A stretch of 64,000 nucleotides of DNA, taken from contig NC_011891.1 of NCBI RefSeq assembly GCF_000022145.1, forward strand, positions 3,950,501-4,014,500. Direction: 5' to 3'. The position numbers and the translations under genes are program-made. Below the pieces are notes generated by a model. The model had not been told where the DNA came from. It searched no databases and saw only the letters and a list, made by a program, of their open reading frames with translations. Of this stretch, positions 1 to 64,000 are shown in pieces; position 1 is the first letter of the stretch; every line of letters starts with the position of its first letter. Source of the DNA: Anaeromyxobacter dehalogenans 2CP-1. GTDB taxonomy: Bacteria > Myxococcota > Myxococcia > Myxococcales > Anaeromyxobacteraceae.

Positions 1-29
1 CGGCACGCCCGCCGCGCAGCCCTGACCCG

Positions 30-827
30 CTAGCCCTCGCGCCGGATGACCTCCAGCATCGGCGCGTGGAGCGCCGGCGCCGCGGCCAGGATGTCGCCGG
101 TCTCCAGCATCCGGTCGCCGCCGTCGAGGTCGGTGACCAGGGCCCCCGCCTCGCGCGCGATCAGGATCCCCGGCGCGACGTCCCACGGCTTCAGCCGCTC
201 CTCCCAGAACCCGTCGAAGCGCCCGGCCGCGACGTAGGCGAGGTCGAGCGCCGCGCTCCCGAGGCGCCGCACGCCGCGCGCGCGGCGCACGAACGCGCCG
301 AACAGCCGGAGCGGCCGCTCGTGGCGCCGGTGCACGTCGTAGGGGAAGCCGGTGACGAGCAGCGCCTGCACCAGCTCCCCGCGGGCGGACGCCCTCAGGG
401 GCGCGCCGTTCAGGTGCGCCCCGCCGCCTCGGGCCGCCGTGAACAGCTCGTCGCGGAGCGGGTCGTAGGTCGCCCCGGCGGCGATCCCGGCCCCGTCGAG
501 CGCGGCCACGTTCACCGCGAACTGGGGCAGCCCGTGCGCGTAGTTGGTCGTCCCGTCGAGCGGGTCCACCACGAAGCGGAGCCCGCCGCCCTCGCCACCC
601 CGGCCGCCGCTCGCGCCCGACTCCTCCGCCAGGATCCCGGCGCCGGGGAAGCGGCCGCGCAGGAAGCCCAGCACCGCCGCCTCGCTCGCCCGGTCCGCGT
701 CGGTGACGAGGTCGATCTCGCCCTTCAGCTCCACCGAGCGCGCCTGGCCCCACCGCTCCCGCAGCACCGCCCCGCCCCGCCGCGCCGCCTCGGCGCAGGC
801 CTCCCGCAGCTCCGTCGCCTCGCTCAT
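30..827 (-). CDS. suhB: Inositol-monophosphatase family phosphatase
   Basis: A 265-residue protein of the Mg2+-dependent inositol monophosphatase (SuhB/CysQ) family, expected to hydrolyse inositol-1-phosphate or a similar small phosphomonoester in the cytosol. The metal-binding set is visible: AEES around residues 67-70, DPLDGTTNYAHGLP at 88-101 (Asp88 and Asp91), and the C-terminal WDVAPGILIAREAGA at 215-229. Length is normal for the family. The ATG start has a GGAG-type ribosome site just upstream. It stands alone, transcribed toward the left edge and divergent from the small membrane-protein gene at 932. The family call is firm. The exact substrate, and hence the symbol, is inferred; a CysQ-like role on PAP is the alternative. 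Confidence 0.88.
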   Translation of the reverse strand: MSEATELREACAEAARRGGAVLRERWGQARSVELKGEIDLVTDADRASEAAVLGFLRGRFPGAGILAEESGASGGRGGEGGGLRFVVDPLDGTTNYAHGLPQFAVNVAALDGAGIAAGATYDPLRDELFTAARGGGAHLNGAPLRASARGELVQALLVTGFPYDVHRRHERPLRLFGAFVRRARGVRRLGSAALDLAYVAAGRFDGFWEERLKPWDVAPGILIAREAGALVTDLDGGDRMLETGDILAAAPALHAPMLEVIRREG

Positions 828-931
828 CCGCTCCGGCTCCTTTCCGCCCGCGGAGGATAGCCCGCCGCAGCCCTCGCCGCAGCGGCCACGCGGACGGAGC
901 GCCCGACCCCCGCGCTTGGTAGAATGCCCGG

Positions 932-1231
932 ATGCTCAAGGCGCTCGCCGTGCTCCGGACCATCTTCCTCCTCGGCCTGGTGGTGTACGTGGTCGCCTGG
1001 GCGATGCCCTGGTCCACCTACGTCGCCGATCCGATCGAGGTCCAGTACCGCCACTGCTCCGCCAGCCTCAGCCGGATGAGCGGCGCCGTCTGGATCGCCG
1101 TCGCCTGGATCGCGTTCGAGACCGTCGTCGGCTGGATGATGTCGGCCTGGTCCGGCCGCCGGAAGGGCGCCGCCCGCGTGCCCCCGCCGGCGAGCGGCGA
1201 GCCGCCGTTCGCGCCGCCGCCGCGCGGGTGA
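932..1231 (+). CDS. Small two-helix membrane protein
   Basis: A 99-residue protein I do not recognise. A hydrophobic segment at about residues 5-25 is followed by a short polar loop (about 28-45) containing one Cys, then a second hydrophobic segment at about 50-70 rich in Trp. The last 25 residues are basic, then Pro-rich. This suggests an inner-membrane protein with two spanning helices. It starts at an ATG, with the Mg2+-dependent phosphatase gene divergent upstream, and lies just before the HDAC-like gene on the same strand, so the two may be co-transcribed. No catalytic motif is visible. Confidence 0.6.
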   Translation: MLKALAVLRTIFLLGLVVYVVAWAMPWSTYVADPIEVQYRHCSASLSRMSGAVWIAVAWIAFETVVGWMMSAWSGRRKGAARVPPPASGEPPFAPPPRG

Positions 1232-1247
1232 GCCCGGGCGCCGCGTG

Positions 1248-3032
1248 ATGCGCCCGCGCGCACTCCTCTACCGGCTCCGCTCCTGGTTCTACCGCCGGGA
1301 CGTGACGCTCTGGTACGACCCGCGCTACCGCCTGCCGCTCTCCGGCCTCGAGTCCGGCGCCGGCATGGAGCCGCGCCGCGCCGACTTCGTGGCCTGGTGG
1401 CTCGCCGACTCCGGCGCCGTGCCGCGCTCCCGGCGCCGCACGCCGCGGCGGATCTCGTTCGAGGACCTGGCGCGCGTGCACGACGCGGAGCTGCTCGAGT
1501 CGCTGGGCCACCCCGACACGCTGGCGCGGGTGTTCGCGGTGGACCCGTCCGACGTCCCGGTGGACGAGGTCATGACCACCGTCCGGCTGGCCTGCGGCGG
1601 CACCCTGGGCGCGGCCCGCGAGACGCTCCGCACGCGCGCCCCCGCCATCAACCTCCTGGGCGGCTTCCACCACGCGTTCCCCGGCGCCGCGGGCGGCTTC
1701 TGCCCGGTCAACGACGTCGCCGTCGCGATCGCCGCGGTGCGCGCGGAGGGGTTCTCGGGGCGCGTGGCGGTCCTCGATCTCGACGCGCACCCGCCCGACG
1801 GCATCGCCGCCTGCCTGGCGCAGGATCCCGATCACTGGATCGGCTCCATCTCCGGGTCGGACTGGGGGCCGCTCGAGGGCGTGGACGAGACGGTGCTCCC
1901 GCCGGGCAGCGGCGACGACCCCTACCTCGAGGCGCTCGGCGCGCTGCTCTCGCGGATGCCGCGGCCGCAGCTCGCGTTCGTGCTGGCCGGGGGCGACGTG
2001 CTGGCCGGCGATCGCTTCGGCCAGCTCGGGCTGTCGCTCGACGGCGCGCGCGAGCGCGACCTGCTCGTCGCCGCCGAGCTGGACTTCGTGCCCACCGTGT
2101 GGCTCTCGGCGGGCGGCTACTCGCGGCGATCCTGGCGCGCGCTGGCCGGCACGGGCATGGCGGTCGCGGCCGGCTCGCTCGCGCCCATCCCCGACGAGTA
2201 CGACCCGCTCTCCGCCCGCTTCGAGATGGTCTCGCAGAAGCTCCTGCCCGGCGATCTCGGCGACACCGGCGACATCACCGCCGAGGATCTCGAGGAGGCG
2301 CTCGGCATGCGGCCGCGGCGCCAGCGGCTGCTGCTCGGCTTCTACACCGCCTCCGGCATCGAGCACGCGCTGTTCCGCTACGGCGTGCTGGAGCAGCTCG
2401 AGCGCATGGGCTACCGGCAGTTCCGGGTCGGGTTCGACTCCGCCGGGCTGGGCGATCGGGTGCGGCTCCACGGCGAGGCGGAGGGGCAGGAGCACCTGCT
2501 CGTCGAGCTGATCCTGGAACGGCGACACGTGCTCGGGGTCGAGGTGCTGTTCGTGCACTGGCTCTCGCTGCGCAACCCGCGGGCGCAGTTCAGCGACCGC
2601 CGCCCGCGCCTCCCGGGGCAGGAGGTGCCGGGGCTCGGCCTGGCGCACGAGGCCGGGTCGATGCTGGCGCGCATGGCCATCCGCCTCGGGCTGGGCGGCG
2701 TCGCGTTCCGGCCGGCGCACTTCCACACCGCCTACGCCGCCCGCCACGCGTTCGCGTTCATCGACCCGGAGCGGCAGGGGCGCTTCGAGGCGCTGGTGCG
2801 GGACCTCGCGACGGTGCCGCTCCTCGAGGCGACGCGCGCGGTCTCCGAAGGCCGGGTGCTCCTCGACGGGCGCCCCTACGCGTGGGAGGCGGACGAGATG
2901 GCGTACTGGCTGCGCGAGTCGCCGTCCGAGCCGGGGGAGGCGGAGCGCGAGCGCGAGCGGGTCCGCTTCACGCTGCTGCCGGAGGCGCCCCCGCCGGCGG
3001 TCAGGGCGCCGGCTCCGCCAGGAGCAGCCTGA
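1248..3032 (+). CDS. HDAC-like protein fused to unknown C-terminal domain
   Basis: About 594 residues, nearly twice the size of a bacterial acetoin-utilisation/HDAC-family deacetylase. The first ~320 residues match that fold: GGFHHAFPG near 139-147 (His-His pair), DLDAHPPDG near 178-186 (zinc ligands Asp and His, where the usual second His of DxHHGDG is Pro), AGGDVLAGDRFG near 248-259 (third zinc Asp), and SAGGY near 288-292 (catalytic-type Tyr). The zinc ligands and Tyr are kept, so it could be an active deacylase. Residues ~350-560 form an extra domain I cannot name, containing GFYTASGIEHALFRYG and a Glu/Arg-rich end. The start is ATG 1248 or GTG 1245, with no clear Shine-Dalgarno. Its 3' end overlaps the convergent TlpA-like gene by 32 bp. 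Confidence 0.82.
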   Translation: MRPRALLYRLRSWFYRRDVTLWYDPRYRLPLSGLESGAGMEPRRADFVAWWLADSGAVPRSRRRTPRRISFEDLARVHDAELLESLGHPDTLARVFAVDPSDVPVDEVMTTVRLACGGTLGAARETLRTRAPAINLLGGFHHAFPGAAGGFCPVNDVAVAIAAVRAEGFSGRVAVLDLDAHPPDGIAACLAQDPDHWIGSISGSDWGPLEGVDETVLPPGSGDDPYLEALGALLSRMPRPQLAFVLAGGDVLAGDRFGQLGLSLDGARERDLLVAAELDFVPTVWLSAGGYSRRSWRALAGTGMAVAAGSLAPIPDEYDPLSARFEMVSQKLLPGDLGDTGDITAEDLEEALGMRPRRQRLLLGFYTASGIEHALFRYGVLEQLERMGYRQFRVGFDSAGLGDRVRLHGEAEGQEHLLVELILERRHVLGVEVLFVHWLSLRNPRAQFSDRRPRLPGQEVPGLGLAHEAGSMLARMAIRLGLGGVAFRPAHFHTAYAARHAFAFIDPERQGRFEALVRDLATVPLLEATRAVSEGRVLLDGRPYAWEADEMAYWLRESPSEPGEAERERERVRFTLLPEAPPPAVRAPAPPGAA

Positions 3033-3549
3033 CCTCCTCCTCCAGCTTCTCTCCCTCGGCGCGGTCGTAGCCACGGTGGACGTGGCGCACCAGCCCGCGA
3101 CGGTCGATCACGAGCGTCGTGGGCAGCCGCTGCACGTCGAGCCGGTCGCCGAGGGCGGCCCCGCCCGGATCCCAGAGGATCTCGAACGCGACCGGGGCGG
3201 GCGCGAGGAAGGCCTCCACCGCGGCCCGGTCCTCGTCGAACGCCACGCCGGTGACCCGAAGGCCGTCCTCGCCGTGCTCCCGCGCCAGCCGGTCGAGGTG
3301 CGGGAGCTGTTCCTTGCAGGGCTCGCACCAGCTCGCCCAGAAGTCCACCACCTGCACCCGTCCGCGCGCCGCCGCGCCGCCCACCTGGACGTCCCGGCCG
3401 GCGAGATCCGGCGCCGAGAACGACACCTCGGTGCCCAGCAGGCGCGACGGGCCCGGCGGCGGGCGCGGGGTCGGGCGCTGCGGGGTGCGCGGGGCGGCGC
3501 AGGCGGCGACGAGCGCGAGCAGGGCGGCGGCGAGCGGGGGGCGGCGCAT
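3001..3549 (-). CDS. TlpA-like thioredoxin-fold lipoprotein
   Basis: A 182-residue lipoprotein. A signal peptide ends in the lipobox LVAAC (Cys17) and is followed by a Pro-rich linker. A thioredoxin-like domain then carries the active site WCEPC at residues 74-78 and a cis-Pro strand QRLPTTLVIDRRG. The TlpA/ResA family sits outside the inner membrane and reduces or isomerises disulfides, often for cytochrome c maturation. I chose ATG 3549 over upstream starts because it gives a clean lipoprotein signal. The neighbouring cytochrome operon, which starts 255 bp away in the opposite direction, makes a role in haem-cysteine reduction plausible but unproven. Confidence 0.85.
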   Translation of the reverse strand: MRRPPLAAALLALVAACAAPRTPQRPTPRPPPGPSRLLGTEVSFSAPDLAGRDVQVGGAAARGRVQVVDFWASWCEPCKEQLPHLDRLAREHGEDGLRVTGVAFDEDRAAVEAFLAPAPVAFEILWDPGGAALGDRLDVQRLPTTLVIDRRGLVRHVHRGYDRAEGEKLEEEVRLLLAEPAP

Positions 3550-3693
3550 CCCCCGATTGTAAGCGCGACGATCAGGGCCCGCCCGGAACGCCGCGCGGGC
3601 CGTGAACGCGCCCTTGCGCTCCGCGTGGTTCACGCAAGGTGACCGGCCGCCCCGGCCCCCGGTCCCAGGTGGGATCGTGCCTCCCGCTTACGC

Positions 3694-3716
3694 GTGATCT
3701 AGCGCAAGATTGCGCT
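3694..3716. promoter_or_regulatory. Palindromic operator candidate upstream of barrel-cytochrome operon
   Basis: Positions 3701-3716 form a perfect 7+7 inverted repeat, AGCGCAAGATTGCGCT. Overlapping it at 3694-3707 is GTGATCTAGCGCAA, which resembles a FNR/CRP-family box (TTGAT-N4-ATCAA) at 7 of 10 arm positions. The site lies about 90 bp before the start of the barrel gene in a divergent intergenic region. An oxygen- or redox-responsive regulator would fit an electron-transfer operon, but the assignment is inference. Confidence 0.4.
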
Positions 3717-3804
3717 CGCCTGCCTGTGCGATCTTCCGCGCCGACCCGGGCGGCGGACACCGCGCCGCCGGGTGAATCTTGACCCGCCGTCGAGTGAGAT
3801 CCTG

Positions 3805-5139
3805 ATGCGCACTCCGAGACACATCGTCGCCGCCGTGGCGCTGCTCGCAGCCACCGGCGCCGGCGCCGACACGGTCGAGGTCACCTCGACCACCCTCGTC
3901 TCCGCCGGCCAGCAGGCCCGCGACCGGCGCCTGGGCGAGGCGCCCGACCTCGTCACCGTGGTCCCCGCCTACGAGATCGTCAACATCACGGCGCGGGACA
4001 TCCGCACGTCCATCGCCGACGACCTGCAGCTCCAGCTCTCGGGCTGGGGCTCCTACGACTTCGACAGCCTGCGCTGGGACAACGGCACCAGCGAGTCGCT
4101 CACCGGCGACCTGATGAGCGCGCAGGTGCAGGCGAAGTTCCTCGACCGGCGCCTCACGCTGCGGCTGGGCCGCGAGCACGTCATGAGCGGCGTCGCGCGC
4201 ATGATCCAGATCGACGGCGGCGAGGCCATCCTGGTGCTGCCCGGCGGCTTCCGGCTCTCCGGGTACGTCGGCTCGCCGGTGGCGCAGCGGTTCGCGTCGC
4301 GCTCCGGCGTGAAGAGCTGGAACCCGGCCGGCGGCGACTTCGCCTACGGCGGCCGGGTCGGCTGGTCGCTGGCGATCCCCGGCCACGCCGGGCGCGGCCT
4401 GGACGTGGGCGCGTCGGCGAACGTGGTCGAGGACGCGGGCGACCCCGTCCGCCAGGAGGTGGGCGCGGACTTCCGGCTGCAGCCGCTGCAGACCGTGTCC
4501 TTCACCGGCTTCGGCGCGTTCAGCGTCTACGACGAGCGCTTCAGCGAGGCGAGCGTGGCGGCGCGCTGGAAGCCGGTGCACCGGCTGGAGGTGAGCGCCG
4601 ACTGGCGGTTCCTGGCGCCGGACCTGTTCCTGGCGCGGAACTCGATCCTCTCGGTGTTCTCGGCCTCCACGCGCAAGGAGTACGGCGTGGGCCTCGACTA
4701 CGAGCTCGGGCGCGGCCTCTCGGTGGGCGCCGACTACCACCTCTCGGTGGAGCCGGGGGAGACCACCGAGGACGACAGCTACCTCGGGCACGACCTGGTG
4801 ATGCGCGCCGACTGGACCCGCGGCGCCACCGACGCCGGCGCCGAGGTCACCTACCTCGACGCGCTCGAGAACGGCTACTGGGCGGGGCGGCTCTACGGCA
4901 AGCAGGGCTTCGGCAAGGTGTTCGCCGCCGCCGACGTGATGAGCTACTTCTTCAAGGAGGACGTGAACGGCGAGTCCTTCGCCGTCACCGGCTCCCTCAG
5001 CGGCGGCATCGAGCTGGCCCGCGGCTTCAGCGCGGTGCTGTCGGGCCGCGCCGGCGTCACCCCGTACATGGAGCAGACCTACGACGTCATGGCGAAGCTC
5101 GTCTACAACCAGACCTACACGGTGCGGGAGGTGCGGTGA
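3805..5139 (+). CDS. Putative outer-membrane beta-barrel (porin-like) protein
   Basis: A 444-residue protein with an N-terminal signal peptide (hydrophobic stretch to about residue 20, cleavage near Ala-Gly-Ala-Asp). The rest alternates polar and hydrophobic residues with many aromatic girdle positions, such as RLTLRLGREHVMSG and GVGLDYELGRGLSVG, as expected for a transmembrane barrel. I chose ATG 3805 over the in-frame GTG 33 bp upstream because it begins the signal peptide. Its TGA stop overlaps the ATG of the 12-haem cytochrome, so the two are translationally coupled. By analogy with porin-cytochrome conduits it may sheath the cytochrome across the outer membrane. It is not recognisably MtrB or OmbB by eye. 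Confidence 0.72.
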   Translation: MRTPRHIVAAVALLAATGAGADTVEVTSTTLVSAGQQARDRRLGEAPDLVTVVPAYEIVNITARDIRTSIADDLQLQLSGWGSYDFDSLRWDNGTSESLTGDLMSAQVQAKFLDRRLTLRLGREHVMSGVARMIQIDGGEAILVLPGGFRLSGYVGSPVAQRFASRSGVKSWNPAGGDFAYGGRVGWSLAIPGHAGRGLDVGASANVVEDAGDPVRQEVGADFRLQPLQTVSFTGFGAFSVYDERFSEASVAARWKPVHRLEVSADWRFLAPDLFLARNSILSVFSASTRKEYGVGLDYELGRGLSVGADYHLSVEPGETTEDDSYLGHDLVMRADWTRGATDAGAEVTYLDALENGYWAGRLYGKQGFGKVFAAADVMSYFFKEDVNGESFAVTGSLSGGIELARGFSAVLSGRAGVTPYMEQTYDVMAKLVYNQTYTVREVR

Positions 5140-6173
5140 TGAACCGGATCGTCCCGGTGATCGCGGCCGCGCTGCTGGCGGCCTGCGGCGCGAAGAGCAG
5201 CAAGACGGTGACCGCGGCGGCGGCGGAGCAGCCGGCCGTCGAGTTCACGCACGAGGCGCACATCATGGCCGAGGTGGCCTGCCTCGACTGCCACTCCGGC
5301 ATCGACAAGGCCACGCGGCTCGAGCCCAAGCGCCACGTCAGCGTGAGCTGCTCGGACTGCCACGACGACGCGCGCGGCCAGGTGAAGGTGCCTGAGCGGG
5401 TGAAGCAGGTGCGGTTCACGTTCTCGCACCAGGACCACCTGGCGAAGGTGAAGGACTGCAAGACCTGCCACCAGGCGCTGCCCGAGCCCGGCGACAAGGA
5501 GATCAAGGCGCCGCCCATGGCCGCCTGCACCTCCTGCCACAACCACCAGATGGACTTCGCGCAGGCGAAGTGCACGCCCTGCCACACCGACCTGAAGGGC
5601 TTCGTGCCAGAGTCGGCCTTCGCGCACACGGGCGACTGGCTCCGGACGCACGGCAACTCCTCGCGGACCAGCGCGCAGACCTGCGCTGCCTGCCACGACC
5701 AGACCTACTGCGCGACGTGCCACGCGTCGCAGACCACGCCGGCCCTTCCCTCCTCGATCTTCCCGGAGGAGGTGAAGCGCGACTTCATCCACCGCGGCGA
5801 CTACGTGTCGCGCCACATGATCGAGGCGGGCGCGAACCCGGCCAGCTGCCGCCGCTGCCACGGCAGCCCGTTCTGTGACTCCTGCCACACGCAGCAGAAC
5901 CTGACCATGAAGTCGCTCACGCCGTTCCCGGTGCACCCGGCCGGCTGGGCCAGCGACAAGGCCAGCGGCCACTTCCACGGCGACGCGGCCCGGCGCGACA
6001 TCACCTCGTGCGCCGGCTGCCACGACAACGGCGCCTCCGCGGTGTGCGTCGCCTGCCACCAGGTGGGCGGCCTCGCGACGAAGAGCCCGCACCCGAAGTC
6101 CTTCGCGCGCAAGCACGACGCCGGCGACCGCCGGTCGAACGCGATGTGCGCGGCCTGCCACCACGGGGCGTAG
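5139..6173 (+). CDS. Dodecahaem c-type cytochrome lipoprotein
   Basis: A 344-residue predicted lipoprotein: the signal sequence ends in LLAAC, with Cys16 as the lipidation site. I count twelve CXXCH haem-binding motifs (CLDCH, CSDCH, CKTCH, CTSCH, CTPCH, CAACH, CATCH, CRRCH, CDSCH, CAGCH, CVACH, CAACH) and many extra His residues that could be distal ligands. Such proteins move electrons through the periplasm or across the outer membrane to external acceptors. The ATG overlaps the stop codon of the barrel gene, and a strong terminator follows, so the operon is these two genes. An alternative is a periplasmic reductase subunit, but no other subunit is nearby. Confidence 0.93.
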   Translation: MNRIVPVIAAALLAACGAKSSKTVTAAAAEQPAVEFTHEAHIMAEVACLDCHSGIDKATRLEPKRHVSVSCSDCHDDARGQVKVPERVKQVRFTFSHQDHLAKVKDCKTCHQALPEPGDKEIKAPPMAACTSCHNHQMDFAQAKCTPCHTDLKGFVPESAFAHTGDWLRTHGNSSRTSAQTCAACHDQTYCATCHASQTTPALPSSIFPEEVKRDFIHRGDYVSRHMIEAGANPASCRRCHGSPFCDSCHTQQNLTMKSLTPFPVHPAGWASDKASGHFHGDAARRDITSCAGCHDNGASAVCVACHQVGGLATKSPHPKSFARKHDAGDRRSNAMCAACHHGA

Positions 6174-6198
6174 CCCGCGGCGCAGGACGAGACTCGAA

Positions 6199-6230
6199 GG
6201 GCCCGGTCGCGCGAGCGGCCGGGCCCTTTT
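6199..6230 (+). terminator. Intrinsic terminator of the barrel-cytochrome operon
   Basis: A 12-bp stem (6199-6210 with 6215-6226, one G-U pair) with a four-base loop is followed by TTTTCTTCT. It begins 26 bp after the cytochrome stop codon and is the clearest intrinsic terminator in the window. Confidence 0.88.
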
Positions 6231-6239
6231 CTTCTCGCG

Positions 6240-6370
6240 GGGGCTGCGCCCCCGCCCCGCCCAGCGAAGCTCGTCGGGGCCCCACCCCTGCTCGCCGGGT
6301 CCCTTGCGCCGCCGCGAGCGGCTTCGCCGCAAGCGCGGCGTCGCCCCGGCGGGCTCGCTGCGCTCGCTTT
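6240..6370 (+). repeat. Dispersed intergenic repeat A, copy 1
   Basis: About 130 bp between the cytochrome terminator and the end of mpl. It matches 38705-38837 in inverse orientation. The longest shared stretch includes CTGCTCGCCGGGTCCCTTGC, and both copies carry small inverted repeats such as GGGGCTGCGCCCC and GCGAGCGGCTTCGCCGC. It is non-coding by context. It could be a REP-like or structured 3' element. Confidence 0.7.
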
Positions 6371-6410
6371 CTCGCGGGCCGCGAGCGGGGGGGGCGCCGC
6401 TCAGCGCCGC

Positions 6411-7835
6411 TCAGCGCCCGACGCGCGCGAGCAGCTTGCCCCAGATTCCGCCGAAGGCGCCGTTCGACATGGCGACCGCTACGTCGCCGGGGCGCGCGTC
6501 GGCCGCGATGGCCTCGACCAGGGGATCCACCGCGTCGAACACGCGCGCGGGCAGCCCGTGCGCCGCGAGCGCGCGCACCACCGCGTCCACGTCCAGCCGC
6601 TCCGCCTCCGGGACGCGGTCGGTCGGGGCCGGGCGCAGGATGAACACCTCGGCCGCGCCGGACCAGGTGGCCGGATCGGAGTAGTCGGCCTGGTGCAGGT
6701 TGCGGCGGCTGGTGTTGGAGCGCGGCTCGAACGCGGCCAGCATGCGGGCGCCGGGGAAGCTCCCCCGCACCGCCGCCAGCGTCTTCTTCACCGCGCGCGG
6801 GTGGTGCGCGAAGTCGTCGATCACCGTCACCCCGCCCGCCGTGCCGCGCACCTCCTGCCGGCGGCGCACGCCGTGGAACGCGCCCAGCCCGGCGGCGATC
6901 TCGGCGGGGGAGAGCCCGAGCGCGGTGGCCGCGGCGGCGACCCCGAGCGCGTTCTCCACGTTGTGCGCCCCGCCCACCGGCAGGTGGACCTCGGCGAGCG
7001 GCGCGCCCCGGCGCACCAGCGTGAAGCGGGCGCCGTCGGGCCCGAGCGACAGGCCGCGCGCCTCCCAGTCGGCGCCGGCGACGTCGACGCCGTAGGTCTC
7101 GATCCGGCACCGCGCCCGGGCGGAGATGCGGCGCACGCTCTCGTACGCGGCGCAGGTGGCCAGGAAGCCGTCCGGCGGGAGCAGGTCGGCGAACCGCTCG
7201 AACGCCGACTCGTAGTGCGCCTCGTCCCGGTAGATGTCGGCGTGGTCCAGCTCGCAGCTCGTGAAGATCGCGGTGCGCGGGCGGTAGTGGAGGAACTTCG
7301 GCCCCTTGTCGAAGTAGGCGGTGTCGTACTCGTCGCCTTCGACGACGAAGTGCGGACCGCTCCCCAGGCGGAAGTTGGAGTCGAAGTCGCGGGTCACGCC
7401 GCCGACCAGGAAGGACGGATCGCGGCCGGCGTGGTGCAGCACGAAGCCCATCATCGCGGAGGTGGTGGTCTTGCCGTGCGTGCCCACCACCACCACGCCG
7501 TGGCGGGGCCCGATGAACAGCTCGCCCAGCGCCGCCGGGAAGGACACGTGCGGCAGGCCCCGCTCGCGCACCGCCGCCGCCTCCGCGTTCACCGACCGCA
7601 CCACGTTTCCCACCACCACCAGGTCGGGCCGGGCGCGGTCGAGGTTCGCGGCCGCGTACGGCGTCATCGCCTCGATGCCCCAGCGCTCGAGCTGGGTGGA
7701 CATGGGCGGGTAGACGTTCTCGTCCGAGCCGGTGACCTGGTAGCCGGCGGCCTTCAGCATGCCCGCGAACGAGCCCATGCCGGTGCCCGCCACGCCGATG
7801 AGGTGGATGCGCTTCACGCTCTTCCAGTCGATCAC
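6411..7835 (-). CDS. mpl: UDP-MurNAc:tripeptide ligase Mpl
   Basis: A 474-residue Mur-ligase family protein. Mpl joins recycled L-Ala-gamma-D-Glu-meso-DAP to UDP-MurNAc using ATP in the cytosol, returning murein tripeptide to peptidoglycan synthesis. The N-terminal GVAGTGMGSFAGMLKAAG binds the UDP sugar. The ATP-binding loop GTHGKTTTSAMM is near residues 117-128. A central VEGDEYDTAYFDKGPKF and a late DDFAHHPRAVKKTL are typical of Mpl rather than MurC. The ATG start is followed by IDWKSVKRIHLIG. It lies 61 bp after a serine-hydrolase gene and an LD-carboxypeptidase, which makes a murein-recycling cluster. Confidence 0.92.
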   Translation of the reverse strand: MIDWKSVKRIHLIGVAGTGMGSFAGMLKAAGYQVTGSDENVYPPMSTQLERWGIEAMTPYAAANLDRARPDLVVVGNVVRSVNAEAAAVRERGLPHVSFPAALGELFIGPRHGVVVVGTHGKTTTSAMMGFVLHHAGRDPSFLVGGVTRDFDSNFRLGSGPHFVVEGDEYDTAYFDKGPKFLHYRPRTAIFTSCELDHADIYRDEAHYESAFERFADLLPPDGFLATCAAYESVRRISARARCRIETYGVDVAGADWEARGLSLGPDGARFTLVRRGAPLAEVHLPVGGAHNVENALGVAAAATALGLSPAEIAAGLGAFHGVRRRQEVRGTAGGVTVIDDFAHHPRAVKKTLAAVRGSFPGARMLAAFEPRSNTSRRNLHQADYSDPATWSGAAEVFILRPAPTDRVPEAERLDVDAVVRALAAHGLPARVFDAVDPLVEAIAADARPGDVAVAMSNGAFGGIWGKLLARVGR

Positions 7836-7896
7836 GTTCGCTCCGGTGCCGCTCCGGCCGCGCGCGCGGGCGCGGGGCGGCGGCGAGATGCACGGC

Positions 7897-9081
7897 CTAC
7901 CCGATCCCCAGCGCCTCCGCCACCGCGTCGTGGAAGCGCTGCCGGAAGGCGCGGATCCGCGGCCGGTCGCTCTGGCCGGAGGGGTGGACGTGGTTGGTGA
8001 GCAGCGCGCACACCAGGCGGGCGTCGCGGTCGATCCAGAGCGACGTCCCGGTGAACCCGAGGTGGCCGAGCGCGCCGCGCGGCCCTCTCCCGAGCCGGCC
8101 GCCCAGCGACGAGGCGCCGCGGCTGGGCGTGTCCCAGCCCAGGGCGCGCTCGCTGCCGGGGGTCGGATCGCGCTCGGCGAACGCGGCGGCGGCGCGCGCC
8201 GGCACCACCGAGGGGCGGCCCTCCAGCGCGTCCAGCCAGGCCTGGCCGAGCGCCGCCACCTCGGGCGCGGTGGAGAACACGCCCGCGTGCCCGGCGGCGC
8301 CGCCCATGGCCCAGGCGTTGTCGTCGTTCACCTCGCCCTGCAGCGCCGCCGCGCCGCGCCGCGGGCACGCACCGGTCGGGACGAAGGCGCGGCCGGCCGA
8401 CCGGACGGCCGCGGCGGCCGGATCGACGCCGTCGAGGAAGAACGTGGCGCCGAGCCCGAGCGGCCGGAACACCCGGCGTTCGGCGAGCGCGGCGAGCGGC
8501 GCGCCCCCGAGCGCCTCGACGAGCAGCCCGAGCGCGATGAACCCGGGGTCGCAGTAGACGGCGCGCGCGCCGGGCGCGGCCTCGAGCGGCTCCGCCAGCA
8601 CCGCCTCGCGCACGAGCGCGCGCCCGCGCGCGAACGGGCCGGTCAGCGCGGCCGGCGGGGGGCGGCGCCCCGGGGGCAGGAACGCGGCGCCGGCCACGGG
8701 ATCCGCGGCGACGCGCTCGAAGTACGGCCGCCAGCGCGGCAGGCCGCTCGCGTGCGCGAGCAGGTGGCGCGCGGTGACCCCGGCCTTCCCGCCGGCCTCG
8801 AACCCCGGGAGCCGGGCGGCCACGGGCGCGTCGAGGTCGAGCGCGCCCTCCTCCACGAGCTGCGCGGCGAGCGTGGCGGTCGCGATCACCTTGGTGAGGG
8901 AGGCCACGTCGAACAGGTCGTCGCGCCGCAGCGCGCGCGGGGCCGGGCCGGACAGCTCGCCGTGCCAGCTCGCGTGGACCAGCCGCCCGTCGCGGAGCAC
9001 CGCCGCAGAGAGCGCCGGGGCGACGCGCTCGCGCGCGCCCGCGTCCAGCACGGCCGCGACCGGCGGGAGCGCGGCGCTCAC
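7897..9081 (-). CDS. Class C beta-lactamase-like serine hydrolase
   Basis: A 394-residue serine hydrolase of the beta-lactamase/DD-peptidase fold. The catalytic SxxK tetrad is SLTK at about residues 61-64, preceded by DLFDVA. A YCDPGF segment stands where YxN is expected, and a late GHLGFTG supplies the HxG-type third motif. No signal peptide is evident, which suggests a cytosolic esterase or peptidase. The GTG start overlaps the TGA of the LD-carboxypeptidase gene (GTGA), so the two are translationally coupled. Context suggests cell-wall peptide turnover. A true beta-lactamase role is unlikely without export. Confidence 0.85.
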   Translation of the reverse strand: MSAALPPVAAVLDAGARERVAPALSAAVLRDGRLVHASWHGELSGPAPRALRRDDLFDVASLTKVIATATLAAQLVEEGALDLDAPVAARLPGFEAGGKAGVTARHLLAHASGLPRWRPYFERVAADPVAGAAFLPPGRRPPPAALTGPFARGRALVREAVLAEPLEAAPGARAVYCDPGFIALGLLVEALGGAPLAALAERRVFRPLGLGATFFLDGVDPAAAAVRSAGRAFVPTGACPRRGAAALQGEVNDDNAWAMGGAAGHAGVFSTAPEVAALGQAWLDALEGRPSVVPARAAAAFAERDPTPGSERALGWDTPSRGASSLGGRLGRGPRGALGHLGFTGTSLWIDRDARLVCALLTNHVHPSGQSDRPRIRAFRQRFHDAVAEALGIG

Positions 9082-10043
9082 CGGGCGGCGCCCTCGCCTT
9101 CGCGGGCCCACCAGCCGTCGAACAGCAGCCGCGGCGCGCCCTCCTCGCCGGGCCCGGGCGCGACCAGCGTCGCCCGGGCGCCGAGCGGGACCGAGAAGTT
9201 CGCGTCCTCGTGTCCCACCGGGAAGCCCTCCGCCACCGGCACCCCGAGGCCCGCGACCCGCTCCCGGACCACGTCGGCGCCGCGCACCCCCGCGGCGTCA
9301 CATTCCGTGAAATGACCCAGCGCCACCCCCGCCACCCCGTCCAGCGCGCCGGCCAGCCGGAGCTGCGTCAGGTAGCGATCGAGGCGGTACGGCTTCTCCC
9401 CCACGTCCTCGAGCAGGAGCAGCGCGCCGTCCAGCCGCGGCGCGAACGGCGTGCCGCACAGGTGCGCCAGCAGGGTCAGCGAGCCGCCGAGCAGCGGCCC
9501 CGCCGCGCGGCCCGCCCTCACCGTGGCCGTCCCGGGCAGCCCGGCCCCCGCCGCGGGCGGCGCCCACGGATCCGGGCGCGGCGCGCCTCCCAGCAGCAGG
9601 GCCTCGAGCTGCGCGACCGCGGCCTCCGGCGCCCGGCCGAGCTGCGTCAGCACCGGGCCGTGGACGGTGGCGAGGCCGGCGCGGTTGAGCGCGGCGTGCA
9701 GCGCGCACACGTCGGAGAAGCCCACCAGCACCTTGGGCCGCTCGAGCAGGGGCGCCGGGTCCACCTCGGGGAGCAGCCGGCTCGCCCCGAACCCGCCGCG
9801 CGCGCAGAAGATCGCCCGTGCGTCCGGGTCCGCGACCGCCTCGCGCCACTCCTCCAGCCGCCGGGCGTCGTCGCCGGCGAGGTAGCGCGCCCGCGCCCCC
9901 AGGTCGGCGCGCATGCGCGGCTCGAGCCCGAGCCGGTCGCGGAGGACGGCCACGCCGCGGGCGAGCAGCTCCGGCTCGAAGGGGCTCGACGGCGCGATGA
10001 CGCGGACGGGGTCGCCGCGGCGCAGCAGCGGGGGGAGGCGCAC
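9078..10043 (-). CDS. LD-carboxypeptidase (peptidase S66 family)
   Basis: About 321 residues of the S66 family (LdcA/MccF), which removes the terminal D-Ala from murein tetrapeptides in the cytosol, or cleaves similar amide bonds. Recognisable features are the N-terminal GDPVRVIAPSSPFEPE, the nucleophile region VGFSDVCALHAAL with Ser in GFSD, GGSLTLLAHLCGTP, and the C-terminal GFPVGHEDANFSVPLGARA with the catalytic His. I chose GTG 10043 because the family begins this way, although no strong ribosome site is visible. Its stop overlaps the next GTG, so it heads the murein-recycling cluster. Confidence 0.88.
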   Translation of the reverse strand: MRLPPLLRRGDPVRVIAPSSPFEPELLARGVAVLRDRLGLEPRMRADLGARARYLAGDDARRLEEWREAVADPDARAIFCARGGFGASRLLPEVDPAPLLERPKVLVGFSDVCALHAALNRAGLATVHGPVLTQLGRAPEAAVAQLEALLLGGAPRPDPWAPPAAGAGLPGTATVRAGRAAGPLLGGSLTLLAHLCGTPFAPRLDGALLLLEDVGEKPYRLDRYLTQLRLAGALDGVAGVALGHFTECDAAGVRGADVVRERVAGLGVPVAEGFPVGHEDANFSVPLGARATLVAPGPGEEGAPRLLFDGWWAREGEGAAR

Positions 10044-10385
10044 GGCGCGGAGGATAACCGCGCGGCCGGTGGGGGTCGAGGCGGCGTCCCCGCCAAGGCG
10101 GGAGGCGCTCGCCGGCTGCGGCCCCCGTGTCACCGTCCGTGCAATCGAGCGGGCCTCCTCGCGGCGTGGGACCCACCGGGGGACACGCTGCCGGAGCGCC
10201 CTGGAAGCATGATTCTTCGTTCGGCCACCGGTGCCCGGCGCCGGGGCCTGCGACGAAAACCCGCGGGGCTCGCCTGTCCGTCTGCTAATGTCGAGGGTCC
10301 GACTCGATCTCCGAAGCCCCCACGCCGCGCCGGGTCCCCCTCCCGGCGCGCGACGTCCGGCCCGACCGGCGAAAAGGAGCCCGTG
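10044..10385. other. Intergenic region between LD-carboxypeptidase and acs
   Basis: 342 bp between divergent genes. I see no convincing coding sequence. TGCTAATGT at 10283-10291 could be an extended -10 element for acs, but no matching -35 is evident. No palindrome or repeat stood out. Confidence 0.4.
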
Positions 10386-12284
10386 ATGAGCTCGAAGAAG
10401 ACGCAGCTGGAAGGTGAGGTCTTCTACCCCTCCGCCGAGGTGGCCACGCAGGCGCGCGTGCCGGACTGGGCCGCGCTGGCGAAGCGCGCCGACGAGGACC
10501 TGGAGGGCTTCTGGGCCGCGGAGGCCGAGGAGCTCGAGTGGTACCGGAAGTGGGACAAGGTCCTCGACGCCTCCGAGAAGCCGTTCTACCGCTGGTTCAA
10601 GGGCGCGCAGACCAACATCGTCCACAACTGCCTGGACCGCCACCAGCGCACCTGGCGCAAGAACAAGCTCTCGCTGGTGTGGGTGGGCGAGAAGGGCGAG
10701 GTCCGGACGTACTCGTATTTCGCGCTGAACCGCGACGTGTCCAAGTTCGCGAACGTCCTGAAGGCCATGGGCGTGAAGAAGGGCGACCGCGTCACCATCT
10801 ACATGCCCCGCATCCCCGAGATCGTGATCGCCATGCTGGCGGCCGCGAAGATCGGCGCCATCCACTCGGTGGTGTACGGCGGGTTCTCGGTGGACGCGCT
10901 GCAGGGCCGCATCGAGGACTCGGAGTCGAAGGTCGTGATCACCGCCGACGGCGGGTTCATGAACGGGAAGATCGTCGAGCTGAAGAAGACGGTGGACGAC
11001 GCCGTCCGCCGCTGCCCGACGGTGGAGACCGTGATCGTGGTCCAGCGCACCGCGCACGAGGTCCGCATGGAGGCGGGCCGCGACTACTGGTACCACGAAC
11101 TGATGAAGCTCCCCCTCGCCGCGGGCGTCTGCCCGACCGAGGTGATGGACTCCACCGACCCGCTCTACATCCTCTACACCTCCGGCACCACCGGGAAGCC
11201 GAAGGGGCTCATCCACGGGCACGGCGGCTACCAGGTCGGCATCTACTCCACGCTCAAGTACGTCTTCGACATCAAGGACGAGGACCGCTACTGGTGCGCG
11301 GCGGATCCGGGCTGGGTCACCGGCCACAGCTACATCGTGTACGGGCCGCTGCTCATGGGCGCGACCACGTTCATGTACGAGGGCGCGCCGACCTACCCGT
11401 ACCCGAACCGCTGGTGGTCGCTGGTCGAGAAGTACGGCATCACCATCCTCTACACCGCGCCCACCGCCATCCGCGGCCTGATGCGCTTCGGCGAGTCGTG
11501 GCCGAACCGCCACGACCTCTCCACGCTCCGGCTGCTCGGCTCGGTGGGCGAGCCCATCAACCCCGAGGCGTGGAAGTGGTACCACCGCGTCATCGGCAAG
11601 GGCCGCTGCCCGGTGATGGACACGTGGTGGCAGACCGAGACCGGCATGTTCATGATCACGCCGGTCCCGACGCTCCCGCTGAAGCCCGGCTCGGCGGCGA
11701 AGCCGTTCTTCGGCCAGCAGGTCTCGATCCTCGACGACAACGGCAAGGCGGTCCCCGACGGCGAGGAGGGGTTCCTGGTGCTGGAGCGGCCCTGGCCGGC
11801 GATGGCCATGACCGTCTACAAGGACCCTGAACGGTTCGTGAAGACCTACTGGGAGAAGTACCCGGGCCGCTACATGGCCGGGGACGCCGCCAAGCGCGAC
11901 GCCGACGGCTACTACTGGGTCATCGGCCGCACCGACGACGTCATCAAGGTCTCCGGCTACCGCCTCGGCACCGCCGAGATCGAGAGCGCCCTGGTGTCGC
12001 ACCCGGCCATCGCCGAGGCGGCGGTGATCGGGCTGCCGCACGAGGTGAAGGGGCAGGCCATCCACTGCTACTGCCTGCTGCGCCAGGGCTTCAAGCCGAG
12101 CCCCGAGCTGGAGGACGAGGTGAAGCAGCACGTGGCGCAGCACCTCGGGCCCATCGTGCGGCCGGAGAAGGTGACGTTCGTGGACTCGCTGCCCAAGACG
12201 CGCTCCGGCAAGATCATGCGGCGCGTGCTCAAGGCGCGCGCCCAGGGGCTCCCCGAGGGCGACGTCTCCACGCTGGAGGAGTGA
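10386..12284 (+). CDS. acs: Acetyl-CoA synthetase
   Basis: A 632-residue AMP-forming acetyl-CoA synthetase that converts acetate, ATP and CoA to acetyl-CoA. The phosphate-binding loop [18 protein letters not shown] is near residues 260-277. The mid-domain [15 protein letters not shown] and the hinge/C-terminal [21 protein letters not shown] are typical. The catalytic Lys in TRSGKIMRR falls at residue 609, the position whose acetylation controls the Salmonella enzyme, so lysine acetylation is a likely control. A good Shine-Dalgarno (AGGAG, 6 bp before the ATG) fixes the start. A G+C-rich hairpin follows the gene. Confidence 0.97.
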
Positions 12285-12293
12285 TCGCCTCCT

Positions 12294-12331
12294 CCCCGCC
12301 CGCTCCCCACGCGAAAAGGGAACGGGCGGGG
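12294..12331 (+). terminator. Hairpin after acs
   Basis: CCCCGCCCG (12294-12302) pairs with CGGGCGGGG (12323-12331), with a further TCCC/GGGA pairing inside. It starts 10 bp after the acs stop and lacks a clear T-run, so it may attenuate rather than fully terminate. Confidence 0.45.
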
Positions 12332-12361
12332 CGGCGCGCTTTCGGCGATACTCGCCGCCCG

Positions 12362-13600
12362 ATGCAGACCGACCTGCCCCTCTGGAGGCGACCGCGCACC
12401 CGCCTCTACGCGCTCACCGCGCTGCTGTGGGTGATGATGCTGGGGGTGGTGGCGCTGGCGTGGCCGGTGCTGCTCCCGTTCACGCTGGCCGGGCTCGCCG
12501 CCTACGTCATCGACCCGGTCATCGCCGGGATCGCGCGCCAGCGCGTGGCCGGGCGGCCGGTCCCGCGCGTGGCGGCGGTGCTGGTCGTGTACGCGGTGCT
12601 GGGCACGCTCGTCTGGATCGCCGCGGTCTCGATCCTCCCGGCGGTCTACCGCGAGGCGATCCGCGCCCTGCTCGAGCTCCGGGACTTCCTCGCCTCGATC
12701 ACGCCGGAGCGGGTGCAGGAGTGGACGCGCGCCATCGACGCGTTCCTGCAGCGCTACGGGATCCCGCTCGACGTCACGCCCTCGACCGGCGGGCTCGACA
12801 CGCCCGGCGGGCGGTTCTCGGTCGACCTCGCCGCGGGGATGGCGAGCGCGCTGCACGACCTGACGCTCGCGCTGCGGGGCCGCGTCAGCGACGTGGTGGC
12901 GTTCTCGCGCGCCATCCTGGCCGGCACGATCCAGACGCTGTTCTTCGTGGTGCTGCTGTTCATGCTGACCGCGTTCATCTCGATGGACGCACCCCGCATC
13001 CTGCGCTGGTTCGAGACGGTGGTCCCCTCGCACTGGCGCGCCGACCTGCGCCGGCTCCGCGCCGGGATCGACGCCGGGCTGTCCGGCGTGGTGCGCGGGC
13101 AGCTCACCATCATGGTGGTGAACGGCATCCTCACGCTCATCGGCCTGCTGGTGCTGAAGGTGCCGTTCGCCTTCGCGCTCGGCTTCCTCGCCTTCGTCCT
13201 CTACATCGTGCCCATCTTCGGCACGATCCTCTCCTCCGTCCCCATCGTGCTCCTGGCGCTCACCGGCGGCGGGCCGACCAAGGCGCTGCTCGCGCTCGGC
13301 TGGATCACGGTGGTCCACGCGCTCGAGGCGTACGTCCTCAACCCGAAGATCATGGGCGACGCGGCCCGGATCCACCCGGTGCTCATCGTGCTGGCGCTGG
13401 TGGTGGGCGAGCGCAGCTTCGGGATCGTGGGCGCGCTGCTGGCGGTGCCGGTGGCGAGCGTGGTGGTCGCGGTCTTCCGCTTCCTGCACCGGAAGCAGGT
13501 CGAGCTGGACGAGCGCGCCGCCGTCCCGGTCGTCCAGAGCGTCTCCGCAGCGCCGGGACCGGCCCCGTCAACGCCGGACCAGAAAGGGAGCCCCACATGA
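12362..13600 (+). CDS. AI-2E/PerM-family membrane transporter
   Basis: A 412-residue integral membrane protein of the AI-2E exporter-like (PerM/YhhT/TqsA) family. It has an N-terminal helix pair near residues 17-60, a long periplasmic central domain, and a C-terminal bundle with [24 protein letters not shown]-type helices and the family signature [18 protein letters not shown]. Substrates vary in this family (autoinducer-2, Na+/H+ or unknown), so none is assigned. The ATG at 12362 follows a gap holding the acs hairpin. Its TGA overlaps the ATG of the FKBP gene (ATGA), which suggests translational coupling. Confidence 0.85.
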
Positions 13601-14307
13601 AGCCGATCCGCATCGCCCTCCTCGCCGCCCTGGTGCTGGCCACCGCGGCGCGCGCCGAGGACAAGAAGCCGGCCGCGCCCGCGGCCAAGCCGGCCCCGGC
13701 CGCGAAGGCGCCGGCCGACACCGACCGCGCGCTGTACTCGGTCGGCCTGGCGGTGGCCAAGAGCCTGGACGTGTTCTCGCTGCAGCCGGGCGAGCTCGAG
13801 AAGGTGATCCAGGGCATCCGCGACGGCGCCGCCGGCAAGCCGAAGTTCCAGCTCGACGAGAAGTCGCAGCAGCAGGTGAACGAGCTGGCGCGCTCGCGCA
13901 TGTCGGTCACCGCCGAGCGCGAGAAGACCAAGGGCGCCGGCTACCTCGACAAGATGGCGAAGGAGAAGGGCGCCATCAAGACCGCGTCCGGCGCGGTCGT
14001 GATCCCGGAGAAGCAGGGCACCGGCGCCACCCCCACCGCCACCGACAAGGTGAAGGTGCACTACGAGGGCAAGCTGGTGGACGGGACGGTGTTCGACTCC
14101 TCCCGCAAGCGCAACGAGCCGGCCGAGTTCCCGCTGAACGGCGTCATCAAGTGCTGGACCGAGGCGCTGCAGAAGATGAAGGTCGGCGGCAAGGCCAAGG
14201 TGGTCTGCCCGGCCGCCATCGCCTACGGCGAGCAGGGCCGCCCGCCGGTCATCCCCGGCAACGCCGTCCTGACGTTCGACGTCGAGCTGCTCGACATCGT
14301 GAAGTAG
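13597..14307 (+). CDS. Secreted FKBP-type peptidyl-prolyl isomerase
   Basis: A 236-residue FkpA/Mip-type isomerase. A signal peptide (about residues 1-20, ending ATAARA-E) leads into a Lys/Ala/Pro-rich linker, then an alpha-helical dimerisation domain (about 45-120, starting [15 protein letters not shown]). The C-terminal FKBP domain has [36 protein letters not shown] and [16 protein letters not shown]. It should help fold proteins in the periplasm by cis-trans proline isomerisation. The ATG overlaps the stop of the PerM-like gene. A stable hairpin follows. Confidence 0.92.
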
Positions 14308-14318
14308 CGTCCTCGCGG

Positions 14319-14348
14319 CGCCGCCCGTCCCCTCGCGGGCGGGCGGCG
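14319..14348 (+). terminator. Hairpin after the FKBP gene
   Basis: A 12-bp stem (14319-14330 with 14337-14348, one G-U pair) with a six-base loop lies 11 bp after the FKBP stop. No T-run follows, so termination strength is uncertain. Confidence 0.45.
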
Positions 14349-14399
14349 GCCGCGCAGGCGGGCTTGCGACCCGGCCCGGCGGCGCATAGACAGCGCGGC

Positions 14400-15041
14400 A
14401 TGACCGACGACCTCGTCCTGTACGGCAACAAGGGCTGGACCAGCCCCTACGTCTTCTCCGCGTTCGTCACGCTGAAGGAGAAGGGGCTCCCCTTCCGCAT
14501 GGAGGTGCTCGACCTGCAGGCGGGGCAGCACCGCCGGCCCGAGTACACCGAGCCCTCCTCCACCGGGCGCGTCCCGGCGCTCCGCCACGGCGACTTCTGG
14601 GTGGCGGAGTCCTCCGCCATCGACGAGTACCTGGAGGAGGTCTTCCCTCCGCCCGCCCATGCGCGGCTCTACCCCGCCGACCCGCGGCAGCGCGCCCGCG
14701 TCCGCATGGTGCAGGCGTTCGTGCGCAGCGACGTGCTCGAGGTGAGGATGGAGCGCTCCACCGCGACGCTGTTCGAGGGCGCGGCGGCGAAGCCGCTCAC
14801 GCCCGCCGGCCGGGTGGCGGCCGAGCGCCTCGTGGCGGTGGCCGGCCGGTTCCTGGCGCCCGGCGCGGAGCACGTGGCCGGCGAGTTCACCATCGCGGAC
14901 GCGGACCTCGCGCTGCTGCTGCAGCGGCTGGTCCACAACGGCGACCCCTGTCCGGAGCGGCTCGCGGTCTACGCGCAGCGGGTGTTCCAGCGCCCGTCCG
15001 TGCGCGAGTGGCTGAAGCAGACCGCCTGGCGCGACCGGTAG
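14400..15041 (+). CDS. yfcF: Glutathione S-transferase, YfcF-like
   Basis: A 213-residue cytosolic GST-fold protein. The N-terminal thioredoxin-like domain begins LYGNKGWTSPYVFSAFVTL, with SPYVFSAF typical of YfcF, and has the glutathione-binding STGRVPALRHGDFWVAESSAI with the ES pair. The C-terminal helical domain contains EFTIADADLALLL. YfcF-type proteins are linked to peroxide defence and disulfide-bond reductase activity. The gene stands between the FKBP hairpin and an FMN-binding-like gene on the same strand. Family is confident; substrate is unknown. Confidence 0.85.
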   Translation: MTDDLVLYGNKGWTSPYVFSAFVTLKEKGLPFRMEVLDLQAGQHRRPEYTEPSSTGRVPALRHGDFWVAESSAIDEYLEEVFPPPAHARLYPADPRQRARVRMVQAFVRSDVLEVRMERSTATLFEGAAAKPLTPAGRVAAERLVAVAGRFLAPGAEHVAGEFTIADADLALLLQRLVHNGDPCPERLAVYAQRVFQRPSVREWLKQTAWRDR

Positions 15042-15116
15042 CGGGGGCCCCCGGCCCCGGCTTCGCCCTCCCCGCCGCCCGCCCGCCGTGGCACCATGGG
15101 CGGCGGGAGGGCCTCC

Positions 15117-15578
15117 ATGTCCGACGATCCCCGCGCCACCGCCACCCTGCTCGCCCGCTTCCGCACCGCCCTGCTCGCCACCCGTGGCGAGGACGGGCAC
15201 CTGCGCTGCCGGCCCATGGCCATGCGCCACGAGGTGCGCGGCGAGGAGATCTGGTTCGCCACCGCGCCGGACTCGACCAAGTGCCGCGACCTCGAGCACG
15301 ACCCGCGCTGCGCGCTCGTCTTCTTCGACCCGCAGGACGGCACCACGGTCACGGTGTCGGGCGCCGGCGAGGTGATCCGCGACCGCAAGCTCATGACCGA
15401 GCTGTGGGATCCCTCGTGGACGCGCTGGTTCCCGGCCGGCCCGGACCCGCGCGAGGTGGCGCTGCTGCGCGTGATCCCGGAGCACGTCGAGCGGCACGAC
15501 GGCACGACCGGACGGCTGCAGGTGCTGTTCACCGCGCCGCCGCGCAAGCGCGCGCCCGCCCGCGGCAAGGGCGGCTAG
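15117..15578 (+). CDS. General-stress-protein-26-like FMN-binding protein
   Basis: About 153 residues with the split-barrel fold of pyridoxamine-5'-phosphate-oxidase-like proteins. Features are LLATRGEDGHLRCRPMAM (start of the barrel), EIWFATAPDSTKCRDLEHDPRCALVFFDP (the flavin-contact strand pair typical of GSP26), and WDPSWTRWFPAGPDPREVALLRV. I chose the ATG at 15117, which has GGGAGGG 6-7 bp upstream, over the in-frame ATG at 15096. It probably binds FMN or a related cofactor. The reaction is unknown. A tail rich in Arg and Lys ends the protein. Confidence 0.82.
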   Translation: MSDDPRATATLLARFRTALLATRGEDGHLRCRPMAMRHEVRGEEIWFATAPDSTKCRDLEHDPRCALVFFDPQDGTTVTVSGAGEVIRDRKLMTELWDPSWTRWFPAGPDPREVALLRVIPEHVERHDGTTGRLQVLFTAPPRKRAPARGKGG

Positions 15579-15597
15579 CGGCGTCGGCCGCGCGCGG

Positions 15598-16680
15598 CTA
15601 CGCCTCGACGGCCCGCTTCAGCCCGGAGGCGAGGTCGTTGAGCGCCTTGGCCTCGGTCGCCACGGCGTGCGTGGTGCTCATGGTCTCCTGGGTGGCCAGG
15701 TAGATCTCGTTCATCGCCTTCAGCACCTGGTCGATCCCGTGGTCCTGCTGCTGGGCGACCGCCGCGATCTCCTGCGCGGCCTGCGACGAGTCGCGCAGCG
15801 CCGAGGCGAGGCGCCGGATGGTGTCCCCGGTGCCGCTCGCCACCTGCGCCCCCTGCTCGGCGCGCCGGATCCCCACCTCGGCGGCGGTCATGGCGGCCAG
15901 CATCGCCTTGTGCACCTCGGCCAGGATGGCGCGCACCTGGCCCGACGCGCGCTTCGCGTCCTCGGCGTGCTGCCGCATCTCGCCGGCGACCTCGCGGAAC
16001 CCGTCGGCGCCCGCGCCGGCCCGCTGCGCCACCTGCCCGGCCTGGTCGGCGAGCCGCTGCGAGCGCTCGGCCACGAACCCGACCACCGACGAGATCTCGA
16101 ACACGTCGCGCATGCGCCCGTTCAGCGCCTCGATGCGCTGCGAGAGCCCGCGCACCTCGTCCGCCAGCTTCGCCAGCTCGCCGATGCCCGTCTCCACCGC
16201 CTGCAGCCCGTCGGAGGAGGCGCGCTCGCCCTGGCGCGCCAGGCCGATCACCGTCTCGGCGGTGAGCGCCGCGCGGGTGGCGGTCTGGCCGAGCTGGCCC
16301 ATGGTGGCGGTCGTCTCCCGCACCGAGGCGGCGGTCTCGGCCGTCATGGACGAGAACGACGAGACGGTCGAGAGCAGCGACTGCGCGGCGGTGAACAGCT
16401 CGGAGGCGGTCTTCAGGAAGCCGTCGCGGCGCACCGACTCGATCGCGACGAGCTGGTCCTGTCGCTGGCCGGCGAAGCTCGCGAGCACGCCCAGGAAGAA
16501 CGGCGCGGTGAAGATGATCCAGAGCAACGGGGTGCCGCCGATGGCGCGGACCATCCCGGCGGCGCTGAGCCCGTACTCGGGCCGGCTGGCCGCCTCGACC
16601 ACCGTGCCGGCGACGGGGAACAGGACGCCGAACAGCGCGCCCCACAGGGCATAGGTGGTGGCGTGGCTGCGGGTGCGCAT
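15598..16680 (-). CDS. MCP-like membrane signalling protein with degenerate tip
   Basis: A 360-residue protein with two membrane helices near residues 9-30 and 45-66 and almost no external sensor loop, followed by a long coiled coil like a methyl-accepting chemotaxis domain. The hairpin-tip region reads VAERSQRLADQAG...RAGAGADGFREVAGEMRQHAED. It follows the MCP pattern but replaces the usual EAARAGE.GRGFAVVA core, so normal CheA/CheW contact is doubtful. The C-terminal part has DHGIDQVLKAMNEIYLATQETMSTT. The start ATG 16680 has GGGAGGG upstream. It lies 78 bp after a shorter paralogue on the same strand. Confidence 0.8.
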   Translation of the reverse strand: MRTRSHATTYALWGALFGVLFPVAGTVVEAASRPEYGLSAAGMVRAIGGTPLLWIIFTAPFFLGVLASFAGQRQDQLVAIESVRRDGFLKTASELFTAAQSLLSTVSSFSSMTAETAASVRETTATMGQLGQTATRAALTAETVIGLARQGERASSDGLQAVETGIGELAKLADEVRGLSQRIEALNGRMRDVFEISSVVGFVAERSQRLADQAGQVAQRAGAGADGFREVAGEMRQHAEDAKRASGQVRAILAEVHKAMLAAMTAAEVGIRRAEQGAQVASGTGDTIRRLASALRDSSQAAQEIAAVAQQQDHGIDQVLKAMNEIYLATQETMSTTHAVATEAKALNDLASGLKRAVEA

Positions 16681-16758
16681 CGGCGGAATCCCTCCCGGAT
16701 CCGCGCGATTGTGCACCAGCCGGGAGGCGCCCGCCAGATTGCCGCGCCGCCCGGCGGC

Positions 16759-17535
16759 CTAGCCGCGGGTGGCGGCCCGCAGCGACGCGGCCAGCGCCTC
16801 CAGCTCGCGCGCCTCGCGCGCCACGTGCTGCGTGGACGTCACGGTCTCGTCCGTCGCGAGCGCGATCTGGTTCATGGCCTTGAGGGCCAGCTCGATGCCG
16901 CCCTCCTGCTGCTGCGCCACCCGCGCGATCTCCCGGGCCGCGCGCGCCGACTCGTGCAGCGTGGCGGAGAGCCCGCGCACCTCCTCGACGAGCCCGCGCA
17001 GCTCGACGCCCGGCGCCTCCGCCTGCCGCAGCCCCTCCTCGCCGGCGCGCTCCGAGCGCAGCGCCAGGCCGATCACGGCCTCGGCGGTGAGCGCCGCCGA
17101 GGAGGCGGTCTGCGAGAGCTGGTTGATGGCGGTGGTGGTGGCGCGGACCGACGCCGCGGTCTCGGTGGTGGTGCGCGTGATGTCCCGGACGTCGGCCAGC
17201 AGCGCCTGCGCGGCGTGGGCCAGCTCCGACGCGGTCCGCTCGAAGCTCTCGCGGCGCCCCTGCTCGAGCCGCACGATCTCGCGGCTCCGGAGCACCAGCT
17301 CGTCGCTCTGCCGGACCAGCTCCTCGTGCTGGCGGACGATCACCCGTCCGAGGCCGCCGAGCACGAACGGGGTGGTGTCCATGATCCACAGGAGCGGCTG
17401 CCCGAGGTGCGCCCGCAGCAGCGCCCCCGGCGCCAGGCTCCCCAGGTGCGTCAGCGCCTCGATCACCGTGGCGACCAGCGGCAGGCCCACGCCCGCCAGC
17501 GCACCGTACCAGTCGTACCGGAACTTCCGCTCCAT
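16759..17535 (-). CDS. MCP-like protein lacking the signalling tip
   Basis: A 258-residue paralogue of the downstream MCP-like protein. It has the same two-helix anchor (about residues 10-32 and 47-69) and the same coiled-coil start (ERTASELAHAAQALL, TTTETAASVRATTTAINQLSQTAS), but it jumps directly from EEVRGLSATLHES to AAREIARVAQQQEGGIELALKAMNQIALATDETV. About 100 residues that form the hairpin tip in its neighbour are absent. The frame is intact, so this looks like an in-frame deletion, not decay. It could act as a dominant partner in mixed complexes or have lost chemotaxis function. The start ATG 17535 was chosen because the reading frame and a purine-rich upstream region agree. Confidence 0.78.
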   Translation of the reverse strand: MERKFRYDWYGALAGVGLPLVATVIEALTHLGSLAPGALLRAHLGQPLLWIMDTTPFVLGGLGRVIVRQHEELVRQSDELVLRSREIVRLEQGRRESFERTASELAHAAQALLADVRDITRTTTETAASVRATTTAINQLSQTASSAALTAEAVIGLALRSERAGEEGLRQAEAPGVELRGLVEEVRGLSATLHESARAAREIARVAQQQEGGIELALKAMNQIALATDETVTSTQHVAREARELEALAASLRAATRG

Positions 17536-17718
17536 CCGCTCCACCTCGCCTCCACCTCGCCGCCGCGGGACGCGGGGATTCTGCCCCCGCGGCGGCCCGG
17601 CCGCCACCACCGCGGTGCGCGCGCCGCGGCGGGGGTGCGGCGGCCGATCCCGGGCGCGGCGCGGCGCCCTGGGTGGTAGGCTCCGCTCCTCGCGACCCCG
17701 TCCGGAGGAGCACTCGAC

Positions 17719-19179
17719 GTGAACCTGCCCGCCGTCCTCGCCGCGCTCGCGGCCACCGCCACCCCGCCGGCCGGGGCCCCCTTCCCGCCGCCGCTGGACA
17801 GCTACACGGGCGAGGCGGGGCTGTCGCTGTGGGGGGTGCTCCTCCACCGCGCGCAGGCCGAGCCGCTCAACGCGGTCGCGACGGCGCTGTTCCTGCTCGC
17901 CATCGTCCACACGTTCCTCGCCCCGCGGTTCCTCGCCGCCTCGCACCGGCTGCGCGAGCGGGTGGAGGCGGCCCAGGGTCCCGGCGCGCACAGCGGCAAG
18001 GTGGAGGTGCTCCACTTCCTCGGCGAGGTCGAGGCGGTGTTCGGGATCTGGGTGCTGCCGCTCATGATCGCCATCACCGTCGCGAAAGGCTCGAGGACGG
18101 CCGAGGCGTTCCTCGGCGGCGTGAACTTCACCGAGCCGCTGTTCGTGGTGGTGGTGATGGCCCTCTCCTCCACCCGGCCGGTGCTGTCGTTCGCCGAGGC
18201 GCTGATGGGACGGGTCGCGCAGCTCGGGGGCGGGACCCCGTTCGCGTGGTGGCTCTCGACGCTGACGCTGGGCCCGCTGCTCGGCTCGCTCATCACCGAG
18301 CCCGCCGCCATGATCATCTGCGCGCTCCTGCTCGGCCGGCGCGTGCTCGACCTCGATCCCACCCGCTGGCTCCGCTACGCCACGCTGGGCCTGCTGTTCG
18401 TGAACGTCTCGGTGGGCGGGACGCTGACGCACTTCGCCGCGCCGCCGGTGCTGATGGTCGCGGGCCGCTTCGGCTGGGACACGCCGCACATGCTCGCGAA
18501 CTTCGGCTGGAAGGCGGCGGTCGCCATCGCCGTCTCGAACCTGCTCTACGCGGCGGTGTTCCGGAAGGACCTGCAGGCGCTCGCGGGCCGCGCCGAGGCC
18601 CAGGCCGCCGCGCGCGACGCGGGGGCGCGGCCGGACGAGCCCGCCCCGCGATCGCCGGCCTGGATCGTGGTGGCGCACCTCCTGCTGCTCGCGCTGGTCG
18701 TGAAGGCGGCGCACACGCCGCCGGTGTTCGTGGGGCTGTTCCTGTTCTTCATGGCGTTCCACACCGCCACCGCCCCGCACCAGCAGCCGCTCGACCTGCG
18801 CGCGCCCATCCTGGTCGGCTTCTTCCTGGCCGGCCTGGTGGTGCACGGGGCGCTGCAGCAGTGGTGGATCGCGCCGGTGCTGGGGCGCCTCGACCCGCTC
18901 TCGCTGCTGTTCGGCGCGGCCGGCCTGACCGCGTTCAACGACAACGCCGCCATCACCTACCTGGCCTCGCTGGTGCCGACGTTCGACGCGGCGGCGCGCT
19001 ACGCGGTGGTGGCCGGCGCGGTGGCGGGCGGCGGCCTCACCGTGATCGCGAACGCGCCCAACCCCGCCGGCCAGGCCGCGCTGGCGCGCTACTTCCCGGA
19101 CGGCGTGAAGCCCGCGTCGCTCGCGGCCGCGGCGCTCGCGCCCACCGCCGTCGTGCTGGCCTGCTTTCTGTGGCTCTAG
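17719..19179 (+). CDS. Putative Na+/H+ antiporter
   Basis: A 486-residue polytopic membrane protein resembling the putative Na+/H+ antiporter family (PF07399-type). It has an N-terminal signal-like segment, then roughly a dozen hydrophobic helices. Conserved-looking polar stretches lie within helices: FTEPLFVVVVMALSSTRP, LITEPAAMIICALLLG, FVNVSVGGTLTHFAAPP, GLTAFNDNAAITYLASLVP and VIANAPNPAGQAAL. The last two probably line the ion path. It is divergent from the MCP-like gene. The ion is inferred from family only. Confidence 0.78.
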   Translation: MNLPAVLAALAATATPPAGAPFPPPLDSYTGEAGLSLWGVLLHRAQAEPLNAVATALFLLAIVHTFLAPRFLAASHRLRERVEAAQGPGAHSGKVEVLHFLGEVEAVFGIWVLPLMIAITVAKGSRTAEAFLGGVNFTEPLFVVVVMALSSTRPVLSFAEALMGRVAQLGGGTPFAWWLSTLTLGPLLGSLITEPAAMIICALLLGRRVLDLDPTRWLRYATLGLLFVNVSVGGTLTHFAAPPVLMVAGRFGWDTPHMLANFGWKAAVAIAVSNLLYAAVFRKDLQALAGRAEAQAAARDAGARPDEPAPRSPAWIVVAHLLLLALVVKAAHTPPVFVGLFLFFMAFHTATAPHQQPLDLRAPILVGFFLAGLVVHGALQQWWIAPVLGRLDPLSLLFGAAGLTAFNDNAAITYLASLVPTFDAAARYAVVAGAVAGGGLTVIANAPNPAGQAALARYFPDGVKPASLAAAALAPTAVVLACFLWL

Positions 19180-19242
19180 GCGCGGATCGGCGCCGGGCGC
19201 GCGCGCCGCGACGCCGAGGGGGTCGCGGATCACGGCCGCCGT

Positions 19243-20031
19243 TCAGAACCCGACCTCGAGCGTGGCGCCCAGCGCGGTGTCGGTGCGCACCTTGCCCGGC
19301 GCCGGCGCCGAGTCGTAGGCCACCTGGTACGACACGCCGAAGCTCACCGCCTCGAACAGGCGGCTGGTGAGCTTCGTGAGCGACCGCACCTGCCAGCGCT
19401 CGCCGTCCGTGACGTTCGCGAGCACCTCGGCCTCCTGCACCAGCTTCACCTGCTCGGAGAAGCCGTAGCGGAACGCGAGGCCGGCGCGCGGCGCCACCGC
19501 CTCGACGTCGGGCAGGTCGCCCTCGGGCGCGACGTCCGTCGCGTAGTACTGCCAGCGCGCGTCGTAGGTGTAGCGCACGCCGAGGTCGGTGCGGAGGAAC
19601 AGCTCGCCCCCGGCGTCCGGCTTCCGGTCCAGCCACAGCCAGCCGGCGCCGCCCTCGCCGTACGCCCGGTACTCCAGGCTGGCCACGTGGTCGGTTTCCG
19701 CGCCGCCCAGCGCGAAGACGGTGACGTGCTCGGCCACCTTGCGGTCGGCCCGGAGCTGGCCGGTGGCGCCGAGCGCCACGGTCTGCGCCGGCTCGTCGCG
19801 GCTGGCCGGGCGCGTCCGCCCGTACACGCCGGTCGCCTTCCCGGCCAGGATCCACCCGCCCGCCTCGCGCTGCGCGCTGGCGGCGCCGTTCATGGTGGTG
19901 GTCTCGGCGTTGCCGGTGAGGACGATCACCCCCGCGCCCACCACGCCCGACCACTCCGGCCCCGGCTTCGCCGGCGCGTCCGCGACGGCCAGCGCCGGCG
20001 CGAGCAGCGCCGCCCACGGTGTCAGCTTCAT
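19243..20031 (-). CDS. DUF481-family outer-membrane protein
   Basis: A 262-residue protein with a signal peptide (MKLTPWAALLAPALAVADA). The mature part is an anti-parallel barrel pattern typical of DUF481/YdiY proteins: WSGVVGAGVIVLTGNAETTTMNGAAS at the start, several strands with DRKVAEHVTVFALGGAETD, RTDLGVRYTYDARWQYY, and a last strand TALGATLEVGF ending in Phe, the usual outer-membrane barrel signature. The start has GAGGAGG upstream. Function is unknown. It is divergently transcribed from the helicase gene. Confidence 0.82.
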   Translation of the reverse strand: MKLTPWAALLAPALAVADAPAKPGPEWSGVVGAGVIVLTGNAETTTMNGAASAQREAGGWILAGKATGVYGRTRPASRDEPAQTVALGATGQLRADRKVAEHVTVFALGGAETDHVASLEYRAYGEGGAGWLWLDRKPDAGGELFLRTDLGVRYTYDARWQYYATDVAPEGDLPDVEAVAPRAGLAFRYGFSEQVKLVQEAEVLANVTDGERWQVRSLTKLTSRLFEAVSFGVSYQVAYDSAPAPGKVRTDTALGATLEVGF

Positions 20032-20179
20032 GCGTTCCTCCTCGTCGCACCGTGATACCGGGCGGGCGGCGGTCCGGGCAACCGGTCGCAGCGCCGCGGC
20101 GCACCGCGAGACCGCGCGGCCGTTCGCGACGCCCGCGCGGCTGGCGCCGAGGGCGCGCACGCGGTACGAAGGCCGACGC

Positions 20180-22765
20180 ATGTCCACGCCCAGCCCCACG
20201 CCCGCGTCCGGCCCCGAGCCCCTGCGCGCCCCGCTCGCCGCGCTGCTCCCGCCCGAGGGCGCGCCGCCGCTCGCGCCCGACGCGGTGCTCGATCGTTTCG
20301 TGTCCTGGGTCGCATCCACCGGGCTCGAGCTCTACCCGCACCAGGAGGAGGGGATCCTGGCGCTCCTGGACGGCAACCACCTGGTGCTCTCGACCCCCAC
20401 CGGCTCGGGCAAGTCGCTGGTGGCGACGTTCCTCCACTTCCAGGCCATGGCCGCCGGGCAGCGATCCTTCTACACCTGCCCGATCAAGGCGCTCGTCAAC
20501 GAGAAGTTCTTCGACCTGTGCCGGCTGTTCGGCCCCGAGAACGTGGGCATGATGACCGGCGACGGCGCGGTGAACCGCGACGCGCCCATCGTCTGCTGCA
20601 CCGCCGAGATCCTGATGAACCTGGCGGTCCGCGAGGCGGAGTCGTCGGTGGACGCGGTGGTGATGGACGAGTTCCACTACTACGGCGACCGCGAGCGCGG
20701 CGTGGCCTGGCAGGTGCCGCTGCTGGTGCTGGAGCGGGCCCGCTTCCTGCTCATGTCCGCCACGCTCGGCGACACGCGCGCCATCGAGGCCTCGCTGCGC
20801 GAGGTGACGGGCCGGGAGGTGGCCGCGGTCCGGAACGCGGCGCGGCCGGTGCCGCTCGAGCACGAGTGGCGCGAGACGCCGCTGCACGAGACCATCGAGG
20901 AGCTGGTCTCGTCCAGCCGGGCCCCCATCTACCTCGTGAACTTCACCCAGCGCGCCGCCGCCGAGCAGGCGCAGAACCTCATGAGCGCGAACTTCTCCTC
21001 GAAGGAGGAGAAGGCGCGCATCGCCGAGGCGCTGGCCGGGGCCCGCTTCGACTCGCCCTACGGCAAGGACCTGCAGCGCTTCCTGCGCCATGGGATCGGG
21101 CTGCACCACGCCGGCCTGCTCCCCCGGTACCGGCTGCTCGTCGAGAAGCTCGCGCAGGGCGGGCTGCTGAAGGTGGTCTCCGGGACCGACACGCTGGGCA
21201 TGGGCGTCAACATCCCCATACGCACCGTGCTCTTCACCCAGCTCTGCAAGTTCGACGGCACGAAGACCGCCATCCTGACCTCGCGCGACTTCCACCAGAT
21301 CTCCGGGCGCGCCGGCCGGAAGGGCTTCGACGAGCGCGGCTACGTGGTGGCGCAGGCCCCCGAGCACGTGGTCGAGAACAAGAAGCTCGCGGAGAAGGCC
21401 GCGGCGGGGAAGAAGGTGGTCAAGAAGCAGCCGCCCACCAAGGGCTACGTGCACTTCGACCGGAACACGTTCCAGCGGCTGCAGGAGAAGGAGCCCGAGC
21501 CGCTGGAGAGCCGGTTCGAGCCGACGTTCGGCCTGCTCGTGAACCTGCTGCAGAGCGAGACCACGCGGCGGGGCGGCGGCTACGGGCGGCTCGTCGAGAT
21601 CATCGCCCGCTCCCACGGCAACGACTACGTGCGCGCGCGCCACCGGCGCGCCGCGGCCCAGCGCTTCCGGACGCTCCGCGCGGCGGGCCTGGTCGAGGTG
21701 CGGCGGATCGAGGGCTATCGCGGCGCCTACCTGCGCCCCGCCCCCGGCCTGCAGCGCGACTTCTCGCTGTTCCACACGCTCGCGCTGTACCTGCTCGACA
21801 CGCTGCCCGCCATCCCGCGCGAGCGCGAGACCTACGCGCTCGACGTCCTCTCGATGGTGGAGTCGATCCTGGAGGACCCGGACGTCATCCTCTGGAAGCA
21901 GCTCGACCGCGCCCGCGGCGAGGCCGTCGCCGAGATGAAGGCGCGCGGCATGGAGTACGACGAGCGCATGGCCGAGCTGGAGAAGGTCGAGTACCCGAAG
22001 CCGAACCGCGACTTCGTCTACGCCACCTTCAACGAGTTCGCCGCGAAGCACCCGTGGGTCGGCGCCGAGAACATCCGCCCGAAGTCGGTGGCGCGCGAGA
22101 TGGTCGAGCGGTTCATGACGTTCGCGGACTACGTGCGCGAGTACGAGCTGCAGCGCTCCGAGGGCGTGGTGCTGCGCTACCTCTCGGAGACGTACAAGAC
22201 GCTGGTCCAGACCGTCCCCGAGACCTACCGCGACGACGCGCTCCTCGACGTGATCGCGTTCCTGCGCGCGACCGTCCGCGGGGTGGACTCCTCGCTCATC
22301 GACGAGTGGGAGCGCATGCGCGACCCGTCGTACCAGGCCGTGGCGGTGGACGCCCGCGCGGCCGTGGCCGGCACGCTCGGTCCGCCGCCGGTCTGGGCCG
22401 ACCCGCGCGCGTTCGCGGCCCGGATCCGCAACGAGCTGCACGCGCTGCTCGTGGCGCTCGCGCGGAAGGACCACGCCGGGGCGGTGGCGGCGCTCGCGCC
22501 CGGCGCGGAGTGGACGCCGGCCACGCTGGAGGCGGCCATGGCGCCCTACTGGGAGGCGCACCCGCGCATCGACGTGACCCCCGCCGCGCGCCGGCCGCAC
22601 AACACCTTCGTGAAGGAGCTGGCGCCGCGGCGGTGGGAGGCGGTGCAGCGGATCGTGGACGAGGCCGGCGAGGTGGACTGGGCCGTCACCTGCGAGATCG
22701 ACCTCACCGACCCGCCCCGCGACCCCGACCAGCCGCTGCTCGCGCTGGTCCGCGTCGGCACCTGA
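20180..22765 (+). CDS. Ski2-like DEAD/DEAH-box helicase (DUF3516-type)
   Basis: An 861-residue ATP-dependent helicase of superfamily 2. Motif I is PTGSGKS at about residues 73-79, motif II is DEFH at 163-166, motif III is SATLGD near 192, and motif VI is ISGRAGRKGFD near 374-384. After the RecA-like core, a long C-terminal region (about 430-861) with KPNRDFVYATFNEFAAKHPWV and FMTFADYVREYELQRSEGVVLRYL matches what I know of the DUF3516 family. An RNA-processing role like Ski2/Mtr4 is the family guess. The TGA stop forms the first bases of repeat B copy 1. Confidence 0.9.
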   Translation: MSTPSPTPASGPEPLRAPLAALLPPEGAPPLAPDAVLDRFVSWVASTGLELYPHQEEGILALLDGNHLVLSTPTGSGKSLVATFLHFQAMAAGQRSFYTCPIKALVNEKFFDLCRLFGPENVGMMTGDGAVNRDAPIVCCTAEILMNLAVREAESSVDAVVMDEFHYYGDRERGVAWQVPLLVLERARFLLMSATLGDTRAIEASLREVTGREVAAVRNAARPVPLEHEWRETPLHETIEELVSSSRAPIYLVNFTQRAAAEQAQNLMSANFSSKEEKARIAEALAGARFDSPYGKDLQRFLRHGIGLHHAGLLPRYRLLVEKLAQGGLLKVVSGTDTLGMGVNIPIRTVLFTQLCKFDGTKTAILTSRDFHQISGRAGRKGFDERGYVVAQAPEHVVENKKLAEKAAAGKKVVKKQPPTKGYVHFDRNTFQRLQEKEPEPLESRFEPTFGLLVNLLQSETTRRGGGYGRLVEIIARSHGNDYVRARHRRAAAQRFRTLRAAGLVEVRRIEGYRGAYLRPAPGLQRDFSLFHTLALYLLDTLPAIPRERETYALDVLSMVESILEDPDVILWKQLDRARGEAVAEMKARGMEYDERMAELEKVEYPKPNRDFVYATFNEFAAKHPWVGAENIRPKSVAREMVERFMTFADYVREYELQRSEGVVLRYLSETYKTLVQTVPETYRDDALLDVIAFLRATVRGVDSSLIDEWERMRDPSYQAVAVDARAAVAGTLGPPPVWADPRAFAARIRNELHALLVALARKDHAGAVAALAPGAEWTPATLEAAMAPYWEAHPRIDVTPAARRPHNTFVKELAPRRWEAVQRIVDEAGEVDWAVTCEIDLTDPPRDPDQPLLALVRVGT

Positions 22766-22926
22766 GAGCACGTGAACCCATCCCTCCCGTCGCCGCGGCG
22801 GCCGATCCGCGTCGCATCGCTTCGTTGCTCCTCCCGCACATGCCGACGGGCATGCTCGGTCGTCGCGCCTCGCGCTGCTCGCGGCTCGACCGCCTGGCTC
22901 GGTCCGGGGATGGATTCACGCGCTCT
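22765..22926 (+). repeat. Palindromic repeat B, copy 1
   Basis: A 162-bp element with terminal inverted repeats: left AGAGCACGTGAACCCATCCC (22765-22784), right the inverse of AGAGCGCGTGAATCCATCCC (22907-22926), 18 of 20 positions paired. A central hairpin CATGCC-GAC-GGGCATG sits near the middle. It is nearly identical to 48346-48508 on the other strand. The upstream helicase stop codon TGA shares its A with the first base of the repeat. It fills the gap between two convergent genes. Confidence 0.85.
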
Positions 22927-22940
22927 GAGCGTCGCGCGGG

Positions 22941-23702
22941 CTACGGCCGGAACGCCGCCGGATCGATCCGGGCCGGGAGCTCCACCTTCTCGAGCACGGT
23001 CTCGCCGGTGGTCTGGCCGTTCGCCCAGTTGCCCTCGCGGAACGCCACCAGCACGCCGTCCACGGCGCGGAAGTCCGAGTACGTGGTGACGAACTCGACC
23101 GGCCCGCCGCCGCGCGACGCGCCGCGCGAGCGCAGGATCCGGCCGGTGGCCGGGTCGATGCCGGCCTCCACCACCACGCCCGGCGCGACCTCCAGCGCCA
23201 GGACGCGCAGCGTCGCCCCGTCGACCTCCCACGCCCCGCGGTCCTCGAGCTTGTTCTCCCAGGCGGCGAGCAGCGCCGGCAGGTCGAGGCGGGAGGCCTG
23301 CAGGATCATCGACATGAGGAACGGGCCGCCCACCTCCTCGCCGAAGCGCCAGCCGCGGCCGCCGTCCAGCACCCGCACCTCCACCGGCGCGCCGGGGAAC
23401 GCGATCTCGACCCGCAGCTTGCCCGATCGCTGGTAGACGCGGGTGATGCGCCCGGGCTGCCCGGGGTGCAGCAGCGAGGTGACCGTGCCCTCCTCGCGGA
23501 CGCGGGCCAGCCGGACGACCGCCTTCCTCCCGCCGTACGCCGCCACGCACCGCTCCACCAGCGCGTGGACCCCGGCCCGGCCCTCCGCCCGGACCTCGGC
23601 GTCCGGCCGCGCGCCGGCCGGGGCGGCGGGCGCGCCGGCGGCAGGCAGGGAGGGGGCGGCGGCGAGGACGAGCGCGGCGAGCGCGAGCGCGGCGGTGGGC
23701 AC
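22941..23702 (-). CDS. Secreted LolA-like protein
   Basis: About 253 residues with a signal peptide (VPTAALALAALVLAAAPSLPAAGA). The mature domain begins VERCVAAYGGRKAVVRLARVREEGTV, then has strands such as GKLRVEIAFPGAPVEVRVLDGGRGW and WEVDGATLRVLALEVAPGVVVEAGIDPATGRIL. It ends with PVEFVTTYSDFRAVDGVLVAFREGNWANG. This pattern resembles the half-barrel of outer-membrane lipoprotein-sorting (LolA-like) proteins, but I cannot name a substrate. The GTG at 23702 has GGAGG upstream and gives a clean signal sequence. It converges on the helicase across repeat B. Confidence 0.72.
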   Translation of the reverse strand: MPTAALALAALVLAAAPSLPAAGAPAAPAGARPDAEVRAEGRAGVHALVERCVAAYGGRKAVVRLARVREEGTVTSLLHPGQPGRITRVYQRSGKLRVEIAFPGAPVEVRVLDGGRGWRFGEEVGGPFLMSMILQASRLDLPALLAAWENKLEDRGAWEVDGATLRVLALEVAPGVVVEAGIDPATGRILRSRGASRGGGPVEFVTTYSDFRAVDGVLVAFREGNWANGQTTGETVLEKVELPARIDPAAFRP

Positions 23703-23810
23703 GGGAGACCTCCGGGTCGGACGGCGGGGCGGCGGCCAGTGTCGTGGCTGGACGGGCGGAAGGCAACCGCGGCGTGCCCGCGCGGCGCCCCGGGGCCACC
23801 GTGATCCGGC

Positions 23811-24080
23811 GTGACCGAGCTCCTCGGCTGGCTCAGCTCCGCGGTGCTGCTCGCCACGCTCGCCCGCCAGGTGCACAAGCAGTGGCGGGAGGGCACCGGC
23901 GCGGGCGTGTCGCGCTGGCTGTTCGCAGGGCAGACCACCGCGTCGGCCGGGTTCACCCTCTACAGCCTGCTCGTCGGCAACTGGGTGTTCGTGGTGACGA
24001 ACGCGCTCATCCTCGCGAGCGCGATCGCGGGGGTGGCCATCACGGTGCGGCAGCGGCGGGCCCGTCCGCAGGGTACGTGA
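23811..24080 (+). CDS. SemiSWEET-like PQ-loop transporter
   Basis: An 89-residue, three-helix membrane protein of the SemiSWEET/MtN3 family, which works as a dimer to carry sugars or similar small solutes. The first helix starts LLGWLSSAVLLATLARQVHKQWREG, the second AGQTTASAGFTLYSLLVG, and the third WVFVVTNALILASAIAGVAITV. Length and helix spacing fit the family. The GTG start has no strong ribosome site. The last 41 bp overlap the convergent DUF488 gene. Confidence 0.78.
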   Translation: MTELLGWLSSAVLLATLARQVHKQWREGTGAGVSRWLFAGQTTASAGFTLYSLLVGNWVFVVTNALILASAIAGVAITVRQRRARPQGT

Positions 24081-24657
24081 CGCGCCGCCCCTCCACCCGC
24101 GCGAACGGCGTGAGCCGGTGCGGGCGCGTCCGCCCGGGGCCGGTGACGTGCTCCACCACCACGCCGCGCGCCAGGAGCGCGTCGGCCACCAGCGAGCGGT
24201 GGCAGCGCCAGGGCACCGCCTCGGCGCAGACCAGCGCCACCGGCCCGCGGCGCGCCAGCTCGCGCAGCTCCAGCAGCCCCTCCTCGAACTCCGGCGTGCC
24301 CATGTGATCCGCGTAGCCGCGGAAGCTGGCGTTGCGCCACGCGCCGTTCGGCGAGTCGCGCCGCGCGTGGCGCAGGCCGCCGAGCCGCGGGAGGTGCGCG
24401 TAGCCGATCCCGGCCGCCGCGAGCGCGGCCCGGAGCGCGGGCCCCTCGTACTGCGGGTTCGCGCGCGAGCGCGGGATGGTCCGGATGTCGGCCACCGTGA
24501 CGGCGCCGACCGAGCGCAGCAGCTCGAGGAACGCCTCGATGGGCCGGGTGGAGTGCCCGAGCGCGAGCACGCGAAGCCCGCCCCAGCCCGGCGCCGCCCT
24601 GCGGCGCGGCGCGTCCGCCGACCCGGCCGATCCCCGTGAGGTCACGGACGGTTGCAT
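24040..24657 (-). CDS. DUF488-family protein
   Basis: A 205-residue DUF488 protein: GHSTRPIEAFLELLRSVG, DIRTIPRSRANPQYEG, GYAHLPRLGGLRHARRDSPN and ALVCAEAVPWRCHRSLVADALLARGV, with the Cys-His cluster AVPWRCHRS typical of the family. The biochemical role is not established. The ATG at 24657 is 84 bp from the ATG of the divergent selenoprotein gene, so the two may share a control region. An internal start closer to the conserved VLALGHSTRP is possible. Confidence 0.8.
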   Translation of the reverse strand: MQPSVTSRGSAGSADAPRRRAAPGWGGLRVLALGHSTRPIEAFLELLRSVGAVTVADIRTIPRSRANPQYEGPALRAALAAAGIGYAHLPRLGGLRHARRDSPNGAWRNASFRGYADHMGTPEFEEGLLELRELARRGPVALVCAEAVPWRCHRSLVADALLARGVVVEHVTGPGRTRPHRLTPFARVEGRRVTYPADGPAAAAP

Positions 24658-24741
24658 GCCGCCGCGGCGCCGCCGGCGCACGGCCCCGGCGGCCGCGGCC
24701 CGGCCGGAACCCTTCCGCCCGATCCCGGCTCCCACCCCACC

Positions 24742-25068
24742 ATGAGTGCCCCCACCGAGACGACTCCCACGATCGAGGTGACCGATGCAGCGCGCACCGC
24801 GCTCCTCGAGCACCTCTCCCGCGACCCGCAGAGCCGCTACGTGCGCATCCACGTCGGCCATGGTTGAGGTGGCATCAGCTACCAACTGACTCTGGACGAG
24901 TCGGCCGACCCCGAGCGCGACGCGCTCATCGAGCAGGACGGGATCACCTTCCTCGCGGAGCAGCGCCAGAAGCACCTCATCCCGGGGCTCCGCATCGAGG
25001 TGCAGAAGGTGTTCGGGCGCGAGGGCCTGGTCGCCTGGAACTCGGCCTTGGAGGGCGGCGCCTGCTGA
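24742..25068 (+). CDS. HesB/IscA-like selenoprotein with in-frame UGA (Sec42)
   Basis: A 108-codon gene in which codon 42 (24865-24867) is TGA. Upstream it encodes IEVTDAARTALLEHLSRDP and YVRIHVGHG. Downstream, in the same frame, it encodes GGISYQLTLDESADPERDAL, then ITFLAEQRQKHLIPGLRIEV and a final GGAC. The joined HG-U-GGISY matches the GGCSGLSY-type loop of IscA/HesB scaffolds, with selenocysteine at the first conserved Cys, and Cys108 is the other likely ligand. A hairpin at 24886-24904 fits a bacterial SECIS element. HesB-like selenoproteins are a known family. The likely role is iron-sulfur or redox chemistry. Read as a normal stop, the gene would be wrongly cut to 41 residues. Confidence 0.88.
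24886..24904 (+). promoter_or_regulatory. Candidate SECIS hairpin
   Basis: CTGACTC pairs with GAGTCGG (7 bp, one G-U) around the loop TGGAC. There are 25 nt between the UGA and the loop, and the loop has G at its second position. Both agree with what I know of bacterial SECIS elements. A smaller hairpin, GGTGGC-ATCA-GCTACC at 24868-24883, lies immediately after the UGA and could compete or assist. Confidence 0.6.
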
Positions 25069-25119
25069 GGTCGGCGCCCCCGGGGCGCGGCGGCGCTTGA
25101 CGCTTCCCAGCCCTTGCGG

Positions 25120-25148
25120 TTGACAAGGACCGGCCCGAGGGCCGATAC
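25120..25148 (+). promoter_or_regulatory. Possible sigma-70-type promoter
   Basis: TTGACA at 25120-25125 is a perfect -35 box. A weak -10 (CGATAC, 25143-25148) follows after 17 bp. It would drive the small gene at 25162 with a very short leader. Confidence 0.35.
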
Positions 25149-25161
25149 CCGTCCTCCGACC

Positions 25162-25548
25162 ATGCAACCGAAGCCTCGGGAAGGTCCGCGCTGGGCGCGC
25201 GGGCAGAAGTTCACGCTGTCGCTCGCCGGGCGCGACGCCGAGGAGGCGTACCGCGCAGCGGTGCTCGACGCGCGTGGCGCCGGGCGTGCGGTGCTGGACA
25301 CGGCGCTGGCCGCCTGGGCCTCGCCGCGCGCGGTGGAGCCGGGCGACGGCGTGCTGCTGGGCGAGCTGAAGGGCAAGCCGCGCGGCCTCTCCGACTTGGG
25401 CCACGCGCTCGAGGACGCCGGGATCCCCGGCGCCGAGGTGCGGGCCGCCCTCGACCGGCTGGTCCGCGCCGGCCTCGCCGAGCTGGTCCCGCTCGCCTCG
25501 CAGCTCGAGGCGCAGCGCGCGCCTCCGCCCGTCACCGGCCGGTGGTAG
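25162..25548 (+). CDS. Small hypothetical protein
   Basis: A 128-residue protein I do not recognise. A basic N-terminus (KPREGPRWARGQKFTLSLAG) is followed by a short helical region, then VEPGDGVLLGELKGKPRGL. The last third, GLSDLGHALEDAGIPGAEVRAALDRLVRAGL, looks like a winged-helix or helix-turn-helix segment, so DNA or RNA binding is possible. The ATG at 25162 sits just after a TTGACA-type promoter candidate. It follows the selenoprotein gene by 93 bp and converges on the ArfB-like gene. Confidence 0.6.
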   Translation: MQPKPREGPRWARGQKFTLSLAGRDAEEAYRAAVLDARGAGRAVLDTALAAWASPRAVEPGDGVLLGELKGKPRGLSDLGHALEDAGIPGAEVRAALDRLVRAGLAELVPLASQLEAQRAPPPVTGRW

Positions 25549-25560
25549 CGGCCCCCGGCG

Positions 25561-25928
25561 TCACTCCCACCCGCGCCGCGAGGCCTTCCGCTCGCCGCGG
25601 CGCTTCTTCTCGGTGAGCCGCCGCTCCTTCGCGCCGCGCGTCGGTCTGGTGGGCCGCCGCGGCTTGGGCCGGTGCGCGAGCGGCTGGAGGCGCGCGCGCA
25701 GCCGCTCCAGCGCCGCGCCGCGGTTCTGCAGCTGGCTGCGCCGCTCGGTGGCGGTCACCGTGATCGCGGTGGGCCGGTGCACCAGCCGCACGCCGCTCTC
25801 GGTCTTGTTGCGGTGCTGGCCGCCGGGCCCGCCGCCCACGAAGAAGCTCTCGTCGCACTCGGCGAGCAGCGCCTCGTCGGGCAGGGCGAGCGCCCGGCGG
25901 GCCTCGGCCCGCAGCGCCTCGGGGACCG

Positions 25929-25932
<4 letters not shown>
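25561..25932 (-). CDS. arfB: ArfB-like peptide release factor
   Basis: A 123-residue protein carrying the class-I release-factor catalytic loop [18 protein letters not shown] (GGQ at about 35-37) and then [22 protein letters not shown], without codon-recognition domains. The C-terminal tail is very basic ([12 protein letters not shown]). This is the plan of ArfB/YaeJ, which frees peptides from stalled ribosomes by inserting its basic tail into the empty mRNA channel. The ATG overlaps the stop of the LolD-like gene (ATGA), so it is the last gene of the export operon. Other short release-factor homologues are possible. Confidence 0.82.
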
Positions 25933-26640
<708 letters not shown>

Positions 26641-26648
<8 letters not shown>

Positions 26649-27858
26649 ACCGGATCACCACCGCCGGGTCGAGCTTCGCCGCGCGCCGCGCCGGGTAGGC
26701 GGCGGCCACCAGGCCGGTCCCGACCGCGACCGCCGACGCCAGCAGGAACAGCCCCGGGGTCAGCTCCACCGGGAACAGCGCCTCGCCGTAGGGGTTCCGC
26801 ACCAGCGTCGCGAACGCGAGCGACATGGCCGTGCCGAGCAGCGCGCCGAGGATCGAGCCGGCCCCGCCGACCAGCGCGCCCTCGATGAGGAAGATGCGGA
26901 GCACGGTGCCGGTGGTGGTGCCGGTGGCCTTCAGGATGCCGATCTCGCGCGACCGCTGGATCACCGAGATGCCCAGCACGCTCGCGATCCCGAGCGCCAC
27001 CGCCAGCACCACGAAGGACTGGATGAGCAGGGAGGAGGCGCTCTGGGAGCGCAGCGCCGTGAGGAGCTGCTGGTTCAGCTGCATCCAGCTCTCGGCCAGC
27101 AGGCCGGTCCGCGCCGCGAGCGACCGCGCCACGCGCTCGGCGGCGAACGGGTCCCGCACCTTCAGCTCGATCCCGGTGATGCCACCCTGGAGATCGAGCA
27201 GCGTCTGCGCCGCGCGCAGCGAGACCAGCACCCACCGCTGGTTCACGTCCCGGCTGCCCAGGTCGAAGATGCCGGCCACGGTGAACAGGTCGGAGCGCGA
27301 CTCGGCGCTGGTGATCCGGAGCTTGTCGCCCACCGCGAGCCCCAGCTCGTCCGCGAGCACCGCCCCGATCACCGCCTCCTCGCCGCCGACCCGGAACGCG
27401 CCCGCCTTCATGCGCCGCGACATCTGGATCACGCCGTCGAAGCTCCCGGGCTCGACCCCGCGCAGCGCCACCGCGCGCGACACCCCGGCCCGGCTCGCGA
27501 ACGCCGAGCCCGCCGCGGTCGGCGTGGCCGAGACCACGCCCGGCGCGCCCCGGACCACCGCGAGCACCTCCGGCCACTGCTCCACCGAGCGATCGCGCTC
27601 CGGGATCTTCTCCACCAGGGCGGCCAGCGCCTCGCCCGGCCCGGGCGGCAGCGCCTTCGGGACGCGCTCGGGCCGGCGCAGCACCACGTGCGCCTGCGAC
27701 CCGAGCGTCTGCTCCACGAGCGTCGCCTGGAGCCCGCCGATGAGCGCGGTCAGGAAGACGATCACCCCCACGCCCACCGTGGCGCCGCCCAGCACCAGCG
27801 CGGTCTGGGCGCGGCCCTCGCGCAGGAACCGCAGCGCGACGAACAGCTCAAAGGGCAC
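26641..27858 (-). CDS. LolC/E-MacB-type ABC permease
   Basis: A 405-residue permease of the FtsX/LolC family. The first membrane helix (about 16-40, [24 protein letters not shown]) is followed by a large external domain (about 41-270) and three C-terminal helices starting near 280, 330 and 370. The FtsX-type signature [24 protein letters not shown] is clear. The start GTG at 27858 overlaps the end of the HlyD-like gene by 11 bp, which shows tight coupling. No other permease is nearby, so a homodimer is likely. The substrate is unknown. Confidence 0.88.
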
Positions 27859-29110
27859 GGCCCAGCTCCGGCCCGGGCAGGCGGCGCACCCGCACGCGGC
27901 TCCCCTCCGCCACCGCGGCGGAGGGCGCCAGCACCTCGTCGCCCGCCGCGAGGCCACCCGCGATCTCCACCAGCGCGTCGCCCCGGAGCCCGAGGCGCAC
28001 CGCGCGCCGCTCCGCCCGGCCGCCGCGGACCGCCAGCACCCACGGCGAGCCGCCCGCGTCGCGGACCGCGTCGGCGGGGAGCACGAGCGCGTCCGCCTTG
28101 CGCCCGACCTCCACGTTCACCGAGACGGTCATGTCCGGGCGCAGGAACGGCGGCGGCGCGGGGACCGCGAGGCGCACCTCGACCGTGCCGCGGGCGGGAT
28201 CCACCGACGGCGCGAGGAAGGACACCGCCGCGTCGAACGGCGCGTCCGGGAACGCGTCCGCCACCGCGCGCGCCGGCTGGCCCTGGCGCAGCAGCGCCAG
28301 GTTCTTCTCGTCCGGCTCCACCGAGAGCCGCGTCTCGCCGGTGCGGGCCAGCACCAGCAGCCGCGCGCCGGCGGTCACCGTGTCGCCGGGCTCCACGTCG
28401 CGGAGGATCACCGTCGCGGCGGCCGGCGCGCGGAGCTGGCGGTCCTCCAGCCGCGCGCGCGCCACCTCCTCGGCGCCGCGGGCCGCCGCGAGCGCCGCCT
28501 CGGCCAGGCGCTGGTCCGGGCCGCCGCCTCCGGCCGCCGCGGCCTGGGCGAGCGCGCTCTCCCGCGCGCTCCGGGCCAGCGCGAGCGCCTGCTCCGCGTC
28601 GTCCAGCTGGGCGACGCTGGCGCTCCCCGCGTCGGACAGGCTCCGCGCCCGCTCCCGCGCGCGCTCCGCCAGCTCGACCCGCAGCTCGGCCTGGCGCAGC
28701 GCCTCGCTCGCCCCGCGCGCCGCCGGGCCGCGCGACTGCTCCAGCCGCGCCGCCGCCTGGAGCACCTGCGCGCGCGCCTGCGACAGCGCGGCGCGCGCCT
28801 CCGCGTCGTCGAGCTGCACCAGCAGGTCGCCCGCGCGGACCGCGTCGCCCTCGTCCACCCGGACCGCGGCCACCTTGCCGGTCGCGACCGCGCCGACCTG
28901 GATGCGGGCCGGCGCCATCACCCGCCCGCTCGCCACCACCCGCTGGACCAGCGGCCGCCGCTCCACCGCCCAGCCCGGCGCCGCCGGCCCGCGCGCCGCG
29001 CGCACCGCCGCCACGGCCGCGAGCGCCAGCGCGAGCCCGGCGGCGGCCCGCCCGGCGCGGGACCGGAGCAGGCGCGCGATGGCGCGGCGCGGGCTCGCGG
29101 GGGCGTCCAT
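27848..29110 (-). CDS. HlyD/MacA-like membrane fusion protein
   Basis: A 420-residue periplasmic adaptor. An N-terminal anchor helix (about 21-40) leads to a barrel-sandwich half (RVMAPARIQVGAVATGKVAAV, DEGDAVRAGDLLVQLDDAEARA), a long Ala/Glu-rich coiled-coil hairpin (about 100-225), the second lipoyl half (QLRAPAAATVILRDVEPGDTV) and a beta-barrel/membrane-proximal domain. This layout matches MacA-type partners of MacB/Lol ABC exporters. It heads the minus-strand operon with the permease, ATPase and ArfB-like gene. No outer-membrane TolC-like gene is in the window. Confidence 0.9.
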   Translation of the reverse strand: MDAPASPRRAIARLLRSRAGRAAAGLALALAAVAAVRAARGPAAPGWAVERRPLVQRVVASGRVMAPARIQVGAVATGKVAAVRVDEGDAVRAGDLLVQLDDAEARAALSQARAQVLQAAARLEQSRGPAARGASEALRQAELRVELAERARERARSLSDAGSASVAQLDDAEQALALARSARESALAQAAAAGGGGPDQRLAEAALAAARGAEEVARARLEDRQLRAPAAATVILRDVEPGDTVTAGARLLVLARTGETRLSVEPDEKNLALLRQGQPARAVADAFPDAPFDAAVSFLAPSVDPARGTVEVRLAVPAPPPFLRPDMTVSVNVEVGRKADALVLPADAVRDAGGSPWVLAVRGGRAERRAVRLGLRGDALVEIAGGLAAGDEVLAPSAAVAEGSRVRVRRLPGPELGRAL

Positions 29111-29269
29111 GTCCCCATTGGTACACCGACGTGGTGCGGCCGCCCAGCGCCGCGGTGCCGCTGCCACCCGCCGCGACACGGCCGCAGGGCTCGCGCGCCG
29201 ACGCCCCGAGACGGACGCCCTGCGCGAGTGGCCGATCGGCCGGCCGCCGGGTCGAGCCGTCACACCACC

Positions 29270-30841
29270 ATGGCGCTCCCCCACCCGCACAGGCTCGGCC
29301 TCACCGTCCTCGCGCTCGTCCTCGGCACCGCCGGCCTGATGGCGTACAAGGTGCGCGCGCTCGGCTACCGGCTCGCGGACATCCTGCCGGTGCGCCAGTA
29401 CGAGGTCACCTACGCGCTCGAGCTCGACGGCCACGGCGGCGACGTGCGCGTCCGCAGCTTCCTCCCGTCGAGCGACGCGCACCAGACCATCTCCGAGGAG
29501 CGCGACCAGACCTCCGGCCTGCACCTCTCGCAGTCGATGGAGGGGCCGAACCGGGTGGCCACCTGGAGCGGCGCCGACGTCCCCAACGGCGCGCGCATCC
29601 GCCACGCGTTCAAGGTGCTCCCGCGCCGCGTGTCGTACGACCTGCCCGCCGGGCTCGAGGTGCCCGCCGCCTACCCGCCCTCGGCGGCCGCCTGGCTGCG
29701 GCCGGAGAAGGACATCCAGGTGGACGCGCCGGAGATCCGCGCCACGCTGCAGCGCATCGGCGCCGATCAGGGCGGCGTGGTGGAGCGGCTCCGGCGCATC
29801 CACGCGCTGGCCGCCTCGCTGCAGCCGCGGCCGTTCAAGGGGACCACCGACGCGCTCACCGCGCTGCGCCTGGGCGAGTCGAGCTGCAACGGCAAGAGCC
29901 GGCTGTTCGTGGCGCTGGCCCGCGCGGGCGGGATCCCGGCGCGGCTGGTGGGTGGCCTCATCCTCGAGCCCGGCGCGAAGCGGACCTCGCACCAGTGGGT
30001 GGAGGCCTGGGTGGCCGGGCACTGGGTGCCGTTCTGCCCGACGAACGGCCACTTCGCCGAGCTGCCCGAGCGCTACCTCACGCTCTACGTCGGCGACGAG
30101 GCGCTGTTCCGCCACACCGCCGACGTGAACTTCGACTACCGCTTCGAGACGCACGGCGCGCTGGTGCCGTCGCCGCAGGCGAAGGCGACGTTCACGCTGT
30201 TCGACGTGTGGGGGCTGTTCGACCGCCTGCGGCTCCCGTTCGCGCTGCTCCGCACCGTGCTGATGCTGCCGGTGGGCGCGCTGCTGGTGGTGCTGTTCCG
30301 GAACGTGGTGGGGATGCCGACGTTCGGCACCTTCCTGCCGGCGCTGCTCGCCGCCTCGGCGGGCGAGACCGGCGCCGGGTACGGCGTGCTGGCGGTGCTG
30401 CTGGTGGTGGCCGCGGTCGCGGCGGTGCGCTGGGGGCTCACCCGGCTCGAGCTGCTCCACTCGCCCACGCTCGCGATCCTGCTGGCGGCGGTGGTGCTGA
30501 CGCTGCTCACCACCTCGATGATCGCGGAGCGCGCCGGGATCGCGCAGCTCACCCGCGTCACCATGTTCCCGATCGCCGTGCTCGCCATCTGCGCCGAGCG
30601 CTTCTACCTGTCCCTCACCGAGCACGGGGCGCGCGCCGCCGGCAAGGAGCTGGCCGGGACGCTGGTGGTGATGCTGGCGTGCCACGCGGTGATGAGCTCG
30701 CTGGCGCTGCAGGTGCTGGTGATCGGCTTCCCCGAGGTGCTGCTGCTGGTGGTGGCGGCGAACGTGTACCTGGGGCGCTGGGTGGGGATGCGGCTCAGCG
30801 AGTACCGCCGCTTCCGCGGGCTGCTCGGGGGCGCGGCGTGA
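29270..30841 (+). CDS. Transglutaminase-like domain fused to 7TM
   Basis: A 523-residue protein with an N-terminal membrane helix (about 8-25), an external domain that includes a transglutaminase-like core, then a C-terminal bundle of about seven helices (from ~325). It matches the described pairing of inactive transglutaminase plus 7TM with a RimK-like ATP-grasp protein. Here a Cys (GESSCNGKSRLFVALARAGG) and a His (TSHQWVEAWVAGHWVPF) are retained at the expected catalytic positions, but the Asp of DPT is replaced (FCPTNG). The ATG start follows a divergent gap from the HlyD-like gene. Its TGA overlaps the GTG of the ATP-grasp gene (GTGA). Confidence 0.85.
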   Translation: MALPHPHRLGLTVLALVLGTAGLMAYKVRALGYRLADILPVRQYEVTYALELDGHGGDVRVRSFLPSSDAHQTISEERDQTSGLHLSQSMEGPNRVATWSGADVPNGARIRHAFKVLPRRVSYDLPAGLEVPAAYPPSAAAWLRPEKDIQVDAPEIRATLQRIGADQGGVVERLRRIHALAASLQPRPFKGTTDALTALRLGESSCNGKSRLFVALARAGGIPARLVGGLILEPGAKRTSHQWVEAWVAGHWVPFCPTNGHFAELPERYLTLYVGDEALFRHTADVNFDYRFETHGALVPSPQAKATFTLFDVWGLFDRLRLPFALLRTVLMLPVGALLVVLFRNVVGMPTFGTFLPALLAASAGETGAGYGVLAVLLVVAAVAAVRWGLTRLELLHSPTLAILLAAVVLTLLTTSMIAERAGIAQLTRVTMFPIAVLAICAERFYLSLTEHGARAAGKELAGTLVVMLACHAVMSSLALQVLVIGFPEVLLLVVAANVYLGRWVGMRLSEYRRFRGLLGGAA

Positions 30842-31755
30842 GCGCCCTGTCGCGGGCGGCCGCGCGGGTCCGGGGCGTGGTGGCCCGGCGCGCCGAGGTG
30901 TACGGGATCAACCGGCGCAACCTGGCGCTGGTCTACCCGAACAACGCGCGGCGCCACTACCCGCTCGCCGACGACAAGCTGCTCGCGAAGGAGCGCTTCC
31001 AGGCCGCCGGCGTGCCGGTGCCGGAGACGCTGGCGGTGTGCGAGGGGCTGTACGCGGTGCCGGGCGTGGTGGAGGCGCTGCGCGGGCGCTCGCAGTTCGT
31101 GGTGAAGCCCGCGAACGGTGCCGGGGGCGGCGGCATCCTGGTGGTCGGCGAGTGGGACGCGTCGGCCGGCAGCTGGCGGAGGGCCGGCGGCGAGCCGCTC
31201 TCGCCGCGCACGCTCGGGCGCCACCTCGCCGACGTGGTGTTCGGGGTCCACTCCAGCCAGCTCGAGGACCGCGCGTTCGTGGAGCGACGCGTGGCGCCGC
31301 ACCCGCTGTTCGCCGGCCTGTGGGGCGACGGGCTGTGCGACCTGCGCATCATCACGCTCCGGACGTCGCCGGTGATGGCGATGATCCGCGTCCCCACCGC
31401 CGAGTCCGGCGGGCGCGCGAACCTGCACCAGGGCGGGCTCGGCATCGCGGTGGACCTCGCCACCGGCCGGACCTTCCGCGCCCTCCACCGCGGCCGCGCG
31501 GTGGAGCGCCACCCGGAGTCCGGCGCGCCGCTGCTCGGGCTGGAGGTCCCGGCCTGGCCGGCGGTGCTGGACGTCGCGCGCCGCGCCGCCGCCGCGGTGC
31601 CGCTCGGCTACCTGGGGGTGGACGTGGTGGTGGACGGCGAGGCGCGCCCGCTGGTGCTGGAGATCAACGCGCGGCCCGGGCTCGAGATCCAGAACGTGAA
31701 CGGCCGCGGCCTGGGGCCCGCGCTCGCGGCCGCGCTCGACGGGAGGGCGGCTTGA
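30838..31755 (+). CDS. ATP-grasp alpha-L-glutamate ligase-like protein
   Basis: A 305-residue RimK-like ATP-grasp protein. It begins with an Arg-rich helix and YGINRRNLALVYPNNARRHYPLADDK. ATP-grasp features follow: QFVVKPANGAGGGGILVV (glycine-rich loop), DLRIITLRTSPVMAMIRVPT, and the metal-binding end LGVDVVVDGEARPLVLEINARPGLEIQN. Such enzymes ligate an amino acid to a carboxylate through an acyl-phosphate. The substrate is unknown. The GTG overlaps the upstream stop, so it is co-made with the transglutaminase/7TM protein. The usual third partner, an aspartyl-protease-like protein, is not seen here. Confidence 0.87.
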   Translation: MSALSRAAARVRGVVARRAEVYGINRRNLALVYPNNARRHYPLADDKLLAKERFQAAGVPVPETLAVCEGLYAVPGVVEALRGRSQFVVKPANGAGGGGILVVGEWDASAGSWRRAGGEPLSPRTLGRHLADVVFGVHSSQLEDRAFVERRVAPHPLFAGLWGDGLCDLRIITLRTSPVMAMIRVPTAESGGRANLHQGGLGIAVDLATGRTFRALHRGRAVERHPESGAPLLGLEVPAWPAVLDVARRAAAAVPLGYLGVDVVVDGEARPLVLEINARPGLEIQNVNGRGLGPALAAALDGRAA

Positions 31756-31761
31756 CATCGC

Positions 31762-31934
31762 CGCCCATTCGCATGGAGCCCTGCTGCGGCGCACGCTGGC
31801 TGCCTGCGCCGGGCAGACTCGTCCCTGCGCTGCTCGACGTGCCTACGGGCACGCCTCCGCTGCTCGGTCCTCGTGTGCCCGGCTCGGCGACGCCATCGTG
31901 GGCCTCGCGACGGGCCCCACGCGAACGGGAGGCG
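31762..31934 (+). repeat. Palindromic repeat C, copy 1
   Basis: A 173-bp element with imperfect terminal inverted repeats (left CGCCCATTCGCATGGAGCCC, right the inverse of a CGCCTCCCGTTCGCGTGGGG-type end) and a central hairpin CGTGCC-TAC-GGGCACG. It is about 90% identical to 44834-45007 in the same orientation. Its last bases, GGGAGG, act as the ribosome-binding site of the TPR gene that starts at 31937. Confidence 0.85.
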
Positions 31935-31936
31935 CC

Positions 31937-33850
31937 ATGAGCCCCGGTGATCGCCTGGCGCTGGACCGGCTCTGGCCGATGCTGCTCGGGCTCGCCGCCC
32001 TGGTGGCGGGCGCGCTCGCGCTGGAGGCCTGGGCCGGCCGGCGCGGCAACGAGCCGCTCCGCATCGCGGTGGCCGACGAGGCGGTCCCCGCCGGCGACGA
32101 CGAGGAGCCCTCCGGCGACGCGCCCGACGGACCGGAGGCGCCGCCCGTCTCCGAGGCGCACGCCCGCGCCCGCACCGCGGCGCGCCGCGCGCTCTACGCG
32201 GACGCGATCCCGCTCTACGAGCAGGCGCTGCGCGATCGCCCCGACGCGCCCGCGCTCGAGGCGGAGCTGGGCGCGTGGCTGCTCGCCGCCGGCCAGCCCG
32301 AGCGCGCGCTGCCGCACCTCGCCCGCGCCGACCAGCTCCACCCGGAGCCGGCCACGGCGCTCCGCCTCGGGCTGGCCCGGGCCCGCCTGGGCGATCGCGA
32401 CGGCGCCGAGCGGGACCTCCGCCGCGCGCTGGCCCAGCGGCCCTCGTCGGGCGCGGTCCGCATCGCGCTCGGCACGCTGCTGCGCCGGCGCGGCGCGATC
32501 GCCGAGGCGGTGGCGCTGCTCGAGCCCGCCGCCGCGGCGGGCTCGAACGAGGAGCGCGCGCGGGCGCTGGTGGCGCTCGGCGCCGCGCACCTCGCGGCCG
32601 GCCGCCGCGCCGAGGCGGGCCGCGCCTTCGAGCAGGCGGTGCTGTACGCGCCGGCGCGGGTCGAGATCCGCCTGGGCGTGGCCCGCGCCTGGCTCGGCGG
32701 CGACGCCGGCGACGCCGAGCGCGCGCTGTCGGTGCTGGCGCGCGCCGCCGATCTCGCGCCCGACGTGCCGGCGGTGCACGCCGCGCTCGGGCGCGCCCGC
32801 GAGCGCACCGGCGACGACGCCGGCGCGGCCGAGGCCTACGAGCGCGCGCTCCGCCTCGACCCCTCGAACCGCTACGCGCGGCGCCGCGTGCTGCGCCTCG
32901 CGCTCGCGGCCCGCGACTTCGCGCGGGCCCGGCACGAGGCCGACCGGCTGGTGGCCGACGGGCCGGAGGTGGCGGAGCACCACTTCCTCGCCGCCCTGGT
33001 GGCGGACCGCGACGGCCGCCCGGCCGACGCGCGCCGCGCCTACCGGCGGGCCATCGAGGTCGCGAAGGGCGAGTACCCGGAGGCCTGGCTGAACCTGGGC
33101 GTGCTGGAGAAGGGCGAGGGCGACCTCGCCGCGGCCCGCGCCGCGTACCAGCGGGCGCTGGAGCTGCGGCCCGGCTACGGCGCCGCGCTCGTCAACCTGG
33201 GCAAGCTGGAGGAGGCCGCCGGCGACGCCTCGGCGGCGGAGGCCGCCTACCGGCGGGCGGTGGAGCTCGATCCGCGGCACGCGCCGGGCTGGCTCGCGCT
33301 CGGCCAGCTCCAGTCCGACGCGCGCCGCCTCGACGAGGCCGTCGCCTCGCTCCGCCGCGCGCTGGAGGCGCGCCCCGGCTACGACGCCGCCGAGCTGTCG
33401 CTGGGCGTCACCGCCGCGCGCGCCGGGCGCACCACCGAGGCCATCGCCGCCTACCGCCGCGTGCTGGCCCGCTCGCCGCGGTCGGCCACCGCCTGGTACG
33501 ACCTCGGCCTGGCGCTGCTCGACGCCGGCGACCCGCGCCAGGCGGGCGACGCGTTCCGCCAGGCGGCCTCGATCGACCCGGACCACGTGCCGTCGCGGCG
33601 CAGGACGGCCGAGCTGGAGCTCGCCTCCGGGCGCGTCGCCGAGGCCCGGGCCCGCTTCGAGGAGCTGCTCGATCTCGTCCCCGGCGACGTCCCGGCGCGC
33701 GCCGCGCTCGCCGAGATCGCCGCCCGCGAGGGCGACCGCGCCGGCTGCGAGGCCCGCGCGCGGGCGCTGCTCGCCGAGGCGCCGAAGGATGCCGCCGTGG
33801 CCCCGCTCCTCGCGCGCTGCACCACCCTCGCCCCACGGGCCGCCCGCTGA
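31937..33850 (+). CDS. Membrane-anchored TPR-repeat protein
   Basis: A 637-residue protein with one N-terminal membrane helix (about 12-32), an acidic linker (DDEEPSGDAPDGPE), then roughly fifteen tetratricopeptide repeats from about residue 75 to the end. Clear units include YPEAWLNLGVLEKGEGDLAA, YGAALVNLGKLEEAAGDAS and SATAWYDLGLALLDAGDPRQ, each with the W-LG-Y-A-F-P pattern. It probably scaffolds a protein complex at the periplasmic face. The Shine-Dalgarno lies in repeat C, 5 bp before the ATG. It is followed by a lipoprotein and a barrel gene, suggesting one envelope system. Confidence 0.85.
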   Translation: MSPGDRLALDRLWPMLLGLAALVAGALALEAWAGRRGNEPLRIAVADEAVPAGDDEEPSGDAPDGPEAPPVSEAHARARTAARRALYADAIPLYEQALRDRPDAPALEAELGAWLLAAGQPERALPHLARADQLHPEPATALRLGLARARLGDRDGAERDLRRALAQRPSSGAVRIALGTLLRRRGAIAEAVALLEPAAAAGSNEERARALVALGAAHLAAGRRAEAGRAFEQAVLYAPARVEIRLGVARAWLGGDAGDAERALSVLARAADLAPDVPAVHAALGRARERTGDDAGAAEAYERALRLDPSNRYARRRVLRLALAARDFARARHEADRLVADGPEVAEHHFLAALVADRDGRPADARRAYRRAIEVAKGEYPEAWLNLGVLEKGEGDLAAARAAYQRALELRPGYGAALVNLGKLEEAAGDASAAEAAYRRAVELDPRHAPGWLALGQLQSDARRLDEAVASLRRALEARPGYDAAELSLGVTAARAGRTTEAIAAYRRVLARSPRSATAWYDLGLALLDAGDPRQAGDAFRQAASIDPDHVPSRRRTAELELASGRVAEARARFEELLDLVPGDVPARAALAEIAAREGDRAGCEARARALLAEAPKDAAVAPLLARCTTLAPRAAR

Positions 33851-33884
33851 GCCTGCCCTCCCCCACCGGTCCCCGGAGCCCCGC

Positions 33885-35168
33885 ATGCCACGCCCCGCCG
33901 CACTCGCCGCCCGCCTCGCCGTCGCCGCCCTGCTCGCCACCGCCGCCTGCGGCGGAGGCGGAGGGGGTGGCGCCAGCGGCCCTGGCGGCGTGCCGCTCGA
34001 CGCGTCCCGCCCCGGCGACGCGCTGCTCATCTCGGCGCTCGGCCACTACGACGCAGCCAACGCGCTCGCCGCCGCCGCCCGCGCCGCCACCGATCCGGCG
34101 GTCGCCGCCGCGAAGGCGTCGGACGCCATCGCCGAGTACCGCCTGGCGCAGGCGGACCTGCGGCGCCTCCCGGTGGAGTTCCCGCAGTCCATCCGGCTCG
34201 ACAACGCGGCCTACCTCGACGGTCGCTGCAGCTACGAGGTGGGCACGCTCTCCGCGGACCCCGCCGACTTCGCCGACGCGCGCGACCGGCTCGACGCCGC
34301 CGAGGCGGCGTTCCCCGCGTCGCCGCTGCTGGACGCGGTCGCCTACTTCGAGGGGCGCACCCGCTTCCAGCTCGCGGCCATCGCGCAGGCGTCGGCGGGC
34401 GCCTCCACCGCCGCGGTTCAGGCCGGCTACGCGGCCGCGCGGGACGAGTTCCGGCGCTCCCGGCAGGCCAGCGCCGCCGGCACCTGGGCGGACAACGCCG
34501 CCTACTACCTGGGCCGCGCCGACTACGAGCTCGGCTACCTCGCCGTCCACCCGCTCGAGACCGGCGCGGTCGCCCCGGCGGACGGCACGCCGGAGCAGGC
34601 CGCCGCGGTGGCGAGCTTCGACCGCGCCGAGGCGGAGCTCGCCGCGGTCCCCGCCGCGTCCAGCTACTTCGACAACGCCCGCTACTACCTGGGCCGCAGC
34701 CACCTCGAGGAGCCGTCCGACTCGACCGCCGCCGGCTGGCAGGCGCTCCGGACCGCCTCGCTCGACGCCGCCGTCGCGGCGTTCGGCCAGGTCCTCGGGA
34801 TCCCGGGCAGCTTCTACCGCGACGCCGCGCAGTACTGGCGCGGGCGCGCGCACCAGTCGCTCGCGGTCTACGCCGCCGACCCGGCGCCCGAGCTGGGCGC
34901 GGCCTCGGCGGACTTCCACGCGGTGATCGCCGGCGCGAGCAGCTGGCGCGACAACGCGCTCTACCACGTGCTGAAGGCGTACCTGGCCTGGCCCGCGCCC
35001 GGCCCGTACTGCTCCGCCCTGCGCCCGGGCGACGCGTCGCCGGCGAGCGCCTGCGCCGCGTCCGGCGCGCTCTCCACGCTGGTCGCGAGCGACCCGGCCT
35101 TCGCCGCCAGCACCTACCCCGCGCTCGCCGCGTCGGCGCTGTCCGCCGCCGGCTGCGCCTGCCCCTGA
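33885..35168 (+). CDS. Repeat-containing lipoprotein
   Basis: A 427-residue predicted lipoprotein: the signal peptide ends in LLATAAC (Cys22) and is followed by a Gly-rich stretch. The mature part has at least six imperfect helical units built around D-N-A-x-Y-x-x-G-R-x-x-Y-E (for example DNAAYLDGRCSYEVG, DNAAYYLGRADYELG and DNARYYLGRSHLEE). These resemble TPR-type repeats in outer-membrane assembly or cell-division lipoproteins. The end CACP may hold a disulfide. It lies 34 bp after the TPR gene and 9 bp before the barrel gene, so the three are probably one operon. Confidence 0.75.
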   Translation: MPRPAALAARLAVAALLATAACGGGGGGGASGPGGVPLDASRPGDALLISALGHYDAANALAAAARAATDPAVAAAKASDAIAEYRLAQADLRRLPVEFPQSIRLDNAAYLDGRCSYEVGTLSADPADFADARDRLDAAEAAFPASPLLDAVAYFEGRTRFQLAAIAQASAGASTAAVQAGYAAARDEFRRSRQASAAGTWADNAAYYLGRADYELGYLAVHPLETGAVAPADGTPEQAAAVASFDRAEAELAAVPAASSYFDNARYYLGRSHLEEPSDSTAAGWQALRTASLDAAVAAFGQVLGIPGSFYRDAAQYWRGRAHQSLAVYAADPAPELGAASADFHAVIAGASSWRDNALYHVLKAYLAWPAPGPYCSALRPGDASPASACAASGALSTLVASDPAFAASTYPALAASALSAAGCACP

Positions 35169-35177
35169 GGTGAAGCC

Positions 35178-36416
35178 ATGAACCTGCTCCTCTCGCTCGC
35201 CGCCGGCCTCCTCCTCGCCGCCCAGGGCGCCGCCCCGGCGCCCGACGCGCCGGACGGGACCGACGCCCCCCGCACCCGCCGCGCCGCCCGCCGCGGCGCG
35301 TCCGGCTGGACCCTCGACGCCCGCCTCGGCGCATACGCCGGCGCGTTCGACGGCATGGGCGTGCGGCGCGACTCCGGCGGCCTCGGCATCCTGGAGGGCG
35401 CGCTCGCGCCCGAGTGGCGCGGCGGCGACTGGACGGTCGGCGTCCCCCTCCGGCTCGCGCACCGCCAGACGTTCGGCGCGGACCTGTCCGAGACCACCGG
35501 CGCGCTGGACGTGACCGCGGAGCGCCGCATCACGCGCAGCTTCCGCGCCGGGCCCGAGGCCGGCGTGTCGGGGGCATACCGGCCCGGCTGGCCCGACCTG
35601 TACCAGCGCGCGCCGGGCGGCGCGCTGGCCTCCACCGACCGGTTCGGCTACCTCGCGTGGCACGTCGGCGGCCAGCTCTGGGCGCGCCCGCTGCCGCGCA
35701 GCCACCTGCGGCTCCACTACCGCTACGTCTCCTACGCGTACCAGGGCGAGGCGGCCTTCCAGCCGGACGTGAACCCGATGCACCTCACGCCGCGCGACAA
35801 CGTCCAGCACCAGGTGGACCTCTCCTGGCGATACCTGGGCGGCGAGTCCTGGGCGGCCGCGTTCCGGCTCGACTACACCCACCGTCACGACCTCGACCTG
35901 CTGGCCCGCAACGCCGGCACCGGCGGGACGAGCGGCTACACCAACCCCGACCAGAAGCTGAGCAAGCTGGAGCCGTCGGTGGAGGTGGAGCTGAAGCGGC
36001 TCGGTGGCCAGCTGGACGCCTCGCTGCGCTGGGGCTACGTGGTGCAGGACGATCCGTTCCAGGGCTACTACTCGTACTCCGGCCAGCACCCCCGCCTGGA
36101 CCTGGACTGGACGGCGACCGGCCGGCTCACGCTGGAGGGCCGGGTGGAGGCGTGGCTGCTCGAGTACGGCGCGAACGGCACCAGCCCCGCCCGCCTCGAC
36201 TCCGGCTCCCGCCGGTACGACCGCCGGGTGGCGCTCCGCGCCGGCGCGCGCTACGCGCTCACGCCGGCCGTGTCCGCGGTCGCCGAGGCGGAGTGGGTGA
36301 AGCGCGACACGAACTACCCGGACTACGTGCCCGACCCGGCCACCGACGCCGGGTACGACATCCGCTTCGACTACGAGAACGTCCGCGCCATCGCCGGCGT
36401 GGAGTGGCGGCTGTAG
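35178..36416 (+). CDS. Putative outer-membrane beta-barrel protein
   Basis: A 412-residue protein with a signal peptide (about residues 1-19), a basic/Pro-rich linker (about 20-42), then a barrel-like region from GWTLDARLGAYAGAF to the end. Alternating strands rich in Tyr, Trp and Arg (HLRLHYRYVSYAYQGEAAF, RVALRAGARYALTPAVSAVA) and the last strand VRAIAGVEWRL support an outer-membrane location. It follows the TPR protein and the repeat lipoprotein with a 9-bp gap, which suggests a combined envelope or secretion role. No specific family is recognised. Confidence 0.72.
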   Translation: MNLLLSLAAGLLLAAQGAAPAPDAPDGTDAPRTRRAARRGASGWTLDARLGAYAGAFDGMGVRRDSGGLGILEGALAPEWRGGDWTVGVPLRLAHRQTFGADLSETTGALDVTAERRITRSFRAGPEAGVSGAYRPGWPDLYQRAPGGALASTDRFGYLAWHVGGQLWARPLPRSHLRLHYRYVSYAYQGEAAFQPDVNPMHLTPRDNVQHQVDLSWRYLGGESWAAAFRLDYTHRHDLDLLARNAGTGGTSGYTNPDQKLSKLEPSVEVELKRLGGQLDASLRWGYVVQDDPFQGYYSYSGQHPRLDLDWTATGRLTLEGRVEAWLLEYGANGTSPARLDSGSRRYDRRVALRAGARYALTPAVSAVAEAEWVKRDTNYPDYVPDPATDAGYDIRFDYENVRAIAGVEWRL

Positions 36417-36502
36417 CGCCCGGCGGCGGGCCGCGCGGTCCGGGCCTCCCCCCGGCCCGGCCGCGCGGCCCCGCCGCCTTTCCCCGTGGTACGGTGGCCG
36501 GC

Positions 36503-37273
36503 GTGTCCCGGCGAGGCGCCTCCCCCGACGATCCGCGCCGCTGGGTGTTCAACCGCCTGGCGGAGGACTACGCCGTCCGGCCCGGCTACCCGGCGCCGCT
36601 CGCCGACCGGCTGGCGGCGCTCGCCGGCGGGCCCGGCGCGCGGGTGGCGGACCTGGGCGCCGGCACCGGGCACCTCGCCCGCGCGCTCGCCGCCCGGGGC
36701 CTGCGCGTGGCGGCGGTGGAGCCCGCGCGCGCGATGCTGGACGCGCTCGCCGACGCGCCCGCGTCGGCCGGCCCGGCCGTCGAGCCGGTGCACGCGGCCG
36801 CCGAGCAGACCGGCCTCGCGGCGGGCGCGTTCGCGCTCGTGGTCATCGCCGACGCGCTCCACTGGATCGACCCGGACCGCGGCGCGCGCGAGGCCGCGCG
36901 CCTGCTCGCGCCGGGCGGCGTGCTGGCGGTGGTCACGCCGCGCCTCGCGGACACGCCGTTCCTCCGCGCGCTCGGCGAGCGCATCGCGCGGGCGAACTTC
37001 AAGGCCCGCCCGCGCCCGCCGCCGGTGGGGCTGTTCTTCTCGGTGGCCGGGCTCCCCGCCCCCGCGGTCGAGCCGTTCGAGGACGAGGTGCGGCTCGAGC
37101 CCGACGCGCTCGACGCGGTGCTGCGCTCGCTCTCCTACGTGGGCCCGGCGCTCGGCCCGGCCGCGCTCGAGGCGCTGCTGGCGGACGCCCGCGTCCTCGC
37201 CAGGGGGCACGGCGGCGCCGCCTGGCGGCGCGAGATCGCGCTGGCGTGGGCCCGTGATCCCCGCTCACCCTGA
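36503..37273 (+). CDS. SAM-dependent class I methyltransferase
   Basis: A 256-residue Rossmann-fold methyltransferase. Motif I is VADLGAGTGHLARAL (about 48-62), the acidic end of strand 2 is VAAVEPARAMLDAL, and motif IV is ALVVIADALHWIDPDRGAREAARLLAPGG. This resembles UbiE/SmtA-like enzymes. The substrate is unknown. The GTG at 36503 is used because it starts closest to the conserved FNRLAEDYAVRPGYP. A GTG 9 bp upstream is equally possible. The last codons and stop (CGC TCA CCC TGA) come from repeat D. Confidence 0.82.
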   Translation: MSRRGASPDDPRRWVFNRLAEDYAVRPGYPAPLADRLAALAGGPGARVADLGAGTGHLARALAARGLRVAAVEPARAMLDALADAPASAGPAVEPVHAAAEQTGLAAGAFALVVIADALHWIDPDRGAREAARLLAPGGVLAVVTPRLADTPFLRALGERIARANFKARPRPPPVGLFFSVAGLPAPAVEPFEDEVRLEPDALDAVLRSLSYVGPALGPAALEALLADARVLARGHGGAAWRREIALAWARDPRSP

Positions 37274-37397
37274 GCGCCCCTCGACTCCGCGCGGCCATCA
37301 GCGCTCACCCTGAGCGTAGGCGAGCCGAAGGCTCGCCGGAGTCGAAGGGTCGGGATGAGCGAGCGAGCCGAAGGCTCGCCGGACTCGAAGGGCTCAC
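37263..37397. repeat. Hairpin repeat D cluster between convergent genes
   Basis: Several imperfect copies of a GCTCACCCTGAGCG / GGAGTCGAAGGG-type unit. Two contain perfect hairpins: GGCGAGCC-GAA-GGCTCGCC at 37319-37337 and GCGAGCC-GAA-GGCTCGC at 37363-37379. The stop codons of both flanking genes lie inside it. It probably works as a two-way terminator. Similar units are widespread in high-G+C bacteria. Confidence 0.75.
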
Positions 37398-38560
37398 CCG
37401 CCGAGCCGCGGGTGCTCCTCCCGCCAGCGCGCCACCGCCTCCAGCCGCTGCGGCCGCTCCAGCTCGAGGTGGCGCCGGATGGGCGCGTCCAGCCGGCGAT
37501 CGAGCAGCAGGTGCGCGCTCCAGGTCTCGGCCGGCTCGAAGCCGCGGGCCAGCTTGTGCTCCCCGCCCGCGCCGCCCTCGAAGCGGCGCACGCCGCGGCG
37601 GATGCACTCGTCGATCGAGTGGTACAGCGCCACGTTGAAGTGCAGGAACGGGTGCTGCTCGACGCAGCCCCAGTAGCGGCCGTACAGCGCCTCGGCGCTG
37701 GCGAGGTTGAACGCCATCCCCACCAGCCGCCCCTCCCTCCGCGCCTCCACCACCTCGACCGCGTCGGGCAGCCCGGCGAACACCCGCGCGTAGAACGCGC
37801 GGTTCACGAAGCGCATGCCCCAGGCCATCTGGTCGGTCGAGGCGCGGTGCAGCGCGAAGCAGTCGCGCGCCCAGCCCTCCGGATCCCGCGACAGCTCGTC
37901 GCCGCGCACGGTGCGGATGGCGATCCCCTGGCGCTCCGGCGCGGCCTTCTCGCGGCGGATGGCGTTCCTGCGCTTGGAGGGGAACGCCGCCAGGAATGCC
38001 TCCGGGTCGGCGTACCCGGCGTTGCGCCAGTGGTACTGGAAGTCCACCCGGAGCGCGAGGCCGGCCTCCTCCAGCTCGCGCGCCTCGTCGGCGCCGGGGA
38101 ACAGCACGTGCAGCCCGTGGAGCCCCTCCTCGGCGCAGAGCCGCCGCGCCCGCTCCAGCAGCGCCCGCACCAGGGCCGCCCGGTTCTCGCCGGCGGCCAC
38201 CAGGAAGCGGCGCCCGGTGGCGGGCGTGAACGGCACGCCCAGCACGAGCTTCGGGTACCAGGGGAGACGGGCCCGAGCGGCCGCCGCCGCCCACTCCCAG
38301 TCGCGCCCGAAGTCGCCGTCGGAGCTCTCGCGCACGTAGGCGAACGCGGCCGCCACCACCCGGCCGCCGCGCCGGGCCACCAGGTGCCGCGGCGCCCAGC
38401 CGGTCCGCGGGGTGGCGCAGCCGCTCTCCTCGCACGCGGCCAGGAACGCGTGGCGGGCGAACGGGCTGGCGCGCTCGGGCTCGTGCTCGAGGAGCGCGTC
38501 CCAGTCCTCGGGGCGGAGCTCGGAGATGGAGCCGTGGACGGACAGGGTCAGGCCAGACAC
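37394..38560 (-). CDS. FemAB-like acyltransferase (DUF482-type)
   Basis: A 388-residue double-GNAT protein of the FemAB-like/DUF482 family. Typical segments are SPFARHAFLAACEESGCATPRTGWAPRHLVARRGG, AFPSKRRNAIRREKAA (the family signature), GRLVGMAFNLASAEALYGRYWGCVEQHPFLHFNVALYHSID, and RFEGGAGGEHKLARGFEPAETWSAH. Related proteins have been proposed to transfer amino acids from aminoacyl-tRNA to peptidoglycan or other acceptors. The substrate here is unknown. I prefer the GTG at 38560; a TTG at 38596 is also in frame. No ribosome site is clear. Its stop lies within repeat D. Confidence 0.82.
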   Translation of the reverse strand: MSGLTLSVHGSISELRPEDWDALLEHEPERASPFARHAFLAACEESGCATPRTGWAPRHLVARRGGRVVAAAFAYVRESSDGDFGRDWEWAAAAARARLPWYPKLVLGVPFTPATGRRFLVAAGENRAALVRALLERARRLCAEEGLHGLHVLFPGADEARELEEAGLALRVDFQYHWRNAGYADPEAFLAAFPSKRRNAIRREKAAPERQGIAIRTVRGDELSRDPEGWARDCFALHRASTDQMAWGMRFVNRAFYARVFAGLPDAVEVVEARREGRLVGMAFNLASAEALYGRYWGCVEQHPFLHFNVALYHSIDECIRRGVRRFEGGAGGEHKLARGFEPAETWSAHLLLDRRLDAPIRRHLELERPQRLEAVARWREEHPRLGG

Positions 38561-38704
38561 CGGCCGTTCATAGCCGCCGCGGCGCCGACGGCGCAATGCG
38601 CCACGCCCCGGGGTTCGCCCCGACAGGGCCCGCCCGCGCCCCGATCCTCGGGTCGCAACCCGCCAAACGTCCGATTACGACAACGCCGATATGACTCAGG
38701 AATG

Positions 38705-38837
38705 GCCAGCGAGCGAAGCGAGCTTGCCGGGGCGCCGCCGCGTAGGTGGCGAAGCCGCCCGCGGTGGCGCAAGGGACCCGGCGAGCAGGGTGGGGCCCCG
38801 CGGAGCTCCGCTCCGTGGGGCGGGGCGCAGCCCCGTC
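38705..38837 (-). repeat. Dispersed intergenic repeat A, copy 2
   Basis: The inverse-orientation counterpart of 6240-6370. It shares GGGGCTGCGCCCC, GCTCGCCGGGTCCCTTGCGC and the closing GCTCGCT.CGCTCGCT. It sits between the FemAB-like gene and the tyrosine-degradation operon, ending 7 bp before the FAH start codon, so it may form the 5' leader of that operon. Confidence 0.7.
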
Positions 38838-38843
38838 TAGATC

Positions 38844-39821
38844 ATGCGCCTCGCGACGCGACGTGACGGCAGCCGCGACGGGCGGCTCATGGTGGTCCGC
38901 CGGGATGGCGAGGCCCTCCTCGACGCCGGCCCCGCCGCGAGGACGCTGCAGGACGCGCTCGACCGGTGGGAGGAGGCGGAGCCGAAGCTCCGGGCCCTCG
39001 CCGAGTCGCTGGACGCGGGGCGCGCCGCCGGCGTCCCGCTCGATCCGCACGCGCTGCACTCGCCGCTGCCGCGCGCCTACGAGTGGGTGGACGGCTCCGC
39101 GTACCTCAACCACGTGCGCCTGGTGCGCAAGGCGCGCGGCGCCGAGCCGCCCCCCACGCTCGAGTCCGACCCGCTCGTGTACCAGGGCGGCTCGGGCGTC
39201 CTCCTCGGGCCCACCGACGACCTCCCGCTCCCGGATCCGGGCTGGGGCCTCGACCTCGAGGGCGAGGTCTGCTGCATCCTCGGCGACGTGCCCCGCGGCA
39301 CCCGCGCCGCCGACGCGGGCCGCCACGTCCGGCTGCTCTGCCTCGCGAACGACGTCACGCTGCGCAACCTGGTGCCGGGCGAGCTCGCGAAGGGCTTCGG
39401 CTTCTTCCAGTCGAAGCCCGCCACCGCGTTCTCGCCGTTCGCGGTCACGCCGGACGAGGTCGGCCCGGCCTGGCGCGACGGCCGGCTGCACCTGCGCATG
39501 ACGGTGCGGTGGAACGGCCAGGTGGTGGGCACGGTGGACGCCGGCCCGGAGATGCACTTCTCCTTCTTCCAGCTCCTCGAGCACGTGGCCCGGACCCGCG
39601 GGTTCACCGCGGGCACGATCCTCGGGAGCGGCACGGTCTCGAACGCCGATCGCGCCCGCGGCTGGTCCTGCATCGCCGAGCAGCGCGCCCTCGAGATGAT
39701 CGACGGCGGCGCGCCGCGCACGCGCTTCCTCGCCGCCGGCGACACCGTCGAGATCGAGGTCCGCGACGGCGAGGGCCGGAACGTGTTCGGCACCATCTCG
39801 CAGCGGGTGCGCGCGCCATGA
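38844..39821 (+). CDS. Fumarylacetoacetate hydrolase family protein
   Basis: A 325-residue FAH-fold hydrolase, expected to split fumarylacetoacetate into fumarate and acetoacetate, the last step of tyrosine breakdown. Signature parts are YEWVDGSAYLNHVRLVRKARG, the metal ligands in DLEGEVCCILGDVP, FFQSKPATAFSPFAVTPDEVG, EMHFSFFQLLEHVART and ILGSGTVSNADR. The length matches the shorter bacterial FAH type. It is first of four overlapping or closely spaced genes that encode the homogentisate pathway. The ATG at 38844 follows repeat A with little room for a Shine-Dalgarno. Confidence 0.9.
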   Translation: MRLATRRDGSRDGRLMVVRRDGEALLDAGPAARTLQDALDRWEEAEPKLRALAESLDAGRAAGVPLDPHALHSPLPRAYEWVDGSAYLNHVRLVRKARGAEPPPTLESDPLVYQGGSGVLLGPTDDLPLPDPGWGLDLEGEVCCILGDVPRGTRAADAGRHVRLLCLANDVTLRNLVPGELAKGFGFFQSKPATAFSPFAVTPDEVGPAWRDGRLHLRMTVRWNGQVVGTVDAGPEMHFSFFQLLEHVARTRGFTAGTILGSGTVSNADRARGWSCIAEQRALEMIDGGAPRTRFLAAGDTVEIEVRDGEGRNVFGTISQRVRAP

Positions 39822-40476
39822 CCCTCCGCCTCTACTCCTACTGGCGCTCCTCCTCCGCCTGGCGCGTGCGCCTCGGCCTCGCGCTGAAGGGGCTCGCGTA
39901 CGAGTATCGCGCCGTGGACCTGCTCGCGCAGGAGCAGTTCCAGGCGGCGCACCAGGCCCGGAACCCCATGTCGCAGGTACCGGTGCTGGAGGTGGAGGAG
40001 GACGGGCGGACGCACCTGCTGGTGCAGTCCATGGCCATCCTGGAGTGGCTGGAGGAGCGCCACCCCGAGCCGGCCCTGCTGCCACCCGACCTGTGGGGCC
40101 GCGCCCGGGTGCGGGCGCTCGCCGAGCACGTGAACTCCGGGACGCAGCCGATGCAGAACGCGCTCGTGCTGCGGATGCTGCGCGAGAAGGTGCCGGGGTG
40201 GGACCGCGAGTGGGCCCGGTTCTTCATCGCGCGCGGGCTCGCGGCCCTGGAGACCGCGGTCCGCGACGGCGCCGGCCGCTTCTCGCACGGCGACGCGCCC
40301 ACCCTCGCCGACTGCTACCTCGTGCCCCAGCTCTACAACGCGCGCCGCTTCGGGCTCGACCTCGAGCCCTACCCCACGCTGCGCCGCGTGGACGAGGCCT
40401 GCGCGGCGCTCGCGCCGTTCCAGGCCGCCCACCCCGACCGCCAGCCCGACGCGCCGCCGCCCGACCGGAGGACCCC

Positions 40477-40480
<4 letters not shown>
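39818..40480 (+). CDS. maiA: Maleylacetoacetate isomerase
   Basis: A 220-residue zeta-class GST that isomerises maleylacetoacetate to fumarylacetoacetate using glutathione. The N-terminal SYWRSSSAWRVRLGLALKGL holds the Ser-rich active-site motif. NPMSQVPVLEVEED and LLVQSMAILEWLEERHP (Gln-Ser glutathione site) follow, then the C-terminal APTLADCYLVPQLYNARRFGLDL. The ATG overlaps the FAH stop (ATGA), and its own stop overlaps the hpd ATG, so translation of the operon is coupled. Confidence 0.94.
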
Positions 40481-41664
<1,184 letters not shown>

Positions 41665-41668
41665 GCGG

Positions 41669-42826
41669 ATGCTCGACCGGATCGTCCAGGGAGAGGTGCC
41701 GCGCAAGCACCACCTCGCGTTCCGCGACGCGGAGGGGCGGCTCCTCCACGAGGAGGCGTACACCCGCGCCGGCTTCGACGGACCGTACGCGCTGCTCTAC
41801 CACCGCAACCGGCCGCACGCGGTCCACGCCGCCCAGGCCCGGAACGGCTTCCCCCTGCCGCAGCCCGCGCCGGCGCGGGCGCTGCTGAAGCGCCACTACC
41901 GCACCCAGGACCTCGCGGCGCGCGGCGGGCCGCCGGTCGACGCGCGGCGCCCGCTCCTGTTCAACGCCGACGTGGTGGTCGGCCTGGTGACGCCCACCTC
42001 CGAGGACCCGGTCTACTTCGCGAACGGCGACGGCGACGACCTCTACTTCGTCGCCGAGGGGGGCGGCCTGCTGCGCTCGCCCATGGGCGACCTGCGCTTC
42101 GGGCAGCACGACTACGTCTACGTGCCGAGGGGCCTGCTGCACCGGTTCGTGCCCGATGCCGGGCCGCAGCGCTGGCTGTCGCTCGAGCTCCCCGGCGGCA
42201 TGCACCTGCCGGCGCAGTGGCGGAACGAGACCGGCCAGCTCCGCATGGACGCCCCCTACTCCCACCGCGACTTCCGGCGGGTGGAGCTGAAGGGCCCGGT
42301 GGACGAGGGCCTCCGCGACCTGGTGGTGAAGCGGGCCGGCGCGTTCCACGGGTTCCGCTACGACGCGTCGCCGCTCGACGTGGTGGGGTGGGACGGCGCG
42401 CTCTACCCGTTCGCCTTCCCCATCCTGAACTTCCAGCCGCGGGCCGGGCTGGTGCACCTGCCGCCGACGTGGCACGGCACCTTCGCGGCGCGCGGCGCGC
42501 TGGTCTGCTCGTTCGTGCCGCGGGTGACCGACTTCCACCCGGAGGCCGTGCCCTGCCCCTACCCGCACGCCTCGGTGGACGTGGACGAGATCCTGTTCTA
42601 CGTGCGGGGGGAGTTCACCAGCCGCCGCGGCGTCGGCCCGGGCTCGATCTCGCACCACCCCGCCGGCACCATGCACGGCCCGCACCCCGGCGCCTACGAG
42701 GCGTCGATCGGCACGCGCAGCACGAACGAGCTGGCGGTGATGCTCGACTGCTACCTGCCGCTGCAGCCCACGGCGATCGCGCTCGGCATCGAGGACCCCG
42801 GCTACCAGGAGAGCTTCGTCGGCTGA
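41669..42826 (+). CDS. hmgA: Homogentisate 1,2-dioxygenase
   Basis: A 385-residue cupin-type dioxygenase that opens homogentisate to maleylacetoacetate with O2 and Fe(II). Family segments are KHHLAFRDAEGRLLHEEAYT, YVPRGLLHRFVPDAGPQRWLSLELPG, and the iron-binding C-terminal SISHHPAGTMHGPHPGAYEASIG. It starts 4 bp after hpd and completes a four-gene operon (FAH, maiA, hpd, hmgA). An aromatic aminotransferase to start the pathway is not next to it. It is a little shorter than many homologues. Confidence 0.95.
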   Translation: MLDRIVQGEVPRKHHLAFRDAEGRLLHEEAYTRAGFDGPYALLYHRNRPHAVHAAQARNGFPLPQPAPARALLKRHYRTQDLAARGGPPVDARRPLLFNADVVVGLVTPTSEDPVYFANGDGDDLYFVAEGGGLLRSPMGDLRFGQHDYVYVPRGLLHRFVPDAGPQRWLSLELPGGMHLPAQWRNETGQLRMDAPYSHRDFRRVELKGPVDEGLRDLVVKRAGAFHGFRYDASPLDVVGWDGALYPFAFPILNFQPRAGLVHLPPTWHGTFAARGALVCSFVPRVTDFHPEAVPCPYPHASVDVDEILFYVRGEFTSRRGVGPGSISHHPAGTMHGPHPGAYEASIGTRSTNELAVMLDCYLPLQPTAIALGIEDPGYQESFVG

Positions 42827-42874
42827 CGCGGCGCCCCTCCCCCCGGCGGCGCGCATCCGCTATGGTGTCCCGCC

Positions 42875-43339
42875 ATGCCCTTCCGCGTCGCCCGCCCGCC
42901 CACGCCGCCGGTCACCCGCTACCGCGGCCTCGTCGAGCACCTCGGCTTCCGCCTGAAGCGCTACGCGTCGGTCGAGGCCGGGGAGCCGTTCGCGGAGGAG
43001 CGCTTCCGGAGCGGCCGCGGCCTGGCGCTGTCGGCGCTCCCCGAGCCGGCGGTGCAGCACGACCGGCCGGGCGTGGGGCTCGTCCTCGAGCACCAGCTCC
43101 CGGAGCTGGACCGGGTCACGATCGCGTGGTGGGACCGCGAGCGCGAGCTGCCGCTGCGCGTGATCGTGGGCGACGACGCCGGCTGGCGGCCGGCGCGCGA
43201 GGGCGAGTCGCTCTGCGTGTGGGATCTCGCGATCGTGGCCGCGGAGCGCGACGCCTACCTCGAGACCGTGCTCACGCCGGGCGGCGGCGGGATCGACGCG
43301 TACCTGGCGCGCGCCTGGGACGGCGCGCTGCGCGCCTGA
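42875..43339 (+). CDS. Hypothetical protein
   Basis: A 154-residue soluble protein I do not recognise. It has no signal peptide or membrane helix. Notable stretches are YRGLVEHLGFRLKRYASVE near the start, then ERVEFR-like charged segments, a mid-region of beta-strand character (DRVTIAWWDRERELPLRVIVG) and an acidic/Trp-rich SLCVWDLAIVAAERDAYLETV. It follows hmgA by 48 bp on the same strand and could be the last gene of that operon. A hairpin lies after it. Confidence 0.6.
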   Translation: MPFRVARPPTPPVTRYRGLVEHLGFRLKRYASVEAGEPFAEERFRSGRGLALSALPEPAVQHDRPGVGLVLEHQLPELDRVTIAWWDRERELPLRVIVGDDAGWRPAREGESLCVWDLAIVAAERDAYLETVLTPGGGGIDAYLARAWDGALRA

Positions 43340-43357
43340 CCGGCGACGCGCGCCGCC

Positions 43358-43378
43358 CGCGGCCGTCGGACGGCCGCG
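43358..43378. terminator. Two-way hairpin between convergent genes
   Basis: CGCGGCCGT pairs perfectly with ACGGCCGCG around the loop CGG. It sits between the stop codons at 43339 and 43398 and has no T-run on either side. A terminator role is inferred from position. Confidence 0.5.
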
Positions 43379-43397
43379 AGCGGTGGCGCCGGACGGG

Positions 43398-44006
43398 CTA
43401 CTTCCCCTCGACGGCCTTCCGGGTCTCCTCGGCCTTCTCGGCCGCCTCGGCGGCCTTCTCGCCGCCCTTGGCGGCGGCCGCCTTCGCCTTCACGGCCGCG
43501 TCGGACGCCCCCTCGTCGGCCTTCTGCCCCGCCTTCACGCCGGCGGCCTTCGCCTTCGCGGCGGCCTGGTGGCCCTTCTTCTTGCCGTGCGCGGACGCGG
43601 CGGCGGCCTTCGCCTGGCCCTTCGCGGCGGCGGCCTCGGCCTTCGCCTTGCCCTCGGCGACGCCCTTCGGCTCGCCGACCGGCGCCATCGCCTCGCCGCC
43701 CGCCGCCTGCTCCTGCTGCATGGCCTCGGCGGCGGACTTCGCCTCGAGCGCCTTCGCCTCGGCGGCGGTCCGGCGCGATCTCACCTTCGCGGCGGCGGCG
43801 TCCTTCTTCGCGCCGGCCTTGGCCTCGGCCTGCTTCACCTCGCCGTCCGCCTTCGCGGCGGCGGCGGTGACGTGCTCGGTGGCGTGCGCGTCGGCCTTCG
43901 CCCTGGCGGCGTCGACCTCGGCGCTGGACGGCATGGACGGGACCTGCGCGCGGGCGGTGCCGGCGAGGGCGAGGGCTGCGAGGGCGGCTGCGAGCATGAG
44001 GCGCAT
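43398..44006 (-). CDS. Secreted Ala/Lys-rich low-complexity protein
   Basis: A 202-residue protein with a clear signal peptide (MRLMLAAALAALALAGTARA, cleavage before Q). The mature part is about half Ala plus Lys/Glu, with many imperfect KA, AAAKA and EKA units from residue 35 to the end (for example AKAEAAAAKGQAKAAAASAH). It would form long charged helices. The composition resembles histone H1-like or late-embryogenesis-abundant proteins, but the export signal argues for an envelope role. The mature part contains no Cys. I could not identify a family. Confidence 0.72.
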   Translation of the reverse strand: MRLMLAAALAALALAGTARAQVPSMPSSAEVDAARAKADAHATEHVTAAAAKADGEVKQAEAKAGAKKDAAAAKVRSRRTAAEAKALEAKSAAEAMQQEQAAGGEAMAPVGEPKGVAEGKAKAEAAAAKGQAKAAAASAHGKKKGHQAAAKAKAAGVKAGQKADEGASDAAVKAKAAAAKGGEKAAEAAEKAEETRKAVEGK

Positions 44007-44145
44007 GGCGGGACTCTCCGCGGGACGGGTGCACTGTGCGTGGAACCGGAACCCCGGAACGCTAGCACCCGCCCACGGGTCACGCCACCGCCGTCGCGTC
44101 CTCCTGCGCTTCGCGGGAGACGCTCAGGGGTGCGGCGCGGACGGG

Positions 44146-44682
44146 CTACGCCGCGCCGCCCGCGCCCCGCGCCATCTCCAGCAGGCGCTGGGTGGAGATC
44201 GGGATCTTCAGGCCGCGGCCGCCGTTCTCGAGGAACAGGCGCAGCCCGTAGTCGTAGTGGCGCTTCACCGCGTTCAGGATCGACTCGTGGAGCGGCTGGA
44301 GCGCCTCGGGCGTCGGCTCCGCCATCTCGAAGTCCTCCATCCCGAACAGCGAGATGATGTAGCGGGTCTCGAGCTTCTTGAAGCGGATCTCGAGCAGGAT
44401 CGAGTCGCGCCCCTTCGGCTCCTCCAGCGCGAGCCGCAGCCCGACGTGCCAGAAGCCGTCCTCGCCGAGGTGGATGGCGTCCTCGATCTTCTGCGTGGGC
44501 TCGCCGTTCGCGCCGGGGGAGACCGGCTCGTAGCCGACCAGCTCCCGCGGCCAGCCCGAGTACTCGATGAGCCCGCGCGAGAGCGTCGCGGCGAACAGCA
44601 CGCACTCGGAGCGGTAGCCGGCGAACCCGGCGCGCGCCTGCTCGAGCGACTCACACAGATCCTGGTAGCGGCTGCGGCTCAT
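44146..44682 (-). CDS. Conserved hypothetical protein
   Basis: A 178-residue soluble protein of unknown function. It reads YQDLCESLEQARAGFAGYRSECVLFAATLSRGLIEYSGWP, then a domain with DGFWHVGLRLALEEPKGRDSILLEIRFKKLETRYIISLFG and a helical end. The overall pattern suggests a mixed alpha/beta fold. The ATG has GGGAGG about 6 bp upstream. It lies between the Ala/Lys-rich protein and repeat C, pointing left. Confidence 0.65.
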   Translation of the reverse strand: MSRSRYQDLCESLEQARAGFAGYRSECVLFAATLSRGLIEYSGWPRELVGYEPVSPGANGEPTQKIEDAIHLGEDGFWHVGLRLALEEPKGRDSILLEIRFKKLETRYIISLFGMEDFEMAEPTPEALQPLHESILNAVKRHYDYGLRLFLENGGRGLKIPISTQRLLEMARGAGGAA

Positions 44683-44833
44683 GCGCTTCCTCCCGTGCTT
44701 GGGCGGCCGAACGCCCGGTCGAAGGGCCGGCAGGGTAACACGCGTGGGCGCCCGCGCGCGCGTCCCGGCGCGGCGCCACCTGACGCACCGCGCTGCCTTC
44801 TCCTGTCCAGAATTCCGGCGTGGGCCGGAGCGC

Positions 44834-45007
44834 CGCCCATTCGCGAGGGGCCCTGCTGCGGCGCACGCTGGCTGCCTGCGCCGGGCAGACTCGTCCCTGC
44901 GCTGCTCGACGTGCCTGCGGGCACGCCTGCGCTGCTCGGTCCTCGTGTGCCCAGGCTCGGCGACGCCATCGTGTGCCTCGCGACGGGCCCCTCGCAAACG
45001 GGAGGCG
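44834..45007 (+). repeat. Palindromic repeat C, copy 2
   Basis: A 174-bp copy of the element at 31762-31934 in the same orientation. Its ends are CGCCCATTCGCGAGGGGCCC and the inverse of a CGCCTCCCGTTTGCGAGGGG-type end. A T-to-A change in the left arm relative to copy 1 is matched by the pairing change in the right arm. The terminal GGAGG (45001-45005) is the ribosome site for alr. The rest of the 332-bp gap (44683-44833) holds nothing I can identify. Confidence 0.85.
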
Positions 45008-45014
45008 CTATAAG

Positions 45015-46202
45015 ATGCCCGCCATGTCCATCGTCCCCTCAACCTGGGGTGGCCGGCCCGTGTGGGCCGAGATCGACCTCGACGCCCTCGCCCACAACGT
45101 TCGCCTCCTCGCCGCGCGTGCCTCGCCGGCCCGCCTCTATGCCGTGGTGAAGGCGAACGCCTACGGGCACGGCGCGGTGGCGTGCGGGCGGGCAGCGCTG
45201 GAGGCCGGCGCCCACGGCCTCGCGGTGGTGTGCGTGGACGAGGCCGAGGAGCTGCGCCGCGCCGGGGTGGAGGCGCCGCTGCTCGTCATCGGGAACACCC
45301 CGGCCAGCGACGCGGCGCGGGTGGTCGCGCTCCGCCTCCGGCCCGCCGTCGGCGCCATGGACCTGGTGGAGGCGCTCTCGGCCGAGGCCCGCCGCCGCGG
45401 CGCGGAGGTCCCCATCCACCTCGAGCTGGAGAGCGGGCTGAACCGCCACGGCCTCCCGCCCGACGCGCTGGTGGCGCTGGCCGAGCGGGCGCGCGCGCTC
45501 CCCGGCCTCCGGGTCGAGGGCCTGTTCACCCACTTCGCCGCGGCGGAGGAGGGCGACCAGCGCTTCACGCGCGCCCAGTTCGAGGTGCTGCGCGAGACCT
45601 CGCGCCGGCTGCCCTGGGTGCCCGAGCGCCACTGCTCCGCCTCGGCCAGCATCCTGCTCGACCACGAGATGGCGCTCGAGGCGGTCCGGGGCGGGCTCTC
45701 GCTGTACGGCTACCGGCCCGCGCCCTGGTGCGGGACCGACGCCGACCTGCGCCCGGTGATGTCGCTCCGCGCCCGGGTGGCGCGCGTCTCGGACGTGGAC
45801 CGCGGCGCCACCGTCGGCTACGGCCGCACCTGGGCCGCGAACCGCCCCACCCGCGTGGCGCTGGTCATGTGCGGCTACGCCGACGGGTACCGGCGCAGCT
45901 TCGGCAACCGGACCCAGGTGCTGGTGCACGGCCGCCGCGCGCCGGTGGTGGGCCGCGTCGCCATGGACATGTGCATGGTGGACGTCACCGCGGTGCCCGG
46001 CGTGGCCCCCGGCGACGTCGTGACGCTCATCGGCCGCGACGGCGACGAGCGGGTGGACGCGGACGACCTCGCCACCATCGCCGACACGATCTCCTGGGAG
46101 ATCCTGGCCGGCATCTCCGCCCGCGTGCCGCGCCTCTACCTGCGCGGCGGGCGCGCGGTGGAGGCGAGCACGCTGGTGGATCGGGCGCCGGTCGCGATCT
46201 AG
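45015..46202 (+). CDS. alr: Alanine racemase
   Basis: A 395-residue PLP enzyme that makes D-alanine for peptidoglycan. The PLP lysine is in YAVVKANAYGHGAVA (about residues 42-56). The barrel continues with LELESGLNRHGLP and GLFTHFAAAEEGD. The C-terminal domain carries the catalytic Tyr region VGYGRTWAA and GRVAMDMCMVDVT. The ATG at 45015 has GGAGG 9 bp upstream, supplied by repeat C. Its 3' end faces ilvE, 13 bp away. The cell-wall role fits the murein cluster at 6-10 kb but is not in its operon. Confidence 0.96.
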   Translation: MPAMSIVPSTWGGRPVWAEIDLDALAHNVRLLAARASPARLYAVVKANAYGHGAVACGRAALEAGAHGLAVVCVDEAEELRRAGVEAPLLVIGNTPASDAARVVALRLRPAVGAMDLVEALSAEARRRGAEVPIHLELESGLNRHGLPPDALVALAERARALPGLRVEGLFTHFAAAEEGDQRFTRAQFEVLRETSRRLPWVPERHCSASASILLDHEMALEAVRGGLSLYGYRPAPWCGTDADLRPVMSLRARVARVSDVDRGATVGYGRTWAANRPTRVALVMCGYADGYRRSFGNRTQVLVHGRRAPVVGRVAMDMCMVDVTAVPGVAPGDVVTLIGRDGDERVDADDLATIADTISWEILAGISARVPRLYLRGGRAVEASTLVDRAPVAI

Positions 46203-46215
46203 CCGCGCCTCCCCG

Positions 46216-47277
46216 CTACACCGGCTCGAGCCAGCCGTGCGGATCCGGCGCCTCGCCGCGCTGGACGGCGTGCACGGCCGCGCGCAGCCGCTCGCCGACC
46301 GACTGCGGGCCGGGCGCGGGGAGGACGAGCTGCCGCCCGTCCCAGGCGAGCTCGCCGATGGGCGCCACCACCGCCGCGGTGCCGGTGCCGAACAGCTCCT
46401 CGAGCGCCCCGGCGGCGTGCGCGCGCTCCAGCTCCGCGAGCGAGACCCGGCGCTCCTCGACCGGCACGTTCCAGTCGCGCAGCAGCGTGATGACGCAGTC
46501 GCGGGTGATGCCGGCGAGGATGGTGCCCTCGAGCGCGGGGGTGACCACCGTCGCCCCGAGCTTCGCGAACACGTTCATGGTCCCGATCTCCTCGAGATCG
46601 GCGTGCCGGGCCGCGTCGAGCCAGAGCACCTGGTCGTACCCGTGCGCCTTCGCCTCCTCGCCCGCGAGCAGGCTGGCCACGTAGTTCGCGGCCGCCTTGG
46701 ACGCGCCGATGCCGCCCTGCGCGGCGCGGGCGCGCGCCCGCTCGACCCAGATGCGCAGCGCGTGGGCGCCGCCCGAGAAGTAGGCGCCCACCGGCGAGAC
46801 GATCACGAGCAGCGTGTACGTCTTGGAGGGCCGCACGCCCAGGAACGCCTCGGTCGCGAACATCACCGGCCGCACGTACAGCGCGGTGCCGGGCGACTCC
46901 GGCAGCCAGCCCGCGTCGGTGCGGAGCAGCGCGCGGATCCCCTCCAGCACGATGCCCGGCTCCGGCGCCGGCATGCTGAGCCGGCGCGCGCTCGCCGCGA
47001 GCCGCGCCAGGTTCGCCTCCGGCCGGAACAGGCGCATGCCGCCGTCGCGGTGCCGGAACGCCTTCAGCCCCTCGAAGATGGCCTGCCCGTAGTGCAGCAC
47101 CGAGGCGGCCGGATCGATCGAGAGCGGCCGGTACGGCTCGACCCGCGGCGCGTGCCAGCCCTTCCCCTCGGACCAGTCGATCCGGAACAGGTGGTCGGTG
47201 AAGTGGCGGCCGAAGCCGAGGTCGGCGTCGGCGGGGTGCGGCTTCGGGCTGCGGGTGCGCTCCACGGGGATGCCCAT
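46216..47277 (-). CDS. ilvE: Branched-chain amino acid aminotransferase
   Basis: A 353-residue fold-type IV PLP aminotransferase that interconverts Val, Leu and Ile with their keto acids. Typical parts are LHYGQAIFEGLKAFRHRDG, RLFRPEANLARLAASARRLSMP, the PLP-lysine region GGIGASKAAANYVASLLAGE, YDQVLWLD, EEIGTMNVFAK and LFGTGTAAVVAPIGEL. This is the larger eukaryotic-like BCAT type. The ATG has GGAGG 6 bp upstream. It is divergent from the MarR-type gene and shares an 84-bp control region containing a palindrome. Confidence 0.95.
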   Translation of the reverse strand: MGIPVERTRSPKPHPADADLGFGRHFTDHLFRIDWSEGKGWHAPRVEPYRPLSIDPAASVLHYGQAIFEGLKAFRHRDGGMRLFRPEANLARLAASARRLSMPAPEPGIVLEGIRALLRTDAGWLPESPGTALYVRPVMFATEAFLGVRPSKTYTLLVIVSPVGAYFSGGAHALRIWVERARARAAQGGIGASKAAANYVASLLAGEEAKAHGYDQVLWLDAARHADLEEIGTMNVFAKLGATVVTPALEGTILAGITRDCVITLLRDWNVPVEERRVSLAELERAHAAGALEELFGTGTAAVVAPIGELAWDGRQLVLPAPGPQSVGERLRAAVHAVQRGEAPDPHGWLEPV

Positions 47278-47300
47278 CGTGTCCTCCGCTCGCCCGGTGC

Positions 47301-47341
47301 TACACTGGTGCGCCGGCGCGGCTCAGGTCAATGCCGTTGAC
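47301..47341. promoter_or_regulatory. Shared ilvE/marR control region with palindrome
   Basis: GTCAA-TGCCG-TTGAC at 47327-47341 is a perfect 5+5 inverted repeat between the divergent ilvE and MarR-type genes, and is a plausible operator for the MarR protein. TACACT at 47301-47306 could be a -10 box for the plus-strand gene. Both are inferred from position and symmetry. Confidence 0.4.
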
Positions 47342-47361
47342 GTATTACAGCCGCCCGGACC

Positions 47362-47877
47362 GTGAGCGTCAACATGATCGACCCGACGGACCCGCTCGAC
47401 GACGCGTCCCAGCTCCTGTTCTTCGCGTTCCGCAACCTCACCGCGGAGCCGGACCGGATCCTGGCGGAGCGCGGCCTCTCGCGCGTCCACCACCGCGTCC
47501 TGTACTTCGTGCGGCGCGACCCCGGCCTCTCGCCCGGCGACCTGCTGCGCATCCTGCGCGTGTCGAAGCAGGCGCTGGCGCGCCCGCTGCGCGAGCTGCT
47601 CGCGCACGGGCTGATCGCGTCGGCGGCGGTGCCGGACGACCGCCGGCGCAGGGCGCTCACGCTCACCGCGCGCGGCGCGGCGCTGGAGCGCCGCGTCTCC
47701 GGGGCGCAGCGGCGCCTGTTCGCGGGCGCGTTCCGGGCGGCGGGGCCGGCGGCGGCGGACGGCTGGCGCGACATCATGGCGACGCTCGGAGATCGGGCGA
47801 CCGCGCGCGCGGCTCGCGCCGGCGCACGTAGAGGAGCTTCTCGACCCGCGCGTGCGGCGTCCCCGTCGCGTCGGTGA
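47362..47877 (+). CDS. MarR-family transcription regulator
   Basis: A 171-residue winged-helix regulator: helix-rich N-terminus, the DNA-binding segment LSPGDLLRILRVSKQALARPLRELLAHGLI, and the wing VPDDRRRRALTLTARGAAL. MarR proteins usually repress their own and a divergent gene until a ligand binds. Start is GTG 47362 or ATG 47374, with no clear ribosome site. The last ~100 bp run through the convergent thioesterase gene and encode a low-complexity Arg/Ala tail, which may be an artefact of high G+C. Confidence 0.8.
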   Translation: MSVNMIDPTDPLDDASQLLFFAFRNLTAEPDRILAERGLSRVHHRVLYFVRRDPGLSPGDLLRILRVSKQALARPLRELLAHGLIASAAVPDDRRRRALTLTARGAALERRVSGAQRRLFAGAFRAAGPAAADGWRDIMATLGDRATARAARAGARRGASRPARAASPSRR

Positions 47878-48265
47878 GCTCCACCGCGTAGCTCCGGTCC
47901 ACCGACCGCTCCGTGCGGAGCGCCGCGCGGATCGCGTCCAGCTCGGCCTCCTCGAGCGTGAAGCGGGCCGCCAGCGTCCCGCGGCCGGGCTTCAGGAACC
48001 GGATGCTCGCGGCCTTGTCCCAGACCACGTAGTCCGGTCCGAGGTTCCGGATCAGCATCAGCATGTAGATCGGGTCGACCGCCGCGTACATGCTGCCGCC
48101 GAAGATCGTCCCGACGTAGTTGCGCGTGCGCCAGCCGAGCGGCAGCTCCAGCCGGACCTCGCGCCAGTCCGCGGCGATGTAGCGGATCCGGGCGCCGGTC
48201 CCGGCGTAGGCGGGGAACAGGCCGAAGGCGAGCCGCTCGAGACGCGTCCGGAGGGACTCTGGCAC
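47774..48265 (-). CDS. DUF4442 hotdog-fold thioesterase-like protein
   Basis: A 163-residue hotdog-fold protein resembling DUF4442 thioesterases. It begins RTRLERLAFGLFPAYAGTGARIRYIAADWREVRLELPLGWRTRN, then carries the typical GTIFGGSMYAAVDPIYMLMLIRNLG helix and closes with the strand YAVELTDATGTPHARVEKLLYV. It could hydrolyse acyl-CoA, but no activity is assigned. It starts at GTG. Its final 104 bp overlap the end of the MarR-type gene on the other strand. Repeat B copy 2 lies just upstream. Confidence 0.8.
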   Translation of the reverse strand: MPESLRTRLERLAFGLFPAYAGTGARIRYIAADWREVRLELPLGWRTRNYVGTIFGGSMYAAVDPIYMLMLIRNLGPDYVVWDKAASIRFLKPGRGTLAARFTLEEAELDAIRAALRTERSVDRSYAVELTDATGTPHARVEKLLYVRRREPRARSPDLRASP

Positions 48266-48345
48266 GCCCCGGGATTAGCGGTCCGGCGCGGCGCGGTCGC
48301 GGGCCCGCATGGGCTGCCCGGGAGCGCGAGCGCCCGCCGGGCTCG

Positions 48346-48508
48346 AGAGCGCGTGAATCCATCCCCGGACCGAGCCAGGCGGTCGAGCCGCGAGCAGCGC
48401 GAGGCGCGACGACCGAGCATGCCCGTCGGCATGTGAAGGAGGAGCAACGAAGCGTTGCGACGCGGATCGGCCGCCGCGGCGACGGGAGGGGATGGGTTCA
48501 CGTGCTCT
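48346..48508 (-). repeat. Palindromic repeat B, copy 2
   Basis: 163 bp, nearly identical to 22765-22926 when inverted, with only a few differences including one inserted base. Its ends are again about 20-bp inverted repeats, and the central hairpin CATGCC-GAC-GGGCATG is intact. Its left end, read on the minus strand, supplies the final A of the GNAT gene stop codon, the same arrangement as in copy 1. Confidence 0.85.
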
Positions 48509-49059
48509 CAAGCTGCCCCGCGCCCGCGCGGCTGGCCGTCGACGGTGGGCACGGCGAGGTCGCGCCGGAGCACGGTCACGTCGTTCACCAGCCGGCCCGC
48601 GCGCACCCGCGCGCTCGCCATCGGCGAGAACCCCATCCGCTCCCAGAACGCCCGCGCGCGCGGGTTCTGGGCCTGCACCATGAGCTGCACCGCCCGCGTG
48701 CCGGCCCCGCGCAGCTCGCGCTCCAGCTCGGCGAGCAGCGCCGCCCCCAGCCCGCGGGACCGGGACGCCGGCTCGAACAGCATCAGGCCGATCCAGGTGA
48801 TCCCGCGCTGGGGCCAGCCGTCGGTCGCGTCCACCAGCCCCGCCAGCGCGCCGCCGCCCGCGGCCACCCCGATCAGCCGCCGGCGATCGAACCGCGGCGG
48901 CAGATCCTGCAGCAGCCACTCCGCCTCGTCGTCGCGCGGCGCGCGGCCGTGGATGAGCGCCCACCACTCGGCGCACCGCTCCAGCAGGTCCTGGATGCGC
49001 GGCAGATCGCGCGCGCCCAGCTCCTGGAGCTCCAGCCCGGCTGCGCGGAAGTGATCCAT
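48508..49059 (-). CDS. GNAT-family N-acetyltransferase
   Basis: A 183-residue GNAT enzyme. It has an N-terminal LELQELGARDLPRIQDLLERC, a central LIGVAAGGGALAGLVDATDGW, the acetyl-CoA loop PASRSRGLGAALLAELERELRGAG (R-x-x-G-L/A-type), and VQAQNPRARAFWERMGF typical of motif B. The substrate is unknown. The stop codon TGA takes its last base from the end of repeat B. The ATG at 49059 has no strong ribosome site. It is divergent from the small hypothetical at 49151. Confidence 0.83.
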   Translation of the reverse strand: MDHFRAAGLELQELGARDLPRIQDLLERCAEWWALIHGRAPRDDEAEWLLQDLPPRFDRRRLIGVAAGGGALAGLVDATDGWPQRGITWIGLMLFEPASRSRGLGAALLAELERELRGAGTRAVQLMVQAQNPRARAFWERMGFSPMASARVRAGRLVNDVTVLRRDLAVPTVDGQPRGRGAA

Positions 49060-49150
49060 CGCGGCCTCGACCCGCGCCGGCGCGGCGTGCGCCGTGCGCC
49101 CCGCGCGCGATCGGCCCCGCGCGCGGACCTTCGACGCTATATTCCCACCC

Positions 49151-49537
49151 ATGCCCGTCACCGTCGAGACCGGCTCGACCCTCACGTTCGATCGCTTCTG
49201 GCGCTGGCTCAAGCGCCACCCCAACTGCATCCTGCGCGCCGGGACCCCGGACACGTTCCTGTACGACCAGGAGGACCTGCACTGGCACCTCGAGGAGGAC
49301 GAGGAGCGGGTGCCGGTGGTCCAGCTCTCCCGCGGCAAGCAGACCCTCGCCGAGATCGCCATCGAGGCGCGCGAGGTGCTGTTCGTGCAGGTGCTCCCCG
49401 ACCCGGACGGCGACGCCGGGCAGTTCCTGTTCGAGCTGATCGGGGGCAGCGGGGACGAGCCCTACCCCGTCTACCACTTCGTCCTCGCGCACGGCTTCGA
49501 CGAGGAGACCGGTCACCGCGCGCAGCTCAAGCAGTGA
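49151..49537 (+). CDS. Conserved hypothetical protein
   Basis: A 128-residue acidic soluble protein I do not recognise. Parts are TLTFDRFWRWLKRHPNCILRAG, TFLYDQEDLHWHLEEDEERVP, and VLFVQVLPDPDGDAGQFLFELIGG, ending with a short basic tail. A TATATT-like -10 candidate lies about 10 bp before the ATG, so the message may have a very short leader. A hairpin-rich gap follows before the PheRS-like gene. Confidence 0.65.
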   Translation: MPVTVETGSTLTFDRFWRWLKRHPNCILRAGTPDTFLYDQEDLHWHLEEDEERVPVVQLSRGKQTLAEIAIEAREVLFVQVLPDPDGDAGQFLFELIGGSGDEPYPVYHFVLAHGFDEETGHRAQLKQ

Positions 49538-49600
49538 GCGGGCGTTGCGCCGGCGCCCGCCGGCGGATATCCTCGTGACGTGGTCCTCCTGAGCGCGATC

Positions 49601-49708
49601 GCGCGTCGATATTGCGGCCCCTCGTCCCGGCCCGGTGCCCGGACGAGCCCGTGTGCGCGTCGATTTAGCGGCCCTCCGTCCCGGCCCGGTGCCTGGACGG
49701 ACCCGCTC
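49601..49708 (+). repeat. Tandem 54-bp hairpin repeat (leader of PheRS-like gene)
   Basis: Two direct copies of 54 bp (49601-49654 and 49655-49708), each starting GCGCGTCGAT. Each folds a hairpin: TCGTCC/GGACGA in copy 1 and CCGTCC/GGACGG in copy 2. The closing pair changes from T-A to C-G on both sides, which is a compensatory change. It lies in the 301-bp gap before the PheRS-like gene. The rest of that gap shows nothing clear. Confidence 0.7.
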
Positions 49709-49838
49709 GCGCGGTGAGCAGGGGCCGCTCCGCACCATCGAGATCGTTCGGGCCGTGGCGGGGGGAGTCGTCGCTCCACCCTTCCATCCACGGGCGCGCC
49801 CGCCGCGCGGCGCGCCGCCGCCTCTCGAGGTCCGAACC

Positions 49839-50975
49839 ATGTCGAAGCTCCCCGTCCTGTCCCCCGGCGCGCTGGAACGCGCGCTCGCCCTCCGCGATCT
49901 CACCGACCCGGCGCAGGGGCCGCACGCCGTGCAGCTCGTGCTGCGCAAGGTGGTGGACGCGCTCTCCGGCGCCTGGCGCTGCCCGGTCGCCGTCGAGCGC
50001 GCCAGCCCGGTGGTCGCGGTCGCCGACAACTACGACCGGCTCCACTACCCGCCCGGCGGCGCGGCCCGCGACGCGCGCCACACCCGCTACGTCTCCGACA
50101 CGCACCTGCTCCGCACCCAGACCACCGCCCTGGTGCCGCCGGCGCTCCGCAGGCTCGCCGCGGCGCCGCCGCAGGACGTGCTGCTGGTCTGCCCGGGCAT
50201 GGTGTACCGGCGCGACGCCATCGACCGCCTCCACACCGGCGAGCCGCACCAGGTGGATCTGTGGCGGATCCGCCGCGGCCCGCCGCTCGGCGTGCACGAG
50301 CTGGCGGAGATGATCGCCGGCGCGGTCCGGGCGGTGCTGCCCGAGCTCACGCTCTCCGTGGTGCCATCGCCGCACCCGTACACGCGCGAGGGCCGCCAGA
50401 TCGACGTCCGCGTGCGCGGCGAGTGGATCGAGATCGGCGAGTGCGGCCTCGTCACGCCCGAGGTGCTCGCCGAGGCCGGGCTGCCCGAGGACGCGAGCGG
50501 GCTCGCCATGGGGCTCGGGCTCGACCGCCTGGTGATGCTGGCGAAGGGGCTCGACGACATCCGCCTGCTCCGCTCCGACGACCCGCGCATCGCGGCCCAG
50601 ATGCAGGACCTCTCGCCGTGGCGGCCGGTGTCGCGCCACCCGCCGATGCGCCGCGACCTCTCGGTGGCGGTGGCGGCGGACGCGGGCGCGGAGGCGCTCG
50701 GCGACCGCGTGCGCGAGGCGCTCGGGCCGCGCGCCGCCGACGTCGAGGACATCGAGGTCCGGTCGGAGACGCCCTGGGAGGCGCTGCCGGAGTCGGCCCG
50801 GGCGCGGCTGGGGATGCGCCCGGGACAGAAGAACGTGCTGCTCCGGCTCGTGCTGCGCGCGCTGGGGCGGACGCTCACCGACGACGAGGCCAACCGGCTC
50901 CGCGACGCCGTCTACGCCGCGGTGCACGAGGGCACCGAGCACGCCTGGGCCTGCGGCGCGGTCCCCGCCTCCTAG
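49839..50975 (+). CDS. Single-chain PheRS-like protein (PheS core + FDX-ACB)
   Basis: A 378-residue class II aminoacyl-tRNA synthetase-like protein. Residues ~62-250 carry PheS-type motifs: DNYDRLHYPPGGAARD, LLRTQTTALVPPAL, motif 2 VYRRDAIDRLHTGEPHQVD, WIEIGECGLVTPEVL, and motif 3 GLAMGLGLDRLVMLAKGLDD with its Arg. Residues ~266-378 form a ferredoxin-like anticodon-binding domain (PPMRRDLSVAVAAD... to GTEHAWA) normally found at the end of PheT or of mitochondrial PheRS. It lacks the PheS coiled coil and the rest of PheT. It could charge tRNA or an amino acid for another purpose. The amidase after it may act in the same pathway. Confidence 0.78.
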   Translation: MSKLPVLSPGALERALALRDLTDPAQGPHAVQLVLRKVVDALSGAWRCPVAVERASPVVAVADNYDRLHYPPGGAARDARHTRYVSDTHLLRTQTTALVPPALRRLAAAPPQDVLLVCPGMVYRRDAIDRLHTGEPHQVDLWRIRRGPPLGVHELAEMIAGAVRAVLPELTLSVVPSPHPYTREGRQIDVRVRGEWIEIGECGLVTPEVLAEAGLPEDASGLAMGLGLDRLVMLAKGLDDIRLLRSDDPRIAAQMQDLSPWRPVSRHPPMRRDLSVAVAADAGAEALGDRVREALGPRAADVEDIEVRSETPWEALPESARARLGMRPGQKNVLLRLVLRALGRTLTDDEANRLRDAVYAAVHEGTEHAWACGAVPAS

Positions 50976-51069
50976 CTTCCGCCCCCGGCGGGGGTGCGGA
51001 GGCCCGCGGGCACCCCGCGCCCCGGCCCGGGGCTATCCTGGGAGGTGACGTCCCCCGGGAGGCCACGCC

Positions 51070-52557
51070 GTGCGACTGCCGGAGTACGACCGCCTCGACG
51101 CGCTCGGCCTGGCCGAGCTGGTCGCGCGCCGCGAGGTGTCCGCGCCCGAGCTGCTGGAGGCGGCGCTGGAGCGCGCCGACCGGCGCAATCCGTCCATCAA
51201 CGCCATCGTCGCCCGCTACGACGACGAGGCCCGCGCCCGCGCCCGCGGCCCGCTCCCCGCCGGCCCGCTCTCGGGTGTCCCGTTCCTGCTGAAGGACCTG
51301 CTGGCCGCGTGGAAGGGCCACCCGTACACCTGCTCCTCGCGGCTGCTGGCCGGGTTCGTGGCGCCGGAGGACGCGGAGACGGTGCGCCGGTTCCAGGCGG
51401 CCGGGCTGGTGCTGTTCGGGCAGACCAACACGCCGGAGCTGGGCGTCATGGGCGTCACCGAGCCGGCGCTGCGCGGGCCGACGCGGAACCCGTGGAACCC
51501 GGCGTTCACCTCGGGCGGCTCGTCGGGCGGGAGCGCGGCGGCGGTGGCGGCGCGGATCGTCCCCGCCGCGCACGGCAACGACGGCGGCGGCTCGCTGCGC
51601 ATCCCGGCGTCCGTGTGCGGGCTGTTCGCGCTGAAGGCGACGCGCGGGCGCGTCACGCTGGCGCCGGCGTTCGGCGAGGCGCTGGGCGGGTTCGCGATCG
51701 ACGGCGTGCTGACGCGCTCGGTGCGCGACTCCGCGGCGCTGCTCGACGCCATCGACGGCCCGGCGCCGGGCGATCCGTACGCGGCGCCGCCGAAGGAGCG
51801 ACCGTTCCTCGCCGAGGTGGGCGCGCCGCCGGGGCGCCTGCGCATCGCGTTCACGCGCGAGGGCCTGTTCGCGCGCTCCACCGACGCGGAGTGCGCCGCG
51901 GCGGTGGACGCGGCGGCGCGGCTGCTCGCCGACCTCGGGCACGAGCTGGTCGAGGCGCGCCCGAAGTTCCCGCGCGACGCGCTGGCGCGGGCGTACCTGG
52001 TGACGCTCGCGGCGCAGACCGCGGCCGACGTCGCGCTCGCCGCCCGCCACGCGGGCCGCCGCCCGCGCGCCGGGGACCTCGAGCCGGAGACGGCCGCGCT
52101 CGCGGCGGGCGGCCGCGCGCTCTCGGCGCAGGACCTGGTGCTGGCCCGCGTCGAGCTGGAGCAGGCCTCGCGGGGCGTGGCGGCGTTCTTCGAGCGGCAC
52201 GACGCGCTGCTCACGCCCACGCTGGCGCGCCCGCCGGTCCGGGTCGGGGCGCTGGCGGCGCGCTCGCACGAGCGGCTCGCGCTGCGGCTGGTGGCCCGCC
52301 TCGGCTCGCGCCGGCTGCTGGAGCGCCTCTTCGACGAGCTGGGCAGCCGCTCGTTCGACGCCACCGGCAACACCATGCTGTTCAACCAGACCGGCCAGCC
52401 GGCGATGAGCCTGCCGCTCCACTTCAGCCGCGAGGGCCTGCCCATCGGCGTGCAGGTGGTGGGGCGCTTCGGGGCCGAGGCGACGCTGTTCCGGCTCGCG
52501 GCGCAGGTGGAGCAGGCCGCGCCGTGGGCCGGCCGGGCGCCGCCGCTCAGCGCGTGA
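51070..52557 (+). CDS. Amidase signature family enzyme
   Basis: A 495-residue amidase of the GatA-like signature family. The catalytic Lys is in GVPFLLKDLLAAWKG (near residue 76). The Ser-cis-Ser-Ser region is FTSGGSSGGSAAAVAARIVP, followed by GNDGGGSLRIPASVCGLFALK. It may hydrolyse carboxamides or short amide substrates. GatA itself is unlikely without GatB/GatC next to it. The GTG start has GGGAGG upstream. It follows the PheRS-like gene by about 94 bp on the same strand, and its 3' end overlaps the convergent permease gene by 11 bp. Confidence 0.88.
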   Translation: MRLPEYDRLDALGLAELVARREVSAPELLEAALERADRRNPSINAIVARYDDEARARARGPLPAGPLSGVPFLLKDLLAAWKGHPYTCSSRLLAGFVAPEDAETVRRFQAAGLVLFGQTNTPELGVMGVTEPALRGPTRNPWNPAFTSGGSSGGSAAAVAARIVPAAHGNDGGGSLRIPASVCGLFALKATRGRVTLAPAFGEALGGFAIDGVLTRSVRDSAALLDAIDGPAPGDPYAAPPKERPFLAEVGAPPGRLRIAFTREGLFARSTDAECAAAVDAAARLLADLGHELVEARPKFPRDALARAYLVTLAAQTAADVALAARHAGRRPRAGDLEPETAALAAGGRALSAQDLVLARVELEQASRGVAAFFERHDALLTPTLARPPVRVGALAARSHERLALRLVARLGSRRLLERLFDELGSRSFDATGNTMLFNQTGQPAMSLPLHFSREGLPIGVQVVGRFGAEATLFRLAAQVEQAAPWAGRAPPLSA

Positions 52558-54376
52558 ACGGCCAGATCAGCGGGACGCCCAGGGTGAGCAGCGCCACGAT
52601 CGCGAGCGTGAGCGGGGTCCCCACGCGCACGAAGTCCGAGAAGCGGTACCGGCCCGCCCCGTAGACCAGCATCGACGCCGGCTCGAGCGGGGTCACGAAC
52701 GAGCAGGAGCCGGCCAGCGTCACGCCGATCGCGAACGGGCGCGGGTCCACGCCGAGCCGGTGCGCCGCGGCGACGGCGATGGGCAGCATCACCAGCGCGG
52801 CGGCCTGGTTGCTCATGGGCGCGGAGAGCACGATGGTGAGCACCACCAGCGCGAGCAGCACGCCGCGCGGGCCCGCCGCCGCCCCCGCCTCCGCCAGCCG
52901 CTCCCCGAGCAGCCGCCCCGCGCCGCTCGCCTCCATCGCGAGGCCGAGCGCAAGCATCGACCCCACCAGCAGCACCACGCGCCAGTCCACCCGCAGCGCA
53001 CGCCGCGCGTCCACGCAGCCGGTGAAGATCATCGCGAGCAGCCCGGCCAGCCCGGCCACCGCCATGGGCAGCAGGCCGGCGGTGCCCACCGCCAGCGCGC
53101 CGAGGAAGATCGCCGCCGCGAGCAGCGCCTTGCGCCGGCGCAGCGGCTCCGCGTCCACGCCGCTCAGGACGAGGAGCACGCCGCCGTCGGCGAGGGCGCG
53201 GACGCGCTCCCGCAGGCCGCGCAGCAGCAGCAGGTCGCCCGCGGCGATGGGGAGCGCGGCGATGGACGCGGCGCGGCGGCGGCCGCCCGCGAGGAGCTGC
53301 AGCTTGGTGAGGCGCTGCACGGCGGGGCGGCGGTGGATGCCCAGCACCTCCAGCCCGAGCTGCGCCCCGAGGTCCGCGTCGGCGACCACCTTGCCGGCCA
53401 GCCGCGAGCCGGGCGGCACCGACGCCTCCACCACCACCGGCGCGTCCGGCGCGCCGGGCGCGCGCGCCGGCGCGGACTCCGCCGTGGCGCCGGGCGGCGT
53501 GCCGCCGGTGCCGAGCGCCACCCCGGGCGCGCCCGCGGCCTCGACGATCTCCTCCCGGCGCCCCTCCACCACCACGCGGTCCTCCGGCGCCAGCACCGCC
53601 CCCGGGTCGGGAGGCCGCGGCTCGCCCCGGCGCACCACCGCCACCGGCCGCGCGCCGATGGTCGGCGCCACCTCCGAGAGCGGCTGGCCCACGTGCGGCG
53701 AGCCCGCCGGCACCGCCACCTCCGACAGGTAGGCGCGCTCCGGCACCGCGTCGGGCACCACCGGGCGCGCCCCGCGCCGGAGCAAGGGGCGCGCGAGCAG
53801 CGCGACCAGCGCGATGCCCACCACGGCGATGGGCAGCCCGAGCGGCGCGAGCTCCACCACCCCGATCCGCCCCAGCCCGGAGCGCGCCATGGCCGCGCTC
53901 ATCACCAGGTTGGTGGAGGTGCCGAACAGGAGCACCGTGCCGCCCAGCATCGAGGCGTACGCCATGGGCAGGAGCACGTCGCGCTTCGACAGGCCGACGC
54001 GCTGCGCGCCGCTCACCGCCACCGGGAGGAACGCGGCGGCGGTCACGGTGTTCGAGACGAAGGCGGAGAACGCGGCCACGGTGACCAGCAGCGCGACCAG
54101 GAACGCGACCGGGCCGAACCGGCCGAGCACGGTGAGCCGCTCCCCCACCGCGTTCACCACCCCGGTGGCGGCGAGCCCCTGCGTCATCGCGAGCAGCGTG
54201 AAGATGAAGATCACCGTGTCGTCGGAGAACCCCGAGAACGCCTGCTTCGGCGTGAGCACGCGCGTCGCCGCGAGCAGGCACACCACGAGCAGCGAGGTGA
54301 CCTCGACCGGGACCCACTCGGTCCAGAAGAGCACCAGCGCGAGGAGCACCGTGCCGAGCACCAGGGCCGCCGCCAC
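52547..54376 (-). CDS. SLC13-family permease with RCK_C-type domains
   Basis: A 609-residue membrane transporter of the SLC13/DASS/ArsB-like family. About five helices from residue 5 to 190 carry FSDDTVIFIFTLLAMTQGLAATG and FVSNTVTAAAFLPVAVSGAQ (SNT motif). Two cytosolic TrkA-C-like domains follow at about 210-280 and 310-400, then a second set of helices with APMSNQAAALVMLPIAVA (SNQ) and SCSFVTPLEPASMLVYG. These repeats form the ion/anion sites. The likely cargo is a carboxylate, sulfate or phosphate with Na+. The GTG start has no strong ribosome site. Confidence 0.88.
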   Translation of the reverse strand: MAAALVLGTVLLALVLFWTEWVPVEVTSLLVVCLLAATRVLTPKQAFSGFSDDTVIFIFTLLAMTQGLAATGVVNAVGERLTVLGRFGPVAFLVALLVTVAAFSAFVSNTVTAAAFLPVAVSGAQRVGLSKRDVLLPMAYASMLGGTVLLFGTSTNLVMSAAMARSGLGRIGVVELAPLGLPIAVVGIALVALLARPLLRRGARPVVPDAVPERAYLSEVAVPAGSPHVGQPLSEVAPTIGARPVAVVRRGEPRPPDPGAVLAPEDRVVVEGRREEIVEAAGAPGVALGTGGTPPGATAESAPARAPGAPDAPVVVEASVPPGSRLAGKVVADADLGAQLGLEVLGIHRRPAVQRLTKLQLLAGGRRRAASIAALPIAAGDLLLLRGLRERVRALADGGVLLVLSGVDAEPLRRRKALLAAAIFLGALAVGTAGLLPMAVAGLAGLLAMIFTGCVDARRALRVDWRVVLLVGSMLALGLAMEASGAGRLLGERLAEAGAAAGPRGVLLALVVLTIVLSAPMSNQAAALVMLPIAVAAAHRLGVDPRPFAIGVTLAGSCSFVTPLEPASMLVYGAGRYRFSDFVRVGTPLTLAIVALLTLGVPLIWPFTR

Positions 54377-54392
54377 GCGCCGTCCCCCTCGC

Positions 54393-54827
54393 TCACGCGC
54401 CGGCGGGCGCGGCCGCGTCGCCGGCGCTCCGGTCGCGCACGAACTGGAGCACCACCAGCGCCACCACGTGATCGAGCTCGACCTCCATGCGGCGGACGTC
54501 GGCGGGCTCGACGCCCTCCGGCCCCGCCACCCAGGCGTCGAGCAGGCACTCGCGGAGCAGCCCGAGCTCGCCGATCACCTCCACGAGATCGAACCCCTGC
54601 GAGACCCGCTCGATGGCGTGGTGGTGCCCGAACGCGTCCCGCTCCTCGTCGGGCGCGCCGCCGTGGTCGAGGCGGTCGGCCAGCCACCGCAGCAGCTCCG
54701 GCACCTGGTCGAAGAGCGCCGGCCCGGGCGCCTGCGCCGCGCTGGCGAGCGTCCGCACCCCCGCCTCCCAGGTGGCCAGCACCTCGTCCTGGGTCTCCCG
54801 GATCCGCTCCGCCAGCCGGCTCCCCAC
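54393..54827 (-). CDS. RsbRD-N-like stand-alone domain protein
   Basis: A 144-residue helical protein matching what I know of the RsbRD_N domain, usually found at the front of stress-signalling or histidine-kinase proteins: RIRETQDEVLATWEAGVRTLA, LFDQVPELLRWLADRL, HHHAIERVSQGFDLVEVIGELGLLRECLLDAW, and ELDHVVALVVLQFVRDR. No kinase or output domain follows. The GTG at 54827 has GAGGAGG 7 bp upstream, which decides the start over GTG 54857. It may work with a separate kinase. It is 16 bp before the SLC13-type gene on the same strand. Confidence 0.72.
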   Translation of the reverse strand: MGSRLAERIRETQDEVLATWEAGVRTLASAAQAPGPALFDQVPELLRWLADRLDHGGAPDEERDAFGHHHAIERVSQGFDLVEVIGELGLLRECLLDAWVAGPEGVEPADVRRMEVELDHVVALVVLQFVRDRSAGDAAAPAGA

Positions 54828-54894
54828 GCGCGCACCTCCTCGGCAGAGGATGTCCACGCGGCGCCGCCCGCGTCGCCGGGTCCCGGGCGATGGC

Positions 54895-55620
54895 TCAGCG
54901 GGGGGCGGAACGGCCGGGGCCGAGCTCGCCCGCGAGCGCCTGCAGCGCCTCGCGCGTCCCGGGGCCGTCGAGCGCGCGCGCCGGGGCGCGCTGGAGCAGC
55001 GCCGCGGCCAGCTCGGCGGAGCCGTCCAGCCAGGCGCTCACGCCGAGCGACGGGCTCCCCTCCTCGCCCAGCAGCACCAGGCCCGCGTGCGCCCGCCAGG
55101 TCTCCACCCGGACCTCGCGGATCCGCGTCCACCGGAGCAGCGCGGCGGGGCGGCCGCGCAGGCGCAGCTCGAGGCCGTCCTCGCCGAGGCGGAAGGCGCG
55201 GCCGGAGCGCAGCGCGCTCGCGACCAGGAACACCACCCCCAGCGCGACGAGGCCCGCCAGGCCGAGGCCGGCCGCGCCGGGTTGCTCGCGCACCGCGCGC
55301 ACGGCCACCGCGCCGAGCGCGGGCGCGAGCAGGAGCGGGAACGCGAGCCGGCGGGCGATGCCGGCGCGCAGGAGGGCGGCGCCGGACGCGTGGCGCGGCG
55401 CCCGGGCCCGCGGCGGCCGGCGCACCGCGACCATCAGCAGCGCGAACCAGCCGAAGAGCGCCGCGGCCTGCGCGGCGAGCGCGACGTCCGCGCGCCCGTC
55501 GCCACGCCCCCACAGCACCGCCGCGCCCACCACGAGCGCGACCGCCGCGACGGACAGCGCCAGGCGCCGGTTCTCCTTCCAGGGGGGCCAGGCGGCGCGG
55601 CGGCGGCGGGCGAGCGGCAT
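54895..55620 (-). CDS. Membrane protein with PH-like domain
   Basis: A 241-residue protein with four likely membrane helices (about 20-38, 45-68, 82-108, 115-138), then a C-terminal PH-type half (GLELRLRGRPAALLRWTRIREVRVETWRAHAGLVLLG...). This is the layout of many small bacterial membrane-associated PH-domain proteins (bPH type). It ends with an Ala-rich helix. Function is unknown. The ATG at 55620 lacks a clear Shine-Dalgarno. It is divergent from the gene at 55681. Confidence 0.68.
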   Translation of the reverse strand: MPLARRRRAAWPPWKENRRLALSVAAVALVVGAAVLWGRGDGRADVALAAQAAALFGWFALLMVAVRRPPRARAPRHASGAALLRAGIARRLAFPLLLAPALGAVAVRAVREQPGAAGLGLAGLVALGVVFLVASALRSGRAFRLGEDGLELRLRGRPAALLRWTRIREVRVETWRAHAGLVLLGEEGSPSLGVSAWLDGSAELAAALLQRAPARALDGPGTREALQALAGELGPGRSAPR

Positions 55621-55680
55621 GGGCGCGGAGTCTAGCAGCCGCGGTTCCCGGTCCGGCATGGAACGTGGCAAGCTGCCGCC

Positions 55681-56226
55681 ATGGAAGCGGCGCTGAACCG
55701 GCTCGAGGCCCGGGTCCTCGTGTACGTGATGGAGCACGTCCCCGCCGCGGGCGGCGGGCGCGCGGTCGAGGTCGCGCTCGACCCGGAGGGCCCGCCGGCC
55801 GTGTTCGCGTCGGCACCGCTCGCGCCCAGCCCGGGCGCGGCGGTGGTGTTCACGCTCGGCCGGACCGGCCGCCGCGTGGTCGCCACGCTCACCGACGCGG
55901 ACCCGATGGTGGTCGGCACGCTGCTCGCGCGCGTGGAGCGGGTGGCGCCCTTCGGCGACGCGGTCCGGATCCTCCCGTTCGCCGACCCCGCGCTGGCGGA
56001 GGCCGGGCGCGCCGGGGTGGCGCTGCTCCCGCCGAGCGCCGGCCGCTGGTTCCCGGACCTGCCGGACGCGATCCGCTTCGACGCGGAGCTGGTGCAGGTG
56101 TCGATGGCCGCGTTCCTCTCGCCGCATGAGCTCGCGGAGGCGCAGGCCCACGGCCCGGCGGCGCTGCTGGCCGCGTTCGGGCGCGGCGAGCGCGACCTCA
56201 TCCGCTTCGGCGCGCGCCCGCGCTAG
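55681..56226 (+). CDS. Hypothetical protein
   Basis: A 181-residue soluble protein of unknown family. The N-terminal part has LNRLEARVLVYVMEHVPAAGG and PGAAVVFTLGRTGRRVVATL. The C-terminal part has LLPPSAGRWFPDLPDAIRFDAELVQVSMAAFLSPHELAEA. The last segment faintly resembles suppressor-of-fused (SUFU-like) domains, but I would not assign it. It starts at an ATG. Its stop overlaps the end of the convergent deacetylase gene by 4 bp. Confidence 0.6.
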   Translation: MEAALNRLEARVLVYVMEHVPAAGGGRAVEVALDPEGPPAVFASAPLAPSPGAAVVFTLGRTGRRVVATLTDADPMVVGTLLARVERVAPFGDAVRILPFADPALAEAGRAGVALLPPSAGRWFPDLPDAIRFDAELVQVSMAAFLSPHELAEAQAHGPAALLAAFGRGERDLIRFGARPR

Positions 56227-57197
56227 GCCGCCGGCAGCCCCGCCAGCGCCCGCACCACCTGCACCACGCCCTGGCCCAGCCGCGGCGGGACGTAGCCGCC
56301 CTCCAGCACCGCCGCGATCCGGTCGCAGCCCGCGGCGGCGCACCGCGCCAGCAGCGTCCGCGTCATCGCGTGCAGGTCGGCGGGCTCGAGGTGCAGGCCG
56401 CCCTCCGGGTCGCCCTCCAGCGGGTCGAAGCCGGCCGAGAGCAGCACCAGGTCCGGCTGGAACTCGGCGAGCGCCGCCGCCAGCCCCTCCTCGAAGAGCC
56501 GACGCTGCTCGGGGGCGCGCGTGCCGTGCGGCACCGCCACGTTGCGGGTGGTCCCCTCGCCCGCGCCGGCGCCGCGCTCCTCCGGCGCGCCGGTGTGCGG
56601 GTAGTGCGGCCACAGGTGCACCGAGAGCACGTAGACGGCGGGGTCCTCCCAGAAGATGGACTGCGTGCCGTCGCAGTGGTGGACGTCCCAGTCCACCACG
56701 AGCACCCGCCGCGCCAGCCCCGCCGCCTGGACCGCGCGCGCCGCGATCGCGACGTTGTTGAGCAGGCAGTACCCGCCGCCGCGGTCCGCCCAGGCGTGGT
56801 GGCCCGGCGGCCGGACCAGCGCGAACGCCGCCCCCGCCTCGCCGCGCGCCACCCGCTCGGCCGCCTCGATGGCCGCGCCGGCGGCGGCCACCGCCGCGCG
56901 CCAGGAGCCCGCCGACACCGGCGTCTCCGGCTCGAGCCAGTCGAGCATCCGGGTGCGCGCCGCCGCCTCCACGTGGGCGCGCACGCGGGCGAGGTGCCCG
57001 GGGGTGTGGACGCGCAGCAGCGCCTGCTCGGTCGCCCGCGCCGCCTCGACGCGCACCAGCACGTCCGGCCCGAGCGCGGCATCCTCCGCGAGCGCCTCCA
57101 GCGCGGCCTCGAGCCGCGCCAGGCGCTCCGGGTGTCCGGGGCCGGGATCGTGGGCCTGGCAGTCGGGGTGTGAGACGAGGAGGACGCGCCGAGGCAT
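56223..57197 (-). CDS. HDAC-family deacetylase
   Basis: A 324-residue acetoin-utilisation/HDAC-type deacetylase with the full set of motifs: LVRPPGHHAWADRGGGYCLLNN (His pair), VVDWDVHHCDGTQ (zinc Asp and His, with the second His present), LLSAGFDPLEGDPEG (third zinc Asp) and VLEGGY (catalytic Tyr). Members remove acetyl groups from lysines or acetylpolyamines. It is the canonical counterpart of the HDAC-like fusion at 1248. A possible target class is acetylated enzymes such as Acs, but this is speculation. The ATG at 57197 was chosen because it starts just before VLLVSHPD. Confidence 0.92.
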   Translation of the reverse strand: MPRRVLLVSHPDCQAHDPGPGHPERLARLEAALEALAEDAALGPDVLVRVEAARATEQALLRVHTPGHLARVRAHVEAAARTRMLDWLEPETPVSAGSWRAAVAAAGAAIEAAERVARGEAGAAFALVRPPGHHAWADRGGGYCLLNNVAIAARAVQAAGLARRVLVVDWDVHHCDGTQSIFWEDPAVYVLSVHLWPHYPHTGAPEERGAGAGEGTTRNVAVPHGTRAPEQRRLFEEGLAAALAEFQPDLVLLSAGFDPLEGDPEGGLHLEPADLHAMTRTLLARCAAAGCDRIAAVLEGGYVPPRLGQGVVQVVRALAGLPAA

Positions 57198-57384
57198 GGT
57201 TCGGCGCGCACCATACTCCCGGCGAGCGGGCGGGGGAACCCCGGCCGGCCCGTGCGCCCAGTTCACTGTCCGTCACACTGGCCCTCCGCCGGTCCCACCG
57301 GACCGCCCACGATCGGGTCGCCACGCCGAGGGCGCTCGACGCCGCCGCGCGGCGGTGCGCCTGCTGGGGAGCCGGAGGTGGCCC

Positions 57385-58056
57385 ATGGGCGTCCCCTTCA
57401 CCTCGCAGCAGCTCCTGGACGCGTTCGAGCAGTTCAACCGCGCGATCTGGCCCATGCCGCTCGTCGCCTACGCGCTCGCGCTCCTCGCGCTGGTGCTCGC
57501 GGTGCGCGGCGGGCGGGGCGCCAGCGCCGCGACCGCGCTCGTGCTCGCGTTCCTGTGGGCCGCGGCGGCCGCCTTCCACGCGAGCGCCCTCGCGCGCGTG
57601 TCCTCGCTCGCGCCGGCGTTCGCCGCGGCGTTCGTGGTGCAGGCGGTGCTGTTCGCGATGGCCTCGGCGCGCGGCTGGCTGTCGTTCCACGCCCGGCCCG
57701 GCGGGCTCACCACCGCCGGCCTGTCGCTCATGCTCTACGCGGCGGCCGTCTACCCGCTCGTCGGCGCGCTCGCCGGGCACGCCTACCCGCGCGCGCCCGC
57801 GTTCGGCGTCACGCCCTGCCCGAACACGATGTTCACGCTCGGGCTCCTGCTGCTCACCGACCGCCCGGTGCCGCGCCGCCTGCTGGTGATCCCGTTCCTG
57901 TGGTCGCTCGTGGGCATCCCGGCCGCGCTCGACCTGGGCATGACCGAGGACCTCCCGCTGCCGTTCACCGGCGTGCTCGCCACCGGCCTGCTGCTCGGCC
58001 GCGATCGCCCGCGGGTCCACCGCCGCCCCGCGGCCGGGGGCGCGGGCGCGCGTTGA
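57385..58056 (+). CDS. DUF6064-type membrane protein
   Basis: A 223-residue protein with about six membrane helices between residues 20 and 205. It begins FTSQQLLDAFEQFNRAIWPMPLVAYALALLAL and has the polar mid-stretch VTPCPNTMFTLGLLLL with PCPNTMFT, as in DUF6064 proteins. Function is unknown. GGAGG lies about 6 bp before the ATG. It is divergent from the deacetylase and 32 bp before ppnP on the same strand. Confidence 0.75.
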   Translation: MGVPFTSQQLLDAFEQFNRAIWPMPLVAYALALLALVLAVRGGRGASAATALVLAFLWAAAAAFHASALARVSSLAPAFAAAFVVQAVLFAMASARGWLSFHARPGGLTTAGLSLMLYAAAVYPLVGALAGHAYPRAPAFGVTPCPNTMFTLGLLLLTDRPVPRRLLVIPFLWSLVGIPAALDLGMTEDLPLPFTGVLATGLLLGRDRPRVHRRPAAGGAGAR

Positions 58057-58088
58057 CCGGCGCGAACGCCGCGTGCTTCCATCCGGCC

Positions 58089-58370
58089 ATGCTCACGCAC
58101 AAGACGTTCTTCGAGGGTCAGGTCCAGAGCATCGGGTTCGAGCGCAACGGCCGCCGGCAGACCGCCGGCGTGGTGGACGTGGGCGAGTTCCACTTCGGCA
58201 CCGAGGCGCCGGAGCGCATGACCGTGGTCTCGGGCGAGCTGTGGGCGCGCCTGCCGGGCGAGGCCGGGTTCCGCGCCTTCCCCGCCGGCACCTGCTTCGA
58301 GATCCCGGGCCGGAGCGGCTTCGACGTGAAGGCGACCGCGCCGGCGGCCTACGTCTGTGAATTTCTGTAG
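58089..58370 (+). CDS. ppnP: Pyrimidine/purine nucleoside phosphorylase PpnP
   Basis: A 93-residue single-domain cupin of the PpnP family (formerly DUF1255), which phosphorolyses several nucleosides to bases and ribose-1-phosphate. Matching parts are FFEGQVQSIGFERNGRRQTAGVVDVGEFHFGTEAPERMTV, ELWARLPG and the closing VKATAPAAYVCEFL. The length is exactly the family size. The ATG at 58089 is used. It may share a message with the DUF6064 gene. Confidence 0.9.
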   Translation: MLTHKTFFEGQVQSIGFERNGRRQTAGVVDVGEFHFGTEAPERMTVVSGELWARLPGEAGFRAFPAGTCFEIPGRSGFDVKATAPAAYVCEFL

Positions 58371-58415
58371 CGCGCAACCGCGCCCTCGCCCCGCCGGGCG
58401 GAGCTCGCCGCGGCG

Positions 58416-58886
58416 CTAGCTCCCGCGCGCCGGGCTCGAGCGCGCGCCGCGCAGCAGCTCCTTCACGACGTGCGCGCCGAGCGCGCGCAGCCCGTCCTCG
58501 AGCAGCGCGCGGCCCGGCCCGGCCGCGAGCGTGGCGCGCATCGACTCCGGGGCGATGCCGATCTCCAGATCGAGCCGGACCAGCGCGGCGGAGACCGCCG
58601 GCGTCGAGGGCGCCGGCCGGGCGCGGCCGCCGCGCGTCACCACGCCCGCGGAGAGCCGGTCCATGAGCGCGTCCTCCGAGGTGCGCGGCCCCTGCGCGTC
58701 GCGGAGCGCGTCGGACACCCCGGCGTAGAGCTCGTCGAGCGCCGCCGGCGCGGCGAGCGCGCGCGAGAGCCGGTCGGTGGCCTCCTCCTCGTCCACGCCG
58801 CGCGCGGCGGCGTACGTGGGCACGAGGAGGCGCACGAGGTCCTTGCGCGGCAGGACGCCGGGGAGGCGGCGGGAGAAGTGGGCCAC
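58416..58886 (-). CDS. Hypothetical protein
   Basis: A 156-residue soluble protein I do not recognise. It is helix-rich: PRKDLVRLLVPTYAAARGVDEEEATDRLSRALAA, then ALMDRLSAGVVTRGGRARPAP and a last part with LDLEIGIAPESMRATLAAGPGRALLEDGLRALGAHVVKELLRG. The first half hints at a small DNA- or protein-binding helical bundle. It starts at GTG and points left toward ppnP. The 126-bp gap to the lipoprotein gene shows no clear element. Confidence 0.58.
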   Translation of the reverse strand: MAHFSRRLPGVLPRKDLVRLLVPTYAAARGVDEEEATDRLSRALAAPAALDELYAGVSDALRDAQGPRTSEDALMDRLSAGVVTRGGRARPAPSTPAVSAALVRLDLEIGIAPESMRATLAAGPGRALLEDGLRALGAHVVKELLRGARSSPARGS

Positions 58887-59012
58887 ACGACACAGTTAGC
58901 ACGCGCCGGCCGCGACCGCAGCCCGCCCCCGGCGCGCCCCGGGCGTGGCCGCGCCCGTCACATCGCCCGCGCCGGCGCATCGGTCCGGGGAGCCCCTTCA
59001 CGTGAGGTGACC

Positions 59013-60254
59013 ATGGCCCCCGCCGCGCGCCCGACCCCTGCCCGTCCGTTCCCGATCGCGCTGCTCGCCGCCGCGGCCGTCGCCGCCGCCGGCTGCCAGC
59101 ACGCGCCGGCCGCGCCGGGCGCCGCCGCGAGCCCGGCTGCGCCCGCCGTCGTGGCGGCCGCTGGCGGCGCCGCGCCCGAGGATCCCGGCGACCCCGGCCT
59201 CCCCTACCTGCGCGCCTGGCTCGCCGCCCGCGAGGGCGATGCCGACGGCGCCCTGGCGCTGCTCCGGTCGCTGGACGAGGCCGGCTGGTCGAACGGGATG
59301 GATCCCGTCGACTTTCCCGAGCTGGCCGGGCGGCCCGAGCTGGAGGCCCTCGCGGCCCGGTTCGCCGCGCGGGTCCCCAGGACGCCGCACGCGCCGCTCG
59401 CGGCCACGCTCTCCGAGCCGGGGCTGGTGGCGGAGGGCATCGCGGCCGACCCGCGCGACGACGCGCTCTACGTCGGGAGCATGCGGCTCCGGAAGATCGT
59501 GCGGGTCGATCCGGGCGGATCGACCCGCGACCTCGTGACGGGCGGGGTGGACCAGGTGCTGGGGATCAAGGTGGACGCCGCGCGCGGCCTGCTCTGGGCG
59601 GCCTCCCTCGCACGCGCCGACGCGGCCACCGGGACGCCGGCGCGCACCCGCCTCCTCGCGTTCGACCTCGCCACCGGCGCCGCGCGGCGGAGCGCCGGGC
59701 TCGACGGGCCGGGCCACATGCTGAACGACCTCGCCGTCGCCGAGGACGGGACGGTGTACGTGACCGACAGCGAGGGCGGCGAGGTGTGGCGCCTCGATCC
59801 CGGCGCCGCCGCGCTGGTGGCCGCCGGCGGCGGGCGGCGCTGGGTGTACGCGAACGGCATCGCCTTCGCCGAGGGCCGCCTCCTCGTCGCCGACGCGACC
59901 GGCCTGTGGGACCTGCCGCGCGACGGCGGCGCGCCTCGCCGCCTGCGCGGCCCCGGCCGCTTCCCGCTGACCGGCATCGACGGCCTCTCCGCCGCGGGAC
60001 GGACGCTCGTCGCCGTCCAGAACGGCGCCGGCTTGCCGCGCATCGTCCGCCTCGAGCTCGAGCCCGGCGCCGCCGGCGTCCGGACGGCCGAGGTGCTCGA
60101 GACCGCCAACCCCGGCTGGCACGTGCCCACCACCGGCGCCCTGCTGCCGGGCGCGTTCGTCTACATCGGCAACAGCCACGTGGACGGGTGGAAGGACGGG
60201 AAGCTCGCGCCCGCCGGGATGGAGCCGACGCGGATCTACCGGCTGGCGCGGTGA
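59013..60254 (+). CDS. SMP-30/NHL-like beta-propeller lipoprotein
   Basis: A 413-residue predicted lipoprotein (lipobox AAAGC, Cys28). A helical segment (about 55-110) precedes a propeller-like domain built of repeated strands: ADPRDDALYVGSMRLRKIVRVDP, DGTVYVTDSEGGEVWRLDP, EGRLLVADATGLWDLPRD and GIDGLSAAGRTLVAVQNG. This matches SMP-30/gluconolactonase or NHL-type folds, which bind metal and can hydrolyse lactones. No catalytic assignment is made. The ATG at 59013 follows GAGGTG. It lies just before dnaE but with a gap that probably holds a separate promoter. Confidence 0.78.
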   Translation: MAPAARPTPARPFPIALLAAAAVAAAGCQHAPAAPGAAASPAAPAVVAAAGGAAPEDPGDPGLPYLRAWLAAREGDADGALALLRSLDEAGWSNGMDPVDFPELAGRPELEALAARFAARVPRTPHAPLAATLSEPGLVAEGIAADPRDDALYVGSMRLRKIVRVDPGGSTRDLVTGGVDQVLGIKVDAARGLLWAASLARADAATGTPARTRLLAFDLATGAARRSAGLDGPGHMLNDLAVAEDGTVYVTDSEGGEVWRLDPGAAALVAAGGGRRWVYANGIAFAEGRLLVADATGLWDLPRDGGAPRRLRGPGRFPLTGIDGLSAAGRTLVAVQNGAGLPRIVRLELEPGAAGVRTAEVLETANPGWHVPTTGALLPGAFVYIGNSHVDGWKDGKLAPAGMEPTRIYRLAR

Positions 60255-60355
60255 GCGCGCGCGAACGACCTGCGACGGCGCGGAATTCCCTCTTTTCCGC
60301 TGCCCACTTCCGGCGCCTTCCGCCTGTCACCCCCGCCTGCTAGACATCGGGCCCG

Positions 60356-63300
60356 ATGCCCGACTTCGTCCACCTGCACCTGCACACCCTGTACTCCCTC
60401 CTCGACGGCGCCATCCGCATCAAGGACCTGCTGAAGACCGTCAAGGCGAAGGGCATGAGCTCCGTGGCCGTGACGGACCACGGCAACCTGTTCGGCGCGG
60501 TGGACTTCTACAAGAAGGCGAAGGAAGCCGGGGTGAAGCCCATCCTCGGCATGGAGGCGTACGTCGCGGGCGACAAGGGGCGCACCGACCGCTCCGAGCG
60601 CATCGGCCGCCACCTCATCCTGCTCGCGAAGAACGCCGAGGGCTGGGCGAACCTGCGCTACCTCTCCTCGAAGGCCTTCACGGAGGGCTTCTACTACGAC
60701 CCGCGCATCGACAAGCAGCTCCTGCGCGACCACTCGAAGGGCCTGGTCGGCCTGACCGCCTGCCTGGCGGGCGAGGTGCCGCGCCTGGCGCGGCAGGGCG
60801 ACATGGACGGCGCGCGGCGGGTGGCGCGCGAGTACCGCGACATCTTCGAGCCGGGCTCGTTCTTCCTCGAGGTCCAGTCGAACGGCATGCGCGAGCAGCT
60901 CGACGTCAACGCCAAGCTCGCCCAGCTCGGCCGCGACGAGGGCATCCCGCTCGTCGGCACCGCCGACGCGCACTACGTGAGCCGCCAGGAGGCGAAGGCG
61001 CACGAGGTGCTGATGTGCATCGCCTCCAACAAGACGTTCCAGGATCCGAAGCGGCTCCGCCACGACACCGACGGCCTGTTCGTCGCCGGGCCGGACGAGA
61101 TGGCCGCGGCGCTGCCCGACTTCCGCGAGGCGCTCGACAACACGCTGCGCATCGCCGAGATGTGCAACGTCGAGCTGCCGCTCGGGAAGACGTTCCTGCC
61201 CTCCTTCACGCTGCCGGAGGGGATGAGCGAGGACGACTACATCGACAAGCTCGCGCGGGAGGGGCTCGACCGGCGCTTCCGCGAGATCGACGGGAAGTAC
61301 CCGCACGATCGCGACGTCTACCGGCAGCGGCTGGAGATGGAGCTCGGCGTCATCAAGAAGATGGGGTTCCCGGGGTACTTCCTCATCGTCCAGGACTTCA
61401 TCAACTGGGCGAAGGAGCACCACATCCCGGTGGGCCCGGGCCGCGGCTCCGGCGCCGGCTCCATCGTGGCCTGGTCGCTGCGCATCACCGACCTCGACCC
61501 GCTCCGCTGGCACCTGCTGTTCGAGCGCTTCCTGAACCCGGAGCGCGTGTCGATGCCGGACTTCGACGTGGACTTCTGCCAGAACCGCCGCGACGAGGTG
61601 ATCCAGTACGTCCGCGGCAAGTACGGCCAGGACAACGTCGGCCAGATCATCACCTTCGGCTCGCTGAAGGCCCGCTCGGTGATCCGCGACGTGGTGCGCG
61701 TGATGGGCCTGCCGTTCGCCGAGGGCGACCGGATCGCGAAGCTCGTCCCGGACCCGGTGCAGGGCAAGACGCCGCCGCTCAAGGAGCTGGTGTTCGGCTC
61801 GGACAAGATGCCGGCGGAGCCGCGCCTGAAGGAGCTCCACGACAAGCCCGCCGTGATCTCGCAGTGGGTGGACGACAAGGGCGTCCAGAACAAGGTCACC
61901 ACCAAGGACCTGCTCGACATCGCCATGTCGCTGGAGGGCCTGAACCGCCAGGCCGGCCTGCACGCGGCCGGCGTGGTGATCGCGGACAAGCCGCTGTGGG
62001 AGTACGTGCCGGCGTACAAGGACGACAAGTCCGAGATGCTGGTGTCGCAGTTCGCGAAGGAGGAGGTCGAGGCCGCCGGCCTGGTGAAGTTCGACTTCCT
62101 CGGCCTGAAGACGCTCACCGTCATCGACGACGCCCTGCGGATGGTGAAGCGGAACCACCCCGAGATGAAGGACTTCGCCGCCAGCGACATCCCCATCGAC
62201 GATCCGGCCGTGTACGAGCTCATCAGCCGAGGCGACACCGGCGGCGTCTTCCAGATGGAGTCCTCCGGCTTCACCGAGATGGTGGTGAAGATGAAGCCGT
62301 CGCGCTTCGAGGACGTCATCGCCGCGGGCGCGCTCTACCGGCCCGGCCCCCTCGACCAGAAGCTCGAGGACGGCCGCACCATGGTGGACGTCTACATCGA
62401 CCGCAAGCACGGCCGCGAGAAGGTGCAGTACCCGCACCCCAGCCTGGAGAAGGTCCTCGAGCCGACCTACGGCGTGATCGTCTACCAGGAGCAGGTGATG
62501 CAGATCTCGCAGGTCCTGGCGGGCTACTCGCTGGGACAGGCCGACCTGCTCCGCCGCGCCATGGGGAAGAAGAAGGCCGAGGTCATGGCCAAGGAGCGCG
62601 TCGGCTTCCTCGCCGGCGCGGTCGCGAACGGCGTGGACGAGAAGGTCGCCGGCGGCATCTTCGACCTCATGGAGAAGTTCGCGGCGTACGGCTTCAACAA
62701 GTCGCACTCCGCCGCGTACGGTCTGCTCACCGTCCAGACCGCCTGGCTGAAGGCGCACTACCCGGTGGAGTTCATGGCCGCGCTCATCTCGAGCGAGGCC
62801 TCCAACACCGACAAGGTGGTGCTCCACATCTCCGAGGCGCGCGCCAGCCAGCTCGAGGTGCTCCCGCCGGACGTCAACGAGTCCGACGCCGCCTTCGGCG
62901 CGTTCCCGCCCGGGCCCGAGTCGCCGAAGGGCTCCCGAGGCCGCATCCGGTTCGGCCTCGGTGCGGTGCGCGGCGTGGGCGAGTCCGCCGTGCAGGCCAT
63001 CGTCGAGGCGCGCGCGTCCGGGCCGTTCAAGTCGCTGTTCGACCTCGCCGGGCGGGTGGACTCGAAGAAGATCAACAAGAAGGTGCTGGAGGCGCTGGTG
63101 AAGTCCGGGGCGCTCGACTTCGAGGGCGTGCCGCGCTGGCAGCTCTACTTCGGCATCGATGCCGCCATCTCCGCGGGCGCGTCGGCGCAGGCCGACCGTG
63201 CCAGCGGCCAGGCCTCGCTGTTCGGCGCGCTCGCCGCCTCCGCGGCCACCGAGGCGAAGCCGCGCTACCCGAGGCCCGGCGACGCGGTGGGAGAGGTGAC

Positions 63301-63988
63301 GGTGGAGGAGTGGCCCGAGCGCGTCCGCCTCGCGTTCGAGAAGGAGGCGCTCGGCTTCTACCTCACCGGCCACCCGCTGATGGGCTACGAGCGCGAGGTC
63401 CGCCGCTACGCCTCCTCCACCTGCGCCGCGGTCGCGCAGAAGCGCCACGGCGACAAGGTCACCGTGGTCGGCGTGGTCGCGTCGCTGCGCGAGCGCATGA
63501 ACAAGGAGAAGGGCACGCGCTTCGGCTTCCTCACGCTGGAGGACCTCACCGGCACGACGGAGGTCATCTGCTGGGCGTCGCGCCCGGGTCAGAACGGCCG
63601 CCCCGCGCAGAAGGGCTGGTCGGACTGGGAGCACTTCGTGAAGGGCGACGAGCCGGTGCTGGTGCACGGCGAGGTGCGGATCAACAACCGCGAGGAGGAG
63701 AACCCGCGGGCGGAGATCACCGCGCTCGACATCGAGCCGCTCGCCGCGGTCCGCAACCAGAAGACGAGCGAGATCGCGCTCCGCATCGACGCCGACCGGC
63801 TCACCGCCGCCCGCGCCGGCGACCTGAGGACGCTCCTCGGGCGCTTCTCCGGGAGCTGCCCGGTGACGGTTCGCGCCGTGATCCCGGAGCAGACCGAGAC
63901 CACCATCGCGGTGCCGGTCAAGGTGCAGCCCGCCGACGAGCTGCTCGAATCCGCGCGCAGGCTGGGCTTCGAGGTCGAGCTGCGCTGA
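60356..63988 (+). CDS. dnaE: DNA polymerase III alpha subunit
   Basis: A complete 1210-residue DnaE, the chromosomal replicative polymerase. The N-terminal PHP domain starts FVHLHLHTLYSLLDGAIRI. The palm carries the catalytic acids in MPDFDVDFCQNRRDEVIQY (about 398-416) and GPGRGSGAGSIVAWSL. Fingers and beta-clamp regions follow with PGPLDQKLEDGRTM, YQEQVMQISQVLAGYSLGQA and GFNKSHSAAYGLL. The C-terminal OB domain (VTVVGVVASLRERMNKEKG) and a tau-binding end close the protein. The ATG at 60356 begins the conserved MPDFVHLHLH. Length and order are those of DnaE1. The stop lies 12 bp before the window edge. Confidence 0.97.
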   Translation: MPDFVHLHLHTLYSLLDGAIRIKDLLKTVKAKGMSSVAVTDHGNLFGAVDFYKKAKEAGVKPILGMEAYVAGDKGRTDRSERIGRHLILLAKNAEGWANLRYLSSKAFTEGFYYDPRIDKQLLRDHSKGLVGLTACLAGEVPRLARQGDMDGARRVAREYRDIFEPGSFFLEVQSNGMREQLDVNAKLAQLGRDEGIPLVGTADAHYVSRQEAKAHEVLMCIASNKTFQDPKRLRHDTDGLFVAGPDEMAAALPDFREALDNTLRIAEMCNVELPLGKTFLPSFTLPEGMSEDDYIDKLAREGLDRRFREIDGKYPHDRDVYRQRLEMELGVIKKMGFPGYFLIVQDFINWAKEHHIPVGPGRGSGAGSIVAWSLRITDLDPLRWHLLFERFLNPERVSMPDFDVDFCQNRRDEVIQYVRGKYGQDNVGQIITFGSLKARSVIRDVVRVMGLPFAEGDRIAKLVPDPVQGKTPPLKELVFGSDKMPAEPRLKELHDKPAVISQWVDDKGVQNKVTTKDLLDIAMSLEGLNRQAGLHAAGVVIADKPLWEYVPAYKDDKSEMLVSQFAKEEVEAAGLVKFDFLGLKTLTVIDDALRMVKRNHPEMKDFAASDIPIDDPAVYELISRGDTGGVFQMESSGFTEMVVKMKPSRFEDVIAAGALYRPGPLDQKLEDGRTMVDVYIDRKHGREKVQYPHPSLEKVLEPTYGVIVYQEQVMQISQVLAGYSLGQADLLRRAMGKKKAEVMAKERVGFLAGAVANGVDEKVAGGIFDLMEKFAAYGFNKSHSAAYGLLTVQTAWLKAHYPVEFMAALISSEASNTDKVVLHISEARASQLEVLPPDVNESDAAFGAFPPGPESPKGSRGRIRFGLGAVRGVGESAVQAIVEARASGPFKSLFDLAGRVDSKKINKKVLEALVKSGALDFEGVPRWQLYFGIDAAISAGASAQADRASGQASLFGALAASAATEAKPRYPRPGDAVGEVTVEEWPERVRLAFEKEALGFYLTGHPLMGYEREVRRYASSTCAAVAQKRHGDKVTVVGVVASLRERMNKEKGTRFGFLTLEDLTGTTEVICWASRPGQNGRPAQKGWSDWEHFVKGDEPVLVHGEVRINNREEENPRAEITALDIEPLAAVRNQKTSEIALRIDADRLTAARAGDLRTLLGRFSGSCPVTVRAVIPEQTETTIAVPVKVQPADELLESARRLGFEVELR

Positions 63989-64000
63989 CGCGTCCTCGCG

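Follow-up and report, generated by a model that had tools for sequence, protein, structure and literature searches.

A predicted HesB/IscA-like selenoprotein of Anaeromyxobacter dehalogenans 2CP-1 and its divergent, so far Sec-only branch in Myxococcota

Does the in-frame TGA at codon 42 of a short gene in Anaeromyxobacter dehalogenans 2CP-1 terminate translation, or does it specify selenocysteine (Sec, U) within a longer protein of the Fe-S carrier type? The gene lies in a window of 64,000 nucleotides, the whole stretch analysed here, in a host genome made up of a single contig of 5,029,329 bases. On the plus strand, the frame opens with ATG at 24742, runs into the TGA at 24865–24867, continues for 66 further codons and closes with a second TGA at 25066–25068, giving a hesB/iscA-like gene of 108 codons plus stop (24742–25068). 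Read with UGA as Sec, the translation is MSAPTETT...VRIHVGHG-U-GGISYQLTLDES...EGGAC, with DALIEQDGITFLAEQR as the tryptic peptide after the UGA, and the sole Cys codon of the protein is the last one (Cys108, 25063–25065, plus strand). The Pfam family Fe-S_biosyn (PF01521) matches residues 11–96, across the TGA, with 36.3 bits against a gathering cut-off of 26.3. A first-pass annotation of this DNA had proposed a single IscA-type frame interrupted at codon 42 and followed by 66 codons ending in GGAC; the frame coordinates agree with it, and the joined protein is recognized by the IscA/HesB-type family model.

The same protein was found in 12 of the 60 genomes searched, its own included, and every copy contains a single TGA, always at that codon. 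The 11 Myxococcota orthologues are 44–95% identical to the window protein, and the carriers comprise genera of the same family and a second family of the order; the protein of Anaeromyxobacter sp. PSR-1 (94% identical) was the sole match in a single-sequence scan of genome contigs. The 12-member alignment holds 23 invariant columns, located on both sides of the UGA, and all 11 complete members retain both U42 and C108, the end of the remaining one (G044) being cut by a contig end. Across 195 Myxococcota genomes, a wide gap separates members (E < 1e-33) from ordinary A-type carriers (E > 1e-11), and a Cys-for-Sec version was not found among them; viral contigs yielded no relative of the selenoprotein. 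The three closest genomes differ by 7 codons after the UGA, too few for a useful dN/dS. Homologues with a random stop and a decayed downstream frame had been named as evidence that would count against Sec; the orthologues instead conserve the sequence downstream of the TGA.

A predicted bacterial SECIS (bSECIS) hairpin follows the UGA at 24886–24904 (plus strand). Its 5′ arm, CUGACUC (24886–24892), begins at a distance of 18 nt from the UGA and its 5-nt loop, UGGAC (24893–24897), at a distance of 25 nt, and the 3′ arm GAGUCGG (24898–24904) completes a 7-bp stem of about -8.3 kcal/mol. Published rules for bSECIS elements call for a loop of 3–9 nt with a G within its first two positions, a stem of 4–16 bp, a distance of 16–37 nt from the UGA and an energy of <= -7.5 kcal/mol (PMC13188914), and the window hairpin falls within every one of these limits. 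The earlier description of a 7-bp hairpin with a G-containing loop thus stands as a SECIS candidate conserved among relatives; its placement 25 nt downstream applies to the loop and not to the stem, which begins after 18 nt. The window contains 370 TGAs, and 59 of them (16%) are accompanied by a stem of 7 bp or more that fits the permitted geometry, so the hairpin taken alone is weak evidence for a SECIS. An Rfam scan of 24700–25100 gave only a chance match.

What exceeds chance is conservation: the TGA at the same codon in 12/12 members, a 7-bp stem with compensatory change, and a clustering of A/T wobble bases. Among 13 distinct sequences, 97.8% of stem cells are paired. At the fourth stem pair seven of these sequences have U-A, two A-U, two G-C and one G-U, and in that of G006 the pair is broken. 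Covariation reached 0.245 versus 0.112 in shuffles (0/500 attained 0.245) and at most 0.048 in slid controls, with the proviso that the shuffle control ignores relatedness and that the A-U state represents one clade. The changes in this one pair go along with exchanges among Thr, Ser and Ala in the protein: the window clade reads L-T-L-D-E-S and most others L-S-L-D-E-T, a swap that preserves the base pair. The G006 orthologue carries one stem mismatch, and the fold of that lone sequence favours another hairpin. The T at the wobble position of codon 50 forms part of the sixth stem pair and is kept in all 15 Sec sequences, whereas wobble T accounts for 1.1% in the neighbouring genes (GC3 ~98%), where TCT is used for 0/73 Ser codons and ACT for 0/90 Thr codons. 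A/T wobble bases of the selenoprotein gene cluster at the UGA and the stem, and 3′ of codon 50 there are zero A- or T-ending codons.

The host genome encodes tRNA-Sec (selC, anticodon UCA), SelB and SelA, together with a SelD whose own gene contains an in-frame TGA; all four genes of the pathway, including the selC and selB whose absence had been named as a possible refutation, are therefore present. SelA also scores above cut-off in all 12 genomes with the selenoprotein gene. SelB with tRNA-Sec would decode the codon-42 UGA as Sec, and this decoding is predicted because the UGA is kept, the SECIS hairpin is conserved and the genome holds the full Sec machinery. If the TGA were instead a true stop, which is what the standard code prescribes for an in-frame TGA, the locus would be a pseudogene or a 41-residue peptide followed by an unrelated downstream region, and the frequency of chance SECIS-like stems near TGAs lends this reading some room; it is nevertheless very improbable, given downstream protein sequence conserved across families, a TGA fixed in every member, a compensatory hairpin and complete Sec machinery. 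Sec insertion at codon 42 is strongly supported as a prediction, the gene is almost certainly read through with Sec despite its apparent stop codon, and the first-pass interpretation of the UGA is very probably right.

An AlphaFold2 model built on the 12-sequence alignment (pLDDT 84.8, with low confidence for the C-terminal tail, residues 105–108) found its best PDB matches in IscA (1r94; Z 13.6, 2.3 Å over 96 residues) and SufA (Z 11.9), supporting an IscA-like fold for the modelled protein. Aligned with ordinary A-type carriers, U42 falls on the invariant Cys of GGGCSG, the first cluster Cys of these proteins (GCxG), as the first-pass annotation had proposed, and C108 falls in the CGC region. 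In 11/11 members whose end is known, a Gly-rich stretch terminating in Cys takes the place of the C-terminal CGCG of ordinary carriers. The window protein therefore departs from the classical pattern of three ligand Cys, Cx(n)CxC, and with Sec in the first Cys slot and Cys as its last residue it would offer two soft ligands, U42 and C108. With the CxC reduced to one Cys, the cluster chemistry must differ. Relative to IscA, ErpA and SufA, the protein shares the fold (Z 12–14) and the position of the first ligand, but it has Sec for the Cys35-type ligand, a single C-terminal Cys in place of CxC, and a strongly supported branch that sets it apart.

Proteins of a similar kind have been described. 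TIGR01911 (HesB_rel_seleno; e.g. Methanococcus, Geobacter, Desulfovibrio) comprises small HesB/IscA-like selenoproteins with Sec in a GUGG segment, for which a 2026 catalogue gives the motif UxGP (PMC13188914). The window protein resembles them in size, type and Sec placement but reads UGGI; 11/12 members have UGG followed by I, V, W, M or Y, and UGGP occurs only in G044 (L029). It scores 20.8 bits against TIGR01911 (curated cut-off 66.35) and 42.8 bits against NF038090 (IscA_HesB_Se; curated cut-off 85), below both thresholds. In other Myxococcota genera, two loci encode NF038090-type Sec proteins with GUGGP and a CGSC tail (L114, ~4000–4320; L115, minus strand, ~4000–4330); they score 115 and 103 bits, respectively, showing that the NF038090 family with an in-frame TGA exists in this phylum. 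Their hairpin occupies the same place and has the same loop type (UGGAN) as that of the window gene. In a phylogenetic tree, a 100/100 branch separates every Sec form from the Cys-type carriers, whereas the inner order among Sec forms is not trusted because of the long branches of the NF038090 and Cytobacillus sequences. The Cytobacillus sequence is an IscA-like ORF with an in-frame TGA (GUGGP) on Cytobacillus firmus plasmid p1 (L116, 4001–4231; NZ_CP107028.1, 238052–238282). It has a SECIS-type hairpin, no Cys in the likely protein and no gene listed at the site, and lies between peroxiredoxin and rhodanese genes in a TusA/DsrE/rhodanese cluster; similar matches occur on three other Bacillaceae plasmids.

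The window protein and the HesB-like selenoproteins described so far probably share an ancestor, and the question is whether the window protein is simply one of them. The IscA type, the Sec at the first cluster Cys within a GUGG core, and the hairpin position and loop shared with L114 and L115 would suit an ordinary member of TIGR01911 or NF038090, as would the grouping of all Sec forms beyond the 100/100 branch. We consider such plain membership unlikely, though, since the window protein stays well below both cut-offs, of which L114 and L115 clear that of NF038090, lacks the Pro after GUGG that is missing in 11/12 members, and ends in one Cys rather than CGSC. We conclude from these comparisons that the window protein represents a separate, divergent and so far Sec-only branch of a known selenoprotein kind; the earlier assignment as a HesB-like selenoprotein is right as to kind and does not extend to straightforward family membership. 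A 2006 survey reported 11 selenoproteins in A. dehalogenans, with no HesB-like one among them (PMC1794560), so the branch was overlooked there and the selenoproteome of this organism would grow beyond that list. HesB/IscA selenoproteins, known for about twenty years, would gain a subfamily outside current family models, a moderate surprise to a specialist. As the branch is Sec-only with just one Cys besides, it may serve as a minimal system for asking why an Fe-S-carrier-like site would need selenium.

The best overall explanation, which we consider likely, is a 108-residue selenoprotein of IscA/ErpA fold, decoded by SelB and tRNA-Sec, with U42 and C108 as the putative site of an accessory Fe-S or metal carrier. 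Sec42 takes the position that the first cluster-ligand Cys has in IscA/ErpA; together with Cys108 it would make up a selenolate/thiolate site, probably within a homodimer, that would bind or hand on an Fe-S cluster or a metal. Such an accessory carrier would work alongside two ordinary A-type carriers with Cys that this genome also encodes (G000:C1:4051180 and 697813); because these classical carriers are already present, the selenoprotein is seen as an extra one. The carrier role as such has, in our estimate, a little under an even chance, slightly more than any single alternative. Against it stand the loss of the classical C-terminal CxC to a single Cys, neighbours that vary between lineages and give no hint of Fe-S biogenesis, the dispensability of the gene, and the precedent of Methanococcus maripaludis, whose HesB-like selenoprotein, the most thoroughly studied of this kind, was found by 75Se labelling, has no clear function and can be disrupted in a mutant that still fixes nitrogen (PMC11097638).

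Sec42 and Cys108 might instead make a selenol/thiol pair on the IscA scaffold that carries out redox or sulfur-transfer chemistry, with no cluster site, for instance as a selenenyl-sulfide switch or a persulfide acceptor. This is a serious possibility, if somewhat short of even: the sole Cys sits at a flexible C-terminus without CxC, redox function is thought typical of most selenoproteins (PMC13188914), and the Sec-type IscA-like ORF of the Cytobacillus plasmids is found amid TusA, DsrE, rhodanese and peroxiredoxin genes. The fold, however, is neither that of a peroxidase nor of a thioredoxin, and together with the Sec position it is that of Fe-S/iron-binding A-type carriers; the Cytobacillus protein, for its part, is highly divergent, with an end branch of 3.4, and has no Cys at its C-terminus. 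A Sec-only IscA-fold branch in which Sec and one C-terminal Cys perform selenol chemistry on persulfides, metals or metalloids instead of Fe-S carriage is a more doubtful proposal, and we offer it tentatively. The accessory carrier site remains our preferred reading.

Gene context was considered as a clue to function and rejected, since neighbours vary by lineage and the small downstream ORF is independent of the selenoprotein gene. In Anaeromyxobacter the order is helicase, LolA-like, SWEET-like, DUF488 (divergent), selenoprotein gene, small ORF, RF-1-domain gene, lolD and lolE, the LolA and Lol names having been assigned partly by eye. In two other carriers (G022, G014) the helicase and the small ORF remain and DUF488 does not adjoin the selenoprotein gene, and in three more (G006, G025, G044) the gene lies among different neighbours. 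In a sister genome (G004) the gene order is otherwise unchanged, DUF488 and the small ORF stand ~180 bases apart, and there is no trace of the selenoprotein gene between them. The significance that the first-pass annotation had attached to the divergent DUF488 gene is not upheld, as the two adjoin only in Anaeromyxobacter and G004 retains the order without the selenoprotein gene. The gene is gained or lost as a single unit, and it is dispensable, since the sister genome, whose locus is otherwise similar, and many SelA-positive relatives do without it. A DsrE-like neighbour suspected by eye in G006 returned nothing in Pfam, NCBIfam and PDB sequence searches. The small conserved ORF (25162–25548, plus strand) matches no family above cut-off and is found in most relatives, whether they carry the selenoprotein gene or not. 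A gene with an RF-1 (release-factor-like) domain (25561–25926, minus strand) lies two genes downstream of the selenoprotein gene; it is probably unrelated to the UGA-recoded gene, because G004 keeps it without the selenoprotein.
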